The translations under genes and the position numbers were made by a program. From positions 62,001 to 126,000 of the forward strand of contig NZ_SDPQ02000003.1 of the NCBI RefSeq assembly GCF_004134905.2: a DNA stretch of 64,000 nt, in the 5' to 3' direction. This DNA is from Aeromicrobium ginsengisoli (lineage in GTDB: Bacteria > Actinomycetota > Actinomycetes > Propionibacteriales > Nocardioidaceae). Positions within the stretch are counted from its first letter, which is position 1, and each line of letters starts with the position of its first letter. The notes beneath the pieces were generated by a model. The model was not told the DNA's origin, searched no databases, and saw nothing but the letters and a program-made list of their open reading frames with translations. Shown here piece after piece: positions 1 through 64,000 of the stretch.

Positions 1-1
1 C

Positions 2-1507
2 CGCACCGCGCGCGTCGCCGGCCGACGCAGGAGACGTGATCCTCGCCGCCTCGTGATCGGCCTGGTCGCGCTGCTCGTGGCGGGCGGCCTCGCGACCGGG
101 CTCGTGCTCACCGTCGCGAAACCCGACTCGCTCGACGCTCCGAGCAAGCTGTCGGCGACCCCGTTGTCACCCACGAGCGTCAAGCTCGCATGGCACGGCT
201 CGACCGACGTCGACTCGTACGTCGTCAAGGTCGGCGCCGACCGGGCGCTGACCAAGGCCAGGACGACCAAGGTCCCGGCCCAGGGCACGAGCGTGACGCT
301 GGCCGACCTCGGCTCCGCGACGCCCGGCGTCGACCAGTTCTACCGCATCGACGCGATCCGCGACGGCAAGGTCAGGTCGTCCCGCACCGCGCGGTTCACC
401 CTCAAGCCGGGGGCGCTCACGGGCGTCCGGATCAGGCAGACCACCGCCGACGGCGTACGCGCGAGCTGGAAGAAGGTCGCCAACGCCAGGCAGTTCGACG
501 TCACGATCGCCCGCGACAAGGCGTTCACCAAGAAGGTCATCACGGTCCGGACGCTGCGCGGCGCCAACACGTTCGTGAGCCGGGGACTCGCCGCCGGCAC
601 GACCTACTGGTTCCGCGTGCGCCCGGTCAACGGCGACCAGGTCGGTGTGCTCGCCAAGCCCGTCGCGTTCCGCACGATGCCGCGGAAGACCTCGTTCAAG
701 ATCGGCACGTGGAACGTGTGCTCCGAGAAGTGCTCCGGCTATGCCGGGCGAGCCCGCATCGGCGCGGCGTTCTTCAACGCCAACAAGGTCGACATCTTCG
801 GCCTGCAGGAGTCCGGCGGGCAGCGGGTCGGCGCGACGACGAAAGCGATCTGGAGCGGTGGCTCGCAGAAGTTCGTCCGCGCGAGCGGTGGCGCCGAGGC
901 GCGCTACATCTTCTACCGGCCGAAGCTGTTCACCCAGCTCAGCGGCAGCTACTTCGCGATCGGCGACGGCCGCCACACGACGTGGGCGAAGTTCCGGGTC
1001 AAGGCGACCGGCCGCATCTTCTACTACGTCGACATCCACCTCGACAACGGCAAGGGCAACGACTCGCACCGGTCCCGCGAGATGAACGTCGTGCTGGCGC
1101 GCATGGCGAGCATCAACGACAAGGGCCTGCCGGTGATCTACGCCGGCGACTTCAACTCCGGCAAGCACCGCCGCGCCGACTCCCCCGGGGTCAAGATGCG
1201 CGCCGCCGGCATGACGGACAGCGTCGACCTCGTGAAGAACCCGATCAACGCCGAGTTCAACACCAGCTATCCCGACGGCGGGACACCGCGATCGGGCGCC
1301 CACGTCGACCACATCTTCGTCTCCAAGCAGTTCACGGTGCTGGGTTGGAAGCAGCTCGTACGCCTGTCCGGCAGCAGCTACGCCCGGCCCGCCGTCTCCG
1401 ACCACAACGCGCTCACGGCGGTCGTCGCGCTCGACGCCGAGACCCAGCCACTCGGCGAGCCCACGGCGATCACGACCGTCGGCGGCCTCAACACCCCCGG
1501 CCCATAG
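2..1507 (+). CDS. Membrane-anchored or secreted FN3 - endonuclease/exonuclease/phosphatase protein, 5' end outside window
   Basis: The frame is open to the left edge. A GTG at 53 could start it, but the 17 codons before it are arginine-rich and lead straight into a hydrophobic helix, so the true start probably lies outside the window. After the membrane segment come two fibronectin type III domains (about residues 30-115 and 118-210 counted from the GTG). A C-terminal exonuclease/endonuclease/phosphatase domain covers about 214-460. The catalytic motifs of that family are visible: TWNV, LQESGG, AGDFNSG and VSDHNAL. By family it should cut a phosphodiester or phosphomonoester bond (nucleic acid, phospholipid or inositol phosphate) outside the membrane. 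The substrate cannot be read from the sequence. It ends 9 bases before manC. Confidence 0.85.
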   Translation, partial: RTARVAGRRRRRDPRRLVIGLVALLVAGGLATGLVLTVAKPDSLDAPSKLSATPLSPTSVKLAWHGSTDVDSYVVKVGADRALTKARTTKVPAQGTSVTLADLGSATPGVDQFYRIDAIRDGKVRSSRTARFTLKPGALTGVRIRQTTADGVRASWKKVANARQFDVTIARDKAFTKKVITVRTLRGANTFVSRGLAAGTTYWFRVRPVNGDQVGVLAKPVAFRTMPRKTSFKIGTWNVCSEKCSGYAGRARIGAAFFNANKVDIFGLQESGGQRVGATTKAIWSGGSQKFVRASGGAEARYIFYRPKLFTQLSGSYFAIGDGRHTTWAKFRVKATGRIFYYVDIHLDNGKGNDSHRSREMNVVLARMASINDKGLPVIYAGDFNSGKHRRADSPGVKMRAAGMTDSVDLVKNPINAEFNTSYPDGGTPRSGAHVDHIFVSKQFTVLGWKQLVRLSGSSYARPAVSDHNALTAVVALDAETQPLGEPTAITTVGGLNTPGP

Positions 1508-1516
1508 GATGAGCCG

Positions 1517-2587
1517 GTGAGCCTCGCCCATTTCCATGCCGTGATCCCCGCGGGCGGCGCAGGCACCCGCCTCTGGCCCCTGTCGCGCGCGTCCCGGCCC
1601 AAGTTCCTCCTCGATCTCGACGGCTCAGGCCGATCGCTGATCCAGCAGACCTGGGACCGTCTGGTCGACCTGATCCCGCCCGAGCGCATCCATGTCGTCA
1701 CCGGCGCCGCGCACGCCGACGCGATCCGGGCGCAGCTGCCCGACCTGACGAACCTCCTGGTCGAACCGTCACCCCGCGACTCGATGCCGGCCATCGGCCT
1801 CGCGGCGGCGATCATCGGCGCCACCGATCCCGACGCGATCATCGGCTCGTTCGCCGCCGACCATGTGATCGACGACCAGGTGTCGTTCGCCGAGGCGATC
1901 GGCCAGGCCGTCGCGGTCGCGGCGACCGGCCTCATCACGACGATCGGCATCACGCCAGTGGGCCCGTCCACGGCGTTCGGCTACATCGAGTCCGGCGAGC
2001 ACCTCACGATCGACGACGCCGGATCAGCGCGTGCCGTGTCCCGCTTCGTCGAGAAGCCCGACGCCGCGACCGCGGCCACATACGTCGCCAGTGGCGTGCA
2101 CAGCTGGAACGGCGGCATGTTCGTGACCCGCACGGACGTCCTGCTGGGGCACCTCGCTCGCCTGCAGCCCCGTCTCCACGACGGCCTCGCGGCGATCGCG
2201 ACCGCCTGGGCCACCGACGATCGGCAGCAGGTGCTCGACGAGGTGTGGCCGACGCTGACCAAGATCGCGATCGACCACGCAATCGCCGAGCCGGTATCGC
2301 TCGAGGGCGGCATGGCGGTCGTGCCAGGCGCGTTCGACTGGAACGACGTGGGTGACTACGCAGCACTCCAGGACGTGGGCGGCGTCTCGTCGTCCGACAC
2401 CGTGTGGGTCGACGCCGACGGCCTGGCGATCGCCGATGACGGCACCACGATCGCCGTGGTCGGGCTGCGCGACGTCGTCGTCGTGCGTACGTCCGACGCG
2501 CTTCTCGTCACGACCCGCGCGCACGCGCAGCAGGTCAAGGACGTCGTCAGCCAGCTGAAGGACCGCGGCCGCGCTGACGTCGTCTGA
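1517..2587 (+). CDS. manC: Mannose-1-phosphate guanylyltransferase
   Basis: Makes GDP-mannose from mannose-1-phosphate and GTP in the cytoplasm, the donor for mannosylated glycans. The 356 residues begin at a GTG and carry the nucleotidyl-transferase signature GGAGTRLWPLSR near the N-terminus. FVEKPD, WNGGMFV and FDWNDVGDY follow, all typical of the GMP family. The length fits the single-domain form without the phosphomannose-isomerase tail found in bifunctional enzymes. The isomerase is instead supplied by the neighbouring manA, whose convergent 3' end overlaps this gene by 41 bases. Together they suggest a local GDP-mannose supply for the envelope genes nearby. Confidence 0.93.
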   Translation: MSLAHFHAVIPAGGAGTRLWPLSRASRPKFLLDLDGSGRSLIQQTWDRLVDLIPPERIHVVTGAAHADAIRAQLPDLTNLLVEPSPRDSMPAIGLAAAIIGATDPDAIIGSFAADHVIDDQVSFAEAIGQAVAVAATGLITTIGITPVGPSTAFGYIESGEHLTIDDAGSARAVSRFVEKPDAATAATYVASGVHSWNGGMFVTRTDVLLGHLARLQPRLHDGLAAIATAWATDDRQQVLDEVWPTLTKIAIDHAIAEPVSLEGGMAVVPGAFDWNDVGDYAALQDVGGVSSSDTVWVDADGLAIADDGTTIAVVGLRDVVVVRTSDALLVTTRAHAQQVKDVVSQLKDRGRADVV

Positions 2588-3791
2588 GCTCGCGCTCGGT
2601 GAACGGCGGAACCAGGTCGATCAGCTCGCCGGCGACCGTCTCGGGCGTCGGCATGTAGGCCTGGGCAACCTCGCCGGTGCCGACGACATGGATGTCACCG
2701 TCGTCCGGTCCGGCATAGACCGAGTCGCCGCGGCTGAGCTTGAGCCGCTCGCCTGCGGCGTTGACCAGCTCGACCTCGCCGCCCGTGCACACCACGATGC
2801 GCTGGCCGGCCGAAGGCAGCAGCGTGCCACCGGGCTCGGCGCGTGAGCACTGGCTCACCGCCAGGGCGAACTCACGGACGTCGGGGCTGAACACGTCGGT
2901 GGAGAAGCCGAACGGCTCCGGCGTCACGCGGGCCAGCCGGGACATGCCCCGGTCGAGGCACTTGACGAGGCCCTCGGGGTCGAGCGCCTTGCTGGTCAGT
3001 CCGGCACGCAGCACGTTGTCGGACGCCGCCATGATCTCGAGGCACATGCCCCGCAGGTGCGCATGGATGATGCCGGTGCCGAGGAACGCCGCCTCGCCGG
3101 GCTGCAGGGTCAGCCGGTTGAGCGTCAGGGAGATCACGACGCCGACGTCGTCCGGGTAGTGGTCGGCGATCTCGGCGGCCGTGATGTAGGCCCGCTTGAC
3201 GTCGATGCCCTGGTCGACGAGCTCGCGGCAGCACACCACGATCTGCTCGATCTCGGCCGCCGAGATCTCCTCGGTCAGCAGGCGCTCGATGAGGCGGACG
3301 ATGCCCCGGAAGCCCGGAGCGGCATGCAGGTCCTCCGCGAGGCTCTGCGCCAGCGGGGTGTCGATGCCGTTGAGCACCCGCAGGATCTCCGCCGTCGGCC
3401 GGAATCCGACGAGCGTGTCGAACGTCGTCAGGGCGTACGCCATCTCCGGCTTGTGGTGCGGATCCTTGTAGGTGCGGTGCGGTGCGTCGAGCGGCACCCC
3501 GGCCGCCTCCTCGGCGGCGAACCCCGCCTGGGCCATCGCCTCGTTGGGGTGCACCTGGAGCGACAGCGGACGGTCGGCGGCAAGGATCTTGAACATGAAC
3601 GGCAGCTCGCCGGCGACCTCGGCCAGCGGCATCGTGCGGTCGGGACCCTCGACCGTCGACGATCCGAGCGGGTGCGTGCCCATCCAGATCTCGGCGAGCG
3701 GCAGCTCACCCGGCTCGCCGCCGATGAACTGCGGGATGTCGGTGCGAGAGCCCCAGTCGTACGCCCTCGAGGCGTTGTCGAGCCTGTGCAT
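2547..3791 (-). CDS. manA: Mannose-6-phosphate isomerase, class I
   Basis: Interconverts fructose-6-phosphate and mannose-6-phosphate, the entry to GDP-mannose. The 414-residue protein has the zinc-site motif LSLQVHPNE, then HHKPEM, and later GTGIIHAHLRG, all diagnostic of type I phosphomannose isomerase. I chose the ATG at 3791 because it overlaps the TGA of the upstream helicase (TGATG), a usual translational-coupling arrangement. A GTG one codon earlier (3794) is possible. It is transcribed after the helicase and converges on manC. The C-terminus (from about residue 330) is the usual cupin-like extension. Confidence 0.93.
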   Translation of the reverse strand: MHRLDNASRAYDWGSRTDIPQFIGGEPGELPLAEIWMGTHPLGSSTVEGPDRTMPLAEVAGELPFMFKILAADRPLSLQVHPNEAMAQAGFAAEEAAGVPLDAPHRTYKDPHHKPEMAYALTTFDTLVGFRPTAEILRVLNGIDTPLAQSLAEDLHAAPGFRGIVRLIERLLTEEISAAEIEQIVVCCRELVDQGIDVKRAYITAAEIADHYPDDVGVVISLTLNRLTLQPGEAAFLGTGIIHAHLRGMCLEIMAASDNVLRAGLTSKALDPEGLVKCLDRGMSRLARVTPEPFGFSTDVFSPDVREFALAVSQCSRAEPGGTLLPSAGQRIVVCTGGEVELVNAAGERLKLSRGDSVYAGPDDGDIHVVGTGEVAQAYMPTPETVAGELIDLVPPFTERELRRRQRGRGPSAG

Positions 3792-5614
3792 CACTTGTGC
3801 CGCGGCTTCCGCCCGCCGGGAGCGCTCGCCGACGTGTCGGTGGCGGATGCCTTCTTCTTGTAGGGCTTCTTGGTGTCCGGAGCCTTCGACGGGTAGGCCC
3901 GGTTCTCGTGACTCTTCTTGTACGGTTTGCGGTCCTCGCGGGTGCGCCGGATCGGCGGGCCGGAGTCGGGCTGCAGGTCGATGAGCTTGCCGGAGATGCG
4001 GGTGTTGGCGAGTGCCTCGAACACCGCGGGCGGCAGGTCGGCCGGGAGCTCGACGAGCGAGTGGTCCTGGCCGATCGTGATCTTGCCGAAGTCGGAGCGC
4101 TTGAGGCTGCCCTCGTTGGCCAGGGCGCCGACGATCGCCGACGGCCCGATCTTGTGCCGCTTGCCGACCGAGACGCGGTAGACCGCAGCGCCCTCGGCGG
4201 GCAGCCGGTCGGACCGGCCGAAGCCCGCAGGCTTGGCGCGGGGCTCGAAGTCACGGGCCCGCGGCGGCGCCTTGGGCGGGTCGGGACGCAGGAAGAACTC
4301 CTTGTCCGACTGGCTCATGACCGCCAGCGCCGCGGCGACGTCCGTCATCGAGACGTCGTTCTCGCTGGCGTACTCCTCGACGAGCGAGCGGAACGCATGG
4401 AACGACGGCGAGCCCATGCTCGACGTGATGGCCTGGGCGAACCGGCCGGCCCGTCGCTCGTTGACCTCTTCGGCCGTGGGAACCGACATCTCCTCGACCG
4501 GGCGGCCGGAGACCTTCTCGATCGCCGACAGCATCCGGCGCTCGCGCGGCGTGACGAACAGGATCGCCTCGCCGGTGCGGCCGGCGCGACCCGTGCGACC
4601 GATGCGGTGGACGTACGCCTCGGTGTCGTGCGGGATGTCGTAGTTGACGACGTGCGTGATGCGGTCGACGTCGAGGCCGCGGGCGGCGACGTCGGTCGCG
4701 ACGATCAGGTCGATCGCACCGGACTTGAGCTGGGCGACGGTGCGCTCACGCTGGGCCTGGACGAGGTCACCGTTGAGCGCGGCGGCGGCGTAGCCCCGAC
4801 CGCGCAGCTTGTCGGCGAGCTCCTCGGTCGCGGACTTGGTGCGGACGAACACCAGCATGCCGTCGCCGGTCTCGACCTCGAGCAGGCGCGTGAGGGCGTC
4901 GAGCTTGTGGTGGTGCGAGACCTGGATCCAGCGCTGGCGGACCGTCGCGGTCGACGTGGTGGCCTTGGGCGTCGCGATGTCGACCGGATCGTGGAGGTAC
5001 TTCTTGGCGAGCGAGCGGATCTGCTTGGGCATCGTGGCCGAGAACAGTGCGACCTGCTTGTACTCGGGCGTGTCCGCGAGGATGCGCTCGACGTCCTCGG
5101 CGAAGCCCATGTTGAGCATCTCGTCGGCCTCGTCGAGCACGAGGTACTCCAGCGACGTCAGGTCGAGGCTGCCGCGCTCGAGGTGGTCGATGACGCGGCC
5201 GGGCGTGCCGACGACGATGTGCGCACCCTTCTGAAGGCCCGACAGCTGGAAGCCGTAGCCCTGGCCGCCGTAGACCGGCAGCACACGGATGCCGGGGATG
5301 TTGGTCGCGTACGCCGTGATGGCCTCGCAGACCTGGAGTGCCAGCTCACGGGTCGGCGCCAGGACGATCGCCTGGGTCTTGGTGTTGGCCGGGTCGATCT
5401 TCTGCAGGATCGGCAGCGCGAAGGCGGCGGTCTTGCCGGTGCCGGTCTGCGCCAGCCCGACGACGTCCTTGCCCTCGAGCAGCGTCGGGATCGCGCGGGC
5501 CTGGATCGGGGTCGGCGTCTCGTAGCCGAGCGTGGCAAGCCGGTCGACGAGGGTGTCGACGAGGCCGAGGTCGGCGAACGTCGGCGACTCGGGCGGGGTT
5601 TCGGTGGTGGTCAT
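3791..5614 (-). CDS. DEAD-box ATP-dependent RNA helicase with DbpA-type RNA-binding domain
   Basis: Unwinds structured RNA with ATP, acting in ribosome assembly or mRNA decay at low temperature (DeaD/CsdA group). The 607 residues show the Q motif (ETPTPIQ), motif I (AQTGTGKT), Ia (PTRELALQ), II (DEAD), III (SAT) and VI (HRIGRTGR). A DbpA-like RNA-binding domain follows (about 465-540, beginning YRVSVGKRHKIG), then a basic lysine- and arginine-rich tail. The start at 5614 (MTTTETPPES) is preceded by AGGAG at proper spacing. A longer reading frame from 5653 has no such site. manA is coupled downstream by a TGATG overlap, an odd pairing with no clear functional reason. Confidence 0.93.
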   Translation of the reverse strand: MTTTETPPESPTFADLGLVDTLVDRLATLGYETPTPIQARAIPTLLEGKDVVGLAQTGTGKTAAFALPILQKIDPANTKTQAIVLAPTRELALQVCEAITAYATNIPGIRVLPVYGGQGYGFQLSGLQKGAHIVVGTPGRVIDHLERGSLDLTSLEYLVLDEADEMLNMGFAEDVERILADTPEYKQVALFSATMPKQIRSLAKKYLHDPVDIATPKATTSTATVRQRWIQVSHHHKLDALTRLLEVETGDGMLVFVRTKSATEELADKLRGRGYAAAALNGDLVQAQRERTVAQLKSGAIDLIVATDVAARGLDVDRITHVVNYDIPHDTEAYVHRIGRTGRAGRTGEAILFVTPRERRMLSAIEKVSGRPVEEMSVPTAEEVNERRAGRFAQAITSSMGSPSFHAFRSLVEEYASENDVSMTDVAAALAVMSQSDKEFFLRPDPPKAPPRARDFEPRAKPAGFGRSDRLPAEGAAVYRVSVGKRHKIGPSAIVGALANEGSLKRSDFGKITIGQDHSLVELPADLPPAVFEALANTRISGKLIDLQPDSGPPIRRTREDRKPYKKSHENRAYPSKAPDTKKPYKKKASATDTSASAPGGRKPRHK

Positions 5615-5774
5615 GGGTGCTCCTGGATAGGTGGCGCGGGACCGGATGGTCAAGTCCCGTGCAACCCGCCGGCAGCCACATGCATGCCGGGGTCGTGTGA
5701 GAACGTACGCGCCCGGGCTCCACGGTATCGGTCGGCGACGCGTTCGGTGAAACTCACGAGGCGTGTGATGCGAC

Positions 5775-7265
5775 TCAGTAGGCGCCGGCCGACGACACGA
5801 CAGCCCGGAACGTCTTCCAGAGGATCAGCATGTCGCCGACCAGGGACCAGTTCTCGACGTAGTAGAGGTCGAGCCGCATGGTCTCCTCCCAGTCGAGGTC
5901 CGACCGGCCGGAGATCTGCCACGGACCCGTCATCCCCGGGCGTACGAGCAGCCGCCGGCGGGCCTCGGCGGCGTAGCCGGAGACCTCCGAGACGAGCGGG
6001 GGCCGCGGGCCGACGAGGCTCATGTCGCCCTTGAGGACGTTGAACAGCTGGGGCAGCTCGTCGAGCGAGTAGCGACGGATGAAGCGGCCCACCCGGGTGA
6101 CTCGCGGATCGTCGCGCATCTTGAACATCACGACGTTGCTGGTGTCGGGCTGCAGGTCGCCCAGCATCTCGTCAGCGCCCTCGACCATGCTGCGGAACTT
6201 GATCATGCCGAACGTCTTGCCGTCTCGGCCGACGCGTTCCTGGACGAAGAAGACCCCGCCGGAGCTCGACACCTTGATCGCGATCGCGAGCGCCAGCATC
6301 ACGGGTGAGAACAGCAGCAACAGGAGCAGGCCGCCCACCCGATCGACCAGGTCCTTGGCCCAGCGCTGGGCACCGCGGTAGGACGGCTGCTCCACGTGCA
6401 GGAGCGGCAACCCGGCGACCGGCCGGATGTGGACGCGAGGGCCCGCGATGTTGGCCAGCGACGGCGCGACGATGATCTCGATGTCGTAGCCCTCGAGGTC
6501 CCAGCCGAGGCGTCGCACCATCTCCGGGTGCGTGGCGTCCGACGACGTGATGATGACGGCATCCACGTTGGCGCCCATGACCTTGGCCGCCAGGCTGTCC
6601 ACCCCGCCCAGCACCGGGATGCCCGCGATGTGGTCGGGCGGGTCGGCGCTGGTGACGCAGGCGGCGGTGAGGCGATAGCCGAAGACCGCGTTGCGCAGGA
6701 TGACGGCCGCCAGGTGATCGACCGCCTCGCTGCTGCCCACGACGACCGCGTCGTGGATCATCTGTCCGTGCTGGCGCCGCACCAGGAGCCACTGGCGCCA
6801 GGACCAACGACTCAGCGACAACAGCAGCAAGCCGAACGGCAGCAGCACCGCGACGTACGTCCGCGGGACCTGCGCGCCGATCATGTAGCCGACGAAGGCG
6901 ATGACGGCGAAGACCACGAGGGTCGAGTTGAGGACGCGCTTGTACTCCTCAGGACCGCCGCCGAAGACGCGAAGGTCGCGCGTGCCGGCCAGGGTCAGCA
7001 CCGCGTGCCACATCAGCAGGATGACGAACGACGCCGCCACGGGGCCGAAGCTGAAGGGGCGCAGCCCTTGGTCATCGGGCAGGTTGGCCGCCCAGACGGT
7101 GTGCGCGGTGGCAAACACCCACGCGAGGACGACGAGGTCGGACACGACGAGGATGCGTCCGTAACGACGCTCCCAGTCGGTGCCCCGGTGGTCGACCGAA
7201 GCCTCCACATCCACTCCCGTTCCGCCTGGTCCTCGTAGGGCCGGCGGATCGACGCGCAGGCTCAC
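5775..7265 (-). CDS. Polyprenyl-phosphate sugar-1-phosphate transferase (WbaP/CpsE type)
   Basis: Starts a surface polysaccharide by moving a sugar-1-phosphate from a nucleotide sugar to undecaprenyl phosphate in the membrane. The 496 residues have several N-terminal transmembrane helices, a CoA-binding-like middle domain and a membrane helix at about 320-345. The C-terminal bacterial sugar transferase domain has KFRSM, RRYSLDELPQL, GDMSLVGPRPP and RPGMTGPWQ. The GTG start at 7265 overlaps the TGA of the small upstream gene by four bases (GTGA), so the pair is probably coupled. Which sugar is transferred cannot be told. It is divergent from the tyrosine kinase at 7723, a common partner in capsule/EPS loci. 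Confidence 0.92.
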   Translation of the reverse strand: MSLRVDPPALRGPGGTGVDVEASVDHRGTDWERRYGRILVVSDLVVLAWVFATAHTVWAANLPDDQGLRPFSFGPVAASFVILLMWHAVLTLAGTRDLRVFGGGPEEYKRVLNSTLVVFAVIAFVGYMIGAQVPRTYVAVLLPFGLLLLSLSRWSWRQWLLVRRQHGQMIHDAVVVGSSEAVDHLAAVILRNAVFGYRLTAACVTSADPPDHIAGIPVLGGVDSLAAKVMGANVDAVIITSSDATHPEMVRRLGWDLEGYDIEIIVAPSLANIAGPRVHIRPVAGLPLLHVEQPSYRGAQRWAKDLVDRVGGLLLLLLFSPVMLALAIAIKVSSSGGVFFVQERVGRDGKTFGMIKFRSMVEGADEMLGDLQPDTSNVVMFKMRDDPRVTRVGRFIRRYSLDELPQLFNVLKGDMSLVGPRPPLVSEVSGYAAEARRRLLVRPGMTGPWQISGRSDLDWEETMRLDLYYVENWSLVGDMLILWKTFRAVVSSAGAY

Positions 7266-7522
7266 GCGCGCGACGGCCGCCGCAACACGCGCCGGCCAAT
7301 GGCAGCCAGCAACATGAGTGCTCCGACCAGCGAGGCCGTGACGACGACGCTCCCTGCACCGAGCACTAGCCCACGGTAGCCGCCATCGTCGTCAGCGAAC
7401 AGCGACAGGGGTCCGGGGTGTCGCGACTGGAGCACGAGGAAGAGCGCCGGGGCCAGGGCGACGAACCCGGTCACAGCAAACGCGAGGATCACGCGTCTGG
7501 TGCTGATGGGGGTGTAGTCCAT
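7262..7522 (-). CDS. Small two-helix membrane protein of the EPS locus
   Basis: An 86-residue protein with hydrophobic segments at about 10-31 and 50-73, separated by a short polar loop with DDDGG, and ending in a basic tail. I do not recognise the family. It starts at ATG 7522 and overlaps the sugar transferase by four bases, so the two are likely translated together. The two-helix layout resembles a small chain-length or accessory membrane protein, but that is inference from context only. Confidence 0.65.
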   Translation of the reverse strand: MDYTPISTRRVILAFAVTGFVALAPALFLVLQSRHPGPLSLFADDDGGYRGLVLGAGSVVVTASLVGALMLLAAIGRRVLRRPSRA

Positions 7523-7722
7523 GGATTCTCGGCCTCGGGGATGCTCGGCGACAGAATGTGCGGCTGGTTGTCTCTACTGAGAACGATTCTGCATGCAACG
7601 AGTTACGTTCGCAGCCAAATCGCAAGACATGTGGGTGAACTCATAGCGGCCGATGAGCCACGAGATCGCGACCGGGTGTCGTAATCTTCCCCTGAACCCC
7701 CAGACTGAACGAGGAGTGACCG

Positions 7723-9090
7723 GTGAGTCAACGCCCTGTCGTCAGGCCAGTCCTCCGGCGATGGCCGACCCTCATCCTGATGGCACTCGTGGGTGTCGGC
7801 CTGGCCGTGCTCTACCTCAATCTGGCGACGCCACGCTACTCCGCGCACGCCGACGTGCTCATTGCGCCGCCGGCCAGTCAGAGCACCGGCGCGGTGGCCG
7901 AGCGGACGGTCGAGTCCTACGCGCACGTTCTCGGCGGCCGGAGCACCGCCGCACGTGTGGTCGAGGACCTCGGGCTCTCGGGCAGCACCGGTTCCGTCGA
8001 CCGGCACCTTCGCGCCACGGTCCTGCACGGCACATCCGTGCTCCGGGTGACAGCAGATGACGAGAGCCGGCAACGGGCCGTCGACCTGAGCCAGTCCGCC
8101 GCCGAGGCGTTCGTCGCCTGGCTCGGCGGCCAGGACACCGAGCTCAAGGCGTCCGTCGTCGAGGACGCCACACCACCCTCCGACCCGTCGAGCCCGGCGC
8201 GCGTGCCGTGGCTGGTGCTCGGTGGTCTGCTCGGTCTGCTGGCCGGCCTCGCGATCGCCGCCGCGCGCAACGCCGCCGACCGCAGCATCCACAGCCCTGC
8301 GGAGCTCGAGGAGGCCTCGGGGGCGCCCGTGCTCGGCGCCATCGCGTACGACCGGGCAGCCGTCCAGACGCCCCTCATCACGTCGCTCGGCACCCACCAT
8401 CCCCGGTTCGAGGCCGTACGCATCCTGCGCACCAACCTGCAGTTCCTCGACATCGACCGCGACAACAAGGTCATCACGATCACGAGCTCGCTGGCCGGGG
8501 AGGGCAAGTCCACCACGGCGTGCAACCTCGCGATCGCACTGGCGCAGGCCGGTTCCCAGGTCGCGTTGGTCGAGGGTGACCTGCGTCGTCCGCGAGTCAG
8601 CGAGTATCTCGGCATCGAGAAGTCCGTCGGTCTCACGACTGTCCTGGTCGGTCGCGTCGCGCTCGATGCGGCGCTCCAGCAGGCGGCGACGCCGGGACTC
8701 GACGTGCTGGCGAGCGGCGCGCTCCCGCCCAACCCGTCGGAGATCCTGCAGACCAACGCGATGCGGTCGCTGGTCTCCGAGCTGCGTCACCGCTACGACG
8801 TCGTGCTGATCGACGCCCCGCCCCTGCTCCCGGTCACCGACGCGTCGCTCCTCGCGTCGATCTCCGACGGCGCGATCCTCGTCGTCAAGCACGGCGAGAC
8901 CGGTCTCGACGAGGTGCGCACCGCGACCGAGCGCCTGCACTCCGTCGGCGCCCGCCTGCTCGGCACGGTGCTCAGCATGTCGCCGGTCAAGGAGCTGTCC
9001 CGCTATGGATACGGCTACGGCTATGGCTACGGGCCCGAGTACTTCGCCGGCGCGACGGACAGCAAGCCCAGCCGGCGGTCGCGTAGGTAG
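7723..9090 (+). CDS. Polysaccharide co-polymerase / tyrosine autokinase (Wzz + BY-kinase)
   Basis: A bacterial tyrosine kinase that controls chain length and export of a surface polysaccharide. The N-terminal Wzz part has transmembrane helices at about 14-35 and 163-185. The cytoplasmic kinase domain follows, with Walker A around K262 (GEGKST), the A' motif VEGDLRRP and Walker B LIDAPP. The C-terminus carries a tyrosine ladder at residues 428-440, five alternating Tyr-Gly pairs then PEY. This is the expected autophosphorylation cluster. The GTG start has GAGGAG six bases upstream. Both halves are in one chain, as in Proteobacteria and many Actinobacteria, rather than split as in Streptococcus. 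It is divergent from the initiating sugar transferase. Confidence 0.93.
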   Translation: MSQRPVVRPVLRRWPTLILMALVGVGLAVLYLNLATPRYSAHADVLIAPPASQSTGAVAERTVESYAHVLGGRSTAARVVEDLGLSGSTGSVDRHLRATVLHGTSVLRVTADDESRQRAVDLSQSAAEAFVAWLGGQDTELKASVVEDATPPSDPSSPARVPWLVLGGLLGLLAGLAIAAARNAADRSIHSPAELEEASGAPVLGAIAYDRAAVQTPLITSLGTHHPRFEAVRILRTNLQFLDIDRDNKVITITSSLAGEGKSTTACNLAIALAQAGSQVALVEGDLRRPRVSEYLGIEKSVGLTTVLVGRVALDAALQQAATPGLDVLASGALPPNPSEILQTNAMRSLVSELRHRYDVVLIDAPPLLPVTDASLLASISDGAILVVKHGETGLDEVRTATERLHSVGARLLGTVLSMSPVKELSRYGYGYGYGYGPEYFAGATDSKPSRRSRR

Positions 9091-9134
9091 CGGGCCCGGT
9101 CACCCGGTTGGAACGCGCCCTTTAGGGTGACGGC

Positions 9135-10034
9135 ATGAGGCACTCAACTCGCCGGCTGGTCGTCCTCGCTGCCGTGGCGATGCTGATGGCATCGTGCACG
9201 ACGAAGTCGGGATCCGACGACGATGGAGCCGCACTCCCGAGCCCCTCGCCTCGGGCGCTGACGTCGGTGAGCTCGTACGTGGCGCTCGGTGACTCGTTCG
9301 CGGCCGGTCCGGACATCGACCCCGTCTCGACGTCCTCGGGCGCCTGCCGGCGGTCGAACGACAACTGGCCGCACCTGGTCGCCGACGAGCTCAAGGCCAA
9401 GACCTTCGCGGACGTCACCTGCACCGGCGCGCCGACGAGCCACCTGACCGAGCCGTTCACACCGCGGGGGGGCACCTCGACCCGCGCGCAGCTCGACGCG
9501 ATCGACGAGCACACCCAGCTCATCACGGTCACGATGGGCGGCAACGACGCCGGCACGTTCCCGGGGATCCTCACGGTGTGCACCGACTTCTACAACGCGT
9601 CGGACGACGTGTGCTCGGGGTTCGTCAAGAGTCGCCTCCCGGGCATGCTCGACGAGGTGAAGGACAGCGTCGAGCGTGGCCTGACCGACATCCGGCGCAA
9701 GGCGCCCCGGGCCACGATCCTCATGGTGGGCTACCTGCGCGTCTCCCCAGACAAGGACGGGTGCGCCGAGCTCGGCACCACCGGCTCGCGGACCACGCTC
9801 GAGGCCCGCGCGGAGCAACGCCTCGACCAGACCCTCGCCTCAGCCGCCAAGGTCTCCGGCGTGGGCTACCTGTCCCTGCGCAAGGTCTCCAAGGGGCATG
9901 ACGTCTGCGCCGGCGACGAGGCCTGGATCAACGGGCTCAAGCCGGCCAAGGGCACCGGAGCGCCTCTGCACCCCAACGCCGACGGAATGCGGGGGGCGGC
10001 CGGCGCGATCGCCGAGCGCCTGAAGAACGGGTGA
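9135..10034 (+). CDS. SGNH/GDSL-hydrolase lipoprotein
   Basis: A secreted esterase or lipase of the SGNH fold, anchored as a lipoprotein. The signal peptide ends in the lipobox LMASC with Cys21. The nucleophile motif is ALGDSF with Ser54, the oxyanion motif is GGNDAG, and LHPNADGM supplies His279. Six cysteines after the lipobox fit the three-disulfide pattern of Streptomyces-type SGNH lipases. The natural ester (acylated glycan or lipid) is not known. Its place in the EPS locus suggests deacylation of an envelope polymer, as inference. It converges on the phosphatase gene. Confidence 0.88.
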   Translation: MRHSTRRLVVLAAVAMLMASCTTKSGSDDDGAALPSPSPRALTSVSSYVALGDSFAAGPDIDPVSTSSGACRRSNDNWPHLVADELKAKTFADVTCTGAPTSHLTEPFTPRGGTSTRAQLDAIDEHTQLITVTMGGNDAGTFPGILTVCTDFYNASDDVCSGFVKSRLPGMLDEVKDSVERGLTDIRRKAPRATILMVGYLRVSPDKDGCAELGTTGSRTTLEARAEQRLDQTLASAAKVSGVGYLSLRKVSKGHDVCAGDEAWINGLKPAKGTGAPLHPNADGMRGAAGAIAERLKNG

Positions 10035-10042
10035 CCTGAGGG

Positions 10043-10585
10043 TCAGCGCGCGCCGACGAGGGCGTTGAGCCGGTTGCTGATCGTGCGGACCGCGGTGTCG
10101 ATCTGGTCGGCGGTGTGCCGGTGCACCTCAGGACTGCGGCGATAGGGATCGCCGATGTCGATCGTCGACGGTGCCTTGCTGCGCTGTCGTGACGCATCGG
10201 CCACCAGGGCGCGCGGATCGTCGCCCTCGACGACCTCGCACAGCGCCGCGAACTCCAACAGCGTGAACGTACGCCGCAGGGCCGAAGGCGTGATCTCGAG
10301 CACCGCGGACCGGTGCGAGCGGGTCGCCGTGAGGATCAGGTCGGCGGAGTCGACGAGGTAGGTGTCGATCGCGTGTGACCGGAACCCGGTGTTGGAGAAG
10401 CCCAGCCGCATGAGCTCCATCGCCGCCATGCCGTCCATCGGCTGGCGTTCCCAGCCCTGGGTGCCGGCGCTCGCCACCTCGAACCGCTGGTCGTCCAGCT
10501 GCACGCGCAGCAGGGCCTCCATGATGGGCGAGCGGCAGATGTTGGCGGTGCAGACCGCGAGGATCGCGAAGCGCTGTGAGGACAT
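10043..10585 (-). CDS. Low-molecular-weight protein-tyrosine phosphatase
   Basis: Removes phosphate from tyrosines. The probable partner is the BY-kinase 1 kb away, giving a kinase/phosphatase pair controlling polysaccharide export. The 180 residues begin MSSQRF. The P-loop is C12-x5-R18-S (CTANICRS), with the common GN replaced by AN, and DIGDPYRRSPEV holds the general-acid Asp near residue 145. The frame is open upstream, but the ATG at 10585 overlaps the TGA of ygfZ (TGATG), so that is the start. It is about 20 residues longer than the usual 150-165 of the family. Confidence 0.9.
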   Translation of the reverse strand: MSSQRFAILAVCTANICRSPIMEALLRVQLDDQRFEVASAGTQGWERQPMDGMAAMELMRLGFSNTGFRSHAIDTYLVDSADLILTATRSHRSAVLEITPSALRRTFTLLEFAALCEVVEGDDPRALVADASRQRSKAPSTIDIGDPYRRSPEVHRHTADQIDTAVRTISNRLNALVGAR

Positions 10586-11517
10586 CAGCCGAGGACCGGA
10601 CGTACGTGGAGCCCGGCCTCCGGGTCCACGAGCACCTCTTGGTTGGCCGCGACTCCGTCCGCCAGCAGCGTCGCCGCAGGATCGACGTTGCGCTTGACGA
10701 CCGCGAGAGCGATCGGGCCCAGCTCGTGATGGCGAGCAGACGAACCGACGAATCCCACGCGCACGCCGTCCAGGGTGACGTCGGTCCCGTGTGCCGGCAG
10801 ATGGTCGACCGAGCCGTCGAGCAGGAGGCGTACGAGTCGGCGCGGGGGGCGGCCGAGGGTGTGCACCCGCGCCACGGTCTCCTGGCCCCGGTAGCAACCC
10901 TTGTCGAGGTGAACCGCGATGCCGAGCAGCCCGACCTCGTTGGGGATCGTCCGGTCGTCGGTATCCAGCCCGACGCGCACGAGGCCCGCCTCGATGCGCT
11001 CGGCCTCCCACGCCCACATCCCGACGGGGTCGCCGAGCTCGGCCGGCAGGGCCATGAGGGATGCCCGAGGGCGGATCTCCCAGCGCAGGCCGGGCCGGCC
11101 GATGACCGCCCACTCGTCGGTCGCGAGCGCGACCTCGACGCGAAGCATGAAGCGCATGCGGTCGAGGAACTCGACGAGCGCCGCACCTGCACCGGGCTCG
11201 GTGTGCGCCCAGAACGTCTCGCCGTCGTCGATGCCTGCGAACCCGTGCTCGATGCGGCCCTGCGGCGACAGCAGCAGGACCTCGGTCGGCACGCCGGGCG
11301 CCAGGTTCTCGAGGAACTGCGTCGTGAGCGAGTGCAACCAGGTCAGGCGGTCGGGTCCCGTGATCGTGACGACGTCCCGATGGGACAGGTCGACGAACGT
11401 GCCACCCTCGGCGAGCCGGCGCTGCTCGGCCGAGATGGCGCCGTAGTGGGCTGCGACGGCGTGGTCCGGCGCGTCGCCGCCCACGGCCCCCGGCAGGTCC
11501 AGCAGCGGGCTAGACAC
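10585..11517 (-). CDS. ygfZ: Folate-binding YgfZ/GcvT-like iron-sulfur protein maturation factor
   Basis: A tetrahydrofolate-binding protein that helps build or repair iron-sulfur enzymes. The 310 residues contain the family signature KGCYRGQE with the invariant cysteine at C208. The reading frame extends to 11931, but that extension is antisense to the next gene. The GTG at 11517 has GGGAGG about eight bases upstream and overlaps the stop of the nitrobindin-like gene by eight bases. The trio nitrobindin-like / ygfZ / phosphatase is tightly overlapped and so probably one operon. Confidence 0.9.
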
Positions 11518-12004
11518 GGGCCAGCCTCCCCCACAGGTGCGACTGCATCTCCTGGCCCTCTGCGGCCATGTCGTAGGCGTACATGAGGTCGCCCTCGACG
11601 AGGCCGTACATGCGCTGGCCGGCGGTGTACTCCTTGGCCGACGACGTACGCGCGACGATGTCGGTCGCGAGGGTGACACGAGGCCCGTCGACCTTGCCGT
11701 ACCAGACCTCGGCATAGCCGGTGGGGTGCGCGAGGACGAGCTCCAGGTCGCCGTCGCCCACAGGCCGGAGGAATCCGGTCTCGAGGGCGCCCGGGCGTAC
11801 GCGCTCGCCCTTGTCGTCGGTGATCCAGGTGCGGCTGAAGTAGTGCAGGAACGGCCGGGTGTCGTGGGCGAAGACGACATCCTGCTCGAACGTGAACGGA
11901 TCGATCGTCGGATAGTCGCCGTGCCCGTCACCGTGCCAATTGCCCAGCAGCCACACGACCGGCATCAGGTCGGGGTGCAGGTCAGACGGGATCTCGAACG
12001 GCAT
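11510..12004 (-). CDS. Nitrobindin-like FABP-family heme-binding protein
   Basis: A 164-residue ten-stranded beta-barrel protein of the DUF1794/FABP family. The family hallmark Gly-x-Trp-x-Gly-x-Gly appears as [13 protein letters not shown] near residue 21. Nitrobindins bind ferric heme and isomerise peroxynitrite or bind NO. The C-terminal histidine in SHLWGRL (about residue 157) fits the proximal heme ligand of the family. It is the first gene of an overlapping trio with ygfZ and the phosphatase, and is divergent from dtd by 36 bases. Confidence 0.88.
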
Positions 12005-12040
12005 GATTCCAGTCTACGGGGGGCAGTTAGGGTGACCCGC

Positions 12041-12463
12041 ATGAGAGCGGTCGTGCAGAGGGTCACCGAGGCCAAGGTCGACGTGGCCGGCGAGACGGTC
12101 GGCGAGATCGGGACGGGCCTGGTCGTCCTGCTGGGCGTGACGCACGACGACACCACCGAGGCCGCCGATCGGCTCGCCGCCAAGATCTGGACCTTGCGCA
12201 TCCTGCGCGACGAGAAGTCCGCCGCGGACCTCGGCGCCGGCATCCTCGTCGTCAGCCAGTTCACGCTCTACGGCGATGCCCGCAAAGGTCGCCGGCCGAC
12301 CTGGACCGCCGCGGCACCGGGTCCCGTTGCCGAGCCGTTGTACGACCACTTCTGCGCCTCGCTGCGCGCGCTCGGAGCCACGGTCGCCGAAGGGGTGTTC
12401 GGCGCCGACATGGCGATCTCCCTCACGAACGACGGACCGACGACGCTGCTGCTCGAGGTCTGA
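12041..12463 (+). CDS. dtd: D-aminoacyl-tRNA deacylase
   Basis: Hydrolyses D-aminoacyl-tRNA (and mischarged Gly-tRNA-Ala) so that D-amino acids do not enter translation. The 140 residues start MRAVVQRV, the standard DTD N-terminus. The two active-site motifs are present: SQFTLYGD (SQxT) and NDGPTT (the Gly-cisPro motif). The frame is open upstream, but this start is set by family conservation. It is divergent from the nitrobindin-like gene and followed 70 bases later by the LCP gene. Confidence 0.94.
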
Positions 12464-12533
12464 GCCCCGGCACGAGTTGGCCGCCTTGGCGCAACCCGGC
12501 AGAATGGACGGGATTCCCTGAGGACGGAGCACG

Positions 12534-13655
12534 ATGGCAGGCAGGTTCAGCAGCTACCGCGACGCCGGCAAGCGGCGTGCGGACGCTGACAAGTTCCGCC
12601 GGCGCCACCGCAAGACCTTTCTCGCCCTCGTGACCCTCGGTGTCGTCGTCAGCCTCGGTGTCGGCATCACCGGCGCGTACGCCTACATGCTCAACAAGCA
12701 GCTCGGCAACGTCGACAAGGTCAAGGTCGACGACAAGCTCAAGGACGAGGAGCGCCCGGATCCCGACAAGGGCAATGCGCTCAACATCTTGTTGCTGGGC
12801 TCCGACAAGGGCAAGAAGATCCCCGGCGAGTCCGAGAACACGTCACTGTCCGAGGACGCCAAGGCCGAGAAGTGGCCCGTCGGCAAGTACCGCAGCGACA
12901 CGTTGATGATCGTCCACATCACGGCCAACCGGAAGTACGCGTTCCTCGCCTCGATCCCCCGCGACACGTTCACGACGATCTACGACGCCGAGGGCAATGC
13001 GCACGGGCAGCAGAAGATCAACGCCGCGTTCTCCGAGTACGGCCCCGTCGGCGCGGTGTCGACCGTCGAGCACCTGACCAACCTGCGCATGAAGCACGTC
13101 GCGATCATCGACTGGGAGGGCTTCAAGGACCTCTCGACGGCTGTCGGCGGAGTCCCGGTCCACATCCCCGACGACACCTACGACGAGATGCAGCACGTGC
13201 AGTGGAAGGCCGGCGACTACAACCTCAAGGGCAAGAAGGCCCTCCAGTACGTTCGCCAGCGCCACGGTCTGCTGCGGGGCGACTTCGACCGCATCGCCCG
13301 TCAGCAGAACTTCCTGCGCGCCCTCATGGGCAAGATCCTCAGCAAGGGCGTCACCCGCAACCCGGTCAAGCTCATCAACACCGTCAAGGCCCTGACCAAG
13401 AACCTCACGGTCGATGCCGAGTGGTCGGGCAGCGACATGCGCGGCCTCGCCCTCTCGTTGCGCGGCATGCACACCAAGGACGTCTACTTCCTGTCCGCCC
13501 CTGTCGCCGGCACCGAGACGATCCCGGTCTACGGCAGCATCGTGCGGCTCAACGAGGCCAAGTCCGACGAGCTGTTCACCGCATTCCGCAAGGACAACCT
13601 GCGGGCCTACCTCAAGAAGTACCCCGACGACGTGCTCAAGAAGGACGTCGACTGA
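12534..13655 (+). CDS. LytR-CpsA-Psr (LCP) family glycopolymer ligase
   Basis: Attaches lipid-linked glycopolymers to peptidoglycan outside the cell membrane. The 373 residues have a basic cytoplasmic N-terminus, one helix at about 28-51 and then an extracellular LCP domain. Its motifs are ILLLGSD, RSDTLMI, SIPRDTF, KINAAF and DFDRIARQQNFL, and the two arginine motifs bind the pyrophosphate lipid. It is the natural last step for the polysaccharide whose first enzymes lie 5 kb to the left. It converges on the DUF4012 gene, with 9 bases between them. Confidence 0.92.
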   Translation: MAGRFSSYRDAGKRRADADKFRRRHRKTFLALVTLGVVVSLGVGITGAYAYMLNKQLGNVDKVKVDDKLKDEERPDPDKGNALNILLLGSDKGKKIPGESENTSLSEDAKAEKWPVGKYRSDTLMIVHITANRKYAFLASIPRDTFTTIYDAEGNAHGQQKINAAFSEYGPVGAVSTVEHLTNLRMKHVAIIDWEGFKDLSTAVGGVPVHIPDDTYDEMQHVQWKAGDYNLKGKKALQYVRQRHGLLRGDFDRIARQQNFLRALMGKILSKGVTRNPVKLINTVKALTKNLTVDAEWSGSDMRGLALSLRGMHTKDVYFLSAPVAGTETIPVYGSIVRLNEAKSDELFTAFRKDNLRAYLKKYPDDVLKKDVD

Positions 13656-13664
13656 CCTGACGGG

Positions 13665-15482
13665 TCAGGAACAGGCGGACTTGACGACGACGTCGTTGGG
13701 AGTCCGCTGCACGCCGGGCGTGGTCGAGAACACCGGGTCGTTCGGCTCGTTGCGACCCGAGATCATCGACGTCGTGATCGTGTAGGTGCGGCCCGGCTTG
13801 AGGGTCAGCAGCACCTTCGTGACATTGCGGCCGCGATGCGAGTCCGCGTAGACGGTCTGTGGCTTGCCGTCCAGCCGTACGTCGGTGAAGCCACCGGCGT
13901 ACGGGGAGTAGAAGCGGATGATGAGGCGCATCGTGCCGCGCGGCGTGTAGGCCCCGTCGCCAGTCACGGCGACCGGCAGCGACGCCGCCTTCAGCGGTGC
14001 GGTCGAGGTCAGCTCGGTCGACGTGCTGAGCTGCTGGACACCGCCCTGGAGGCAGCGGTCGGACCGCAAGGTCGTCGAGTACTCGAGGTAGTACTCCATC
14101 TTGGTCGACGCCGCGTCACCGATGTACATCCCGACGTGCGGCGTCTTGCCGCCGTTGCCGCTGAGCTCCCCCGACAGCGGGGAGTCGAGCAGCCGGCGCT
14201 GCTCGTCCTTGTGCGACGACCACACCATGAGCCGGTTCTCCGACGCCGCCTGGACCAGGCCGTCGATGACCAGTCGTGGCTCACCGCGGCCGGACTTCAT
14301 GACGTCGAAGATCGCCCTCGCGGAGACCTTGAAGATGTCGTCCTGCTTGTCGCGGTCCGGCTGCAGCGCGTACGTCTGGTTGAGCAGCAGCGGCACCGCG
14401 TTGTACTGGTTGAGCGTGCCGTTGGCGACCGGCACGGGACCCGTCCCGGCCAGCACATAGCTCAAGGCCACGGGATCGACCGAGATCACACCGTCGACAT
14501 TGAGGTCGAGCCCCTTCTCGACCATGGCCCGCACGATCTCGCCGGTGCGGGGGAAGTCGGGGGTCACGGTGGTGTCCAGCAGGTTGGTGACCAGCGTCGG
14601 CGTGAAGACCGTGGACTCGTTCTTGGTCATCTTCAGGACCGGCTCGTCGAACGGCGGGAGGTCCTTGAGCGCGCCCTGCTCGCCCATCGAGAGCTTGCCG
14701 TTCTTGGCCTTCAGGATCGCGAACGACCCGGGGATGCCGCCCGTCGAGCGGATCTCGGCGTTGTTCTGGATCAGCAGCATGTAGCGCCGGGTGCCCTTGC
14801 CGCCGAGCATCGTCGGGAGCAGCTCCGCAGCCAGGTTGCTCGACTTGGCGGCGGACTGCGCGTTGTCGACCTTGTCCTGGATCGTCTCGACGGGGCCCCG
14901 CAACGGTGCCAGCAGAGAGGTGGCGTCGATGCCGGACAGATCCTTCTGCGCCGCGGTGAGCGCGGCCGTGGCGGTCTTGACCGACGGTGCGATCTTGCGG
15001 ATCTCCGCGATGTTGATCTTGCCGTTCTTGGGACTGAACGTGTTGAGGTTGATCTGGTTGGACAACGCGACGACGGGCGGCAGGGCGTCGGTGGCGATGT
15101 CGTGGGTCACCTGCGACACGGTCTGCACAGCATCGATGTTCTTGCCGATGAAGGGGAGCTTGGAGCCGACCTTCCACATCGGCCCGTCGGTCGTGTCAGC
15201 CGCTCGGGCCGTCGACTGCTGGAGCTGTCGCAGCGTGATCCTGGCGGAGGCGTCGTCGCCGGCCACGATCTGGCTCTGAAGCACCTCGGCCTGGTTGGCC
15301 GCCAGTCGCAGCGAGGAGTTGGCCCGAGAGGCCTGGATCACGAAGAACAGGAGCAGGAACAGCAGGACGACGACTGCTGCAAGGCCCACATGGCCGCGAG
15401 TGATCCTGCGGTACCACGGGACGTGCCGACGACCCCAGGTGCGCCCGGAGCTCATGACGCGGCCACAGACGGCACTATGCAC
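13665..15482 (-). CDS. DUF4012 single-pass membrane protein
   Basis: A 605-residue protein with a short basic N-terminus, one transmembrane helix at about 32-54 and a long extracellular part matching the DUF4012 family (block NNAEIRSTGGIPGSF near 240). The function is unknown. In Actinobacteria such proteins commonly sit in glycan loci near LCP enzymes, as here. The GTG at 15482 has GAAGGG six bases upstream. An ATG nine codons in has no ribosome site. It follows the LPXTG gene on the same strand by 42 bases, so the two may share a transcript. Confidence 0.85.
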   Translation of the reverse strand: MHSAVCGRVMSSGRTWGRRHVPWYRRITRGHVGLAAVVVLLFLLLFFVIQASRANSSLRLAANQAEVLQSQIVAGDDASARITLRQLQQSTARAADTTDGPMWKVGSKLPFIGKNIDAVQTVSQVTHDIATDALPPVVALSNQINLNTFSPKNGKINIAEIRKIAPSVKTATAALTAAQKDLSGIDATSLLAPLRGPVETIQDKVDNAQSAAKSSNLAAELLPTMLGGKGTRRYMLLIQNNAEIRSTGGIPGSFAILKAKNGKLSMGEQGALKDLPPFDEPVLKMTKNESTVFTPTLVTNLLDTTVTPDFPRTGEIVRAMVEKGLDLNVDGVISVDPVALSYVLAGTGPVPVANGTLNQYNAVPLLLNQTYALQPDRDKQDDIFKVSARAIFDVMKSGRGEPRLVIDGLVQAASENRLMVWSSHKDEQRRLLDSPLSGELSGNGGKTPHVGMYIGDAASTKMEYYLEYSTTLRSDRCLQGGVQQLSTSTELTSTAPLKAASLPVAVTGDGAYTPRGTMRLIIRFYSPYAGGFTDVRLDGKPQTVYADSHRGRNVTKVLLTLKPGRTYTITTSMISGRNEPNDPVFSTTPGVQRTPNDVVVKSACS

Positions 15483-15524
15483 GTCCCTTCAGAGGAACGT
15501 GCACAGTGCTGATCGCCGAGGACT

Positions 15525-16124
15525 TCAGTGCGTGTGGCGGCGACGTGCGGCATACGTGACGCCACCACCAGCCACGACCAGCGCGCCACCGAGGACGAGG
15601 ATCCAGAGGTTGGAGCCGCCGGTGTCGGGCAGGTCCGAACCGCTGTTGTTGTCATCGACGCCCTTCTTGGGCAGCAGCGTGATGGTGGCGGAGGCGTCGG
15701 CGGTCTGGATCGCGGCGGGCAGCACCTTGGCTGCGTCGCTCGTGGAGAAGAACGCCGGGCTGACCTCGTTGGAGGTCTGGATCTTGGCGCTGACGGCCGG
15801 CACGTTGTCGTCGTACTTGCAGGTCGCCTTGATGGGCGACTTGAACGTGCTCTCGACGACCTTGGTGTCGTAGGAGCCGGAGAGCGACTTGCCGTTGCCG
15901 GTCTGCGTGGCGCTGCCGTTGACGGCTTCGGAGTAGGTGACGGTCCACTCGCACTCGACGTCGGCGCTGGCCTTGTAGTTGAAGGTGTTGCCGCCGACGA
16001 TCGTCGCATCAGAGATGGTCAGCGTCACGTTGGGGATGTCAGGGTATGCCTGAGCAGCTCCCGAGGACAGCAGGGTCGCTGCCGCCGCTATGGCTGCCGC
16101 GGCTACAAGCCGAAGTTTGATCAT
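15525..16124 (-). CDS. LPXTG-anchored surface protein
   Basis: A 199-residue exported protein with a signal peptide (about 1-28, ending AAQA), an extracellular beta-rich region with two cysteines and a sorting signal. That signal is LPDTG at 165-169, a hydrophobic helix, then RRRHTH. A class-A/E-type sortase would attach it to peptidoglycan; none is visible in the window. The start MIKLRL at 16124 has GGGAGTG upstream, and a longer frame to 16208 is not supported. The ectodomain family is not recognised. It may be co-transcribed with the DUF4012 gene. Confidence 0.85.
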   Translation of the reverse strand: MIKLRLVAAAAIAAAATLLSSGAAQAYPDIPNVTLTISDATIVGGNTFNYKASADVECEWTVTYSEAVNGSATQTGNGKSLSGSYDTKVVESTFKSPIKATCKYDDNVPAVSAKIQTSNEVSPAFFSTSDAAKVLPAAIQTADASATITLLPKKGVDDNNSGSDLPDTGGSNLWILVLGGALVVAGGGVTYAARRRHTH

Positions 16125-16283
16125 GACGCACTCCCAGTGGGCTCCGAGTCTCAATGGTGCAGTACTGCTGTGTTGCTGATGGTACGGGGTTTTTCGACGA
16201 CGTGTCACGTAACGAGTGTCGATGACAGACCGTTACGGTCCCAGCGTAGCGTAGCCACTGGTCATTTGTGACCACTTCTCCAC

Positions 16284-16310
16284 CACGTGATACGCGCAAC
16301 ACGTCACGTG
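16284..16310. repeat. Inverted repeat CACGTGA / TCACGTG, possible operator
   Basis: Arms at 16284-16290 and 16304-16310 are perfectly complementary with a 13-base spacer. They lie in the 250-base gap between the LPXTG gene start and the end of the DUF1416 gene. A related half (GTCACGT) occurs at about 16204-16210. They could bind a dimeric regulator of the LPXTG gene, but no regulator is evident. Confidence 0.35.
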
Positions 16311-16320
16311 CGCCCGCCGC

Positions 16321-16363
16321 CTGACGACGGGGTGCACCCGGCGAGCCGGATGCACCCCGTCAG
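16321..16363 (-). terminator. Hairpin terminator of the sulfur operon
   Basis: A long interrupted stem (CTGAC...GGGGTGCA pairing with TGCACCCCGTCAG) lies 15 bases beyond the DUF1416 stop on the minus strand. It has no U-run, which is usual for high-GC actinobacterial terminators. Confidence 0.6.
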
Positions 16364-16377
16364 GAGGCAGGTTGCGG

Positions 16378-16674
16378 TCAGACCGCGACGGCGACCTCGG
16401 CCACGACGCCCTTGGCGGCGGTCACGGCGTTGTCGACCGAGATCGACTTCGGTGCGAGGGTGCGCAGCGTCCACTCGCCGGGACCGGCGAAGAACCGGAA
16501 CTGCCCGGTCGCCGAGGTGGGCACCTCAGCGGTGAACTCGCCCGTGCGGTCGAGCAGGCGGACGTACGCGTTGCCGACCGGCTGGCCGTCTCGCGTGACG
16601 ATGCCCTGGATCACGGCTTCATTGGCGACGTCGACGCCGTCGAGGCTCGGGCCGCCCTTGATCGCGCCGCACAT
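16378..16674 (-). CDS. DUF1416 (SseC-like) protein
   Basis: A 98-residue protein starting MCGAIKGGPS, the standard DUF1416 N-terminus with its conserved cysteine. A transthyretin/CNA-B-like beta fold follows (PVGNAYVRLLD, PGEWTLRTL). The role is unknown, but the family is almost always paired with a thiosulfate sulfurtransferase (sseC next to cysA in mycobacteria). Its ATG overlaps the TGA of sseA (TGATG), so the two are coupled. Confidence 0.92.
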   Translation of the reverse strand: MCGAIKGGPSLDGVDVANEAVIQGIVTRDGQPVGNAYVRLLDRTGEFTAEVPTSATGQFRFFAGPGEWTLRTLAPKSISVDNAVTAAKGVVAEVAVAV

Positions 16675-17522
16675 CAGGCGACACCCGGCTCGTCGCCGAG
16701 GGCGACCGGCACGGCGCGCAGAGCGCCGTACTCGGTCCACGAACCGTCATAGTTCTTGACGTTCTCGTGGCCCAGGATCTCCTTGAGCACGAACCACGTG
16801 TGCGAGCTGCGCTCACCGATGCGGCAGTACGCAATCGTGTCCTTGGCGTCGTCGAGACCGGCTTCGGCGTAGAGGGCCTTCAGCTCCTCGTCGCTGCGGA
16901 ACGTGCCGTCGTCGTTGGCGGCCTTGCTCCACGGCACGTTGCCGGCGGTCGGGATGTGACCGCCGATCTGGGCCTGCTCCTGCGGCAGGTGCGCCGGAGC
17001 GAGGAGGCGCCCGGCGTACTCGTCGGGGCTGCGCACGTCGATGAAGTTCTTCGTGCCGATGGCACCGATGACCTCGTCGCGGAACGCGCGGATCGACTCG
17101 TCAGCGTCCTTGGCGACGTAGGTTGTCGCGGGACGCTCGACGACCTCGGTCGTCAGCTCGCGCGAGTCGAGCTCCCACTTCTTGCGGCCACCGTCGAGGA
17201 GGCGCAGGTTGTCGTGGCCGTAGTACTTGAGGTACCAGTAGGCGTACGCGGCGAACCAGTTGTTGTTGCCGCCGTAGAACACGACGGTGTCGTCGTTGCC
17301 GATGCCCTTGGCCGAAAGCAGCGCCTCGAGCTTCTCCTTGGTGACGAAGTCGTGGCGGACGCCGTCCTGGAGATCCTTCTTCCAGTCGAGCTTGACGGCG
17401 CCGGGGATGTGCCCCTTGTCGTAGGCCTCGGCGTCCTCGTCGACCTCGACGAGAACGATCGACGAGTCGTTGAGGTGTTCCTCGACCCAGTCTGCGGTGA
17501 CGAGCGCGGATTCGCGGCTCAT
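16674..17522 (-). CDS. sseA: Thiosulfate sulfurtransferase (two-domain rhodanese)
   Basis: Moves a sulfane sulfur from thiosulfate (or mercaptopyruvate) to a thiol acceptor. The 282 residues form two rhodanese domains. The N-terminal one is inactive and the C-terminal one carries the active loop CRIGERS with catalytic C233. The sequence is closest in my memory to mycobacterial CysA2/CysA3. It is followed by DUF1416 (overlapping) and preceded by DUF4395, a thioredoxin gene and a cysteine-rich leader peptide. This set suggests sulfur transfer controlled by cysteine supply. Confidence 0.94.
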   Translation of the reverse strand: MSRESALVTADWVEEHLNDSSIVLVEVDEDAEAYDKGHIPGAVKLDWKKDLQDGVRHDFVTKEKLEALLSAKGIGNDDTVVFYGGNNNWFAAYAYWYLKYYGHDNLRLLDGGRKKWELDSRELTTEVVERPATTYVAKDADESIRAFRDEVIGAIGTKNFIDVRSPDEYAGRLLAPAHLPQEQAQIGGHIPTAGNVPWSKAANDDGTFRSDEELKALYAEAGLDDAKDTIAYCRIGERSSHTWFVLKEILGHENVKNYDGSWTEYGALRAVPVALGDEPGVA

Positions 17523-17598
17523 GCTGTACCTCCGTTGTGTGCCCGGGATGGGCGTTGGTTGATGAGACAGTGCGTGTTCGGTGCGGCGGATGAAGTTG

Positions 17599-18036
17599 TC
17601 AGGCGCGAGCCGGCGTGAACCGGCGCAGCACCAGGTAGAGCTCGCATCCGAGGCACAGGCCGACGGAAGCGTTGAGCAGGGCGGCCACGAGTGCGAACAC
17701 CGTGGCGACGTAGCCGACCGTCGTCGCTCCCGCGAGGAAGGCGATCAGGGCGGCAGCGGTGAAGCCAAGTCCGACGAGCTGTGCGAACCGTGGCGGGCGG
17801 GCGTCCTCCAGCTCGGCCGGACGTCCGATGCGCGGACGTACGACCTTGGCGAAGAAGACGGCATAGGGAGAGGCCTGCAGGTTGACCAGGGCCGAGACCG
17901 CGAAGACCGCGACCTGAACCGCCAGCAGGACGACGTTGAGGGGCTCCGGCGTGATCAGCACGAGGGCCAGCACGACGGCGGTGATGCCGGCGTTGACTCG
18001 CAGACCTCGCGGGTCGACCTGTGCGGGTTGGGACAT
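17599..18036 (-). CDS. DUF4395 membrane protein
   Basis: A 145-residue protein with four hydrophobic helices and the family blocks QASPYAVFFAKVVRP, RFAQLVG and LGCELY. The start MSQPAQVDP has AGGAG at the right spacing. DUF4395 proteins are regular neighbours of thioredoxin and sulfurtransferase genes in Actinobacteria, which suggests a membrane role in thiol/sulfur exchange (inference). The CxGCE-like cysteine near the C-terminus (GLCLGCEL) may be redox-active. Confidence 0.88.
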   Translation of the reverse strand: MSQPAQVDPRGLRVNAGITAVVLALVLITPEPLNVVLLAVQVAVFAVSALVNLQASPYAVFFAKVVRPRIGRPAELEDARPPRFAQLVGLGFTAAALIAFLAGATTVGYVATVFALVAALLNASVGLCLGCELYLVLRRFTPARA

Positions 18037-18102
18037 GGTGCTCCTGCGCTGGGGCACGACCCGGCGTGGCCTGGGCGTGCGGGAACTGACGGACGAAAGG
18101 TG

Positions 18103-18183
18103 TCAGCGCATGCGACACAGCGAGGAGCGGGTGCGGCAGTTGTCGACTGCGCGCCGCCTCGTCAGGTGTGTCGTCTCAAGCAT
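18103..18183 (-). CDS. 26-residue cysteine-containing leader peptide of the sulfur operon
   Basis: A very short frame, ATG 18183 to TGA 18103. It encodes a peptide whose second half reads TRRRAVDNCRTRSSLCRMR. This matches the pattern of the small actinobacterial putative leader peptides found before sulfur genes (R-x-x-VD-x-CR ... S-x-LCR). The 67 bases between its stop and the DUF4395 start leave room for an attenuator. The two cysteine codons could make ribosome speed report cysteinyl-tRNA supply. No Shine-Dalgarno is seen; the promoter predicted upstream would start the RNA at or next to the ATG, i.e. leaderless. Confidence 0.7.
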   Translation of the reverse strand: MLETTHLTRRRAVDNCRTRSSLCRMR

Positions 18184-18190
18184 GTGTTCA

Positions 18191-18218
18191 AGAGTAGGGA
18201 CACTTCCCGGGTTGTTCA
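18191..18218 (-). promoter_or_regulatory. Predicted promoter for a leaderless leader-peptide transcript
   Basis: On the minus strand TGAACA (-35, 18213-18218) is 16 bases from TACTCT (-10, 18191-18196). The ATG of the leader peptide begins seven bases after the -10, which places the start of RNA on or near that ATG. Confidence 0.5.
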
Positions 18219-18283
18219 CTCCCGAGTCTCACCATGTGGACGGTTGTCCCACATCGTGGCGCGACGGCTGGCATTGCAGTCCG

Positions 18284-18712
18284 TTATCGTCGCTCTCCGA
18301 CGGCCTGTCCGAGGGCGGCGAGCACCTGTTCGCGTCTCGGCAGGCCTGAGGCGCGGGTCGACACGGTGCCTGCGCCGTCGAGCACCAGCACCGTGGGCGT
18401 CCGCAGGATCCCGAGCCTGCGGACCATGTCGAGATGCTCCTCGGCGTCGATGTCGACCGTCGTCACGCCGTCGACCTTGGCCGCGATGTCGGTGAGCAGG
18501 ACGCGGGTCGCGCGGCACGGGCTGCAGAACGCGCTGGAGAACTGGACCAGCGTCGCCCGCTCGCCGAGCTCGGCCCCGATGTCGGTGGCGGTCAGGATCT
18601 CCGCGTCGGAGTGGGGCGGCCGATCCTTGAACCGGCCGTTCTTCGCCTTGACCGCCCACGCCGCGAACCCCGTGAGAACGAGGGCGGCGAGGAGCGCCAC
18701 GATGCCAGCCAT
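18284..18712 (-). CDS. Membrane-tethered thioredoxin-family protein
   Basis: A 142-residue protein with an N-terminal helix (about 3-22) and a thioredoxin domain. The active site is C63-S-P-C66 in FSSAFCSPCRA, and the cis-proline motif is LRTPTVLVLD. The CSPC active site differs from the canonical CGPC. The equivalent gene in M. tuberculosis (thiX) sits beside cysA2 and glnR. The start MAGIVALLAAL at 18712 is chosen because the longer frame is antisense to other coding sequence. It probably faces the outside or the membrane surface and serves the rhodanese/DUF4395 system. Confidence 0.88.
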   Translation of the reverse strand: MAGIVALLAALVLTGFAAWAVKAKNGRFKDRPPHSDAEILTATDIGAELGERATLVQFSSAFCSPCRATRVLLTDIAAKVDGVTTVDIDAEEHLDMVRRLGILRTPTVLVLDGAGTVSTRASGLPRREQVLAALGQAVGERR

Positions 18713-18735
18713 GCTTCCAGCGTACGTGGCGGATT

Positions 18736-19206
18736 TCAGCGGGCGCTGAGGTTCCGCTCCGTGGGCACCGGGACGGGGATGACGTGGTAGCGATCGCGTA
18801 CGTCTGCCGTGTCGTTCAGTGGCCGGCCGCCGTACTCGACCCATGCGTGGGCCGGCAGGACACCTGCGGCCGGCGACGCCACGCCGAGACACAGCTCGAC
18901 CTCGTGGCCTCGACGACGCGCCAGCCGGACGATCGTGACGGCTCGGGGCAGGCAGGTCCAGCCCGTGCGTCGGCGGCCGGCGACCGCCGTGACGGCCGCC
19001 GTCACGACCAGGACCGGCACCGGCACCGGCGCGCCGAGCCGCGGCGCGGCCTGCGCGCCGGTCGAGCTGCCGGCCGCCGACCGCATCGTGCCGGCGAACC
19101 CGCGGGTCCGCAGCGACAGCACGACCCATGGCATGACGGCGATCGACTCCGCGAGCGCGAACCAGAACGCCGGGCGGGAGCGCATCCGGCGAGCCCGGTC
19201 AGGCAT
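18736..19206 (-). CDS. Lasso peptide leader protease B2 (transglutaminase-like)
   Basis: A 156-residue cysteine protease that removes the leader from the lasso precursor after B1 delivers it. The McjB C-terminal domain is visible, with a Cys-His-Asp triad: C85 in TCLPRA, H120 in AHAWVE and D132 in LND. The N-terminal third has hydrophobic stretches (about 12-30 and 60-76) that may touch the membrane. The family form in Gram-positive clusters is split, and the recognition half is the separate PqqD-like gene at 24027. Its ATG overlaps the exporter stop by eight bases. Confidence 0.92.
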   Translation of the reverse strand: MPDRARRMRSRPAFWFALAESIAVMPWVVLSLRTRGFAGTMRSAAGSSTGAQAAPRLGAPVPVPVLVVTAAVTAVAGRRRTGWTCLPRAVTIVRLARRRGHEVELCLGVASPAAGVLPAHAWVEYGGRPLNDTADVRDRYHVIPVPVPTERNLSAR

Positions 19207-21013
19207 GGCGCTCGGCCCCGAACGCCGCCGCCTGGGTCGTGTACATCTCGGCGTACGTGCCCCCGCGCGCCATGAGCGTCTCGTGGGTGCCGCGCTCGAC
19301 GATCTCGCCCTCGGACAGCACCACGATGTCGTCGGCGTTCACGACGTTGGCGAACCGGTGCGAGATGACCAGGACGGCGCGGTCGCCGAACAGGGCGGTT
19401 GTCCCGTCGATCATCTCGCGCTCGGCGAGCGGGTCGAGCGCCGCCGTGGGTTCGTCGAGGACGACGACGGGGGCGTCGCGGAACACGGCACGAGCCATCG
19501 CGACGCGTTGCCACTGGCCGACCGACAAGTCGGTCCCGCCCTCGAAGGCAGGACTGAGCCAGGTGTCCAACCCGCGGGCGAGCCGGGTCAGGAACGTGTC
19601 GGCCCCCGACGCACGCGCGCTGGCCTCGACGCCCGCGCGGTCCACATGGCGTCGACTGTCGCCCAGGGCGATGTTGTCGTGCGCCGACAGCTGGTAACGC
19701 AGGAAGTCCTGGAAGATGACGCCGACCCGCGGCAGCCCGCCGGATCCGGTCAGGGCTGCGTCCCAGGTGATGGCTCCGCCATCCGGATCGTAGAGACGGC
19801 AGATGAGCTTGGCGATCGTCGTCTTGCCGGACCCGTTGGCACCGACCAGGGCCGTGACCCGGCCGGGACGGAGCGCCAGGCTGACCCCGCGGAGTGCTGG
19901 CACGGTGGCGCCCGGATACGTGAACGACACGTCGTCGAGAGCGACCGCAGCGCCGTCCGGGGCGGCCGTCCGGGCGGGAGCTGGCGACGTGCTGCCAGCC
20001 CGGGCCCGGTGAGCCCGGTCCACGAACGCGGCATGGTCGTCGAGGAACAACGACGACTCCTGGATCGAGCTGATCGAGCCACCGATGCCGCGTACGCGCG
20101 TCGTCAGCTGCTGGACGGCCACCGCGCCGATCGCCGCGTCGGCCAGCGGCACGCGACCATCGATGCTGAGTCCGACGAGCACCGCGAGGGTCGCAACGGT
20201 GATGACCGTCGCTCCGACCCCGGCCAGGAGCAGGCGACGCGATCGCAGGCGGGAGACGGCCCGGAACCCCTCGATCTCGTCGTCGTAGCGCTGCTCGTAG
20301 CGCTGCCGCAGGTGCTCCACGGACTCGAACGCCCGGATCTCCTTGGCCTCGTCGCGACCCGTGAGCAGCTCCTGCAGGTATTCGCGCTCCCGATTGATGG
20401 GCGTGATCGCCGAGACCGCCACGAACATCGCCCGGCTGTTGCGCCCCGCCACCAGCAACACCGGCAGCCCGACGAGCAGGGCGGCCGGGACGAGCCATGG
20501 TTCGACCGTCGCCAGGACGACTGCGCCCACCAGGCCACCGACCGCGGCGCCGGCCAGCTGCGAGACGGCCTGCACGAGGTCCCACGGCCGCTGCGCGGCT
20601 TGACGCAGGGTCCGCTGGAGGTGGTCCTGGAAGTCCGGCGACTCGAGCTCGGCCAACGAGACGGCCGACGCGACGTCCACGACAGTCGTGACGGACTGGC
20701 GCTCCACGAGATGGGCCATGAGCCACCTGACCTCCGCCTGCACCGCGGACGCCAGCGTCGTGAGACCAGTGCCCACGGCGACGCCGACCAGGCTCGGCAC
20801 GAGCGGACCGATGTCGTCGGGTCGGTCAGCCACAGTCAGGTCGCGGATGAGCTCGCGTCCGGCCACGAGCAGCAGCACCAGTCCGATGCCGGACACGATC
20901 GTGCAGACGAGCAGGAGAACGTACTCGCGCGGCGCGGTGCGGCGGATGAGACGGATCGCCTCGACGGTGTTGCTCACCAGGGACGCGCCCGGAGCCCGGC
21001 CGGAGCCGCTCAC
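19199..21013 (-). CDS. Lasso peptide ABC exporter (permease-ATPase fusion)
   Basis: A 604-residue half-transporter that should export the mature lasso peptide and give self-immunity. Six membrane helices occupy about 25-330. The ATPase follows, with Walker A GANGSGKT (K397), a signature written LSVGQWQR and Walker B VVVLDEPTAALD, then the H-loop SHR. The signature has VGQ in place of the usual SGGQ, as some exporters do. The GTG start at 21013 overlaps the kinase stop by four bases (GTGA). The frame extends further upstream, but only antisense to the kinase gene. Confidence 0.92.
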   Translation of the reverse strand: MSGSGRAPGASLVSNTVEAIRLIRRTAPREYVLLLVCTIVSGIGLVLLLVAGRELIRDLTVADRPDDIGPLVPSLVGVAVGTGLTTLASAVQAEVRWLMAHLVERQSVTTVVDVASAVSLAELESPDFQDHLQRTLRQAAQRPWDLVQAVSQLAGAAVGGLVGAVVLATVEPWLVPAALLVGLPVLLVAGRNSRAMFVAVSAITPINREREYLQELLTGRDEAKEIRAFESVEHLRQRYEQRYDDEIEGFRAVSRLRSRRLLLAGVGATVITVATLAVLVGLSIDGRVPLADAAIGAVAVQQLTTRVRGIGGSISSIQESSLFLDDHAAFVDRAHRARAGSTSPAPARTAAPDGAAVALDDVSFTYPGATVPALRGVSLALRPGRVTALVGANGSGKTTIAKLICRLYDPDGGAITWDAALTGSGGLPRVGVIFQDFLRYQLSAHDNIALGDSRRHVDRAGVEASARASGADTFLTRLARGLDTWLSPAFEGGTDLSVGQWQRVAMARAVFRDAPVVVLDEPTAALDPLAEREMIDGTTALFGDRAVLVISHRFANVVNADDIVVLSEGEIVERGTHETLMARGGTYAEMYTTQAAAFGAERHA

Positions 21014-21900
21014 GCCATCGTCGTCTCGATGAGCGCCGCCAACTCGGGGAACACGTCCCAGCGGCGCGGGAAGTCGACGCGCACGCACGGGACATCCATG
21101 GCCAACGCACTGGCGAGCAGGAAGGTCTGCGAGGCGACGGCGTCCTGCGACGCAGCCAGGTAGAACGAGTGGCGAGCGAGGCACGCCGTCGACTCCGACA
21201 ACGACATGCGGTGGACGGCGAGTTCCGCGTCATGCCCGAGCTCGACGACGAGCGACACCGGCACCGGACCGGTGACCGGGCGGATGTCGGGGGTGACGCG
21301 ATGCTTGGGGGCACCGTCGGCCATCGGACGGGACGGGAGCTCGGGCACGAGGGCCGTACGACTCGGCGCCAGGAGTCGTACGCCCGGATAGCTCGGCACG
21401 ATCTCGTGCATGGACCCGGACTGCACCACGCGGCACGCATCGTCTGCGACGAATCGCCAACCGAGCTGGCCGAGTCCGGTCGTGGTCGTCGACTTGCCGC
21501 GCCCGCTCTCCCCGACGAACGCCACGGCACCGCCACCGGGTGCCTGGACGGCGCTGGCGTGCAGCACGAGATCGCCCCGCATCGCCAGCCATTGCGGGAC
21601 GACGTGGTCGATCACGAGATGCGCGACGTGGTCGGCGTCGTCGGTGCCGGTGACGTCCACGGTGATGAGGGGCCGACGTGTCGACAGCTCGACCGTCATC
21701 TCCGCGAACCTCAGGACGACGCGCGATGCGGCCCAGCCCTTCTCGAGCCAGGCGTCGTCACCGGCGTCGAGATCGGCGAAACGTACGTCCGAGCAGCCCA
21801 CCGTCCCGCAGCGGATCTCGAGGTCTGCGGTCAGGCCGACAGACGGCTGAAGCGGAAGCGGGATCGCGGAATCGACGCACAGGCCGTAGGCCTCGTACAT
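21010..21900 (-). CDS. HPr-kinase-like lasso peptide tailoring enzyme
   Basis: A 296-residue protein with a degenerate N-terminal half and a C-terminal HPr-kinase-type P-loop: GESGRGKST with K136, then VADDAC. In lasso clusters of the paeninodin type the related kinase phosphorylates the C-terminal serine of the precursor. Here the precursor ends in two lysines, so the target must be another residue (Ser29, Ser36 or Ser37 of the precursor) or the reaction differs. It starts 45 bases after the precursor gene and overlaps the exporter by four bases. Confidence 0.85.
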   Translation of the reverse strand: MYEAYGLCVDSAIPLPLQPSVGLTADLEIRCGTVGCSDVRFADLDAGDDAWLEKGWAASRVVLRFAEMTVELSTRRPLITVDVTGTDDADHVAHLVIDHVVPQWLAMRGDLVLHASAVQAPGGGAVAFVGESGRGKSTTTTGLGQLGWRFVADDACRVVQSGSMHEIVPSYPGVRLLAPSRTALVPELPSRPMADGAPKHRVTPDIRPVTGPVPVSLVVELGHDAELAVHRMSLSESTACLARHSFYLAASQDAVASQTFLLASALAMDVPCVRVDFPRRWDVFPELAALIETTMA

Positions 21901-21945
21901 GACAAGATCGCCCGCGCGTGGGCGTTCCAGACGTTTTCGACCGGG

Positions 21946-22077
21946 CTACTTCTTGCCGACCTTGCCAGATGAGCCGTCGAGGCCGAGGCCTGACTTGCCC
22001 TGGACGACCTGGGTGATGGCGCCGTAGCTGCGCAGCTGAGGGCGGACGTAGACAGAGGTCTGCTTGCTGTTGTTCAT
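21946..22077 (-). CDS. Lasso peptide precursor
   Basis: A 43-residue peptide. The leader has the recognition motif Y10-x-x-P13-x-L15 followed by G19, the spacing bound by PqqD-like B1 proteins. Counting from these landmarks as in lariatin's precursor puts the core start at G27, giving GKSGLGLDGSSGKVGKK. Asp at core position 8 would close an eight-residue ring with Gly1. The usual Thr at leader position -2 is Val25 here; the only nearby Thr is T22. The tail is glycine/serine-rich and basic with no bulky plug residue, unusual for holding a lasso. A longer frame from 22155 has a non-peptide-like start and is rejected. Confidence 0.88.
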   Translation of the reverse strand: MNNSKQTSVYVRPQLRSYGAITQVVQGKSGLGLDGSSGKVGKK

Positions 22078-22109
22078 GGGAGTCTTCAATTCTGCGAGTG
22101 GGAGTAACA

Positions 22110-22137
22110 CCAGAATGATGGGGAGTTCTCCCAGAAT
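22110..22137. repeat. Direct repeat CCAGAAT, 21 bases apart, before the precursor gene
   Basis: CCAGAAT occurs at 22110-22116 and 22131-22137 (ATTCTGG on the coding strand), exactly 21 bases or two helical turns apart. Both lie in an AT-richer 74-base gap between cyclase and precursor. This spacing fits a regulator binding one DNA face and suggests an internal promoter for the precursor. Confidence 0.4.
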
Positions 22138-22151
22138 AACGGCAACTCTGC

Positions 22152-24011
22152 TCAAGCGTTACGTGAACGGTCAATCAGACATGTCTTCACGGTGAGCCCG
22201 GCGCTGAGGGCCAGCCAGAGCTGGAATCCCTGCGGCTCGCCCGGCGCCCGGTCGAACGACCGCTCCCCTGCGTCGTACGTCCGCAGGAAGGCAGCCGCAT
22301 CGATCCGGTCGTCCAGGGCGGACAGGGCGCGCTCAGCTGCGGACCGGTCGAAGGCGGCGAACATCTTGCGGATGAACGGTCGGGTCAGCTCTGCCTTGTC
22401 GGTCCTCGTCGCCACGGACTGCGGCAGGCGATCGCCGAAGGCGCGGCGGTGCAGGCCGCGGCGCTCGCCGCCGAGCCGGATCAGGTCCTCCGGGAGCCGC
22501 AGCACCAGCTCGACCAGTCGGCGGTCGAGGAACGGATAGCGGACCTCGACGTGCCGCTCGGCCGCGAGGCGGTCGGTCTGCTCGTACGCGATGGGGTTGT
22601 AGGGCGTCGCGACGTAGTAGTCGCGCTGCTCCTGCTTCGCCAGCGGGCCCGTACGGTCCGGCCGCTCGGCGAGCGCCGGAAGCGGTGACCGGAGCCAGGG
22701 GTGGTCACCCGCTCGCCTTCGCTCCCAGCGTGCCGCCATCCGGCGCGCGACCATCCCTTCGGGATGACGACGGACGCGACCGAGCGCCGCCTGACGCGCG
22801 AAACCGCGGACGAGGCGCCACAGCGCCGCAGGTCGTGTGAGGCCGTCCCGGCGCAGCCATCGAAAGCCACCACCAAGGTGCCCGGACAGGGCGAGGTCGA
22901 GGGGGGCGAGGCTCGAGCCGTACAACGCCTCGTCACCGCCGACACCACTCAGCACGACGGAGCACCCGAGCGCGCGAGCAGCGGCATGGCGCGAGGCGGT
23001 GTCGGCCGCGTCGATGGAGTAGAGGGGCTGCTGTTGCGCTGCCACGTCCGTCGCCACGTCGAACGGGGGGATCGCCTCGACCGGGAGAACCTCGACGTCG
23101 AGGCCCAGATGGGCGGCCACCGCCGCCGCATGGTCCAGCTCGTCAGCCTCGGCGTCGTCGAAGGCACAGGTGAGGGCCGACATCGTCGCGCCGAGACCGA
23201 CCGCGGTCGCTGCGACGGTCGACGAGTCGAGGCCGCCGCTCAGCTCGACCGCGATGCCGTCGCGGCAGCGCAGCCGGGATCGCACAGCCTCGTCGAAGCA
23301 GTCACGGACCCGGGTCACCGCCTCATCGATCGACAGCGCGAGCGGCTCGATCGACGGGTTCCACCAGCGCTCGACGACTGGTCCGGCAGCTCCAAGACGC
23401 AGCAGGTGCCCGGGCGGCAGCCGGTGGATCCCGCACCAGATCGTCCCGTCGACCGGTGGCTCGTCGATGAGGAAGCCGGCGAGATAGTCCTCGTCGACCT
23501 CGGCGATCGTCGCGACCTTCAGCACAGCTGACAATGCGGACGCCGCGACGAGCCCAGAACCGGTGTCGGCCCAATACAGCGGCCGCAGCCCGAACGCGTC
23601 CCTCGCCAGGATGAGCTCGTCCCGCTCTGCGTCCCACAGCGCGAGCGCGAAGTCGCCGACCAGGTGTTCGAAACAGCCGGCACCCCAGTGCTCGTACGCA
23701 GCAAGGATCAGGTCGGCGTCGGTGTCCAGCGCCTGCTCGACCCCGCGTTCCAGCCGGGCCCGCAGCTCGGCCCGGTTGTCGATCCTCGCATCTGCCGTCA
23801 GCCACAGGTCACGGCCGGGATGTCGCTGCGGCTGTTGCTCACGAGCAGCCTCCGGCGTCGTCCACAAGGCCGAGTGGAGGAGCGTGCAGCGGCCGACCGT
23901 ACGACTCGACTCGCGATCCCGGCCGCGAGGCGCGATGGCCGCGGCGACCTGCCCAACGTCGCCGGGCGGGAACGGCTCGCCGTCCGCCAGCAGGACCGCG
24001 AACCCGCTCAC
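22152..24011 (-). CDS. Lasso peptide cyclase (asparagine-synthase-like, C protein)
   Basis: A 619-residue enzyme that adenylates the Asp side chain of the precursor and closes the macrolactam with the new N-terminus. The asparagine-synthetase pyrophosphatase loop SGGLDSS is at 258-264 and a second ATP motif reads GVGGDEALYG. The N-terminal half is a glutaminase fold, but the chain starts MSGFAV without the catalytic Cys2, as in lasso cyclases that use an amine and not glutamine. The GTG at 24011 is one of two copies of a 13-base start sequence; the other copy (24030) is out of frame. Confidence 0.93.
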   Translation of the reverse strand: MSGFAVLLADGEPFPPGDVGQVAAAIAPRGRDRESSRTVGRCTLLHSALWTTPEAAREQQPQRHPGRDLWLTADARIDNRAELRARLERGVEQALDTDADLILAAYEHWGAGCFEHLVGDFALALWDAERDELILARDAFGLRPLYWADTGSGLVAASALSAVLKVATIAEVDEDYLAGFLIDEPPVDGTIWCGIHRLPPGHLLRLGAAGPVVERWWNPSIEPLALSIDEAVTRVRDCFDEAVRSRLRCRDGIAVELSGGLDSSTVAATAVGLGATMSALTCAFDDAEADELDHAAAVAAHLGLDVEVLPVEAIPPFDVATDVAAQQQPLYSIDAADTASRHAAARALGCSVVLSGVGGDEALYGSSLAPLDLALSGHLGGGFRWLRRDGLTRPAALWRLVRGFARQAALGRVRRHPEGMVARRMAARWERRRAGDHPWLRSPLPALAERPDRTGPLAKQEQRDYYVATPYNPIAYEQTDRLAAERHVEVRYPFLDRRLVELVLRLPEDLIRLGGERRGLHRRAFGDRLPQSVATRTDKAELTRPFIRKMFAAFDRSAAERALSALDDRIDAAAFLRTYDAGERSFDRAPGEPQGFQLWLALSAGLTVKTCLIDRSRNA

Positions 24012-24030
24012 CCGCGACGAACCCGCTCAC
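23999..24030. repeat. Duplicated start region of the cyclase gene
   Basis: CGAACCCGCTCAC occurs at 23999-24011 and 24018-24030, so the minus strand has two GTGAGCGGGTTCG copies 19 bases apart. The outer copy overlaps the PqqD stop as GTGA but reads out of frame. The inner copy starts the cyclase. Confidence 0.75.
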
Positions 24031-24317
24031 TCATCGGCGACGACCAGGCCACGCTCGACGAGCTCCGCTGCCAGGTCCACAAGATCGGCCACGAGCTGGT
24101 CGCGATCGACGTCGTACTCGTCGACGATGACGTCGGCCACGGCATCGATCGTGCGGGGCTCGGCGAGCAGCTCGTACATGCGAGCACCAGCTCCGTCGAG
24201 GCCGAAGAACTCCTCGCTCGTCAGGTCGAGGAGGACGGTCTCGGTGCCGGCCTGCCTCAGCAGAACGCTGTCCGAGGCGTGCAGGACGGTGGTGGCGGAC
24301 ACTCGGGGCGGAGCCAT
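24027..24317 (-). CDS. PqqD-like lasso precursor recognition protein B1
   Basis: A 96-residue winged-helix RiPP recognition element. It binds the YxxP leader motif of the precursor and brings it to the B2 protease. The family pattern is clear: VLLDLTSEEFFGLDGAGARMYELL followed by a helix-rich C-terminus with an acidic region. GAGGAG stands six bases before the ATG at 24317. It is the first gene of the minus-strand operon and is divergent from the nucleotidyltransferase. Confidence 0.92.
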   Translation of the reverse strand: MAPPRVSATTVLHASDSVLLRQAGTETVLLDLTSEEFFGLDGAGARMYELLAEPRTIDAVADVIVDEYDVDRDQLVADLVDLAAELVERGLVVADE

Positions 24318-24333
24318 CGCATACTCCTCGTGA

Positions 24334-24347
24334 CGATCGAACGATCG
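24334..24347. promoter_or_regulatory. Palindrome CGATCG-AA-CGATCG between divergent lasso genes
   Basis: Two CGATCG units flank AA in the 91-base gap between the B1 gene and the nucleotidyltransferase, about 17 bases before the B1 start. It could be an operator for the divergent promoters. No binding protein can be named. Confidence 0.35.
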
Positions 24348-24408
24348 CTTGAAGGCGGGCCCCGAACGCGAGCGAATGTAGCATTGATCCGGTGGAGATC
24401 TGCCCCGA

Positions 24409-25395
24409 ATGAGTCAACGTGTGCCGTCTCATGTGAGGGCCGCCGTCCAGGCGATCAGCCTCGACCTGGCCACCGCGGAGGTCACCGCAGCACTGGCTCG
24501 TGAAGGCATCGACTCGGTGCTGTTGAAGGGGCCCGCGACGGTGCGCTGGCTCTATGCCGACGACCCGGACCGTCGGACCTATGTCGACATCGACCTGCTG
24601 GTCGCGCCCGACGCATTCGGGTCTGCGGAGAACGTGCTGGAGTCGTGCGGCTTCCGGCCCGGCCTCGGCCGGTTGCGTGCGGTCGAGCGCGAGTGGATGC
24701 CCGTGACCCCGTGGGAACGCGAGGGGTCGGCACCGGCCCAGGTGGATCTGCATCGCGGGTTCCACGGCATACGTGACTTCCAGGCGTTCTGGTCGGTGAT
24801 GACCGCCCACACCGACGAGCTGGCGGTGCAGCGCCGCGCCGTGCGAGTCCCCGACGCGGCCGGCTGCGCCCTCATCGTGACGCTGCACGACACGGCGGTG
24901 GCCCGCACCGCCAAGGCGATTGAAGACCTCATGCGGGCGTTCGCGCGGTTCGACGACGCGACCTGGGCGGAAGCCGCTCGGCGGGCCGAGGCGTGCGGAG
25001 CCGCGGAGTCGTTCGCGCTCGGGCTGTCCCACCACCCCGCAGGTCGTGAGCTCGCGGCTCGGCTCGACCTGCCCGTCCAGCTGTCGGCCAGCGTCGTCGC
25101 TCGCGATCTGGCTGCGCCCGGTGACGACCCCGCACCCGCGGCAGCCGCCGCCCTGCTGCTGGAGCGCTTCGAGGACGCCCCACGCTGGCCAGAACGCGCG
25201 CGGATCGTGCTCAACATCGTCTTCCCCTCGGCGGACCACCTCCGCGCGCATCGCCCCTTGGCACGCCGCGGGTGGCTCGGCCTGGCGGTCGTACGGCTGA
25301 CCTGGCCCTTCTCGTTGATCGCTCGCGCACCACGGGTGCTGCGGCTCGTTCGACGCGCGCGACGCACGACTGCCGACCATTCGTCGGCCGGCTGA
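24409..25395 (+). CDS. Nucleotidyltransferase-family protein of the lasso cluster
   Basis: A 328-residue protein with the nucleotidyltransferase block LLKGPATVRWLY ... DIDLLV (about 38-66). Asp pairs in YVDIDLLV fit metal-binding residues of the polymerase-beta-like fold. The HLHRGF-like VDLHRGF is also typical of this uncharacterised family (PF14907). Related genes accompany kinases in paeninodin-type clusters. Its task may be to modify or sense the phosphorylated peptide, but no reaction is established. It is divergent from the B1 gene and converges on a membrane protein gene by direct abutment. Confidence 0.82.
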   Translation: MSQRVPSHVRAAVQAISLDLATAEVTAALAREGIDSVLLKGPATVRWLYADDPDRRTYVDIDLLVAPDAFGSAENVLESCGFRPGLGRLRAVEREWMPVTPWEREGSAPAQVDLHRGFHGIRDFQAFWSVMTAHTDELAVQRRAVRVPDAAGCALIVTLHDTAVARTAKAIEDLMRAFARFDDATWAEAARRAEACGAAESFALGLSHHPAGRELAARLDLPVQLSASVVARDLAAPGDDPAPAAAAALLLERFEDAPRWPERARIVLNIVFPSADHLRAHRPLARRGWLGLAVVRLTWPFSLIARAPRVLRLVRRARRTTADHSSAG

Positions 25396-26202
25396 TCAGA
25401 GGCCGGGCGCACCCACGAGCTGGCCGCCGACGTACACGAGGGGCGCTGCAAGGGCGATCGACATCGCTCCGGGAAAGCCCCAGCCGGCGGACGCATGCGT
25501 GTGTCCGCGGGACCAGGCCCGCCCGAGCACCTGGCCCAGCACGCCGAACAGCGCCGTGGCCGAGCCGACCGTGATGCCGAAGGCCCACGTGAGGGTCGAG
25601 TCGAGGGCCAGCGTCACGGCTGCGCCGGCACCCGCTCCGGCGACGACTGCGAGCACGGCGCAGACGAACCGGTCGATCGGGACGAGCCAGACCAAGAGCC
25701 CGGCGGCGAGGCCTGCTGCACCGACGGCGACCGCCTCCGCGTCACCGAGGGACTGCGCGGCGCCGATCCATCCCGTCGACATTGCGGCAAACGCACCGAG
25801 CGTCACGGCGTACGCGGTGGACGGTACGAGGTTGGGGCGGCCGTCGGTGCGGAGCATCTGCGCGATCAACGCCACGAAGACCGACACCGCGATCGCCGGA
25901 AGGATACCGGCCAGCATCCCGCTGTCGGTCGCACCGACGACATCGGGCGACGTGCCTGCGGCGCCGTTCAACAGGTCCGGCGCCAACGTGATCGCCGTCG
26001 CGACGAGGCCGCCACTCAAGGCCGCCACGAAGTGCGGCGAACGGATCGAGTGGCCCGTCGCGTCGACCGCGCTGGGCGCCAGCGCGATCAGCACCTGGAC
26101 GAGGACGACCGCTGCGCCGACGAACACCGGATCGGCGTAGGCCGCGAGCGTGATCGCGCCGGCCAGCGCGAGCGAGAGCAAGGTCGAACCGAGGCGTGGC
26201 AC
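25396..26202 (-). CDS. Multi-pass membrane protein of unknown function
   Basis: A 268-residue hydrophobic protein with seven or eight predicted helices (first about 6-25, last about 245-262). I do not recognise a family. The GTG at 26202 begins MPRLGSTLLSLAL; the longer frame to 26382 runs antisense over the MoaD-like gene and is not supported. It may be the positional equivalent of a roughly 270-residue exported protein between thiX and glnR in mycobacteria, a comparison from memory that needs an alignment. It ends one base after the nucleotidyltransferase. Confidence 0.75.
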   Translation of the reverse strand: MPRLGSTLLSLALAGAITLAAYADPVFVGAAVVLVQVLIALAPSAVDATGHSIRSPHFVAALSGGLVATAITLAPDLLNGAAGTSPDVVGATDSGMLAGILPAIAVSVFVALIAQMLRTDGRPNLVPSTAYAVTLGAFAAMSTGWIGAAQSLGDAEAVAVGAAGLAAGLLVWLVPIDRFVCAVLAVVAGAGAGAAVTLALDSTLTWAFGITVGSATALFGVLGQVLGRAWSRGHTHASAGWGFPGAMSIALAAPLVYVGGQLVGAPGL

Positions 26203-26239
26203 CCCCGCATGATGCCAGTAGGCGTCAGGCCGGCGGGCG

Positions 26240-26506
26240 CTAACCGCCTGCGAAGGGCGGGAGGAACTCGACGGTGTCGCCGGCGTGCAGCGCGATCGTG
26301 GCGGGTTCACGGGCGCCGACCGGGGTGTCGCCGACGAGGATCGAGCACGTGGCGATGACGTCGTCGAAGCGGTCCCGGGCACGGTGTCGCGTGCTGATCT
26401 CGGTCAGCAGCTCGGCCAAGGTGCCGGCGGGCACGTGCTCCTCGGCCACGCCTGCGGCCGCCCGCGCGGAGGCCCAGTAGTGCACTGTGACGTCGTTCTC
26501 ATTCAC
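26240..26506 (-). CDS. MoaD/ThiS-family sulfur-carrier protein
   Basis: An 88-residue beta-grasp protein ending in PPFAGG. The terminal Gly-Gly is adenylated and thiocarboxylated in molybdopterin or thiamine synthesis. The motif DTVEFLPPFAGG is typical of MoaD. The GTG at 26506 begins MNENDVTVHYW at the first beta strand; a longer frame to 26578 is not supported. It is divergent from glnR. No other cofactor gene is nearby, so its client pathway is unclear. Confidence 0.85.
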   Translation of the reverse strand: MNENDVTVHYWASARAAAGVAEEHVPAGTLAELLTEISTRHRARDRFDDVIATCSILVGDTPVGAREPATIALHAGDTVEFLPPFAGG

Positions 26507-26559
26507 GTCACCGCGTGGCAATTGTTCCGACACATGAAGTATTGTTGACCATGCAACGA

Positions 26560-26586
26560 GGCCACGGTGTTCCACCATGGCCTTTT
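26560..26586 (+). terminator. Hairpin followed by TTTT in the glnR leader
   Basis: GGCCACGGTG (26560-26569) pairs with CACCATGGCC (26573-26582) through a three-base loop, with one G-U pair, and TTTT follows directly. No gene ends here on the plus strand, so the structure may be an attenuator in the glnR leader and not an ordinary operon terminator. Confidence 0.5.
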
Positions 26587-26641
26587 CGCATATCTGGACC
26601 CGAACGACCCGGCTAACTCACGCGGCACCGGAAGGCTCACC

Positions 26642-27349
26642 ATGTCCCACCTGCTTCTCCTCACCAAGAGCACGCAGTCGTCGGTCGAGGTGCTGCCGGC
26701 GCTCGCCCTGTTGCCGCACCACGTCAAGATCCTGCCCGCCGAGGCGAGTGCCCTGCTCGACGCGCCACCGTGTGACGCCGTCCTCGTCGACGGTCGCCAC
26801 GACCTCGCGCAGGTGCGCAGCCTCACGCGGGTCATCCGTACGACCGGCATCGAGTGCCCCCTCATCCTGATCCTGACCGAGGGCGGGCTCGCCGTCGCCG
26901 CGTCCGACTGGGGCATGGACGACGTCATCCTCACGACTGCCGGACCCGCCGAGCTCGAGGCCCGCCTGCGGCTCGGCATCGGCCGCATCGCCGCGACGCT
27001 CGACGGCGACAACGAGAGCCACGTGATCTCGTCGAGCGGCCTCGTGGTCGACGACGCGACCTACACCGCGAAGCTCGAGAACCGCACGCTCGACCTCACG
27101 TTCAAGGAGTTCGAGCTCCTCAAGTTCCTCGCCCAGCACCCTGGCCGGGTCTTCACCCGCCAGCAGCTGCTGCAGGAGGTGTGGGGCTACGACTACTTCG
27201 GCGGCACTCGCACCGTCGACGTCCACGTACGCCGGCTGCGCGCCAAGCTCGGCACCGACAACGAGACGCTGATCGGCACCGTGCGCAACGTCGGCTACCG
27301 CTTCGTCGCGACCAAGACCGAGCCGGCCCGCGACACGGCTGACGCGTAG
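26642..27349 (+). CDS. glnR: GlnR-type orphan response regulator of nitrogen metabolism
   Basis: A 235-residue OmpR-family regulator with a degenerate receiver domain (1-120) and a winged-helix DNA-binding domain (about 150-230, with [15 protein letters not shown] and [13 protein letters not shown]). The N-terminal block [10 protein letters not shown] ... [11 protein letters not shown] matches actinomycete GlnR. GlnR has no partner kinase and controls ammonium, nitrate and glutamine-synthetase genes. The start has GGAAGG upstream; a longer frame from 26567 is not needed. It is followed by the carboxyltransferase and mshD genes; mshD follows glnR in mycobacteria too. Confidence 0.93.
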
Positions 27350-27375
27350 CTGCTCAGACCTGAGACGATGAGCGC

Positions 27376-28800
27376 ATGGCTCATCTGACTGCACAGGAGC
27401 TGCTCGACCTGGTCCTCGACGAGGGTTCGTTCGAGTCGTGGGACGAGCCGGTCGACCACTCCGGCCTCGACCCGACCTATCGGCAGGAGCTCGCCGCGGC
27501 CGCGGAGCGCGCGGGCACCGACGAGTCGGTGCTGACCGGACGCGGCCTGATGCACGGCCGGCCGGTCGCGGTGCTGGTCAACGAGTTCCGGTTCCTGGCC
27601 GGGTCGATCGGCCAGGCTGCGGCGAAGCGGATCGTCTCGGCTGTACGTCGGGCGACCGCTGAGGGCATCCCGTTGCTGGCGACGACGGCCTCCGGCGGCA
27701 CCCGTATGCAGGAGGGCACGCCGGCGTTCGTGCACATGGTCGACATCTCGCGGGCGATCATGGACCACCGCGCGGCAGGCCTGCCCTATCTCATCTATCT
27801 GCGACACCCCACGACCGGCGGGGTGTTCGCCTCGTGGGGCTCGCTGGCGCACGTCACGGTCGCCGAGCCCGGGGCGCTCATCGGTTTCCTCGGGCCCAAG
27901 GTCTACGAGCTCATGGAGGGCCGGCCGTTCCCGCCCAACGTGCAGACCGCGGAGAACCTCGCCGATCGCGGCATCATCGACGCGGTGGTGCTGCCCGACG
28001 AGCTGCCGCTGCTCGTCGACCGGGCGTTGAGCCTGCTGATCGATCCGCCCAAGCCGCAGACGCGCGAGCTGCGCAAGGGCGAGGTCACCCGCAAGCGGTC
28101 GGCGTGGGAGTCGATCCAGATCACGCGCGGGCGTCATCGCGCCGGCGTACGCGAGGTGCTGCGCTACGGCAGCGACGAGACGCTGCGCCTGCAGGGCACC
28201 GAGAAGGGCGAGCGCGACAGCGCGATGATCGTCGCGATGGCCCGCATCGACGGTCAGCCGTGCATCGTGATCGGCCAGGACCGGACGACCCAGACCCGCT
28301 TCAAGCCCATGGGCCCGGCCGCGCTCCGCGAGGCGCGTCGCGGGATGCGTCTGGCCAACGAGCTGCGACTGCCGCTGGTGTCGTTCATCGACACCCCCGG
28401 CGCAGAGCTGTCGCCCGAGGCCGAGCAGGGCGCGATCGCCGGCGAGATCGCGCGGTGCATCTCGTGGATGTCGACGATGCGGGTGCCGACGGTCTCGGTC
28501 ATCCTCGGCCAAGGGTGCGGCGGCGGGGCGTTGGCTCTGCTGCCGGCGGACGTCGTCATCGCCGCCGAGAACGCCTGGCTGTCGCCCCTGCCGCCTGAGG
28601 GCGCGAGCGCGATCGTGCACGGCGACCTGGACCACGCCGCGGAGATGGCCGAGGCGCAGCGAGTCAGCGCGATCGACCTCTACGAGAACGGCACGGTGCA
28701 CCACCTCGTCGCCGAGCCCGAGGGCGACACCCCGGAGCTGCTCGCTCGCGCGATCGCCGCCGAGGTCGGATCGCAGCTCGTGGCGCTGAGGGCACGATGA
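27376..28800 (+). CDS. Acyl-CoA carboxylase carboxyltransferase, fused beta-alpha type
   Basis: A 474-residue carboxyltransferase that moves CO2 from carboxy-biotin to an acyl-CoA. The beta-type half comes first (ATTASGGTRMQEG about 100, VTVAEPGALIGF about 165). The alpha-type half follows (DTPGAELSPEAEQ, GQGCGGGALAL). The length and order resemble AccD3-like proteins of Actinobacteria. No biotin carrier or carboxylase gene is nearby, so the substrate acyl-CoA is not known. It ends in a four-base ATGA overlap with mshD. Confidence 0.88.
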   Translation: MAHLTAQELLDLVLDEGSFESWDEPVDHSGLDPTYRQELAAAAERAGTDESVLTGRGLMHGRPVAVLVNEFRFLAGSIGQAAAKRIVSAVRRATAEGIPLLATTASGGTRMQEGTPAFVHMVDISRAIMDHRAAGLPYLIYLRHPTTGGVFASWGSLAHVTVAEPGALIGFLGPKVYELMEGRPFPPNVQTAENLADRGIIDAVVLPDELPLLVDRALSLLIDPPKPQTRELRKGEVTRKRSAWESIQITRGRHRAGVREVLRYGSDETLRLQGTEKGERDSAMIVAMARIDGQPCIVIGQDRTTQTRFKPMGPAALREARRGMRLANELRLPLVSFIDTPGAELSPEAEQGAIAGEIARCISWMSTMRVPTVSVILGQGCGGGALALLPADVVIAAENAWLSPLPPEGASAIVHGDLDHAAEMAEAQRVSAIDLYENGTVHHLVAEPEGDTPELLARAIAAEVGSQLVALRAR

Positions 28801-29606
28801 GCATCCTCGAGCTGGCGGAGCGCGCTGCTGCCGTCGACGGTGCCGAGCCGTTCAACGAGGCGAGCCTGTTCGCCCTCCGGGACGGCTCGCCCGCGCGGGT
28901 CCTGGTGCAGCTAACCGAGACGGACGGCACGATCACGGCGGCGGCGTACGCGGTCGGCGACGCACCCGTCGAGATCGTCGTCGACCCGGCGCATCGCCGG
29001 GCCGGCAAGGGTCGTCGCATCCTCGACGAGCTCCTGGCCGACGGCGAGGACCGCTACTGGGCGCACGGTGACCTGCCGGCGGCCCAGGCTCTCGCGGCAT
29101 CGGCGGGTCTCACGCCGGAACGCATCCTGTTGGTGCTGCGCCTGACGTTCGACAGGCCGCCGGCACCTGAGCGCGTACCCGACGGCATCACCCTGCGGTC
29201 GTACGTTCCGGAGGACGCCGAGCAGCTGATCGCGGTCAACGCACGAGCGTTCGCGCACCACCCGGAGCAGGGTGCGATGGATGCCGCTGACTTCGCCCGG
29301 CGTACGTCGTCGGACTGGTTCGACCCTGCAGGACTGTTCGTCGCCGAACGGGACGGGCGCATCGTCGGGTTCCACTGGACCAAGGTCGAGGAGGGCATCG
29401 GGGAGGTCTATGTCGTCGGGATCGACCCCGAGGCTCAGGGCGGCGGCCTGGGCACCGCGCTCACGGCCCGTGGGCTGCGGCACCTCCACGAGCTGGGCCT
29501 GCCGATCGTCGACCTCTATGTCGAGGGCGACAACGCCCCGGCCCTCAAGGTCTATCGCAACCTCGGCTTCACGGACTGGAAGAAGGACGTCCTCTACTCA
29601 CGCTGA
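28797..29606 (+). CDS. mshD: Mycothiol synthase (acetyl-CoA:Cys-GlcN-Ins acetyltransferase)
   Basis: Performs the last step of mycothiol synthesis, acetylating the cysteine of Cys-GlcN-Ins. The 269 residues carry two GNAT domains. The C-terminal active one has VVGIDPEAQGGGLGTAL and LYVEGDNAPALKVYRNLGF, both hallmarks of MshD. Its presence confirms a mycothiol-using actinobacterium. It overlaps the carboxyltransferase gene by four bases. Confidence 0.94.
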   Translation: MSILELAERAAAVDGAEPFNEASLFALRDGSPARVLVQLTETDGTITAAAYAVGDAPVEIVVDPAHRRAGKGRRILDELLADGEDRYWAHGDLPAAQALAASAGLTPERILLVLRLTFDRPPAPERVPDGITLRSYVPEDAEQLIAVNARAFAHHPEQGAMDAADFARRTSSDWFDPAGLFVAERDGRIVGFHWTKVEEGIGEVYVVGIDPEAQGGGLGTALTARGLRHLHELGLPIVDLYVEGDNAPALKVYRNLGFTDWKKDVLYSR

Positions 29607-29615
29607 CGAGAGGGT

Positions 29616-30659
29616 TCAGGAAAGGCCGCGTTGGAGGGCGCTGGCAGCTCGGCGCATCGCCCGGGGTGCTGCCCTGCCGACGCCGACCATGTTGGCGAAC
29701 GTGTGGATGAGCCCCTCCTCACAGACGTACTCGACGGGGACGCCGGCCGCCTTGAGCTTGTCGGCGTACGCCTTGCCCTCGTCGAGCAACAGGTCGAAGC
29801 CCGCCGTCACGACGTACGCCGGAGCGACGCCCGCGACGTCGTGGCGCAGCGGCGAGAGGCGCGGATCGGCCCTGTCCTCGTCGCCGAGGAGATAGCTCTC
29901 CTCGCCGAGCGCCATGAAGGCCTCGGTGAGGTAGAACCCTTCGGCGTACGTCTTGCGGCTCGGCGTCGTGTCGAGGAAGTCGGTCACCGGATAGAGGAGC
30001 AGCTGGAACGCCGGCTGGATCCCCGGGCCCGCGACCGCATGCTGCGCGACGAGCGCCGCCATGCAACCTCCGGCGCTGTCACCACCGACCGCGATGCGCG
30101 TCGGGTCGATCCCGATGCCCTTGGCGTGCTCGGTGATCCACTGCCATGCGGCCGACACGTCCTCGAACGCGGCCGGGAAGGGCGCCTCGGGGGCGAGCCG
30201 GTAGTCGACCGCGACGACCCGGACCTGGGCCTCCTCGGCGAGGAACCGGCAGGTCGCGTCGTGGCTGGCGAGGTCGCCATAGATCCAGGCGCCGCCGTGG
30301 AAGAACACGAGCGCCGGCGCATCGCCGGTGAGCCCGCGCGGCGTGTAGAAGCGCAGCGTCAGCGGGCCGCCGGGGCCATCGATCGTCCGGTCGGTGACGG
30401 CGCCGATGGGCAGGTTGCCACCCACGACCTTGGCGTCGGCGACGACCTTGGCGCGGCCCTTGCGCATCGGCAACGTCTCGGTGGCGGGGCCCTCGATCTT
30501 CTGGATCCGCAGCAGCAGCTGCATCTCCGGGTCGAGCGTCCGGCCGTCGATCACGACCGGCGAACCGGCGAGGCGCCTGAGGACCGGGCGCGGCAGCTGG
30601 AGGAGCGAGCGGGCGGTGACCCCGCGAGCGGTACCGGCGAGCTGGGCCACGAGCGACAT
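29616..30659 (-). CDS. Alpha/beta-hydrolase esterase (hormone-sensitive-lipase family)
   Basis: A 347-residue esterase with the HSL-family oxyanion motif FFHGGAW, the nucleophile motif GDSAGG and the C-terminal [14 protein letters not shown] and LIHTF blocks with Asp and His. It hydrolyses short acyl esters. The start at 30659 (MSLVAQLAG) is used because the frame upstream begins with TTG. The -10-like TACCTT lies seven bases before the ATG with no ribosome site, so it may be leaderless. It is divergent from ppk, and the Pho-box repeats lie between them. Confidence 0.88.
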
Positions 30660-30687
30660 GGTGGTCAAGGTAGCGCATCGGGATTTC

Positions 30688-30709
30688 GTTCAATCAGCGT
30701 TCATCTTCG
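30688..30709 (+). promoter_or_regulatory. PhoP-box-like direct repeats upstream of ppk
   Basis: GTTCAATCAGC (30688-30698) and GTTCATCTTCG (30699-30709) are adjacent 11-base units matching the actinobacterial PHO-box pattern. They lie 33 bases before the ppk start and also in the esterase upstream region. Confidence 0.7.
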
Positions 30710-30741
30710 CCTGTCAAAGTAGACATGTGGAGACCCATGAC

Positions 30742-32865
30742 ATGGCCGTTGCCGACCTCGAGGCCCCGGCGTCCCCCGACGAGTTCGACGTCGACCCCCC
30801 GTTCGACCCCGCAGAGAGTCCTGCCCTGCCGCACGACCGGTTCCTCGACCGCGAGCTGTCCTGGATCGCGTTCAACGCGCGGGTCCTCGAGCTGGCGCAG
30901 GACGACACGCTCCCGCTGCTCGAGCGCGTACGCTTCGCGGCGATCTTCGCGAGCAACCTCGACGAGTTCTTCATGGTCCGCATCGCTGGGCTCAAGCGCC
31001 GCATCGCGGCCGGTGTCGCGGTGCCGTCCGCCAGCGGCCTCAACCCCCGCGACGTGCTCTCCCGCAGCCTCGCGGCGAGCCAGGAGCTCATGGTCGCGCA
31101 CGCCGAGACGTACCACGGAGAGCTCGTGCCGGCGCTGGCCGCCGAGGGCATCGAGCTGCTGCACTGGGACTCGTTGCGACCGACCGAGCAGGAGCAGATC
31201 AGCGCGCTCTACCGCGACCGGGTCTTCCCGATCCTGACGCCTCTGGCCGTCGACCCCGCGCACCCGTTCCCCTACATCTCGGGACTGTCCCTCAACCTCG
31301 CATTGGTCATGCGCAACCCCGACACCGGCAAGGACCACTTCGCCCGGGTCAAGGTGCCGCCGATCATCAACCGCTGGATGCAGGCCGACCCAGGCCGGTT
31401 CGTGCCGCTCGAGGAAGTCATCGCCGCACACCTCGACCTGCTCTTCCCCGGCATGGAGCTCATCGCCCACCACGCGTTCCGGGTCACCCGCAACGAGGAC
31501 CTCGAGGTCGAGGAGGACGACGCGGAGAACCTGCTCAAGGCGCTCGAGAAGGAGCTGCTGCGACGCAAGTTCGGACCGCCCGTACGTCTTGAGGTCGAGG
31601 AGTCGATCGATCCCGGTGTGCTCGACCTGCTGGTCTCCGAGCTGGGCATCAGGGTCGACGAGGTCGTACGCCTGAGGGGCCCACTCGACCTGCGCAGCCT
31701 CAACGAGATCGCTGACCTCGACCGGCCCGAGCTCAGCTACGACCGGTTCGTCCCCGGCACCCACGAGCACCTCGCCGAGGTCGAGACCTCCAAGCCCGCC
31801 GACCTGTTCAGCGCACTGCGCAAGCGCGACGTGCTGGTGCACCACCCCTACGACTCGTTCGCCACGAGCGTGCAGCGCTTCATCGAGCAGGCCGCCGCCG
31901 ACCCACACGTGCTCGCGATCAAGCAGACGCTCTACCGGACCTCGGGCGACTCCCCCATCATCGACTCGCTGGTCGACGCCGCACGCGCCGGCAAGCAGGT
32001 CCTGGTGCTGGTCGAGATCAAGGCGCGCTTCGACGAGCAGGCCAACATCCGCTGGGCCCGCAAGCTCGAGCGAGCCGGCTGCCACGTCGTCTATGGCCTC
32101 GTCGGCCTCAAGACGCACTGCAAGCTCGCGCTCGTCGTGCGCGACGAGCCCGACGGGCTGCGTCGCTACGCACACATCGGCACGGGCAACTACAACCCCA
32201 AGACGGCCCGCCTCTACGAGGACTTCGGCCTGCTCACGGCCGACCCCGACATCAGCCACGACCTCACTGACCTGTTCAACAACCTCTCGGGCTTCGCGCA
32301 GGACTTCTCCTACCGCCGGCTCATGGTCGCGCCGGCGGGTCTTCGCGACGGGATCCTGGAGCGCATCGACACCGAGATCGCACACCACGCGGCCGGCCGC
32401 CCCTCGGGCATACGCCTCAAGGTCAACTCCCTCGTCGACGAGGCCGTGATCGACAAGCTCTACGAGGCGTCCCGCGCCGGGGTCCAGGTCGACCTCATCA
32501 TCCGCGGCATCTGCACGCTGCGGCCCGGCGTGCCGGGGCTCAGCGAGAACATCCGCGTGCACAGCATCCTCGGCCGGTTCCTCGAGCACAGCCGGGTCTA
32601 CTGGTTCGCCGGTGGCGGCGAGCCCGAGGCATGGATGGGCTCGGCCGACCTGATGCACCGCAACCTCGATCGTCGCGTCGAGGTGCTCGTCCGCGTGCCG
32701 TCGGCGGCGCACACCGAGCAGCTCGGTGACCTGCTCGCGCGCTCCGTCGACCCCGAGACCACGTCATGGCACCTCGGCCCTGACGGCCAGTGGGACCGCC
32801 ACGTCGGCTCGTCGGACCTGCAGTCGGTGCTGATCGATCGCGCCAAGGCCCGCCGCAGCCGCTAG
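30742..32865 (+). CDS. ppk: Polyphosphate kinase 1
   Basis: Builds long-chain polyphosphate from ATP, reversibly. The 707 residues show the N-terminal domain ([19 protein letters not shown]), the head domain, and two PLD-like catalytic domains. The phosphorylated histidine is H478 in [10 protein letters not shown]. The start MAVADLEAP has GGAG about nine bases upstream. It is near mutT1, the same association as in mycobacteria, and the Pho-box-like repeats suggest induction under phosphate shortage. Confidence 0.95.
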
Positions 32866-32871
32866 CACGGT

Positions 32872-33954
32872 TCAGAGCGGGCAGGCGGCGAAGAGCAAGG
32901 GTCCGTCGCCGGTCATGTAGGCCGTGCTGTCCGGGTCGTGGCGGAACCGCAGCACGGCGGTGCTGCCGCGCACGGCGGCCGACCGCAGCACGAGCGACTC
33001 CTCGACCCGGCCGGAACGCCCGATGAACGGGCCGGTCGCCAGTGCCCGACGTACCTCGATCTGGTTGGCGGCGGCGGTCGGTGACCTGAACGCGAGCGCG
33101 AACCGCATGGTCTCGCTGCGCTTCGAGCCCGCGTCGAGGGCGCGGCCAGCGAACGTCGGCTTGGCCAGCGCACCGGACCGGTCGATCGCGGCACGCGCCT
33201 GCGCCCGCACGTCGGCACCCGCGTCGCGGAGCGAGGTCGACTGGCACGCGAACCCGCCGGTCTGCAGCAGCGCCGTGTCGGCGCCGCCGAGGCTGCCCGC
33301 GACGTCAGCAGCACTGCGTACGCTCAACAGCGACGGCGCGCCGCGGTGGATCGTCTTGAGCACCGCCGTGGCGTACGCCGGCCGGTCCGCAGCGACGATC
33401 AGCCGCTGACCGGCCACGAGGGTCACCGCCGCAAGCGTCGAGGCGAACTCAGAGCGCACGGCGGGACTGTCCTTGTCGATCGTCCAGACGTCGCCGTTGC
33501 GCGAGTAGCCGAGCTCCTTCAGGTGAGAGCGGACCGAGCCGAACGAGATCGAGCCGTCGAGCCGCGCGACCATCACCGAGCCGTCGCCCGCCTGCCCGTA
33601 AACCTCCCACTCGAGGTCCGCCGGCGACCAGCCGTAGGCGTCGTGCAGCTGCTCGGTGTACTGCCCGAGGACCGAACGGGTCGAGAGGTCACGCAGCGAC
33701 GCGTCGTCGGTCAGGGCGGCGCGGTCCGCGGCGGTCGTCGAGCCGACCCCGAGCACGGTGCGGATCCGCGACCAGTCCGTGAACCCCGCGACCTGGGTGT
33801 CGGCGGGCAGCGTGTCGAGCGCCGACGTCAGGGCTGACCGGGCGTCGGCGGAGACCGTGCTGCCGGCCCAGCGGCCGCCCGCGATCGCCCCGGCGATGAC
33901 GAGCAGGGGGACCACGACGGCGATCAGCACGAGCCGCAGTCGCATCCCGTCCAT
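32872..33954 (-). CDS. Exported protein of unknown function
   Basis: A 360-residue protein with a signal-like membrane segment (about 6-30) and a long extracytoplasmic part rich in Ala, Ser and Thr with one cysteine near 253. I do not recognise a family. The start MDGMRLRLV at 33954 has GGAG two bases upstream, rather close; the ATG three codons on is better spaced. It is convergent with ppk (6 bases apart) and divergent from mutT1. Confidence 0.75.
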   Translation of the reverse strand: MDGMRLRLVLIAVVVPLLVIAGAIAGGRWAGSTVSADARSALTSALDTLPADTQVAGFTDWSRIRTVLGVGSTTAADRAALTDDASLRDLSTRSVLGQYTEQLHDAYGWSPADLEWEVYGQAGDGSVMVARLDGSISFGSVRSHLKELGYSRNGDVWTIDKDSPAVRSEFASTLAAVTLVAGQRLIVAADRPAYATAVLKTIHRGAPSLLSVRSAADVAGSLGGADTALLQTGGFACQSTSLRDAGADVRAQARAAIDRSGALAKPTFAGRALDAGSKRSETMRFALAFRSPTAAANQIEVRRALATGPFIGRSGRVEESLVLRSAAVRGSTAVLRFRHDPDSTAYMTGDGPLLFAACPL

Positions 33955-33998
33955 GTCTCCTTCATCCGCCGGCCACGTCCTCAGGGGAGAATACGCGT

Positions 33999-34886
33999 AT
34001 GCCAAGTGAACGGATCATCAACGCAGCGGGTGGAGTGGTCTGGCGGAAGCGAACCACCGCGAGCCGGGCCGAACCGCGCGTCGACGTGCTCGTGGTGCAC
34101 CGGCCGTCGTACGACGACTGGTCGTTCCCCAAGGGCAAGGTCGATCCGGGCGAGGCCCTGCAGGCCACGGCGGTCCGCGAGATCTTCGAGGAGACCGGTC
34201 TCCGCGTACGCCTGGGGCCCCCGCTGGTGCAGGTCCGCTATCCGATCGCGGCGGGCACCAAGGTCGTCGACTACTGGTCCGCGCGGGCGATCGGCGAGGG
34301 CGCGAACGAGGCGTTCGAGCCCAACAAGGAGGTCGACGAGCTCCGCTGGGTCGGCGTGCGTGAGGCACGCGAGCTGCTGACGTACGCCCACGACATCGAG
34401 GTGCTGGAGGACTTCCGCAGCCTCCGCGAGCGCCAGGGCCACCGAGCCCGCACCCTGATCGTCGCCCGCCACGGCAAGGCGGCCTCCCGAGACGACTACG
34501 AGGACGACCTCGAGCGACCTCTCACCGCCGTCGGGGTCGAGCAGGCGCAGGCGCTGGTCCCGCTGCTCGCTGCCTACGGCGTACGCCGAGTGGTCAGCAG
34601 CCCGGCGGTGCGCTGCGCCCAGACCGTCGAACCGTACGCGCACTCGATCAGCACGTTCCTCGAGATCGACGACCGGCTCGCGGAGGACACCCGGGCGGCC
34701 CAGGTCGAGCGCTCCGTCGCCGCACTGCTCGATCGCAAGAAGCCCGTCGTGCTGTGCTCGCACCGCCCCACGCTGCCGTGGGTGTTCGACGCGATCGGCA
34801 GCGACGTGCACCAGCTCGCGACTGGCGAGGCAATCGTCGTCCACCACCGCAAGGGCACGATCATCGCGACCGAGAAGCTGCCTTGA
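33999..34886 (+). CDS. mutT1: MutT1-type Nudix hydrolase with histidine-phosphatase domain
   Basis: A 295-residue two-domain protein. The N-terminal Nudix domain has the box GKVDPGEALQATAVREIFEE followed by TGL. The C-terminal domain is a histidine phosphatase starting VARHGKA. The family hydrolyses 8-oxo-(d)GTP and diadenosine polyphosphates. In M. tuberculosis the same enzyme (Rv2985) is beside ppk, the same neighbour as here. It lies just before the pst operon. Confidence 0.93.
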   Translation: MPSERIINAAGGVVWRKRTTASRAEPRVDVLVVHRPSYDDWSFPKGKVDPGEALQATAVREIFEETGLRVRLGPPLVQVRYPIAAGTKVVDYWSARAIGEGANEAFEPNKEVDELRWVGVREARELLTYAHDIEVLEDFRSLRERQGHRARTLIVARHGKAASRDDYEDDLERPLTAVGVEQAQALVPLLAAYGVRRVVSSPAVRCAQTVEPYAHSISTFLEIDDRLAEDTRAAQVERSVAALLDRKKPVVLCSHRPTLPWVFDAIGSDVHQLATGEAIVVHHRKGTIIATEKLP

Positions 34887-34916
34887 CGGGCAGAACCACC
34901 GCACCACGACTCGACC

Positions 34917-34960
34917 GTTAGATCAGCGTTCACCTCTCGTTCACCCGCGGTCGGACATCG
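34917..34960 (+). promoter_or_regulatory. PhoP-box-like array upstream of pstS
   Basis: Four 11-base units: GTTAGATCAGC, GTTCACCTCTC, GTTCACCCGCG and GTCGGACATCG. The middle two fit the actinobacterial PHO box best. The first resembles the ppk box unit GTTCAATCAGC. The array ends 65 bases before the pstS start. Confidence 0.8.
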
Positions 34961-35025
34961 ATACACCTGCCCCTCATAGCGTCACGGGACGTAAGCATCT
35001 AGAGAATCCCAGAGAGGGACCCCCC

Positions 35026-36117
35026 GTGAACCGCAACTCACTGCGCATCGCCGCCCCCGCGGCCTTGCTCGCACTCGCCTTCGGCCTCAGCGCCTGCGGT
35101 GCAGCGAATGAATCCGATGACTCGGGATCGAAGGGCACCGACACCAAGGTGTCCGGAACGCTCAACGCCGGCGGATCCAGCGCCCAGGAGGCCGCCGTGA
35201 ACGCCTGGAAGAAGGCCTTCCAGACCACGAACCCCGACACCACGGTCAACTACGACCCGGTCGGCTCCGGTGGCGGCCGTGAGCAGTTCCTCGCCGGTGG
35301 CCTGGCGATCGCCGGCTCCGACGCCTACCTGGACGACGACGAGCTCGCCAAGGCCAAGGAGCTGTGCAAGGGCGACGTCGTCGAGGTCCCCGTCTACGTC
35401 AGCCCCATCGCCGTCATCTTCAACCTCGACGGCGTCAAGGACCTGAACCTGTCGCCCAAGACGATCGCCGACATCTTCGCCGGCAAGATCACGACGTGGG
35501 ACGACGCGGCCATCAAGGCCGACAACCCCGACGCCAAGCTGCCCAGCGAGAAGATCACGCCGGTGCACCGCTCCGACGACTCGGGCACCACGCAGAACTT
35601 CACCGACTACCTGTCGAAGGCTGCTGAAGGCGCCTGGACGGCCGAGCCCGGTCAGACCTGGCCCATCAAGGGCGGCGAGGCTGCCGAAGGCACCTCCGGC
35701 GTCGTGGCCGCGGTCACGGGTGGCAAGGGCACGATCGGCTACGCCGACGAGAGCCAGGCCGGCGACCTCGGCCAGGCCAAGGTCAAGGTGGGCGACACGT
35801 TCAACGCCGCCACGCCTGAGGCTGCTGCCAAGGTGCTCGACACCTCCAAGCCCGTCGCCGGTCGCTCGGCCACCGACATCGCGATCGACGTCGACCGCAC
35901 CTCCACCGAGGCCGGTGTCTACCCGATCGTCCTGGCGTCGTACCAGATCGCCTGCCAGGCGCCCGCGAAGGACGCTGCACTCATCAAGGCGTGGCTGACG
36001 TACGTGGCCAGCAGCGACGGTCAGGCTGCTGCCGCCGCCGGTGCCGGTTCGGCCCCGCTCACCGCGGAGTTCGGCAAGAAGGTCCAGGCCGCGATCGAGA
36101 CGATCAAGGTCAGCTGA
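35026..36117 (+). CDS. pstS: Phosphate ABC transporter substrate-binding lipoprotein PstS
   Basis: The high-affinity phosphate binder on the outer face of the membrane. The lipobox GLSAC gives Cys24 as the lipid-modified residue. The 363 residues have the PstS fold with GSGGGREQFLAGG and HRSDDSGTTQNF, the phosphate-binding loop. The GTG start is preceded by a purine-rich GAGAGGGAC. It heads the pst operon; a stem-loop follows that may let the binder be made in excess over the permeases. Confidence 0.96.
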   Translation: MNRNSLRIAAPAALLALAFGLSACGAANESDDSGSKGTDTKVSGTLNAGGSSAQEAAVNAWKKAFQTTNPDTTVNYDPVGSGGGREQFLAGGLAIAGSDAYLDDDELAKAKELCKGDVVEVPVYVSPIAVIFNLDGVKDLNLSPKTIADIFAGKITTWDDAAIKADNPDAKLPSEKITPVHRSDDSGTTQNFTDYLSKAAEGAWTAEPGQTWPIKGGEAAEGTSGVVAAVTGGKGTIGYADESQAGDLGQAKVKVGDTFNAATPEAAAKVLDTSKPVAGRSATDIAIDVDRTSTEAGVYPIVLASYQIACQAPAKDAALIKAWLTYVASSDGQAAAAAGAGSAPLTAEFGKKVQAAIETIKVS

Positions 36118-36127
36118 CCCCGACCCT

Positions 36128-36167
36128 TGAGCTTGTCGGAAGGGCGCACGTCCTTCCGTCAGGCTCA
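36128..36167 (+). other. Stem-loop between pstS and pstC
   Basis: An inner stem CGGAAGG/CCTTCCG (36137-36143, 36152-36158) with an eight-base loop is extended by an outer TGAGC/GCTCA pair. It has no U-run. Such structures between a binding-protein gene and its permease genes usually stabilise or trim the upstream mRNA. Confidence 0.6.
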
Positions 36168-36210
36168 TGGGCCGGGTTCCGGTCCCCTCATTTCCTGAAA
36201 GGCACCACCT

Positions 36211-37155
36211 GTGACCAGCACGCAGGCTCCCGCTCCCGGCCGGGCTCCGATCCGCCGTCCCGGTGACCGCATCTTCTCCGGCGTCTCCTTGGGCGCTGGA
36301 CTGCTCATCCTCGCGATCCTTGCCGGCGTGGCGATCTTCCTCACGGTCCAGGGCATCCCCGGGATCACCGCCTCGCCCGACGAGGTCAAGAGCGGCAAGA
36401 GCTTCCTCCCGTACGTCTGGCCGCTCGTCTACGGGACGCTGATCGCCGCGACCGTCGCGATGCTCATCGCGGTGCCGGTCGCGATCGGCGTCGCCCTCTT
36501 CATCTCGCACTACGCGCCTCGCAGGCTGGGCCAGACCCTGGGCTACCTGATCGATCTCCTCGCCGCCGTGCCGAGTGTTGTCTACGGCCTGTGGGGCATC
36601 GGCTTCCTCGCACCGCACCTGGTCCCGTTCTACGCCTGGCTCGACGAGCACCTCGGGTTCCTGCCGTTCTTCGGCCCGGCGTCGGCAACCGGCCGCACCA
36701 TCTTGACCGCGAGCATCGTGCTTGCGGTCATGATCCTGCCGATCATGACCGCGATCTGCCGCGAGATCTTCCTGCAGACCCCTCGCCTGCACGAGGAGGC
36801 CGCCCTGGCCCTCGGCGCCACGCGCTGGGAGATGGCCCGGCTGGCGATCTTCCCCTACGCCCGCTCGGGCATCGTGTCGGCCGCGATGCTGGGCCTCGGC
36901 CGTGCCCTCGGCGAGACGCTCGCCGTCGCGATGGTGCTCTCGGTCGGAGTCGGCACGGTCACTGCCAACCTCATCGGCAGTGACAACCCCAGCACGATCG
37001 CCGCGAACATCGCCCTCGGCTTCGCCGAGGCGACCGGCAAGAGCGTCAACGCCCTGATCGCCAGCGGCCTGGTGCTGTTCGTGATCACCTTCCTCGTCAA
37101 CTTCGCCGCCCGGTCCATCGTGGACCGCCGCAAGGAATTCTCCGGAGCCAACTGA
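36211..37155 (+). CDS. pstC: Phosphate ABC transporter permease PstC
   Basis: One of the two membrane subunits of the Pst phosphate importer. The 314 residues contain six membrane helices and the EAA loop (HEEAALALGATRWEMARLA). GAAAGG precedes the GTG start. It overlaps pstA by one base (TGATG). Confidence 0.95.
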   Translation: MTSTQAPAPGRAPIRRPGDRIFSGVSLGAGLLILAILAGVAIFLTVQGIPGITASPDEVKSGKSFLPYVWPLVYGTLIAATVAMLIAVPVAIGVALFISHYAPRRLGQTLGYLIDLLAAVPSVVYGLWGIGFLAPHLVPFYAWLDEHLGFLPFFGPASATGRTILTASIVLAVMILPIMTAICREIFLQTPRLHEEAALALGATRWEMARLAIFPYARSGIVSAAMLGLGRALGETLAVAMVLSVGVGTVTANLIGSDNPSTIAANIALGFAEATGKSVNALIASGLVLFVITFLVNFAARSIVDRRKEFSGAN

Positions 37156-38219
37156 TGACGACCACTCTCACTCCGCCGCCCGTCGACGTCTCCCGCGAGC
37201 TCTACGGCGCACGGCTGCCGACCTGGGGCCCGCGCGCCGTCATCACCGCGGCCGTTGCCGCGGCTGCGGCCGCGTACGCCGTCGGGGTGAATCTCCTGCA
37301 GGCCGCCCTCCTCGCCTGGGTCATCTGCATGGTCCTGCCACTGTGGTCCGCCGCCGTCGAAGGTCGCCGCAAGGCGACCGACCGGCTCGTCACGACTCTG
37401 GTGTCGTCCGCGTTCGTGCTCGCGATGTTCCCCTTGTTCAGCATCCTGTGGACTGTCATCAGCAAGGGCACCAAGGTCTTGTCGGCAGAGTTCTTCACCA
37501 ACTCGATGCGCAACGTCGTCGGCGAGGGCGGCGGCATCTACCACGCACTGGTCGGGACGCTCCTGATCACCGGGGCGGCCGCAGTCATCTCGATCCCGAT
37601 CGGCATCTTCGCAGCGATCTACCTCGTCGAGTACGCCGAGGGCAACCGGCTGTCCCGCTGGATCCGGTTCCTGGTCGACGTCATGACCGGCATCCCGTCG
37701 ATCGTCGCGGGCCTGTTCGCCTACGCGCTGTTCGTCCTGTTCTTCGGTGAGGGTGTCCGCATGGGCATCGGCGGCTCGGTCGCGTTGTCCGTGCTGATGA
37801 TCCCGATCCTCGTCCGCTCGACCGAAGAGATGCTCAAGCTCGTGCCCAACGAGCTGCGGGAGGCGTCGTACGCGCTCGGAGTGCCCAAGTGGCGCACCGT
37901 GTCCAAGATCGTCCTGCCGACGTCGCTCGCCGGCATCGTCACCGGTGTCACGTTGTCGATCGCCCGCGTCATCGGCGAGACCGCTCCCCTGCTGATCATC
38001 GTCGGCACGACCGACTCGGTGAACTTCAACCTCTTCGACGGGCGTATGGCATCGCTGCCGGTCTTCGCCTTCGCGTCGCAGCGCAACCCCGGCATCCCGC
38101 CGGAGTTCAGCATCGACCGTGCGTGGGGAGCCGCGCTCGTGCTGCTGATCATCGTGATGCTGCTCAACCTCATCGCCCGCCTCGTCTCCTACTTCTTCTC
38201 GCCCAAGGGCGAGCGCTGA
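37155..38219 (+). CDS. pstA: Phosphate ABC transporter permease PstA
   Basis: The second membrane subunit of the Pst importer. The 354 residues show about six helices in the transport part plus an N-terminal extension with two, and the EAA motif ([19 protein letters not shown]). The one-base overlap with pstC and the 19-base gap before pstB mark one operon. Confidence 0.95.
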
Positions 38220-38238
38220 GTTCAGAAAGGACTCTGTC

Positions 38239-39018
38239 ATGGCCAAGAGCATCGATGTCTCTGACCTGAACATCTTCTACGGCGACTTCCTCGCCGTGGA
38301 GGACGTCACCATCCCGATCGCCGCGAAGTCCGTCACGGCGTTCATCGGCCCCTCGGGCTGCGGCAAGTCGACCTTCCTCCGGTCGCTCAACCGCATGCAC
38401 GAGGTCATCCGCGGCGCCCGCGTCGAGGGCAAGGTGCTGATCGACGGCCAGGACCTCTACGGCGCCGACATGGACCCCGTGAACGTCCGCCGGATGATCG
38501 GCATGGTGTTCCAGCGGCCCAACCCGTTCCCCACGATGTCGATCTACGACAACGTGCTCGCCGGGCAGAAGCTCAACAGCAAGCGCATGAAGAAGACCGA
38601 GGCCGACGACATCGTCGAGCGGTCGCTGCGCAGCGCCGGCCTGTGGGCGGAGGTCAAGGAGCGCCTCGACCGTCCGGGCTCGGGCCTGTCAGGCGGCCAG
38701 CAGCAGCGCCTGTGCATCGCCCGCGCGATCTCGGTCGAGCCGGAGATCCTCCTGATGGACGAGCCGTGCTCGGCCCTCGACCCGATCTCGACGAGCGTCA
38801 TCGAGGACCTGATCCACGAGCTCAAGACGCAGTACACGATCGTCATCGTCACCCACAACATGCAGCAGGCGGCGCGCGTCTCCGACGAGACCGCGTTCTT
38901 CAACCTGTCGGGTGTCGGCAAGCCCGGCCGGCTCATCGAGCACGGGCGTACCGAGGCGATCTTCTCCAACCCCACCGACCCGGCCACCGAGGCCTACATC
39001 CAGGGACGGTTTGGATAA
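38239..39018 (+). CDS. pstB: Phosphate ABC transporter ATPase PstB
   Basis: The ATPase that drives phosphate import. The 259 residues contain Walker [10 protein letters not shown], the signature LSGGQQQR and Walker [15 protein letters not shown], then the H-loop THNMQQ. GAAAGG stands nine bases before the ATG. phoU does not follow directly; a strong bidirectional terminator does. Confidence 0.96.
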
Positions 39019-39031
39019 CAGCTCCATCACG

Positions 39032-39068
39032 CACGAATGCCCCCACGCCGAGCGTGGGGGCATTCGTG
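39032..39068. terminator. Bidirectional terminator between pstB and the Pit gene
   Basis: A perfect 17-base inverted repeat (39032-39048 with 39052-39068) separated by the loop CGA sits between two convergent genes. It lies 13 bases after the pstB stop and 9 bases after the Pit stop, so it can end both transcripts. Confidence 0.9.
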
Positions 39069-39077
39069 TTCAGGACC

Positions 39078-40091
39078 TTAGTTGCCCGGGATGACCAGGT
39101 GGAGGATCACGTAGGTGATCGCGCCGACGGCGGCCGCGGCGGGGATCGTGATGATCCATGCGGTGATGATCCCCCGAGCCACTCCCCACCGTACGGCGCT
39201 GAACCGCTTCGTCGCTCCGGCGCCCATCACGGCCGATGTCATGGTGTGCGTCGTCGAGACCGGGGCGTGCGCGCCGATCGCCATGCCGTAGAGGACGAGC
39301 GCTGCCGTCGACTCGGCGGCGAATCCGCGCGGCGGGTCGAGCGCGATGATGCGGCGGCCCATCGTGCGCATGATGCGCATGCCGCCGGACATCGTGCCGA
39401 GCGAGATCGCACTGGCCGCCGCGATGATGACCCACAGCGGGATGTCGTCACCGCTGTGCTCCCCGCCGGCGATCAACGCGAGGACGATGACGCCCATGGT
39501 CTTCTGCGCGTCCTGCAGGCCGTGACCCAGGGACAGCGCCGCAGCCGAGACGGTCTGCGCGAGGCGGAAGCCGCGGTTGAGCGTGTGCGGGTTGGCGCGG
39601 CGGAACACCCACATGATCGTCAGCATGACGAGGAACGCGCCGCCGAAGCCGATCGCCGGGCTGACCACCATCGGAATGGCGACCTTGTCGACGACCTTGT
39701 CCCAGTCGACCGAGACGCCGGCTGCGAGGCCGACCCCGATCAGACCGCCGATCAGGGCGTGCGACGAGGACGACGGGATGCCGAAGTACCACGTGATGAG
39801 GTTCCAGACGATCGCCCCGACCAGTGCGCTGAGCACCACGGTCAGGGCGTGGTTGGACGACATGTCGTCGAACCCGGTGAGGATGTCCTTGATGGTCTTG
39901 GCGACACCGACGCCCAGCAGCGCTCCGACGAAGTTGAGGATCGCCGCCATCGTCAGGGCCAGGCGTGGCGTCAGAGCCCGCGTCGACACTGAGGTGGCGA
40001 TGGCGTTCGCAGCGTCGTGGAAGCCGTTGGTGTAGTCGAAGAACAGGGCGATGGCGACAGTGGCGATCACCAGCGCCAGGGTGAGGTCCAC
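39078..40091 (-). CDS. Low-affinity inorganic phosphate transporter (Pit family)
   Basis: A 337-residue membrane protein with about ten helices and the Pit signature DYTNGFHDAANAIAT near the N-terminus, repeated as the second GHGLQDAQKT motif. It imports metal-phosphate with protons. The GTG start is four bases after the DUF47 stop, so the two are one operon. Together with pstSCAB this gives the cell both high- and low-affinity uptake. Confidence 0.93.
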   Translation of the reverse strand: MDLTLALVIATVAIALFFDYTNGFHDAANAIATSVSTRALTPRLALTMAAILNFVGALLGVGVAKTIKDILTGFDDMSSNHALTVVLSALVGAIVWNLITWYFGIPSSSSHALIGGLIGVGLAAGVSVDWDKVVDKVAIPMVVSPAIGFGGAFLVMLTIMWVFRRANPHTLNRGFRLAQTVSAAALSLGHGLQDAQKTMGVIVLALIAGGEHSGDDIPLWVIIAAASAISLGTMSGGMRIMRTMGRRIIALDPPRGFAAESTAALVLYGMAIGAHAPVSTTHTMTSAVMGAGATKRFSAVRWGVARGIITAWIITIPAAAAVGAITYVILHLVIPGN

Positions 40092-40094
40092 GAC

Positions 40095-40712
40095 TCAGGA
40101 CTCCTTGACGGCGATCTGCTCCACCGTGTTCGCGACCGACTCGAGGGCGTCGATGGCGTGCTCGAGGGAGTCGACGACATCCTTGCGCTTGAGCACTTCG
40201 AGCGACTTGTAGTTGCCGCTGAACAGGTTGGCCACGATGCGGCGGTAGGAACGGTCGCCCTGGTTCTCGAGGCGGTTGATCTCGATCCAGTACTCGTCGA
40301 GGTCCTTCATGGTGCGAAGCCGGGGCATCGCCTCGGCGGTCAGCTGGGTCGCACGCTGCAGCACCTCGACCTGGGGCGCGAAGTCGGCCGGCAGGTCGCC
40401 GAGCTCGTAGAGGCCGACCAGGTCGACCGTCTCCTCCATGAAGTCCATGACGTCGTCGAGGCTGCTCGCGAGCCGGTAGATGTCCTCGCGGTCGAACGGG
40501 GTGATGAACGTGGAGTTGGCGCGCTTGATGATCTTGTGCGTCGTCTCGTCGGCCTGGTGCTCGGCCTCGCGCATCTGCTCGCCGATCGACTTCTTGTCGG
40601 TTCCGGTGTCCAACATCTGCGCCAGCAGATCGGCGCCGAGTACGAGGTGGTTCGCCATTTCGGTGAAGAGTTCGTAGAACGTCGTCTCAACCGGTCGAAT
40701 GCGAAAACGCAC
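40095..40712 (-). CDS. DUF47 PhoU-like Pit accessory protein
   Basis: A 205-residue helical protein of the DUF47 family, related to PhoU (blocks EHQADETTHKI and RLASSLDDVMDFMEETV). It is the standard partner of Pit transporters and may regulate or couple them. The GTG start is the first in frame. It is co-transcribed with the Pit gene three bases downstream. Confidence 0.92.
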   Translation of the reverse strand: MRFRIRPVETTFYELFTEMANHLVLGADLLAQMLDTGTDKKSIGEQMREAEHQADETTHKIIKRANSTFITPFDREDIYRLASSLDDVMDFMEETVDLVGLYELGDLPADFAPQVEVLQRATQLTAEAMPRLRTMKDLDEYWIEINRLENQGDRSYRRIVANLFSGNYKSLEVLKRKDVVDSLEHAIDALESVANTVEQIAVKES

Positions 40713-40798
40713 GACTAGCTCCTGTCAATGCTGGGTAGGCCACGCCCATGCTAGAGGCAGGGCGCTCCAGAGTGTCAATCGCGGTGCCACTCAGGCGG

Positions 40799-40951
40799 TC
40801 ATCCCGCTTTCGCGATCCCGAGGATCTCGTCGACCTCACGCTGGGAGAGGTGGCCGTCCTTGGATGAGGCCGCGATGATGAGCCGACTCGTCAGCTCGAT
40901 CTCATCGAGTGCCTGGTCGTCGCGGAGGCGACTGTCCAAGGGCTCCGGCAT
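40799..40951 (-). CDS. Small acidic conserved protein of unknown function
   Basis: A 50-residue protein rich in Asp, Glu and Leu, starting MPEPLDSRL. The helix DDQALDEIELTSRLI and the tail LSQREVDEILGIA look like a small two-helix protein found in Actinobacteria. The start has GAGGGAG at suitable distance. It is divergent from the oxidoreductase/sigma pair. No function can be given. Confidence 0.65.
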   Translation of the reverse strand: MPEPLDSRLRDDQALDEIELTSRLIIAASSKDGHLSQREVDEILGIAKAG

Positions 40952-41094
40952 CAGGGGCGCTCCCTCTTGCTTTCGGTCTGCACAACACACGGTCAGCCCG
41001 ATCACGGCAAGCCGTGTCAGGGTTGTCCTCCCCTTCGGACGAGGTTATCGGGTCACCCCTCGCCGCGCACGCGATTTCCGGTTTACGACCCGTA

Positions 41095-41121
41095 TGTCAC
41101 AGGATCCAGGACTGTCTCGTC
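41095..41121 (+). promoter_or_regulatory. ECF41-type promoter
   Basis: TGTCACA (41095-41101) and CGTC (41118-41121) are separated by exactly 16 bases, the published ECF41 promoter pattern. It lies 41 bases before the oxidoreductase gene that heads the sigma-factor operon, implying autoregulation. Confidence 0.75.
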
Positions 41122-41161
41122 CCAGGTACGACAGCGAAGTCGAACCTGGAAGGTGACCATC

Positions 41162-42076
41162 ATGCGAGTGTTCGTGGCAGGCGGGACCGGAGTGATCGGC
41201 CAGAGTCTGATCCCCCAGCTGGTGGCCCAGGGCCATCACGTGACGGCGACGACGACCAACGTCGGCAAGCTGGACGTGCTGAGCCGGCTGGGAGCCGAGG
41301 CGGTCGTGATGGACGGACTCGACGCGGCAGCCGTCGGCGAGGCAGTGGCTGCGGCGGAGCCGGACACCATCGTCAACCAGATGACCGGCCTGTCGCCGAC
41401 CCACGGCGGCAAGCTGAACCCGCGGAAGGCGGACCGCTACTTCGAAGCCACCAACCGTCTCCGCAGCGAAGGCATCGACCACCTGTTGGCGGCCGCCGAG
41501 GCGACCGGCGTCTCCCACGTGGTCTCCCAGAGCCACGCCAGCTTCAACGGGCTGCGCGAGGGTGGCTGGGTCAAGACCGAGGAGGACCCACTGGAGGTGG
41601 TCGAAGGCACCAAGGCGGTCAACCACCTCGAGGACGTGGTGCTCAAGGCCGGTGGCGCGGTCCTGCGCTATGGCGGGTTCTACGGCAACGGCGCCGACGA
41701 GGAGCAACTGAAGTTCGTACGCAAGAGGCTGGTCCCGATCCTCGGCGGCGGTGCGGGCCACTCCTCGTTCGTCCACATCGACGATGCCGCGAGCGCGACC
41801 GTCCTGGCGGTGGAGCAGCGCGTACGAGGCGTGTTCAACATCGTCGACGACGAGCCCGCCCCGTTCAACGAGTGGCTGCCCTTCTATGCGAAGTGCGCCG
41901 GCGCCAAGCCCCCGCGACGGGTGCCCGCGTGGCTCGCGCGACTGCTGATCGGAGACATGATGGTGGGCATGATGACCGAGGGGCGCGGCTTCTCCAACGC
42001 CAAGGCCAAGCGCGAGCTCGGCTGGGAGCTGCGCTACCCCAGCTGGCGGCAGGGGTTCGCGAAGGAGCTGGCATGA
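41162..42076 (+). CDS. NAD(P)-dependent epimerase/oxidoreductase of the ECF41 operon
   Basis: A 304-residue extended short-chain dehydrogenase with GGTGVIG at 7-13 (Rossmann fold) and an SDR-like substrate half (FVHIDDAASATV, GVFNIVDDEP). It resembles NAD-dependent epimerase/dehydratase proteins; no sugar or quinone substrate can be named. The ATG at 41162 has GGAAGG nine bases upstream; a longer frame upstream is not supported. It overlaps the sigma-factor gene by four bases (ATGA). Confidence 0.88.
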   Translation: MRVFVAGGTGVIGQSLIPQLVAQGHHVTATTTNVGKLDVLSRLGAEAVVMDGLDAAAVGEAVAAAEPDTIVNQMTGLSPTHGGKLNPRKADRYFEATNRLRSEGIDHLLAAAEATGVSHVVSQSHASFNGLREGGWVKTEEDPLEVVEGTKAVNHLEDVVLKAGGAVLRYGGFYGNGADEEQLKFVRKRLVPILGGGAGHSSFVHIDDAASATVLAVEQRVRGVFNIVDDEPAPFNEWLPFYAKCAGAKPPRRVPAWLARLLIGDMMVGMMTEGRGFSNAKAKRELGWELRYPSWRQGFAKELA

Positions 42077-42996
42077 CCCGCACCGAGGAGTTCGAGGACC
42101 TGCGGGGGCTGCTGTTCTCCATCGCGTACCGGATCCTCGGCAGCGTCGCCGAGGCCGAGGACGCCGTTCAGGAGACCTGGCTGCGCTACGAGGCCACGCC
42201 GACGGAGCCGACCTCGACGAAGGCGTTCCTGTCGGCGGTCGTGACCCGTATCTCGATCGACGTGCTGCGCTCGGCCCGCGTGCGCCGGGAGGCGTACGTC
42301 GGACAGTGGCTGCCCGAGCCGCTGCTGGACGACCCCTACGAGGACCCCGAGCGGGCGGCCGAGCTGGCCGACTCGGTGTCGATGGCGGCCCTCCTGCTGC
42401 TCGAGCGGCTGAGTCCGCTCGAGCGCGCGGTGTTCGTGCTGCGGGAGGTGTTCGGCTTCGGCTTCCCCGAGGTCGCCACCGCGGTCGGCCGCTCCGAGGT
42501 GGCGTGCCGTCAGCTCGCCACGCGGGCCCGGCGCCACATGGATGGCGGGCAGGCCCGGTTCGAGGCCGACCGCAAGGAGCGGGACGTGCTCGCGGCCCGG
42601 TTCTTCGATGCACTGCTGGGCGGCGACGTCGACGGACTGCAGGACCTGCTCGCCGCCGACGTCCAGATGGTCGGCGACGGTGGCGGCAAGGCCCCCGCGT
42701 TCGCCAGGATCGTGCACGGCGCGGCCAACGTCGCGCGGGTACTGGCCGGCAACTTCCCGCTGCTCGCCGAGATCGACGTCCACCTCCAGCCGCGCCTGCT
42801 GAACGGTGACCCCGGGGTCGTCCTGCGGGATCGCGACGACCGGGTGGTCGGCACCATGACGCTGGAGGTGCTCGACGGCCGGATCCAGACGATCCGATCG
42901 GTCGTGAACCCCGACAAGCTCGGGCACGTCGGCCCCGTCGGCGACGGCTGGGCGCTGGCCGAGGCGATCAAGCAGGCCCGCCGGTCGGGCAGCTGA
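42073..42996 (+). CDS. sigJ: ECF41-group sigma factor (SigJ-like) with SnoaL-like C-terminal domain
   Basis: A 307-residue sigma factor that directs RNA polymerase to a small regulon. The sigma-2 region (about 8-70) and sigma-4 region (about 110-165) are followed by a NTF2/SnoaL-like domain to the end. Both ECF41 hallmarks are present: DGGGK at 202-206 and NPDKL at 279-283. In this group the C-terminal domain replaces an anti-sigma factor. AAGGAG precedes the ATG, which overlaps the oxidoreductase stop by four bases. Confidence 0.92.
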   Translation: MTRTEEFEDLRGLLFSIAYRILGSVAEAEDAVQETWLRYEATPTEPTSTKAFLSAVVTRISIDVLRSARVRREAYVGQWLPEPLLDDPYEDPERAAELADSVSMAALLLLERLSPLERAVFVLREVFGFGFPEVATAVGRSEVACRQLATRARRHMDGGQARFEADRKERDVLAARFFDALLGGDVDGLQDLLAADVQMVGDGGGKAPAFARIVHGAANVARVLAGNFPLLAEIDVHLQPRLLNGDPGVVLRDRDDRVVGTMTLEVLDGRIQTIRSVVNPDKLGHVGPVGDGWALAEAIKQARRSGS

Positions 42997-43058
42997 CCTT
43001 TCCGGTTCAACGAACCGGACCGGCCACTGGCAGACTGTGTACGCGCGTCATACGGCGC

Positions 43059-43131
43059 GGGCCTCTAGCTCAATTGGCAGAGCAGCGGACTTTTAATCCG
43101 CGGGTTGTGGGTTCGAGTCCCACGGGGCCCA
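43059..43131 (+). tRNA. tRNA-Lys (UUU anticodon)
   Basis: A 73-base cloverleaf: acceptor GGGCCTC pairs with GGGGCCC with one G-T pair. The anticodon stem GCGGA/TCCGC holds the loop CTTTTAA with anticodon TTT. The T arm is GTGGG-TTCGAGT-CCCAC. The discriminator base is A, and CCA is not encoded. It lies between sigJ and the arsenic island. Confidence 0.96.
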
Positions 43132-43142
43132 CTCAGCTTGGT

Positions 43143-44480
43143 TCACCGCGTGGTGCTGAGGGTGATCAGCTCGGGGCCGGAGGTCGTGCCGCAGCAACCA
43201 CCGCCGGAGGGCTCGGCGTCGAACCCGCCGGCACCGCCACATACGCCGGTCTCGGGCAGCGTCAGCTCGACGCGTGCCGCGGACTCGTGGTCGCCGGCGA
43301 TCTCGGCCACGACCGACCGGGTCTGCTCGAAACCGGTGAGCGTGAGGAACGAGGTCGCACGCCCGTACGACTTCATGCCGACGAGGTAGAAGCCGACCTC
43401 GGGCTGCGCGAGCTCTTTGGCGCCGTGCGGATAGACCGTGCCACACGAGTGCACGTTGGGATCGATGAGGGGTGCGAGTTGGCGCGGTGCCTGGAGCACA
43501 GGGTCGAGGTCGAGCCGGATCTCGGACAGCATCGACAGGTCGGGGCGGAACCCGGTCAACGCGATGACCTCGTCGACCCCTTCGAGCTCCTGCCCGTCCA
43601 TCGAGGTGAGCGTGAGCGTGCCGTTGTCCGCGCGTACGACCGAGGCCGTGCGGAAGCTGTTGAGCGTACGGACGGGCCCGGACGACACGGCTTCGGCGGC
43701 CCGGCGCCCCAGGGCTCCGCGCTCGGCGAGCTCGTCGTCGTCGCTGCCCTCGAACGCGGCTCCGACGCTGGCCCGGCGGACGAGCCAGGAGACCCGCGTC
43801 GAGGGGTCCTGCTCGGCGAGGGCCACGAGCCCGATGAGCGCGCCCTTGGCCGACGCACCGGTGCCGGCGACGACGACGTGCTTGCCGGCATAGCGCTCTC
43901 TCGTCGCGGGGTCGGCGAGGTCGGGGATCCGGTACGTGATGCGGTCCGCGGCGGCCTGTTCGCCGAGGGCCGGCAGCCCGTCGCCGCCGAGCGGATTGGG
44001 GCCGGTCCATGTACCGGACGCGTCGATCACGGCTCGCGCGGAGATCCGCTCAGCGCCTGCTGCCGACTCGACGTGCACCGTGAACGCCTGGTCCTCACGT
44101 CCGGAGTCGACGAGCCGGTCGCGCCCACTCTTGGCGACGCCGACGACCTTCGTGCCATATCGGACGGTCTCGCCGAGTGCGTCCGCGAGCGGCTGCAGGT
44201 AGTCGTCGGCCCACGTGCCGCCGGTCGGGTACGCAGCCTGGTCAGGGCTCGTCCAGCCGTTCTCGTCGAGCAGCTCGGCGGCGGCCGGGTCGACGAGCTC
44301 CGACCACGGCGAGAACAGGCGTACGTGCGACCACTCCCGCACGGCCGCTCCGGCAACCTGGCCGGCTTCGAGCACGAGGAACGGCAACCCACGACTGCGC
44401 AGCTGCGCGGCGGCCGCGAGGCCTGCGGGGCCGGCACCGATCACGGCGACGGGAAGCTCGGGGTTCTGCAGGTCCGGCAT
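43143..44480 (-). CDS. FAD-dependent oxidoreductase of the arsenic island
   Basis: A 445-residue flavoprotein with a FAD-binding GAGPAGL near residue 13 and a second nucleotide-binding GTGASAKG, the two-Rossmann layout of the flavin monooxygenase/thioredoxin-reductase superfamily. It is divergent from arsR, the usual setting of arsenic-island flavoproteins (ArsO/ArsT-like, inference). The C-terminus carries an unusual cysteine tail, GVCGGAGG and GGGCCGTTSG. The start MPDLQNPEL has AGGAG seven bases upstream. It ends 11 bases after the tRNA, on the opposite strand. Confidence 0.85.
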   Translation of the reverse strand: MPDLQNPELPVAVIGAGPAGLAAAAQLRSRGLPFLVLEAGQVAGAAVREWSHVRLFSPWSELVDPAAAELLDENGWTSPDQAAYPTGGTWADDYLQPLADALGETVRYGTKVVGVAKSGRDRLVDSGREDQAFTVHVESAAGAERISARAVIDASGTWTGPNPLGGDGLPALGEQAAADRITYRIPDLADPATRERYAGKHVVVAGTGASAKGALIGLVALAEQDPSTRVSWLVRRASVGAAFEGSDDDELAERGALGRRAAEAVSSGPVRTLNSFRTASVVRADNGTLTLTSMDGQELEGVDEVIALTGFRPDLSMLSEIRLDLDPVLQAPRQLAPLIDPNVHSCGTVYPHGAKELAQPEVGFYLVGMKSYGRATSFLTLTGFEQTRSVVAEIAGDHESAARVELTLPETGVCGGAGGFDAEPSGGGCCGTTSGPELITLSTTR

Positions 44481-44524
44481 GGGGCGCTCCTGATTCATCC
44501 AAAAGTTTCGATGAATGCGACTGT

Positions 44525-44556
44525 ACCCTTTCATCGACGAATGTCAATGAAAGGGT
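44525..44556. promoter_or_regulatory. Inverted-repeat operator between arsR and the flavoprotein gene
   Basis: ACCCTTTCAT (44525-44534) and ATGAAAGGGT (44547-44556) are a perfect 10-base inverted repeat with a 12-base spacer, ending 11 bases before the arsR ATG. It is a good candidate ArsR operator for both divergent genes. Confidence 0.65.
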
Positions 44557-44567
44557 ATGCTGGATCC

Positions 44568-44915
44568 ATGCCGACCTCGCTGACCGTGCTCGAGTCCGCC
44601 GCCACCGCGTGCTGCTCCCCCATCACACGCGGAGCCCTGAGCGCCGAGGAGGCGAGTGAGCTTGCGGCTCGCTTCAAGGCGATCGGTGACCCGACGCGCC
44701 TGCGTTTGCTGTCGCTCGTCGCGGCGAATGAAGGTGGCGAGGCGTGCGTCTGCGACCTCAACGAGCCCCTCGACCTGTCGCAGCCCACGGTGTCGCACCA
44801 CCTCAAGATCCTGGTCGACGCCGGGTTGCTGACCCGTACGAAGCGCGGCACGTGGTCCTACTACGCGCTGGTCCCGGGCGCCCTCCCGATGCTTGCGGAG
44901 ACCCTGCAAGTCTGA
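44568..44915 (+). CDS. arsR: ArsR-family metalloregulator
   Basis: A 115-residue winged-helix repressor. Cysteines C15 and C16 near the N-terminus and C60-V-C62 in the recognition-helix region (ACVCDL, then LSQPTVSHHL) suit As(III) binding. Arsenite would release it from DNA and induce the divergent flavoprotein gene. The start MPTSLTVLES is placed after the inverted-repeat operator; an upstream ATG at 44547 would read through the operator. The DUF222 gene separates it from arsC. Confidence 0.92.
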   Translation: MPTSLTVLESAATACCSPITRGALSAEEASELAARFKAIGDPTRLRLLSLVAANEGGEACVCDLNEPLDLSQPTVSHHLKILVDAGLLTRTKRGTWSYYALVPGALPMLAETLQV

Positions 44916-44993
44916 GTCAATTCGCGGTCTGACGACCATCCTTTCACATGGGTACGACACGTGATTTGGTCCGCCATTTCAGTGAATAACCTC

Positions 44994-45022
44994 TTGTCAT
45001 CGAACAGGTGTTCGACTAGAGT
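44994..45022 (+). promoter_or_regulatory. Promoter with embedded LexA (SOS) box
   Basis: TTGTCA (44994-44999) and TAGAGT (45017-45022) are 17 bases apart. The perfect palindrome TCGAACAGGTGTTCGA (45000-45015) fills the spacer. It matches the actinobacterial LexA box CGAAC-N4-GTTCG. The ATG starts six bases after the -10, so the transcript would be leaderless. Confidence 0.85.
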
Positions 45023-45028
45023 TGGAGT

Positions 45029-46282
45029 ATGAACCCGCAGCCCACGATCGACGCGATGCGCACCGCCGCGCAGACGCTCCGTGGGGGCGATGTGCGCGAA
45101 CAGCTGCATGCCCTGCAAGAGGCGCAGCACGCGATCGACGCGGCACAAGCCGTCCTGTTGGTGGAGCTGGAGGCGTCGAAGGACTACGAGCTCGACGGCG
45201 CGTCGACCCTGAACACGTGGGTCCGAAACCAGCTGCGGATGAACTCTGGTGAAGCCAACACCCTGGTCCGCGGCGCGATCATCTCCCGCGACTTGCCCTC
45301 AGTTGCCGAAGCTGCCTTCGATGGTCGGATCAGCACTCAGCACGTGCGGGCGTTCGTCTACGGGTTGCGCCACGTCGGGCTCGAACCGATGCGCCAGCAC
45401 GAACAAGTCCTGCTCGCCGTGGCGTTGGAGCACGCACCATCCGACCTGTTCGAAGCCGTCAAGCACCTCAAAGCCCTCGTGCACCCCGAAGACCTCGACG
45501 ACGCCTGGGAACGCGGCATGGATCGCGAAGACTTCAACGTCGAAGCAGTCCCCGACGGCTGGCACGTCAACGGTTTCCTCAACACGATCACCGGCGCCAA
45601 GCTCAAAGCCGTCCTCGACTCGGTGTCAGCACCGCGGGACAAGGACGACGACCGCACCGGATCGCAACGCCGGGTCCAAGGCCTCGACGACCTGCTCGAC
45701 AGCATCCTGGCTGGCGGGCTCCCCTCGGACAAGGGCGTCCGACCCCACGTGTCCGTGTTCGTCGACGCCGACACCGTCGCCGCAGCCGCCGAACACGTCC
45801 AGCAGGCCACCGAGAAGCCGTTCACGACACCCGACCCGATGCCCGAAACCGAACCCGCGAAACTCGCAGGGCACGGTGCGATCGGACCCCACCTGCTGAT
45901 GTACCTGGCGTGCATCGGCGACACCACCGCGTTCCTCACCCAACACCGCGACGGCCAACAAGCCCAGATCATGAATGCCGGGACCATCAAGTACCAACCC
46001 ACCCTCCTGCAACGCCGCGCCGTCCTCGCCCGCCAGAAGGGCGTGTGCGCCACCCCGGGTTGCAAGCACACACATCTGGAGATCCACCACACCATCTGGT
46101 GGCCCCACGGCGGACCCACCGACCTCGACCTCCTCATCGGCCTCTGCGTCAGGTGCCACCACCTCCTCCACCGAGGCCGACTGGCCATCACCGGCAACGC
46201 CGTCACCGGGTTCGAGTTCACCAACCACACCGGCCGCACCCTCCGCCGCCGACGACAAACCACCCACCGCCAAGCCGCCTGA
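45029..46282 (+). CDS. DUF222 / HNH endonuclease-domain protein (13E12 family), SOS-controlled
   Basis: A 417-residue protein. The DUF222 (13E12 repeat) region covers about 30-320. The C-terminal HNH zinc-finger nuclease block has CATPGC, HLEIHH and CVRCHHLLH, giving two cysteine pairs and the metal-binding histidines. The 3' half is richer in CCN and ACC codons than its neighbours. It lies between arsR and arsC, on the opposite strand to arsC, and interrupts the arsenic island. A LexA box covers its promoter. The biological role of this family is not established; several copies per genome are common in mycobacteria and Nocardioides. Confidence 0.9.
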   Translation: MNPQPTIDAMRTAAQTLRGGDVREQLHALQEAQHAIDAAQAVLLVELEASKDYELDGASTLNTWVRNQLRMNSGEANTLVRGAIISRDLPSVAEAAFDGRISTQHVRAFVYGLRHVGLEPMRQHEQVLLAVALEHAPSDLFEAVKHLKALVHPEDLDDAWERGMDREDFNVEAVPDGWHVNGFLNTITGAKLKAVLDSVSAPRDKDDDRTGSQRRVQGLDDLLDSILAGGLPSDKGVRPHVSVFVDADTVAAAAEHVQQATEKPFTTPDPMPETEPAKLAGHGAIGPHLLMYLACIGDTTAFLTQHRDGQQAQIMNAGTIKYQPTLLQRRAVLARQKGVCATPGCKHTHLEIHHTIWWPHGGPTDLDLLIGLCVRCHHLLHRGRLAITGNAVTGFEFTNHTGRTLRRRRQTTHRQAA

Positions 46283-46331
46283 CCACACGTCCGGCGGCCC
46301 ACCGGCGCGCCCGAGTGCGGGCAACCAAGGA

Positions 46332-46730
46332 TCAGTCGAGAGAGGCGATCAGCTGCTCGACGCGGGCCCTGATCTCATCGCGGATCGGGCGGACCGCGTC
46401 GATGCCCTGGCCGGCCGGGTCGTCGAGGACCCAGTCCTCGTAGCGCTTGCCGGGGAAGTACGGGCACTCGTCACCGCAGCCCATCGTGATGACGACGTCC
46501 GACGCGACCACCGCGTCATCGGTCAGCTTCTTGGGCTGCTCGCCGGCAATGTCGATGCCGACCTCGGCCATGGCCTCGACCGCGACGGGGTTGATCTGGT
46601 TGCCGGGCATGGACCCGGCAGAGCGTACGTCGATCCGTCCCTGGCCGAGCGACTGCAGGAAACCCGCAGCCATCTGCGAACGACCGGCGTTGTGCACGCA
46701 GACGAACAGGACACTGGGGCGATCAGGCAT
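46332..46730 (-). CDS. arsC: Arsenate reductase (low-molecular-weight phosphatase fold)
   Basis: Reduces arsenate to arsenite in the cytoplasm. The 132 residues have the P-loop C11-x5-R17-S (CVHNAGRS), then C85 and C89 in GCGDECPYFPG, and WVLDDPAGQ. The cysteine layout fits the thioredoxin- or mycoredoxin-coupled arsenate reductases, which suits a mycothiol user. Its ATG overlaps the aquaporin stop by eight bases, and AAGGAG lies inside the aquaporin's last codons. Confidence 0.92.
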   Translation of the reverse strand: MPDRPSVLFVCVHNAGRSQMAAGFLQSLGQGRIDVRSAGSMPGNQINPVAVEAMAEVGIDIAGEQPKKLTDDAVVASDVVITMGCGDECPYFPGKRYEDWVLDDPAGQGIDAVRPIRDEIRARVEQLIASLD

Positions 46731-47469
46731 GGGGTTCTCCTTGATGGGTGTGCGGCGTGACCGCCTGCGACGGATAGAGCGCGAGGACCAGCACGATGCC
46801 GATCGCTGCGCCGACGATCTGCGCCAGGACGAACGACGGGACCGAGGTCGGCGCGATGCCCGCGAAGGTGTCCGAGAACATCCGGCCGAGCGCCACCGCG
46901 GGATTGGCGAACGACGTCGAGCTCGTGAACCAATAGGCCGCGCCGATGTAGGCACCCACTGCCGGCGCCACCACCGCCGTCCGGTCCGTCCGCACGAGCG
47001 CGAAGATCAGCAGCACCAGGCCTGCCGTTGCGACCACCTCACCGAGAAGGTGGCTGCCGCTGGCTCGTTCGTGTTCCGAGAACGTCGTGCCGACGTCGAA
47101 CATCGCGTTGGCCAGCAGGGCGCCCGCGACCGCTCCCGCCGATTGCGCGGCGACGTACGGCACGATGTGGCGCGCCGAGAAGCCTTCGAGATCGCGTCGG
47201 GACAGGAACCAGTCGGCGACCGTGACCACGGGATTGAAGTGCGCGCCCGAGACCGGGCCGAGCATCAGGATGAGGACCGCGAGGCCGAGGACAGTCGCGG
47301 TGCTGTTCTCGAGAAGTTGGAGACCCGTGTCGCGCGGTGAGAGGTCAGCCGCCGCGATGCCCGAGCCCACAACGACGGTGACCAGCAGGCCGGTGCCGAG
47401 CAGCTCGGCGAGAAGCCGACGGCCGAGCGGTTGGGGAGCGGTCGCAGTCGGCGCGTCACTGTTCGTCAC
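46723..47469 (-). CDS. Aquaporin/glyceroporin-type channel of the arsenic island
   Basis: A 248-residue MIP-family channel with six helices. The first NPA loop reads HFNPVVT and the second FANPAVALGR, so loop one has NPV in place of NPA. In arsenic islands without ArsB or Acr3 an aquaporin of this type lets arsenite leave down its gradient (AqpS precedent). The GTG at 47469 is my choice; further in-frame GTGs lie at 47490 and 47496. It is divergent from the ArsR-phosphatase fusion and overlaps arsC by eight bases. Confidence 0.88.
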   Translation of the reverse strand: MTNSDAPTATAPQPLGRRLLAELLGTGLLVTVVVGSGIAAADLSPRDTGLQLLENSTATVLGLAVLILMLGPVSGAHFNPVVTVADWFLSRRDLEGFSARHIVPYVAAQSAGAVAGALLANAMFDVGTTFSEHERASGSHLLGEVVATAGLVLLIFALVRTDRTAVVAPAVGAYIGAAYWFTSSTSFANPAVALGRMFSDTFAGIAPTSVPSFVLAQIVGAAIGIVLVLALYPSQAVTPHTHQGEPHA

Positions 47470-47514
47470 GAGCTCATCTTGACGTCTCACAGTCACTCAG
47501 TCAAACTCGACTCA

Positions 47515-48186
47515 ATGACTACTGAGCGAACTGCCCTTGAGGCACGGGCGGCACACCACGCAGCGCTCGCCGACGCCGCACGCCTCGCCGTGATGGATGA
47601 GCTCACGCTCGGCGACCGGTCTCCCAGCGAGCTCCAAGCGATGCTCGACCTGCCTTCAAACTTGATGGCCCACCACCTCAAGGTGCTGGAGGACGCGGGG
47701 TTGATCCTCCGGAGGCGATCCGAGGGTGATCGGCGCCGCACCTACTTGACGCTGGTCGCCGACGCCCCCGAGGAACCGGCCCCAGCTCCGGGGCTGCGTG
47801 TGGGACGTGTGGTGTTCGTCTGCTCAGCGAACTCCGCACGCTCTCAGCTGGCGGCCGCATTGTGGCGCAGGTCCAGCACGATCTCCGTCGCATCCGCGGG
47901 GACCCATCCTGCTGAACGCGTCTCCGAGGGCGCCAAGGCTGCAGCTAAGAGACACGCACTCAAGCTCACGCGTACGAAGCCACAACGGCTCGCCGACATC
48001 GCCTCGGCAGACGACTACATCGTCGCGGTGTGCGACAACGCCTATGAAGAGCTTGGCTCCCGGGTCGCCCTGCACTGGTCGATCCCCGATCCCGTGCCGA
48101 ACGGGAGTGACGCCGCCTTCGACTCGGCGTACGCGGAACTCGACCGCCGCGTCAGGAGACTCGCCCCGCTGCTGACCGCGTCGTGA
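47515..48186 (+). CDS. ArsR - low-molecular-weight phosphatase fusion
   Basis: A 223-residue fusion. Residues 1-90 are an ArsR winged-helix domain (LPSNLMAHHLKVLEDAGLI). Residues 98-223 are a low-molecular-weight phosphatase/ArsC domain with the P-loop C103-x5-R109-S (CSANSARS). The fusion may both sense arsenic and act on arsenate, or use the phosphatase fold as a sensor. The regulatory half lacks an obvious cysteine pair. No ribosome site is seen before the ATG, so it may be leaderless. Its stop overlaps the convergent DUF2892-like gene by 35 bases. Confidence 0.9.
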   Translation: MTTERTALEARAAHHAALADAARLAVMDELTLGDRSPSELQAMLDLPSNLMAHHLKVLEDAGLILRRRSEGDRRRTYLTLVADAPEEPAPAPGLRVGRVVFVCSANSARSQLAAALWRRSSTISVASAGTHPAERVSEGAKAAAKRHALKLTRTKPQRLADIASADDYIVAVCDNAYEELGSRVALHWSIPDPVPNGSDAAFDSAYAELDRRVRRLAPLLTAS

Positions 48187-48445
48187 CCTGACCGTCGCGG
48201 ATCTTCCGGCTCGAGAGCGGGCCGCCCAGCGCAGCGCTGATCCAGCACAGGTCGAAGAGGCCGGCGCTCAGCGGGAAGAAGCTCCACGTCATCGCGGCGA
48301 CGCCCCACCAGTGATCGCGAAAGAGCAGCCCGAACGTGAGCCAGGCGAGACCGGCGACGAGCCGGAAGGCGCGACCGTGCGTGCCGTTGACCCAGCGGGA
48401 GAAGCCCGTGGCGTTGAACCGTGCGGCGGTGGAGTCGTGCGACAT
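48152..48445 (-). CDS. Small DUF2892-like membrane protein
   Basis: A 97-residue protein with the NGTHGRAFRLVAGLAWL opening helix and a second helix with PLSAGLFDLCWISAALGG, the layout of DUF2892/YgaP-like inner-membrane proteins. These often accompany sulfur-transfer or metal-resistance genes. AGGGAG precedes the ATG at 48445. It converges on the ArsR fusion and is divergent from the AraC-type gene. The function is unknown. Confidence 0.75.
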   Translation of the reverse strand: MSHDSTAARFNATGFSRWVNGTHGRAFRLVAGLAWLTFGLLFRDHWWGVAAMTWSFFPLSAGLFDLCWISAALGGPLSSRKIRDGQVTTRSAAGRVS

Positions 48446-48485
48446 GTGCTGTCTCCCTAGAAAAAGTGGTGTCACACTCAGTCTC

Positions 48486-49487
48486 ATGACGAGCGTCGGC
48501 GCCGACCATGACCGGGATGCCGCAGCCCCTGACCGATCCGCCGCGCTTGCCGAGGCCATCGCCCAGGTGCAGCTCTCGGGCGCGATGTTCCTGCACGGTG
48601 AGTACACCGAGCCGTGGGCGTACGAGTCACTGCCGACGCAGGACGCCACGGCGGTGCTGGCGCCCGGCGCCACGCGCATCGTCATCTTCCACGTCGTCGT
48701 GTCGGGCAGCTGCTGGGTCGAGGCCGGATCGCACAAGGTCTGGGCCCACGAGGGTGACGTCATCGTCATGCCCTACAACGACCAGCACCGCATGGGCGGT
48801 CACGAGGACGCCGAGCTGGTGCCGATCACGCAGCTCGTCGCCCCGCCGCCGTGGGACTCGCTGCCGCACATCGTCCACGGGCTCGGCGGTGCCCGCAGCG
48901 AGCTGGTGTGCGGCTACCTGGTGTGCGACGACCGACTGTTCGATCCGCGCATGCGCGTCTTCCCGCCGGTGTTCGTCGTGAGCCCGCCCGAGGGCCCCGC
49001 CCGCTCGTGGGTCAGGGCCAGCAGCGACCTCGTGCTCCAGCAGACGAGCCAGGTCGGCGACGACCGGCTCGCGGCACCGACCGACGTGCCGCAGCTCCTC
49101 CTCCGCGAGGTGCTCAAGCTCCACCTGGCCGGCGCACCCGCGACCGACACCGGCTGGCTGGGCGCCCTGCACGACCCTGTCGTCGCGCCCGCCCTCGCGG
49201 CGATCCACGGCGACCCGGCGCGCAAGTGGACCCTCGCCGATCTCGCGCGCGAGGCCACGGTCTCCTCGACGGTCCTCGACGAACGGTTCCGCTCGGTGCT
49301 CGGCCTCGCCCCGATCCGCTATCTGACGGGCTGGCGTATGCACGTCGCGGAGGACCTGCTGCGCTCGACGACCCTGCCGGTCACCGTGGTTGCACGCAGG
49401 GTCGGGTACGAGTCGGAGGAGGCGTTCAGCCGGGCGTTCAAGCGCGACCACGGCACGGCGCCCAGCGTCTGGCGGGTCACCGGCTGA
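48486..49487 (+). CDS. AraC-family transcriptional regulator with cupin domain
   Basis: A 333-residue regulator. The N-terminal cupin-like effector domain is at about 25-190 (EGDVIVMPYNDQHRMGG) and the C-terminal AraC double helix-turn-helix at about 235-330 (WTLADLAREATVSSTVLDERF and VARRVGYESEEAFSRAFKRDHG). The effector is not known. It is divergent from the small DUF2892-like gene and 23 bases upstream of the PucR-type gene. Confidence 0.92.
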   Translation: MTSVGADHDRDAAAPDRSAALAEAIAQVQLSGAMFLHGEYTEPWAYESLPTQDATAVLAPGATRIVIFHVVVSGSCWVEAGSHKVWAHEGDVIVMPYNDQHRMGGHEDAELVPITQLVAPPPWDSLPHIVHGLGGARSELVCGYLVCDDRLFDPRMRVFPPVFVVSPPEGPARSWVRASSDLVLQQTSQVGDDRLAAPTDVPQLLLREVLKLHLAGAPATDTGWLGALHDPVVAPALAAIHGDPARKWTLADLAREATVSSTVLDERFRSVLGLAPIRYLTGWRMHVAEDLLRSTTLPVTVVARRVGYESEEAFSRAFKRDHGTAPSVWRVTG

Positions 49488-49510
49488 CGATTCGGCGGCA
49501 TACTGACCCG

Positions 49511-50761
49511 ATGGACGTCACCGCTTCGGTCGAGGAGCAGGTCTCGAGCGTCGCGCGGCAGATGCTGACGCAGCGCGACGCGTTCGCCGCGGCGCTCTTC
49601 GAGGTCACGTTGCAGGAGGTCAGCGACCTCGACCACGACAGCCGGCTGCGGGCGCTGCTCGAGGCCAGCATCAGCGAGAACATCGTCGCCGCCGTCAACT
49701 TCCTCGAGCACGGCACGCCGGTCGAGGAGCTCGACGCCCCGACCGCAGCCCTGACGTACGCCCGCACGCTCGCCCAGCGCGACGTGCCGCTGTCGGCGCT
49801 CATCCGGGCCTACCGGATCGGTCATGCCCGGTTCCTCGACGTCGCCCTCGGGCTCATCAACCCGACGGCGGACCAGATGGACGTCGTCCTGCACTTCGTC
49901 AGCCGGGCCGCGGCTTACATCGACAAGGTCTGCGAGCAGGTCGGCCGTTCGTACGAGGCCGAGCGCGATCGTTGGGTCAGCAGCCGCAGCGGCCTCCGGC
50001 AGCAGTCCGTCAACGAGATCCTGAGCGGCACGAGCAACGACATCCGGCAGGCCGAGCAGACCCTCGCGTACGCCCTGGACGGCACGCACGTCGCGCTCGA
50101 GGCGTGGCCGCACATCGACGTCTCGGGCTTCGACGTCGTCAAGCTGTTCGACGACGCCAGCAAGGTCGTGGCGCGGACCCTCAAGGCGGTCGGCCCGCCT
50201 CTGATCGTGCCCAACGACGAGCGCGAGGTACGCATGTGGTTCCGCGTACCGCCCGCGAGCGTGGTGGCGTCGACAGAGCTGGGCCGCGCGCTCGAGGCCG
50301 CCCAGCTGCAGGTGCACCTCGCCGTCGGCAGCCCGGAGGACGGCGTCGCCGGGTTCCGCCGCAGCCTCCACCAGGCCGAGCGGGTCAAGGAGATCAAGCT
50401 CGCCGGAGCCGGGCGGGCGCCACAGGTCGTGACCTATCGCGAGGTCGCACCGGTCGCCCTCATGGCAGCCGACCTGCCGCAGCTACGGGCGTACGTCCTG
50501 GCGGCCCTGGGCGGGCTGGCGGTCGACGACGAGCGGTCCGCGACGCTGCGTGAGACCTTGCGGGTCTTCCTCGACCACAACCGCAGCTACGCCGGCGCCG
50601 CGGAGGCGATGACGCTGCACCGCAACTCGATCCAGTACCGCGTCCAACAAGCCCTCGCCTCGTGCGGCCGGCACCTCGACGAGCCCGGCGTGGTGTTCGA
50701 GCTGCAGGCTGCGCTCGAGGCGGCACACTGGCTCGGCGGCGCAGTCCTCGCGAAGCCCTGA
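49511..50761 (+). CDS. PucR-family transcriptional regulator
   Basis: A 416-residue regulator with an N-terminal RsbRD-like helical domain, a middle GGDEF-like PucR region and the C-terminal PucR helix-turn-helix (FLDHNRSYAGAAEAM, then LHRNSIQYRVQQA). PucR proteins usually activate adjacent catabolic genes. It lies 93 bases before the DUF3556/FAD oxidoreductase pair and is the likely regulator of it. Confidence 0.9.
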   Translation: MDVTASVEEQVSSVARQMLTQRDAFAAALFEVTLQEVSDLDHDSRLRALLEASISENIVAAVNFLEHGTPVEELDAPTAALTYARTLAQRDVPLSALIRAYRIGHARFLDVALGLINPTADQMDVVLHFVSRAAAYIDKVCEQVGRSYEAERDRWVSSRSGLRQQSVNEILSGTSNDIRQAEQTLAYALDGTHVALEAWPHIDVSGFDVVKLFDDASKVVARTLKAVGPPLIVPNDEREVRMWFRVPPASVVASTELGRALEAAQLQVHLAVGSPEDGVAGFRRSLHQAERVKEIKLAGAGRAPQVVTYREVAPVALMAADLPQLRAYVLAALGGLAVDDERSATLRETLRVFLDHNRSYAGAAEAMTLHRNSIQYRVQQALASCGRHLDEPGVVFELQAALEAAHWLGGAVLAKP

Positions 50762-50854
50762 ACGCCGCTTCGTGCGCACCGCACAAAGCGATGCGACAGG
50801 TTCGTCGCGCCGACATATGGTGCCGGGCAGCGGCGAGTCCGTAGCGTCCCAGCC

Positions 50855-52582
50855 ATGGGTTTCATGTCGCCGGAGCTCCCCGAGGTCGACCACAAGACGT
50901 GGCCCGGCCTGCCGCGGGCGGAACGGCTCAAGGTGCTCTCTCGCCACTGGGTCGAGCATGGCTTCGGGACGCCGTACGCGGTCTACCTCCTCTATCTGGT
51001 CAAGTGCGCGTTCTACTGCGGCGGCGCCGCGTACGTCATCTCGCTGACCCCGGGCATCGGCGGGCTCGGCGACATCAGCACGTGGTGGGACGAGCCGATC
51101 GTCTACCAGAAGCTCGTCGTCTGGACACTGCTCTACGAGGTCCTCGGCCTCGGTTGCGGCTTCGGCCCGTTGACGCTGCGCTTCGTCCCGCCGATCGGCG
51201 GCTTCCTCTGGTGGCTGCGACCCGGCACGATCCGGCTGCCACCGTGGCCGGGCAAGGTCCCGCTGACCCGCGGTGACACCCGCACCGTCGCCGACGTCGT
51301 CCTGTACGCCGGGGCGCTCGGCTCGGCGGTCTGGCTGCTGACCCGCCCGGGCACGGGTGACCTCGGGCTGCTCGACGAGAAGGCCGCCATCCCCTTGATC
51401 GTGCTGCTCGCGGTGCTGGGGCTGCGGGACAAGACGATCTTCCTGGCCGCCCGCGGCGAGCAGTACTGGCTGACGCTGTTCCTGTTCTTCTTCCCGTACG
51501 TCGACATGGTCGTCGGGTTCAAGCTCGTGATGCTCGCGCTGTGGTGGGGTGCAGCGACGTCGAAGCTCAACCACCATTTCCCGTACGTCGTCGCGGTCAT
51601 GATGAGCAACAGCCCGCTGATCCGGTCCGAGGCGATCAAACGACTGATGTATCGCGACGCGACGCACGACCTGCGCCCGTCCTGGATCCCGCGACTGCTC
51701 GCGCACGGCGGCACCGCCGTCGAGTTCGGCGTGCCGGCCTATCTCGTGTTCGTCGGCGGCGGTGGTCCGCTGACGTGGGCAGCCATCATCTTCATGGCGA
51801 TCTTCCACCTCCACATCCTGTCGACCGTGCCGATGGGCGTGCCGCTGGAGTGGAACCTCTTCTTCATCTTCTCGCTGTTCTACCTGTTCGGCGCCCACTC
51901 CGAGACCGGCATCTACGACCTGACGTCGCCGGGCATCCTGTTCATCCTGGTGCCGGCGCTCGTCGGGCTGCCGGTCCTCGGCAACCTCAAGCCGCACCTC
52001 GTGTCGTTCCTGCTGTCGATGCGCTACTACGCGGGCAACTGGGCGACCAGCGTGTGGATCTTCCAGGACGACGCCACCGAGGCGCGGCTCGAGTCGGGGC
52101 TCACGACGTCGAGCCGCTTGCCGATCAACCAGCTCGCCACGCTGTACGGTCCCGAGGTCGCCGACCTGATGATGCAGAAGGGCATGGCCTGGCGGTCGAT
52201 GCACACCCACGGGCGAGCGCTCAACGGCCTGATCGACCGGGTCGTCGGCGCCGAGTCGGGCCACACGATCCGGGACGGCGAGTTCGTCGCCGGCGTAGCG
52301 CTCGGCTGGAACTTCGGCGAGGGGCATCTGCACGACGAGCAGTTGCTCGAGGCAATCCAGTCGCGCTGCGGCTTCGCCGAGGGCGAGCTCCGCGTCATCG
52401 TGCTCGAGTCCCAGCCGTTCCACGTCCAGCGGCAGGCGTACCGCATCCATGACGCTGCGGCCGGACTCCTCGAGGAGGGCCAGGTCCTGGTCGCCGACAT
52501 GCTCGAGCGGCAGCCGTGGCCCGAGGACGGGCCCGACTATCCGGTGCACCTGACGGAGCGACGTATGACGGGTGCGCGATGA
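50855..52582 (+). CDS. DUF3556 multi-pass membrane protein
   Basis: A 575-residue protein of the actinobacterial DUF3556 family with about eight to ten hydrophobic segments between 40 and 385, followed by a soluble C-terminal domain of about 190 residues. The function is unknown. Histidine-rich motifs (LNHHFPYV, FHLHILSTVP) hint at a metal-dependent membrane enzyme such as a desaturase or hydroxylase, as inference. The stop overlaps the FAD oxidoreductase start (ATGA), so the two act together. Confidence 0.88.
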   Translation: MGFMSPELPEVDHKTWPGLPRAERLKVLSRHWVEHGFGTPYAVYLLYLVKCAFYCGGAAYVISLTPGIGGLGDISTWWDEPIVYQKLVVWTLLYEVLGLGCGFGPLTLRFVPPIGGFLWWLRPGTIRLPPWPGKVPLTRGDTRTVADVVLYAGALGSAVWLLTRPGTGDLGLLDEKAAIPLIVLLAVLGLRDKTIFLAARGEQYWLTLFLFFFPYVDMVVGFKLVMLALWWGAATSKLNHHFPYVVAVMMSNSPLIRSEAIKRLMYRDATHDLRPSWIPRLLAHGGTAVEFGVPAYLVFVGGGGPLTWAAIIFMAIFHLHILSTVPMGVPLEWNLFFIFSLFYLFGAHSETGIYDLTSPGILFILVPALVGLPVLGNLKPHLVSFLLSMRYYAGNWATSVWIFQDDATEARLESGLTTSSRLPINQLATLYGPEVADLMMQKGMAWRSMHTHGRALNGLIDRVVGAESGHTIRDGEFVAGVALGWNFGEGHLHDEQLLEAIQSRCGFAEGELRVIVLESQPFHVQRQAYRIHDAAAGLLEEGQVLVADMLERQPWPEDGPDYPVHLTERRMTGAR

Positions 52583-53988
52583 CGACTGCCACCGTCGTCG
52601 GCAGCGGACCGAACGGACTCGCCGCCGCATTGACGCTTGCCGACGCAGGGGTCGAGGTCACGGTGCTGGAGGCCCAGGACCGGTTGGGCGGCGGCGCGAG
52701 CTCCAGCGAGCTCACGCTGCCGGGACTCGTGCACGACGACTGCTCGGCGATCCATCCGCTGGCGATCGGCTCGGCGTTCGCGAAGCAGTTCGACCTCACG
52801 GCGGCGGGCCTGACCTGGCGCTGGCCGGAGGTGCAGTTCAGTCACCCGCTCGACGGTGGCCGGGGCGGCGCGGTGTGGCGCTCGGTCGAGACGACTGCCG
52901 ACGAGCTCGGCGCCGACGGTCGCTCGTGGAGACGGCTCTTCGGCCCGCTGGCTGAGCGGTTCGAGGGGCTCTCGGCCGACATCCTCCAGCCGGTCCTGCA
53001 CGTCCCGAAGCACCCGGTCCACCTGGCGCGGTTCGGCGCGTACGCGGCGCTGACCGTGCCGGCCCTCGGGCGGCGGTGGGAGACGCCCGAGGCCAGAGGC
53101 CTGTTCGCGGGAGCGGCGGCGCACACGTTCCGGCCGTTCTCCGGAATCCTGTCGTCGTCGATCCCGGTGGCGCTCGGCGCATCGGCCCACGCGCTGGGCT
53201 GGCCCGTCGCCGAGGGCGGTACCGGCGAGATCAGCCGCGCGATCATCGAGCTCGCAACGGCCCGCGGGGTGAGGTTCGAGACCGGCATCACCGTGACGTC
53301 CCTCGACCAGCTGGGCGGCCCTGACATCGTCATGCTCGACACCTCGCCGCGTGCAGCGGCCGACATCGTCGGCGAGCGCATGCCGGCTCGCGTCGCGCGA
53401 GCGTACCGGCGCTATCGCCACGCTGCAGCCGCCTTCAAGGTCGACTACGCCGTCGAGGGCGGCGTGCCGTGGACGCACGAGCCGTCCCGCTCCGCCGGCA
53501 CGGTCCACCTCGGCGGAGGGTTCGACGAGATCGCCGCGGCGGAGCTGGCGGTGTCGAAGGGGCAGATGCCGGAGCGACCGTTCGTGCTGATCGGCCAGCA
53601 GTACGTCGCCGACCCCACGCGATCGCGCGACGGGGTGGATCCGCTGTACGCCTATGCGCACGTGCCGTCGGGCTACACGGGCGACGCCACGGAGGCGATC
53701 ACGAGCCAGATCGAGCGGTTCGCACCGGGATTCCGCGACCGCATCCGGGCGACCCACGTCCGGACCACCGGCGACTTCGAGGCCGGCAACCCCAATCTCG
53801 TCGGGGGCGACATCATCGCCGGCGCCAACACGGCCCGGCAGCTGGTGTTCCGGCCACGCACGACCCTGCACCCGTACGCGACCGGCGCCCCCGGCGTCCA
53901 TCTCTGCTCCGCAGCCACACCACCGGGCGCCGGCGCCCACGGCATGTGTGGCTACAACGCCGCCCGTTACGCGCTCCGGCGCGCCTGA
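52579..53988 (+). CDS. Phytoene-desaturase-like FAD oxidoreductase
   Basis: A 469-residue NAD(P)/FAD-dependent oxidoreductase of the CrtI/amine-oxidase superfamily. The dinucleotide-binding motif VVGSGPNGLAAA is at the N-terminus, and a C-terminal FAD block contains PGAGAHGMCG. No carotenoid genes are nearby, so a lipid or terpenoid-like substrate is only a possibility. It is translationally coupled to the DUF3556 membrane protein. Confidence 0.9.
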   Translation: MTTATVVGSGPNGLAAALTLADAGVEVTVLEAQDRLGGGASSSELTLPGLVHDDCSAIHPLAIGSAFAKQFDLTAAGLTWRWPEVQFSHPLDGGRGGAVWRSVETTADELGADGRSWRRLFGPLAERFEGLSADILQPVLHVPKHPVHLARFGAYAALTVPALGRRWETPEARGLFAGAAAHTFRPFSGILSSSIPVALGASAHALGWPVAEGGTGEISRAIIELATARGVRFETGITVTSLDQLGGPDIVMLDTSPRAAADIVGERMPARVARAYRRYRHAAAAFKVDYAVEGGVPWTHEPSRSAGTVHLGGGFDEIAAAELAVSKGQMPERPFVLIGQQYVADPTRSRDGVDPLYAYAHVPSGYTGDATEAITSQIERFAPGFRDRIRATHVRTTGDFEAGNPNLVGGDIIAGANTARQLVFRPRTTLHPYATGAPGVHLCSAATPPGAGAHGMCGYNAARYALRRA

Positions 53989-54016
53989 CCATCCGTTCCG
54001 ACCCGAAGGAAAGCCC

Positions 54017-54187
54017 ATGACGCCCACCGGTGCCTTGATCCTGTTCATCTGCTTCGTCGGGCCGGTCATGCCACCGGTCATCGGCTGGGCGGTCGGTGGG
54101 ATCTACGACCAGCTGAAGGTCAAGCGCGAGAGCCTCGACACGCAGACCCGCCGGCGCCTGACCGAGCAGCGTCTCGAGGTGGAGTAG
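54017..54187 (+). CDS. Small single-helix membrane protein
   Basis: A 56-residue protein: an N-terminal helix (about 5-28) followed by a basic and acidic coil (KVKRESLDTQTRRRL). GAAGGA stands before the ATG. It is 28 bases after the FAD oxidoreductase and probably belongs to the same unit. Its 3' end overlaps a questionable minus-strand frame. No family recognised. Confidence 0.6.
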   Translation: MTPTGALILFICFVGPVMPPVIGWAVGGIYDQLKVKRESLDTQTRRRLTEQRLEVE

Positions 54188-54527
54188 CCAGCAGCCGTCG
54201 CGCCTTCACGAGCCGCACCGCCAGTCGGCTGTACGGGTCGCGGGGCTCGGGGCACGCGGCGATCCAACGCTCCAGCACCTCGACCTCGGCGGCGTGGTCC
54301 CGGCGGCGGCGATGGATCACGGCCGCCCGATGCGCGTACTCCGCGGTCGGTACGCCCTCGCTGGCCCAGGCCTCGCGCTCGGCCGCCGCCATGCACTCGA
54401 GCAGCAGCTCCAGGCCCACGTCGTCCATGCCACGCGCGCGCAGCCGGTCCAGGGTCGCCACCCAGCCGCTGTGGTGACGACCCCGGACGACGGCGTCCGT
54501 GCGATCGAGCTCGCGCAGCACGGCCAT
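54120..54527 (-). CDS. Hypothetical protein with TPR-like helix block
   Basis: A 135-residue frame. The block AEYAHRAAVIHRRRRDHAAEVEVLERW looks like a short helical repeat seen in actinobacterial hypothetical proteins, so I think it is real. The last 20 residues overlap the small membrane protein gene antisense and no ribosome site is seen; the ATG is two bases after the GH43 stop. Confidence 0.5.
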   Translation of the reverse strand: MAVLRELDRTDAVVRGRHHSGWVATLDRLRARGMDDVGLELLLECMAAAEREAWASEGVPTAEYAHRAAVIHRRRRDHAAEVEVLERWIAACPEPRDPYSRLAVRLVKARRLLATPPRDAARSGAGGSACRGSRA

Positions 54528-54529
54528 GC

Positions 54530-57500
54530 CTATCGGAGGACCCGCAGGGTGACGGTACGGACGACCACGTCGACCGTGGGGCTGCCGCCGTACGAGACCC
54601 GCAGGCTGTACGACCGGGGGCCGAGCTTGGGCAGCGTCACCGTCGCCCGGCCCTTGGAGTCGAGCGTCACGGTGCGCTGCACGTAGTCCTTGCCACCGGC
54701 CCGGACCCGGATCGTGGCACGACCCGCGACGGGCGTCGTCGGGCTGGCCAGCACGGTCAGCTTGATCGTCGCCTTCGAGCCCGCCCTGATCTTTGACGGG
54801 ATGCTGAGCGACACCTTCGACGACGCCTTGAGCACCGTGAGGGTGACGACGTCGTCCGACGCGCGGTACTCGGCGTCGCCGTCGTAGCGAACCGTCAGCT
54901 GGTTCGCTCCGACCGCGCCGAGGTCCTTCGTCCTGACCGTCACGGTGGCGCGGCCGCCGACGAGCGTCCCGGTGCCGACGAGCGTGTCGCCGTCGAGCAC
55001 GCGGACCACACCGGTCGGCGTCGGTCCGGCGCCGTTGACCCGGGCCGTCACCGTGACGTTGGAGCCGTAGCGGACCTTGGTCGTCGACAGCGTCGCCACC
55101 GTCACCGAGTCGTGCAGGCCCTGACCGACGGCCGGCACGGTCACCGAGTTGGGCTCCTCGGCGTTGCCGGCCTGGTCGACCGCGCGGAACTGCACGACCG
55201 TCTCGGCGGAGCCGACCGGCACGGAGCTGCCGGTGGTCCAGTCGCCCGACGTGCCGAGCCTCGACTCGACCCGGGCCACGCCGGAGGTCTCGTCGGCGGC
55301 GACGACGGTGACCGTACGCCCAGAGGTGTCGACCGCGGCCTTGCTGATCGGCGCCGCGGTGTCGACCTTGAGGTCGAGCGTCTGCACCGGTGAGACGTTG
55401 CCGCTCGCGTCGGTGGCCCTGGCACGTACGGAGTGAGCGCCCTCACCGGTGACCGGCACCGTGACCTCGTCGGTGTCGACGGCGACCCAGGGGCCCTGGT
55501 CGACCGAGGTCTCGACCCCGGCGACCTCGCGGTCGTCGAAGCCTGTGGCGGTGACCTTGACCGGCGCGGTCCTCCACCAGCTGGCCTGGCCGTCAGGTGC
55601 GACCGGATCGGTGGTCAGCGTGACACTGGGATCGAGCGCATCGGTGACCGTCACCGTCGCCGTGGCGCGCACCGTGGAGCCGGGAGCGACGTCACCCTCG
55701 ACCTCGAACGTGCCGACGTCTGCGTACGTCGCGGGATCGATCGCGTCCCAGTCGACGGTCCTGTCGGCCGTCGAGCCGTCGGCGAGGTGCACCGTCGCCT
55801 TCTCGGGCAGCACCGGAGCAGTGCCGGCCTTGGTCGTCACGGTCACCGGGTCGACCGACTCGACGAGCAGGTCCGGCTGCAGGTTGAGGCGCATCCGGTC
55901 GAGCTCCTCCTGGGTGACCGGAAGGACCGTGCCGTGCCGCGGGCTGCTCGGCAAGTCGGCGTCGGGCACCGCCGTCCAGTCAGCTGACGCGATGTCGTGC
56001 GTCTCGAACGCCATGTAGCCCTGACCGCCGTGATAGCTCGGCTGGTCGATGAACATGATCCAGTGGTCCGGGTCGTCGTTGTCGCGGAACACCGTCGGCC
56101 CCTCGCCGCCGGTGAACGTGCCGCCCCACGGGTTGGGCTGGCCGAGGCCGAGCTTCTCCTTGACGAGCTGCCAGCCCGGCGTCGACGTCGTGGTCGGCAG
56201 CGAGCCGGTGACCGTGGCGAGGAGGTCGGTCGACTTCTCCTGGCGCGGGATCATGTAGGCCTCGTCCTTGACGACGCGATAGAACGTGTCGCCGTCCTTG
56301 ACGACGGTCGCGTCGATCATGCCCTTTCCGGTGCCGCGCTTGACGTCGATCCACGGCTTGGGGTCGCTGAACGTCACGAAGTCGCGCGTCGTGGCGTACA
56401 TCATGCGCTGGTACGACGTGTTGATGTCGCGGCCCGCGGTGTCGGTCGTCGGGTAGAGCGCCGACGCCCAGTAGACGACGTACTCGCCGGTGTTCTCGTC
56501 GTAGTACGACTCCGGCGCCCACGTGTTGCCGGCGAAGTCCGACGACACCTTGACGTGCCGCTGGTTGCCCCAGTGCACGAGGTCAGTGGACTCCCAGACC
56601 TCGAGATACTTGCTGCCGGTCTCCTGCGCCTCGCCGAAGTCGACCGCCGGGTACGCCTTGAGGTCGGTCGCAAGCAGGTAGAAGCGGTCGCCCTCGTGCG
56701 AGCGGATGATGAACGGGTCGCGCAGCCCCTTGGTGCCGAACTGCGAAGCGAGGACGGGCTTGCCGTCGTTGAGCTCGTCGTAGTCGAGCGGGTCGTCGCC
56801 CTTGCTCGCGCCCATGTAGATCTTCTCGCCGTCGTCCGTGCTCTCGCCGGCGAAGTAGGCGAATGCGTACGCCTCGAAGTCGAGCGCGGCCGGGGCCGGC
56901 TTGACCGTCACGACGATGTCGCGGGTGTCGGTCGTCGAGTTGAGCGTGCCCGTGGCGGTCAGCGTGACGTCGACGGGGTCGGCGCCGTGCGCCGGGCGGG
57001 TGACCTCACCGGTCGGCGTCACGACGGTGGGCTTGGACGACGCCCAGCTGACGGTCGTGCCCGACGAGCCCTTGGTGGGCAGCGTGAGGTTGCCGCGCAC
57101 GTCATCGGGGTGCACGAGCTCGATCGCGTCGAGCGCCGCCTGCACCTTGCCGGCGTCGTCGAGCTCGTCCTCGAGCACCGTGACCTGGAAGTCCTTCGTC
57201 GTGCTCACGGCGCCGTGGGTGATGGTCGCCGTGAGGGTGACGATGGCGTCGCCGGCACCGTGCGCGGGCCGGGTCACGGCGCCTGCGCTGCTGATGGTCG
57301 ACGGGGCCGACGAGGCCCACGTGATCGTCGACCCTGCGGAGCCCTTGGTCGGCAGCGTCAGGTCGGCGGTGATCGCCGAGGTGTCGCCCAGCGCCAGGGC
57401 AGCCTTGTCAGCCGTGGTCACGTCGGTCGACGTCGCGGCCGACAGCGTCGCCGCGTCACCGGCGTCGAGCGCCCGGTCGTAGATGCGGAAGTCGCGGATC

Positions 57501-58219
57501 GTGCCCTTGAACGACAGGTCGCCGGCATAGGCCGATCGGCCGATGACGTTGCGCGTCGTCGTGCCGTCCGGTTCACCGAGCTGCGACGGCTTGGCGGTGA
57601 CGTTGGAGTTCGTCGCGACGAGCACGCCGTCCTCGTACAGCTTGCTGGTGCCCGGGGCTCCCGGCGTGCCGCCGTCGACTGTCAGGGTCACGTGCTTCCA
57701 CACGCCGGTGCTCAGGCCACCGGCCCGTGAGGCACTCTGTTCGGTCGCGTAGCCGCCGGCCGCCATCGTGCCGCGGTAGAACCCCCCAGCGTCCTTGCCG
57801 GTCACGAACAGGTAGCCCGTGCCGTTGGGGTACGTCGCGAGGTTGCCGAGGTTGAACATGAACCAGTTGCCGCTCAGCGTCGGGTCGACCTTGACGTCGA
57901 AGTCGACGCTGACGTCGTCCAGGCCCGCCAGCAGGTTGTTCGGCAGCGTGATCGCGTTGCCGCTGCTGTTGGACCCTCCGCCGAACGTGAAGCCGTCGCC
58001 GGCGTTCCACGACGCGGTGCCGGCCACGGTGCCGTTGCGGCCGTGGCCCGACGAGTCCACTGCGGTGGTGCCGCTGGTCTCGTCGAGCTTGTACCAGGCG
58101 ACGAGGCCCGTGGACACGTCACTGGCCGAGGCCGGCATCGTCGCCAGCCCCGTCGCCGTGACGGCCACGCTCATGGCGGCGGCGATGAGTCCGCGCGAGA
58201 CCTTGGTGGTGATCTTCAT
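54530..58219 (-). CDS. Secreted multidomain GH43 glycoside hydrolase with LamG and Ig-like modules
   Basis: A 1229-residue secreted enzyme. The signal peptide (1-34, ASAS) is followed by a LamG sugar-binding domain (about 40-240), two atrophied Ig-like (aBig-type) domains (about 255-440) and a GH43 five-bladed propeller (about 445-790). The catalytic residues are D501 (LRDPF), D636 (GMIDAT) and E706 (TGGEGPT). Ig-like modules then run to the end. GH43 enzymes cut arabinan, arabinoxylan or xylan side chains. AAGGGG precedes the ATG at 58219; a GTG ten codons earlier is weaker. It is co-directional with the GH51 gene, 37 bases downstream of it. Confidence 0.92.
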   Translation of the reverse strand: MKITTKVSRGLIAAAMSVAVTATGLATMPASASDVSTGLVAWYKLDETSGTTAVDSSGHGRNGTVAGTASWNAGDGFTFGGGSNSSGNAITLPNNLLAGLDDVSVDFDVKVDPTLSGNWFMFNLGNLATYPNGTGYLFVTGKDAGGFYRGTMAAGGYATEQSASRAGGLSTGVWKHVTLTVDGGTPGAPGTSKLYEDGVLVATNSNVTAKPSQLGEPDGTTTRNVIGRSAYAGDLSFKGTIRDFRIYDRALDAGDAATLSAATSTDVTTADKAALALGDTSAITADLTLPTKGSAGSTITWASSAPSTISSAGAVTRPAHGAGDAIVTLTATITHGAVSTTKDFQVTVLEDELDDAGKVQAALDAIELVHPDDVRGNLTLPTKGSSGTTVSWASSKPTVVTPTGEVTRPAHGADPVDVTLTATGTLNSTTDTRDIVVTVKPAPAALDFEAYAFAYFAGESTDDGEKIYMGASKGDDPLDYDELNDGKPVLASQFGTKGLRDPFIIRSHEGDRFYLLATDLKAYPAVDFGEAQETGSKYLEVWESTDLVHWGNQRHVKVSSDFAGNTWAPESYYDENTGEYVVYWASALYPTTDTAGRDINTSYQRMMYATTRDFVTFSDPKPWIDVKRGTGKGMIDATVVKDGDTFYRVVKDEAYMIPRQEKSTDLLATVTGSLPTTTSTPGWQLVKEKLGLGQPNPWGGTFTGGEGPTVFRDNDDPDHWIMFIDQPSYHGGQGYMAFETHDIASADWTAVPDADLPSSPRHGTVLPVTQEELDRMRLNLQPDLLVESVDPVTVTTKAGTAPVLPEKATVHLADGSTADRTVDWDAIDPATYADVGTFEVEGDVAPGSTVRATATVTVTDALDPSVTLTTDPVAPDGQASWWRTAPVKVTATGFDDREVAGVETSVDQGPWVAVDTDEVTVPVTGEGAHSVRARATDASGNVSPVQTLDLKVDTAAPISKAAVDTSGRTVTVVAADETSGVARVESRLGTSGDWTTGSSVPVGSAETVVQFRAVDQAGNAEEPNSVTVPAVGQGLHDSVTVATLSTTKVRYGSNVTVTARVNGAGPTPTGVVRVLDGDTLVGTGTLVGGRATVTVRTKDLGAVGANQLTVRYDGDAEYRASDDVVTLTVLKASSKVSLSIPSKIRAGSKATIKLTVLASPTTPVAGRATIRVRAGGKDYVQRTVTLDSKGRATVTLPKLGPRSYSLRVSYGGSPTVDVVVRTVTLRVLR

Positions 58220-58256
58220 GGAACGCCCCTTGCTGATGGTGATGGACACGGCCGGC

Positions 58257-61200
58257 CTACTTCACTCGCAGGTAGGCCGAGGCGGCGGACGAGCCGAGGA
58301 CGGTCGGCGACCCGGAGTACTTCACCCGGAGCACGTACGTGTCGCGCTTCGACAGCCGCGGCAGGGTGATGTTGGCCCGGCCCGTCGCGCCGACCTGGCC
58401 GGTGCGCTCGGTGATGAGCTTCCCGTCGCGGTAGACCCTGACGGTCACCGTGCCGCCGGCCGCCGTCGTCGGACTGGTGGTGACCAGGGCCGACACCTTG
58501 GCGTGCTGCGACCTCGTGATGGTCGTCGACGAGAGCGTCGCCTTGGTGCGCGACGACGCCTTCGCCACCGTGAGGCCGGCCGAGTCCTCGGAAGCCGCGA
58601 ACTCGGCACTGCCGGCATACCGGGCGACCAGCGTCTTGGTGCCGACGCCGATGGTCGATGCCTTGAGGCTGAGCACGGCCTGACCGTTGGCCAGCACGCC
58701 GGACGCGATCAGGGTCGCGCCCGAGCGGATCGACACCTCTCCTGCCGGGGTCCCGGCCGTGGCCTTGACCCGTACGGTCGCGGTGACCTTGCCGCCGATC
58801 TTGACCGTCGAGCTCGACAGCGTCAGCGCTGTCGCGGTCGTGGTGAGCGGCTGGCCCTTGGCCGGCACGACAGTCGTGTTGGTCCCCTCGACGTTGCCGA
58901 GCTTGTCGATCGCGCGGAACTCGACGGTCGTCTCCTCGTCACCGACCGTCACGGGCTGCGCGTACGTCGTCCAGTCCCCCGCGCCGGCGCGGTACTCGAT
59001 CCGGTCGAGGCCGGCACCGGAGTCCGCCGCCGAGAGCGTCACGGTGCGCGCCTCGGCGTCGACGACGGCCTTGGAGACCGGCGGTGTCGCATCGATCGTG
59101 AACGTCACCGGGCGCGTCTCACCGACGTTGCCCGACGAGTCGACCGCCCGGACCGCGACGGTGTGGGTGCCGTTGCCGGCGACCTCGAACGACGCGTTCG
59201 CGCCGTCCTTGGTCGTGAACGCGCCGCCGTCGACCGAGACCTCGAGGTGGTCGACCTTGCGGTCGTCCGTGGCCTCGACCTTGACCGTCACCGGGTCGGC
59301 GTAGGTGCCGCGCGAGCTGTCACCCTCGAGCTCGAGGCTCGACACGACCGGCGCCTCGGCGTCGACCGTCTCCATCCGCAGGAACGTGACCGACGAGGCC
59401 GGGAACTCGTATGTGAACGAGTCCGAGAGCCCGTCGACCGAGCTCGTGACCGGCACGACCTTGGTCGGGCTCGACTTGGAGTTGGTGTCGGTCAGCGACG
59501 ACGCGGTCAGCTGCGTGACCTTGCCGGCGCCCTTGATCCCCACGTCGGAGACGTCGACCGCCGTGCGGACCGGCTTGGTCGCGGTGTTGACGACCTTGGC
59601 GACGAGGTCGCCGGACTTCTTGTCGCGCGTCACGACCTGGAACAGCTTCTCGGTCGACCCTGCCTCGTCGTACGACATCTGCAGCTCACCGTCGAGGTAG
59701 AGCTTGATCGTGTGCCCCTCGACCACGACCTTGATGTGGTACGTCTGACCGGTCACGAGGCTCGTGTTCTCCAGCGCCTTGACCTCGCTCGCCGCGCCGC
59801 CGGACGCCTTCTGCAGCACCGACCGGGTGTTGCCCCAGCCGCCGATGTTCCACCAGTAGAAGTCGTTGGTGTCCTTGGCGCCGAAGCCGACCAGGAAACC
59901 TTCGGCCCCCGACTGCTTCGTGGCGTCGAGCTCGAGCGTGTAGTTGCTCCAGTCCTTCGCGTACGCACCGGTGACGATGCTGCGGGCGTCGTTGACCGAG
60001 GTCGACGACTGGACGTACGTGCCGCCCGTCGCGGCCCAGGTGCCCGACTGCGGCGACCACTTCGACGCGTCGTCGAACTGGTCGGAGAACAGCGTGTCGC
60101 CGGTGTCGTTGGACTTCACCGTGAGGTTGTCGTACGCCGCAGCGGTGCTCCAGGTCGACAGGAACACGCCGCCCGAGATGTCCTCCGGCTGGTTGACCGC
60201 GCCGTCGAACGTGCTCGGCACGACCTCGTCGCCGACGTTGTTGCCGAACATCTTCTGGACCTCCCAGTTCGGCGACGACCACGACTCGTCGTTGTCGAAC
60301 CAGATCGCGTCCGGCGTCCATTGCACGTTGGACTCGTTGGCGAGCAGCGGTGCGTACGACGCGAGCCTCACGACGTCGGCGTTGCGCTGCAGGGCCGTCA
60401 TGTAGGACGCCTCCGACAGGGCGTTGCCAAACGTGTTGCCGCGCGACGCGTACTCACCGAGGAAGACCTTGGGTCCGCTGCGGTCGTACGTGTCGTAACG
60501 GTGGTTGTTGGCCAGGAACCAGCTCGGGTCGCGGTAGTAGTGCTCGTCGACGAGGTCGACCTTCTGCGCCCGGTTGAAGTTCCACAGCGTGTCGAAGCGC
60601 GCACCCGACGAGTCCGGCCCGGAGTTCGAGATGATCTTGATGTCCGGGTACTTCGCCTTGATGGCGTCGCGGAACTGCGGGAAGTTGGCCTCGAACGTCG
60701 TGGTGTTCTCCTCGTTGCCGAGCCCGATCATCTTCAGCCCGAACGGCTTGGGGTGGCCCAGCGCGGCGCGCTTGGCGCCCCACTCGGTGTCGGTGCCGCC
60801 GTTGGCGAACTCGATCAGGTCGACCGTGTCGTCGACCCAGCGCGCGATCTGCGTTGGGTCGTGCATCTCCGCCAGCCCGGCGCCACCGCAGCCGTTGGCG
60901 CCGACGGACAGCACCGGGAGCGGCTGTGCGCCGAGGTCCTCGGCCAGCTCGAAGTACTCCAGGTAGCCGATGCCGTACGACTGGTTGTAGCCCCAGAAGT
61001 TCCAGTTCGTCGGGCGCTGCTCGACCGGCCCGATCGTCTCCTTCCACTGGTACGTCCGCTTGCGGTCTGTGTAGTTGCTCTCCTCGTACGACTTGAACGT
61101 GCCGACGTTCGTGACGCAGCCACCAGGGAAGCGGACGAACGAGGGCTTCATGTCGGCGACCTTCTCAGCGAGGTCCTTGCGGAGCACCGACTTGCCGTTG

Positions 61201-62903
61201 ACCGGACCGACCCAGCGGTCCTCGGGCATGAACGAGACCATGTCGACCCGGATCGTCGACGCAGCGCCCGCGAGCACGGCGTAGCGGCCGGCGTCGGTCG
61301 TGTCGGTCGCGGTCACCTCGACGTCGTACTTCTTCCAGGTGTCGCTGCCGTCGACCGCGACCTTCGCGGTGGCCACGACTGCAGTGTTGGCGTTGTTCTC
61401 GACGCGCAGCGTCAGGTCCTGGGCCGTGGTGCTGCGGGCCCAGATCGAGGCGGTGTAGGTCGCCCCGGCCTTGACCGCGACGCCGTTGTTGAAGCTCGTG
61501 TTGCGCACGCCGTCACCGGCCGCCGCCGCGTCGAGCTCGAGGTAGTTGCGGTTCATCGCGTTGAGCCGCTCGCCGTCGTTGACCACCGACGCCGTCGTGC
61601 CGTTGCCGCTGCGGTCGAGCGTCTGCCATCCGGTGAGGCCGTTGAACGAGCCGTTGTCGGAGGAGTTGAACTCGAACGAGCGGTTGCGGACGAGCTCGGC
61701 GTAGAGCCCGCCGTCGGCCGCGTAGTTGATGTCCTCGAAGAAGATGCCGAACATCGTGTCGCTGATCGACGCGCCCTTGCCGTCGCCGTCGATCTGCAGC
61801 GACGCGATGTCGTCGTCGACCTCGGTCAGGGTGAAGCGTGCGGCGTCCTGCCGGTCGCCCATGACGATCGCACCGTTGTCGCCCTCGGTCGCGTACGAGT
61901 CGCCGTCGGCAGCCTCGCGGATGAAGAGCTTGCCGCCGCCCGCATCCGTCAGGCGCAGCGCGGTGGGATCTGCGCCGAGGGTCAGTCGCCCGTCGACGAC
62001 CGCGACCGGCTTGCCGTCATCCTTGGTCCGGACGTTCACGGTGCCCTCGCCGGCCGCCTCCGCGGTCAGCCGCAGGCTCGCCGTGGGCGGCGTGGCGGTC
62101 AGCTTCAGGTCCGTGCCGTCACTGACGAGATACGGCTTGTCGCCGGTGCTCTTGAGCGCGAACGTCGTGCCCGGCACGATGTCGTCGCCCTGCGCGGCGT
62201 CGACGGAGAAGTAGTCGAACGTGGTCGGCAGCGGCGTGCCGTCCTGGGCGCCCAGCGCGTAGAGCCCGACCTGCGTCGTGTCGAACGCGACGTCGACGGA
62301 TCCGGCAGCGACCCACGCGTTGGTCTCGTCGTTCCAGTAGCTCGTCGTGATCGTGTCGCCGACGCGCTGCAGCCGCAGCGTCGCCGAGCTCGCGCCGGGC
62401 AGGTCCGCGAACGAGGCGGCCCGGAACGAGGCTCCGGTCTCGACGTCGTTCTCGACCGCGATGCCGGACGGCGAGAGGCTGCCGACGAACGTCAGCCCCG
62501 AACGTACGTAGTTGTCGATGTCCTTCCAGGCGATCAGACCGGCACCCTGGTAGACCTTGCCGACCGGCGCGGAGAGCTTGGTGACTGCCGTGAAGTCACC
62601 GGCCGGGACGTCGACCATGAAGATGTTCTTGGCCGTGTTGGTGCCTTGGTAGGTGTCGCCGACCTGGCCCGTGACCGCGAGCTTGCCGTCGGTCACCGAG
62701 TAGTTGTCGGAGTCCTCGTTCGTGATGTTCCAGTCGGCCGAGAGGCTGCTGCCGCTGAAGTCGTCGCGCCACCCCGTCGTCGTGGGGTCCGCGGCGCTCG
62801 CAACCTGCGGCGACAGCGTTGTGAGCGTTAACAATCCTGCGATGGCAAACAGCGTGCTGCGTCGCAGCGAGCGCCGTCCGGTGGTCGGGGTGGAGATTCT
62901 CAC
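58257..62903 (-). CDS. Secreted multidomain GH51 alpha-L-arabinofuranosidase
   Basis: A 1548-residue secreted enzyme. The signal peptide (1-38, ASA) is followed by a concanavalin-like domain (about 45-220), a beta-trefoil-like region (about 225-345) and the GH51 domain from about 365 (ISDTMFGIFFEDIN). A carbohydrate-binding module appears inserted near the start of the catalytic part. The acid/base is E731 (GLGNEENT) and the nucleophile E817 (VFLGEYASRG). A second concanavalin-like block (about 965-1080) and C-terminal Ig-like modules follow. It should release arabinose from arabinan or arabinoxylan. The GTG start at 62903 has AGCAGG upstream. Confidence 0.92.
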   Translation of the reverse strand: MRISTPTTGRRSLRRSTLFAIAGLLTLTTLSPQVASAADPTTTGWRDDFSGSSLSADWNITNEDSDNYSVTDGKLAVTGQVGDTYQGTNTAKNIFMVDVPAGDFTAVTKLSAPVGKVYQGAGLIAWKDIDNYVRSGLTFVGSLSPSGIAVENDVETGASFRAASFADLPGASSATLRLQRVGDTITTSYWNDETNAWVAAGSVDVAFDTTQVGLYALGAQDGTPLPTTFDYFSVDAAQGDDIVPGTTFALKSTGDKPYLVSDGTDLKLTATPPTASLRLTAEAAGEGTVNVRTKDDGKPVAVVDGRLTLGADPTALRLTDAGGGKLFIREAADGDSYATEGDNGAIVMGDRQDAARFTLTEVDDDIASLQIDGDGKGASISDTMFGIFFEDINYAADGGLYAELVRNRSFEFNSSDNGSFNGLTGWQTLDRSGNGTTASVVNDGERLNAMNRNYLELDAAAAGDGVRNTSFNNGVAVKAGATYTASIWARSTTAQDLTLRVENNANTAVVATAKVAVDGSDTWKKYDVEVTATDTTDAGRYAVLAGAASTIRVDMVSFMPEDRWVGPVNGKSVLRKDLAEKVADMKPSFVRFPGGCVTNVGTFKSYEESNYTDRKRTYQWKETIGPVEQRPTNWNFWGYNQSYGIGYLEYFELAEDLGAQPLPVLSVGANGCGGAGLAEMHDPTQIARWVDDTVDLIEFANGGTDTEWGAKRAALGHPKPFGLKMIGLGNEENTTTFEANFPQFRDAIKAKYPDIKIISNSGPDSSGARFDTLWNFNRAQKVDLVDEHYYRDPSWFLANNHRYDTYDRSGPKVFLGEYASRGNTFGNALSEASYMTALQRNADVVRLASYAPLLANESNVQWTPDAIWFDNDESWSSPNWEVQKMFGNNVGDEVVPSTFDGAVNQPEDISGGVFLSTWSTAAAYDNLTVKSNDTGDTLFSDQFDDASKWSPQSGTWAATGGTYVQSSTSVNDARSIVTGAYAKDWSNYTLELDATKQSGAEGFLVGFGAKDTNDFYWWNIGGWGNTRSVLQKASGGAASEVKALENTSLVTGQTYHIKVVVEGHTIKLYLDGELQMSYDEAGSTEKLFQVVTRDKKSGDLVAKVVNTATKPVRTAVDVSDVGIKGAGKVTQLTASSLTDTNSKSSPTKVVPVTSSVDGLSDSFTYEFPASSVTFLRMETVDAEAPVVSSLELEGDSSRGTYADPVTVKVEATDDRKVDHLEVSVDGGAFTTKDGANASFEVAGNGTHTVAVRAVDSSGNVGETRPVTFTIDATPPVSKAVVDAEARTVTLSAADSGAGLDRIEYRAGAGDWTTYAQPVTVGDEETTVEFRAIDKLGNVEGTNTTVVPAKGQPLTTTATALTLSSSTVKIGGKVTATVRVKATAGTPAGEVSIRSGATLIASGVLANGQAVLSLKASTIGVGTKTLVARYAGSAEFAASEDSAGLTVAKASSRTKATLSSTTITRSQHAKVSALVTTSPTTAAGGTVTVRVYRDGKLITERTGQVGATGRANITLPRLSKRDTYVLRVKYSGSPTVLGSSAASAYLRVK

Positions 62904-62959
62904 GATGTGCCTGCTCTCGGAGGGTGGTGCCGACAACTGAAGATGGATGGAAACCGGCC

Positions 62960-62993
62960 GGCACCACCTCACTGGAGGAGAGGAGGTGGTGCC
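62960..62993 (-). terminator. Hairpin terminator after the right-edge gene
   Basis: GGCACCACCTC (62960-62970) and GAGGTGGTGCC (62983-62993) form a perfect 11-base stem nine bases beyond the stop of the right-edge gene on the minus strand. No U-run. Confidence 0.7.
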
Positions 62994-63002
62994 GCCCGGG
63001 TC

Positions 63003-64000
63003 TTAGCGGACGCGGATCCTGACCGTGTCCGAGCTGGAGAGCACACCCGCAGATCCCCGATAGGAGAACGTGAAGGTGTGCAGGCCTCGCTTGACGACGC
63101 GATAGCTCGACGAGACCTTGCCGCCACGCACCGTCAGTGTCTTGATGTGCCGGCCGCGATACGAGATGTCGACCTTGCCGTCCGGCGTGACGCCGCTGGC
63201 GGTGATCGTCGCGCGCAGCTTGACGGTCGTGCCGCTGCGCACCGAGGTGTCGTTGAGCGAGGCGTTCGTACGGCTGACCGCCTTGACGACCTTGGCGGTC
63301 GGCTGCGACACCGCCGTGCCGGGCGTGACGCCGGCCTTCGTGACGGTGACCTGTACCGCGATGCGGTGCCCGGCGTCCTTGCCGGTCAACCGGTACGTAC
63401 GTCCCGTCGCGCCGGTGATCGGCGTGCCGTCACGCAGCCAGCGCCGGGTGAACGTCAGTCCGGCCTGGTCCCACTCGCCGTCGAACGCCGTCAGGAGCGA
63501 ACCGACCCGCGGGATGCCGAGCACGACCGGCGCGGTCGTTGCGACCGGAGCCGGGCCGGGACCGGGGTCAACCGCCTTGGCGATCTCGAGCGATCCCGTC
63601 GCACCCTGGTTGCCGGCGTTGTCGGTGGCCCGGTACGTCAGCGTGTGCGCCGCCCCGTCGACCACGACCGGTGCCGTGTAGGCCAGCCAGTCGCCGCCGT
63701 CGAGCTGGTACTGCACCGACGCGACGCCCGAGTCCTCGTCCGTCGCGGTCAGCGTCACGGTGCGGTCGTCGAGCTTCGCCGACGTCGCCGGATCCGTGAG
63801 GTCGACCTTGACGGCGAGCGAGGAGACGCCGCTCCACATCAGGTTGTCGCCCTGGGCGCGGTAGTCGATGCCGTACGTACCGGCGTCGAGCGCGACCGGT
63901 GCGTCGTACGTCGTCCACTCACCTTCAGCGATGCGGTACTGGAGCTTCTTGACCCCGCTGCCGCCCGTGAGGGTCAGCGCGGCACCCGTGCCGTACCAGC
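63003..64000 (-). CDS. C-terminal part of a large secreted protein with Ig-like modules, 5' end outside window
   Basis: The frame stays open to the right edge; an internal ATG at 63839 is not the start. What is visible is a run of beta-sandwich modules of the type that follow glycoside hydrolases. Chitobiase-like repeats (YRAQG ... ATDNAGN) are followed by a proline-rich linker, a module with the RRWLRDGTPI block and a final Ig-like module ending FSYRGSAGV ... VRIRVR. The last module resembles the ends of the GH43 and GH51 proteins. It is likely another secreted polysaccharide enzyme; its catalytic part is outside the window. Confidence 0.82.
   Translation of the reverse strand, partial: WYGTGAALTLTGGSGVKKLQYRIAEGEWTTYDAPVALDAGTYGIDYRAQGDNLMWSGVSSLAVKVDLTDPATSAKLDDRTVTLTATDEDSGVASVQYQLDGGDWLAYTAPVVVDGAAHTLTYRATDNAGNQGATGSLEIAKAVDPGPGPAPVATTAPVVLGIPRVGSLLTAFDGEWDQAGLTFTRRWLRDGTPITGATGRTYRLTGKDAGHRIAVQVTVTKAGVTPGTAVSQPTAKVVKAVSRTNASLNDTSVRSGTTVKLRATITASGVTPDGKVDISYRGRHIKTLTVRGGKVSSSYRVVKRGLHTFTFSYRGSAGVLSSSDTVRIRVR

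Follow-up and report, generated by a model that had tools for sequence, protein, structure and literature searches.

What is a gene of the DUF222/HNH (13E12) family for, if its start codon lies directly behind what appears to be a binding site for LexA? The question is raised by a locus in a 64-kb stretch of an Aeromicrobium genome, referred to here as the window. A sequence-only reading of the window had proposed that a perfect SOS box fills the spacer between the TTGTCA and TAGAGT hexamers of the gene's promoter, that the ATG begins six bases after the −10 hexamer, and that the site suggests a DNA-damage role for the family.

Results

A putative LexA operator occupies the promoter spacer of a DUF222-HNH gene

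The proposed layout is borne out by the window sequence (Table 1). The palindrome is exact at 45000–45015 and makes up 16 nt of the 17-nt spacer; a single C at 45016 lies between it and the −10 hexamer, which ends at 45022, and TGGAGT (45023–45028) separates this hexamer from the ATG at 45029. Because of the position of the −10 hexamer, transcription would be expected to begin at or adjacent to the start codon. The exact TCGAACNNNNGTTCGA pattern, found here inside the −35/−10 spacer, occurs once within the 64-kb window and in none of 100 dinucleotide shuffles of it, and base composition predicts 0.0015 occurrences. For comparison, the mycobacterial SOS consensus is given as TCGAAC(N)4GTTCGA in PMC4181829. 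Judged by comparison, the site is the LexA operator of a promoter of sigma70 type, with the start codon where transcription should begin.

Table 1. Positions in the window of the promoter elements, the gene, its predicted domains and the ends of the repeat unit.
Feature	Position	Strand	Basis or remark
Unit left end, CAT(C/T)NTTNCAC..GG.(T)CGGACA type	44937–44959	+	onset of homology between copies
AT-rich stretch ATTTCAGTGAATAA, possible UP-like element	44976–44989	+	5′ of −35
−35 hexamer TTGTCA	44994–44999	+	read from sequence; conserved TTG columns in relatives' promoters
Putative LexA operator (SOS box) TCGAACAGGTGTTCGA	45000–45015	+	exact palindrome; boxes also at SOS genes of the genome
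−10 hexamer TAGAGT	45017–45022	+	17-nt spacer from −35
DUF222-HNH gene, 417 aa	45029–46282	+	start codon at expected transcription start (putatively leaderless)
Predicted ParB/Noc-type helix-turn-helix domain, residues 29–150	45113–45478	+	model, structure match and profile alignment
HNH domain, residues 339–382	46043–46174	+	HH and final CH retained; Leu368 in place of the central Asn
Unit right end GTCCGGCGGCCCACCGGCGCG	46289–46309	+	20-nt motif directly past the stop codon

The operator-promoter module is found before DUF222 genes throughout the genus

A composite promoter, consisting of the box, N-TA-N3-T, 5–7 nt and RTG, was searched for in 49 Aeromicrobium genomes without reference to any protein. 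It was found at 69 sites in 23 of the 49 genomes, and the reversed pattern at none. Sixty-three of these sites adjoin relatives of the window protein among the matches listed, and the other six are each followed by a similar protein: four are DUF222 by Pfam, one (L241) was recognized by eye, and one (L240) is a 49-residue start of DUF222 type cut by a contig end. The four Pfam-positive proteins are divergent, with HNH below the cut-off in two and unmatched in the other two (one cut short). A LexA-type site in the promoter of a DUF222/HNH gene, as the sequence-only reading had claimed, is thus supported genus-wide, 68 of the 69 sites preceding DUF222-type proteins; the composite promoter stands before other gene types at none of the 69. 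Relatives of the window protein are present in at least 46 of the 49 genomes, at 0 to 14 copies per genome among the matches listed.

The geometry of the promoter was compared in 41 copies, namely the window's own and 40 chosen among the matches listed by score and copy number with the promoter ignored. The box is exact in 34 of them, while the bases at its centre and in the flanks differ from copy to copy; three copies have one mismatch, one has two, two have three, and the single copy with five is one without its 5′ end. Where the box has no more than one mismatch (37 copies), it ends 12–14 nt before the start codon. In a set of 44 non-redundant promoters, of which two come from beyond the genus, the −35 TTG at this spacing is also conserved (T in 43, T in 34 and G in 37 of the 44), although these columns were absent from the search pattern. 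Given this conserved arrangement of box and hexamers, LexA would sit where polymerase contacts the spacer. In the same 44 promoters several columns at −34 to −21 before the box carry 0.3–0.8 bits; judged by eye, the window's AT-rich stretch lies ∼10 nt closer to the box than those of its relatives. What appears to be new is a rigid operator-promoter with the start codon right behind it, found in Aeromicrobium before the DUF222 family only.

A LexA regulon is apparent in the same genome

Boxes also accompany SOS-type genes in the window's own genome. A LexA-like open reading frame (L036:277-1035, minus strand) has its own box, TCAAACATATGTTCGA, and further boxes lie at RecA-like (L035), RuvC-like (L010) and ImuA′-like (L008) reading frames, all named from their translations. 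The SOS reading is sound because boxes precede these lexA-, recA-, ruvC- and imuA′-like genes here as well. Their boxes do not fit the composite promoter, and the single composite site of this genome is that of the window.

In the whole genome (4.0 Mb) there are four exact box sites, with ∼0.09 expected from the window's composition. Two of the four lie at opposite ends of one contig, C1, within the same ∼125 bases (L006:1-125 and L007). Close to where a reading frame ends (..ITDKVEHLFEW), this repeat carries an exact TCGAACACCTGTTCGA; it is probably one terminus of a multi-copy insertion sequence at which the assembly broke off, and its two exact boxes are probably not operators. With up to one mismatch there are 41 sites against 16 for the reversed pattern, and therefore some of the one-mismatch sites, possibly a third or more, belong to the background.

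An HMM search (five matches) finds four DUF222 genes in this genome, the fourth of which is cut by a contig end and stands outside the box count. The sequence-only reading had suggested looking for the same box at the other DUF222 genes, and the outcome is divided: all three genes with an intact 5′ end (the window gene, C2:915263 and C2:1222497) have a start-adjacent box with at most one mismatch, but the exact box in this layout is confined to the window's gene. The gene at C2:1222497 (L022:1006-2288, from C2:1222505) is split over two frames, its pieces being 32% and 45% identical to the L021 protein, and is either a broken gene or the product of a sequencing error. A 39-residue fragment, L024, is 95% identical to one of the genome's DUF222 genes and has retained its box.

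Beyond the genus, top-scoring rather than random DUF222 loci were sampled from the order and the class and were scanned over an interval that starts 400 nt 5′ of the domain match and extends 20 nt into it. Boxes with no more than one mismatch are present at 6 of 30 order loci and 17 of 27 class loci (reversed control, 0 of 57); with at most two mismatches, the class locus L186 being one such case, the counts rise to 10 and 21 (control, 1 of 57). SOS control thus seems to be common, and not universal, across the family.

The promoter and gene form a discrete, dispersed unit

Alignment of the copies indicates that the promoter is part of a discrete repeat unit of ∼1.37 kb, spanning 44937–46309 in the window. 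Homology between copies begins 94–118 nt 5′ of the start codon in G002, G022, G041 and the close G008 pair, and closer to the start in G044, G047 and G048. Within single genomes, the block shared by copies of the window's subfamily reaches from 29–118 nt before the start codon to 17–54 nt past the stop codon. Close copies are 80–98% identical, and pairs that include the divergent L110, L111 and L114–L116 are 64–73% identical and share less. Outside the block, BLAST gave no match between copies of one genome except for repeated upstream stretches in G040. The blocks of the G040 and G042 subfamilies extend upstream to −327 and −193, respectively, their homology stops at about the stop codon, and they are without the right-end motif. 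In G040 (L095–L099), repeated stretches of 70–80 bp lie ∼150–460 nt before the DUF222 genes, several per locus, and at L095 similar repeats also occur 1.6–2.0 kb before the gene.

The right-end motif, allowing one mismatch, has 36 matches in the 49 genomes against one for the reversed pattern. Thirty-one of them directly follow DUF222 matches, three of which are incomplete. The other five comprise a contig-cut unit (L253), two matches in unrelated sequence and two probable relics: L254, by eye, appears to be a unit fused left end to right end by an internal deletion, and L251 is a right end standing alone where G048 carries the complete unit L100 (by-eye match of the flanks).

An empty site was also found. 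One G002 copy sits between two genes in convergent orientation, and its flanks match sequences in G008 that are only 77 bp apart, so that the distance between these genes differs by 1.35 kb. The unit thus has the dispersed repetition, discrete ends and empty site of an insertion sequence. By-eye inspection of the unit ends gave no convincing target-site duplication or terminal inverted repeat, and Pfam at E 0.1 finds DUF222 and HNH alone in the window protein, with no known transposase.

Gain, loss and selection

The window's own copy appears to be older. The unit occupies the same place in G019 and G022, which are two other species, so that the unit is often passed on quietly; a clean empty site was not found for this copy, G019 and G022 being occupied. 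In G041 the interval between arsR and arsC is instead taken up by a MarR-like and an SDR-like gene (names by eye). The surroundings of the unit (window 43143–48200) form an arsenic-type cluster, named from translations, in the order monooxygenase-like (−), arsR-like (+), DUF222 unit, arsC-like (−), aquaporin-like (−) and arsR-arsC-type fusion (+).

Beside an uppS-like gene (identified by eye), the unit is absent from G000 and G019 and present in G022, G041 and G012. This locus was rejected as a clean single-step empty site, other DNA differing there too. The uppS-side copies of G041 and G022 are 75% identical though their flanks are 91–94% identical, and two copies within G041 are 92% identical to each other; this contrast points to re-insertion or conversion within the genome. 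Clustering by genome is seen in a protein tree of 37 of the 41 copies, from 13 genomes (L110, L115, L119 and L120 were left out): 13 changes are needed, with a minimum of 12 and a shuffled mean of 28.4. The G008 and G024 copies do not cluster by genome.

In 19 pairs of copies, 16 within genomes and three between them, dN/dS ranges from 0.04 to 0.30, values that indicate purifying selection on the DUF222-HNH protein. The protein query has one partial match (residues 278–391) among 50,697 phage records and one match (residues 333–397) among 72,556 plasmid records. A phage or plasmid origin was rejected on these counts, and the near relatives of the window protein look chromosomal.

The protein joins a predicted ParB-type domain to an HNH domain

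The window protein contains the Pfam domains DUF222 (PF02720; E 2.7e-24, 86.5 bits against a cut-off of 24.4) and HNH (PF01844; E 2.5e-5, 24.7 bits against 21.4). PHROGs matches fall in its C-terminal part and are mostly to HNH families. NCBIfam offers no strong match, the best being guided_IscB with 28.9 bits against a cut-off of 175, over the HNH part only. The solved structures that the HNH part resembles are those of McrA-type enzymes, a maturase reverse transcriptase and IscB; the McrA-type modification-dependent restriction enzymes are the closest. All 41 proteins retain the HH and the last CH, but just two of the 41 have the central Asn. The window protein itself departs from the His-Asn-His catalytic pattern, having Leu368 at the Asn position. 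Given how few copies keep the Asn, the nuclease activity may be altered or lost.

A model of the full-length protein is weak (pLDDT 73, pTM 0.42), and the N-terminal part was therefore modelled alone (residues 1–170, pLDDT 92.8). The top 11 structure matches are all DNA-binding domains of the ParB family (Noc, ParB, Spo0J and KorB), with Z 7.3–11.1 and rmsd 2.0–2.9 over 97–103 residues; the next row has Z 6.8 at rmsd 8.4. Noc is the best match (VIA-align Z 11.1, rmsd 2.2, 101 residues), and the Noc DNA-binding domain 6y93 is covered at 103 of its 105 residues with Z 10.6. The match spans the whole domain and stands above unrelated folds, under the caution that helical models can reach Z 13 from arrangement alone. 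In Foldseek the best ParB match has a probability of 1.00 with a non-significant E of 0.19.

Profile comparison gave a score above those of its six controls. With hhalign, DUF222 aligns to a ParB profile over 48 columns with a score of 25.2 (probability 18.6%, P 0.0013), and one reversed and five shuffled controls score 10.0–13.9; the ParB profile was built from 29 of 30 domains, L282 being cut by a contig end and left out. The alignment sets LP..AEAA..GRIS..H of DUF222 against LP..V...V..G.LS.GHA of ParB, a stretch which we take to be a ParB hallmark. A PDB sequence search with the N-terminal profile returned nothing significant, Spo0J ranking fourth at E 0.43. What DUF222 would have in common with the ParB, Noc, Spo0J and KorB domains is a predicted fold over the 97–103 residues together with the stretch LP......G.(I/L)S..H; in contrast to ParB proteins, the partner domain of the window protein is HNH, and Pfam at E 0.1 finds no ParB N-terminal domain. 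On the model and the alignments, a ParB-like DNA-binding domain within the N-terminal DUF222 is likely.

Discussion

A proposed self-spreading nuclease under LexA control

The reading that we favor, at a probability of about one half, is that the unit is a LexA-repressed gene for a sequence-specific nuclease and that it furthers its own spread or gene conversion. LexA bound between the −35 and −10 hexamers would block RNA polymerase; upon DNA damage LexA would be cleaved and a leaderless mRNA made. The product would combine a ParB/Noc-type DNA-binding domain, within the N-terminal DUF222, with a C-terminal HNH nuclease domain, and would cut or nick a specific DNA site. Repair of the break in SOS-induced, recombination-ready cells would then copy the unit to new intergenic places and convert existing copies. 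The genome comparison supports the LexA-type promoter, its genus-wide restriction to the DUF222 family, the unit ends, gain and loss, and purifying selection.

Several results count against this reading. By eye, the unit ends gave neither a target-site duplication nor a clear terminal inverted repeat, and the G040 and G042 subfamilies are without the right-end motif. The tendency of copies to cluster by genome is also compatible with gene conversion through ordinary recombination, a tendency that G008 and G024 do not share. The HNH Asn is kept in two of 41 proteins, and the unit at the window site has been inherited across species. Also to be set against the reading are the Foldseek E of 0.19, the non-significant PDB sequence search, the hhalign probability of 18.6%, the caution on helical Z scores, and the presence of boxes at just 6 of the 30 order loci.

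Alternative explanations

The protein could instead be a host nuclease that handles damaged or mismatched DNA in the SOS response, its copies having arisen by ordinary duplication. This is unlikely, though it would account for both the SOS control and the low dN/dS, and a 2014 network paper (PMC4181829) does propose 13E12 HNH proteins in a LexA-controlled repair system. DUF222 matches, often multicopy, occur in 173 of 246 sampled class genomes and are absent from the other 73, and copy number in the genus varies from 0 to 14 among the matches listed. A dispersed unit with conserved ends and relics is nothing that a repair enzyme needs, and a site-specific DNA-binding domain is a poor fit to repair. 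A mobile, self-spreading nuclease fits better than a host repair enzyme because of the dispersed unit, the empty site and the relics. The DNA-damage role suggested by the sequence-only reading is not supported in the form in which it was stated, SOS control bearing on when the gene is expressed and not on repair.

We hold it equally improbable that the protein is an SOS-induced defence nuclease cutting phage or plasmid DNA that enters under stress. The McrA-type restriction enzymes nearest to its HNH domain among solved structures would suit such a role; however, PADLOC gives no match better than E 0.013, and the open reading frames at 41–49.5 kb, inspected by eye, include no defence gene and look arsenic-related. 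Nor would a defence gene usually be present in so many similar copies in one genome.

Nor do we think it probable that the unit is a passenger repeat, moved in trans or spread solely through homologous recombination and gene conversion, with the protein serving otherwise, for example as a ParB-like DNA organiser. No transposase-like ends were seen, copies cluster by genome in the protein tree, the HNH Asn is missing from 39 of 41 proteins, and REP13E12 repeats are described as gene-conversion hotspots of M. tuberculosis with no defined biological function in a preprint (PMC13061034), all of which a passenger would explain. Against it stand the discrete ends and the 1.35-kb difference between the same two genes in G002 and G008, as well as dN/dS values well below 1 and the conservation of HH and CH in 41 of 41 proteins.

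Finally, that the box is a chance palindrome to which LexA does not bind is scarcely credible and was rejected: one-mismatch boxes do turn up as background (16 with the control pattern), but the exact box is absent from all 100 shuffles, is kept in 34 of 41 copies while central bases and flanks vary, defines 69 composite sites against none reversed, and shows a genome-wide excess over the reversed pattern.

Relation to known systems

The self-spreading nuclease proposed here has partial counterparts. Free-standing HNH homing endonucleases are single-gene selfish nucleases without a transposase; the DUF222-HNH units differ from them in the predicted ParB-type DNA-binding domain and in having copies at different sites. 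The ISCR transposase is of the rolling-circle type. Its genes, according to PMC13393415, are LexA-repressed and induced by DNA damage, likewise placing the enzyme gene of a mobile element under LexA. The enzyme here is an HNH protein, and the ends and hosts of ISCR differ.

In M. tuberculosis, Rv0515, Rv1702c, Rv3074 and Rv3776 are listed as 13E12 members of the LexA regulon in PMC5005354, where these genes are also said to show mobile-element characteristics. This agrees with the sequence-only reading, in which 13E12-family genes with LexA sites were said to be known in M. tuberculosis, and the window gene resembles them in this respect. REP13E12/HNH/DUF222 sequences were caught by a mobile-element finder and classed as other repetitive elements near insertion sequences, as stated in PMC10589994. 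The comparison, made within Aeromicrobium, differs in showing a rigid, genus-wide module with the box in the −35/−10 spacer and the start codon right after it, in documenting the ends of the unit, a site empty of it and probable relics, and in proposing a ParB-like domain. A literature search that had most subscription journals outside its reach returned no link of DUF222/13E12 to ParB and no report of this promoter module. LexA control of DUF222/HNH genes is thus known in kind; the additions are the promoter module, the definition of the unit and a probable ParB-type domain joined to HNH.

More tentatively, DUF222-HNH units may be a class of mobile element of their own, in which a leaderless, LexA-repressed gene for a ParB-type nuclease would copy its unit to intergenic sites and convert paralogues upon DNA damage. 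If so, the REP13E12 gene-conversion hotspots of M. tuberculosis would also be explained. Should every copy be a LexA-controlled, ParB-guided nuclease carried in its own transferable unit, damage to DNA would set off genome rearrangement or gene conversion in these bacteria; the family is widespread in soil bacteria and mycobacteria. With a defined operator, a DNA-binding domain and unit ends, the function of DUF222 becomes directly testable.

Other SOS-like boxes in the genome

Two further observations concern boxes away from DUF222 genes. Close to the lexA-like gene, three SOS-like boxes lie within 83 bases (L036:3046-3128) before a LysM-domain-like reading frame, which is perhaps an SOS cell-division inhibitor. 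SOS-like boxes also adjoin small reading frames that, by eye, share RHVWV...G.L..W (L031 ∼986, L016 1501 and L014 1501; genome positions C2:827285, C1:668888 and C1:503807), possibly a family of small SOS-linked proteins.
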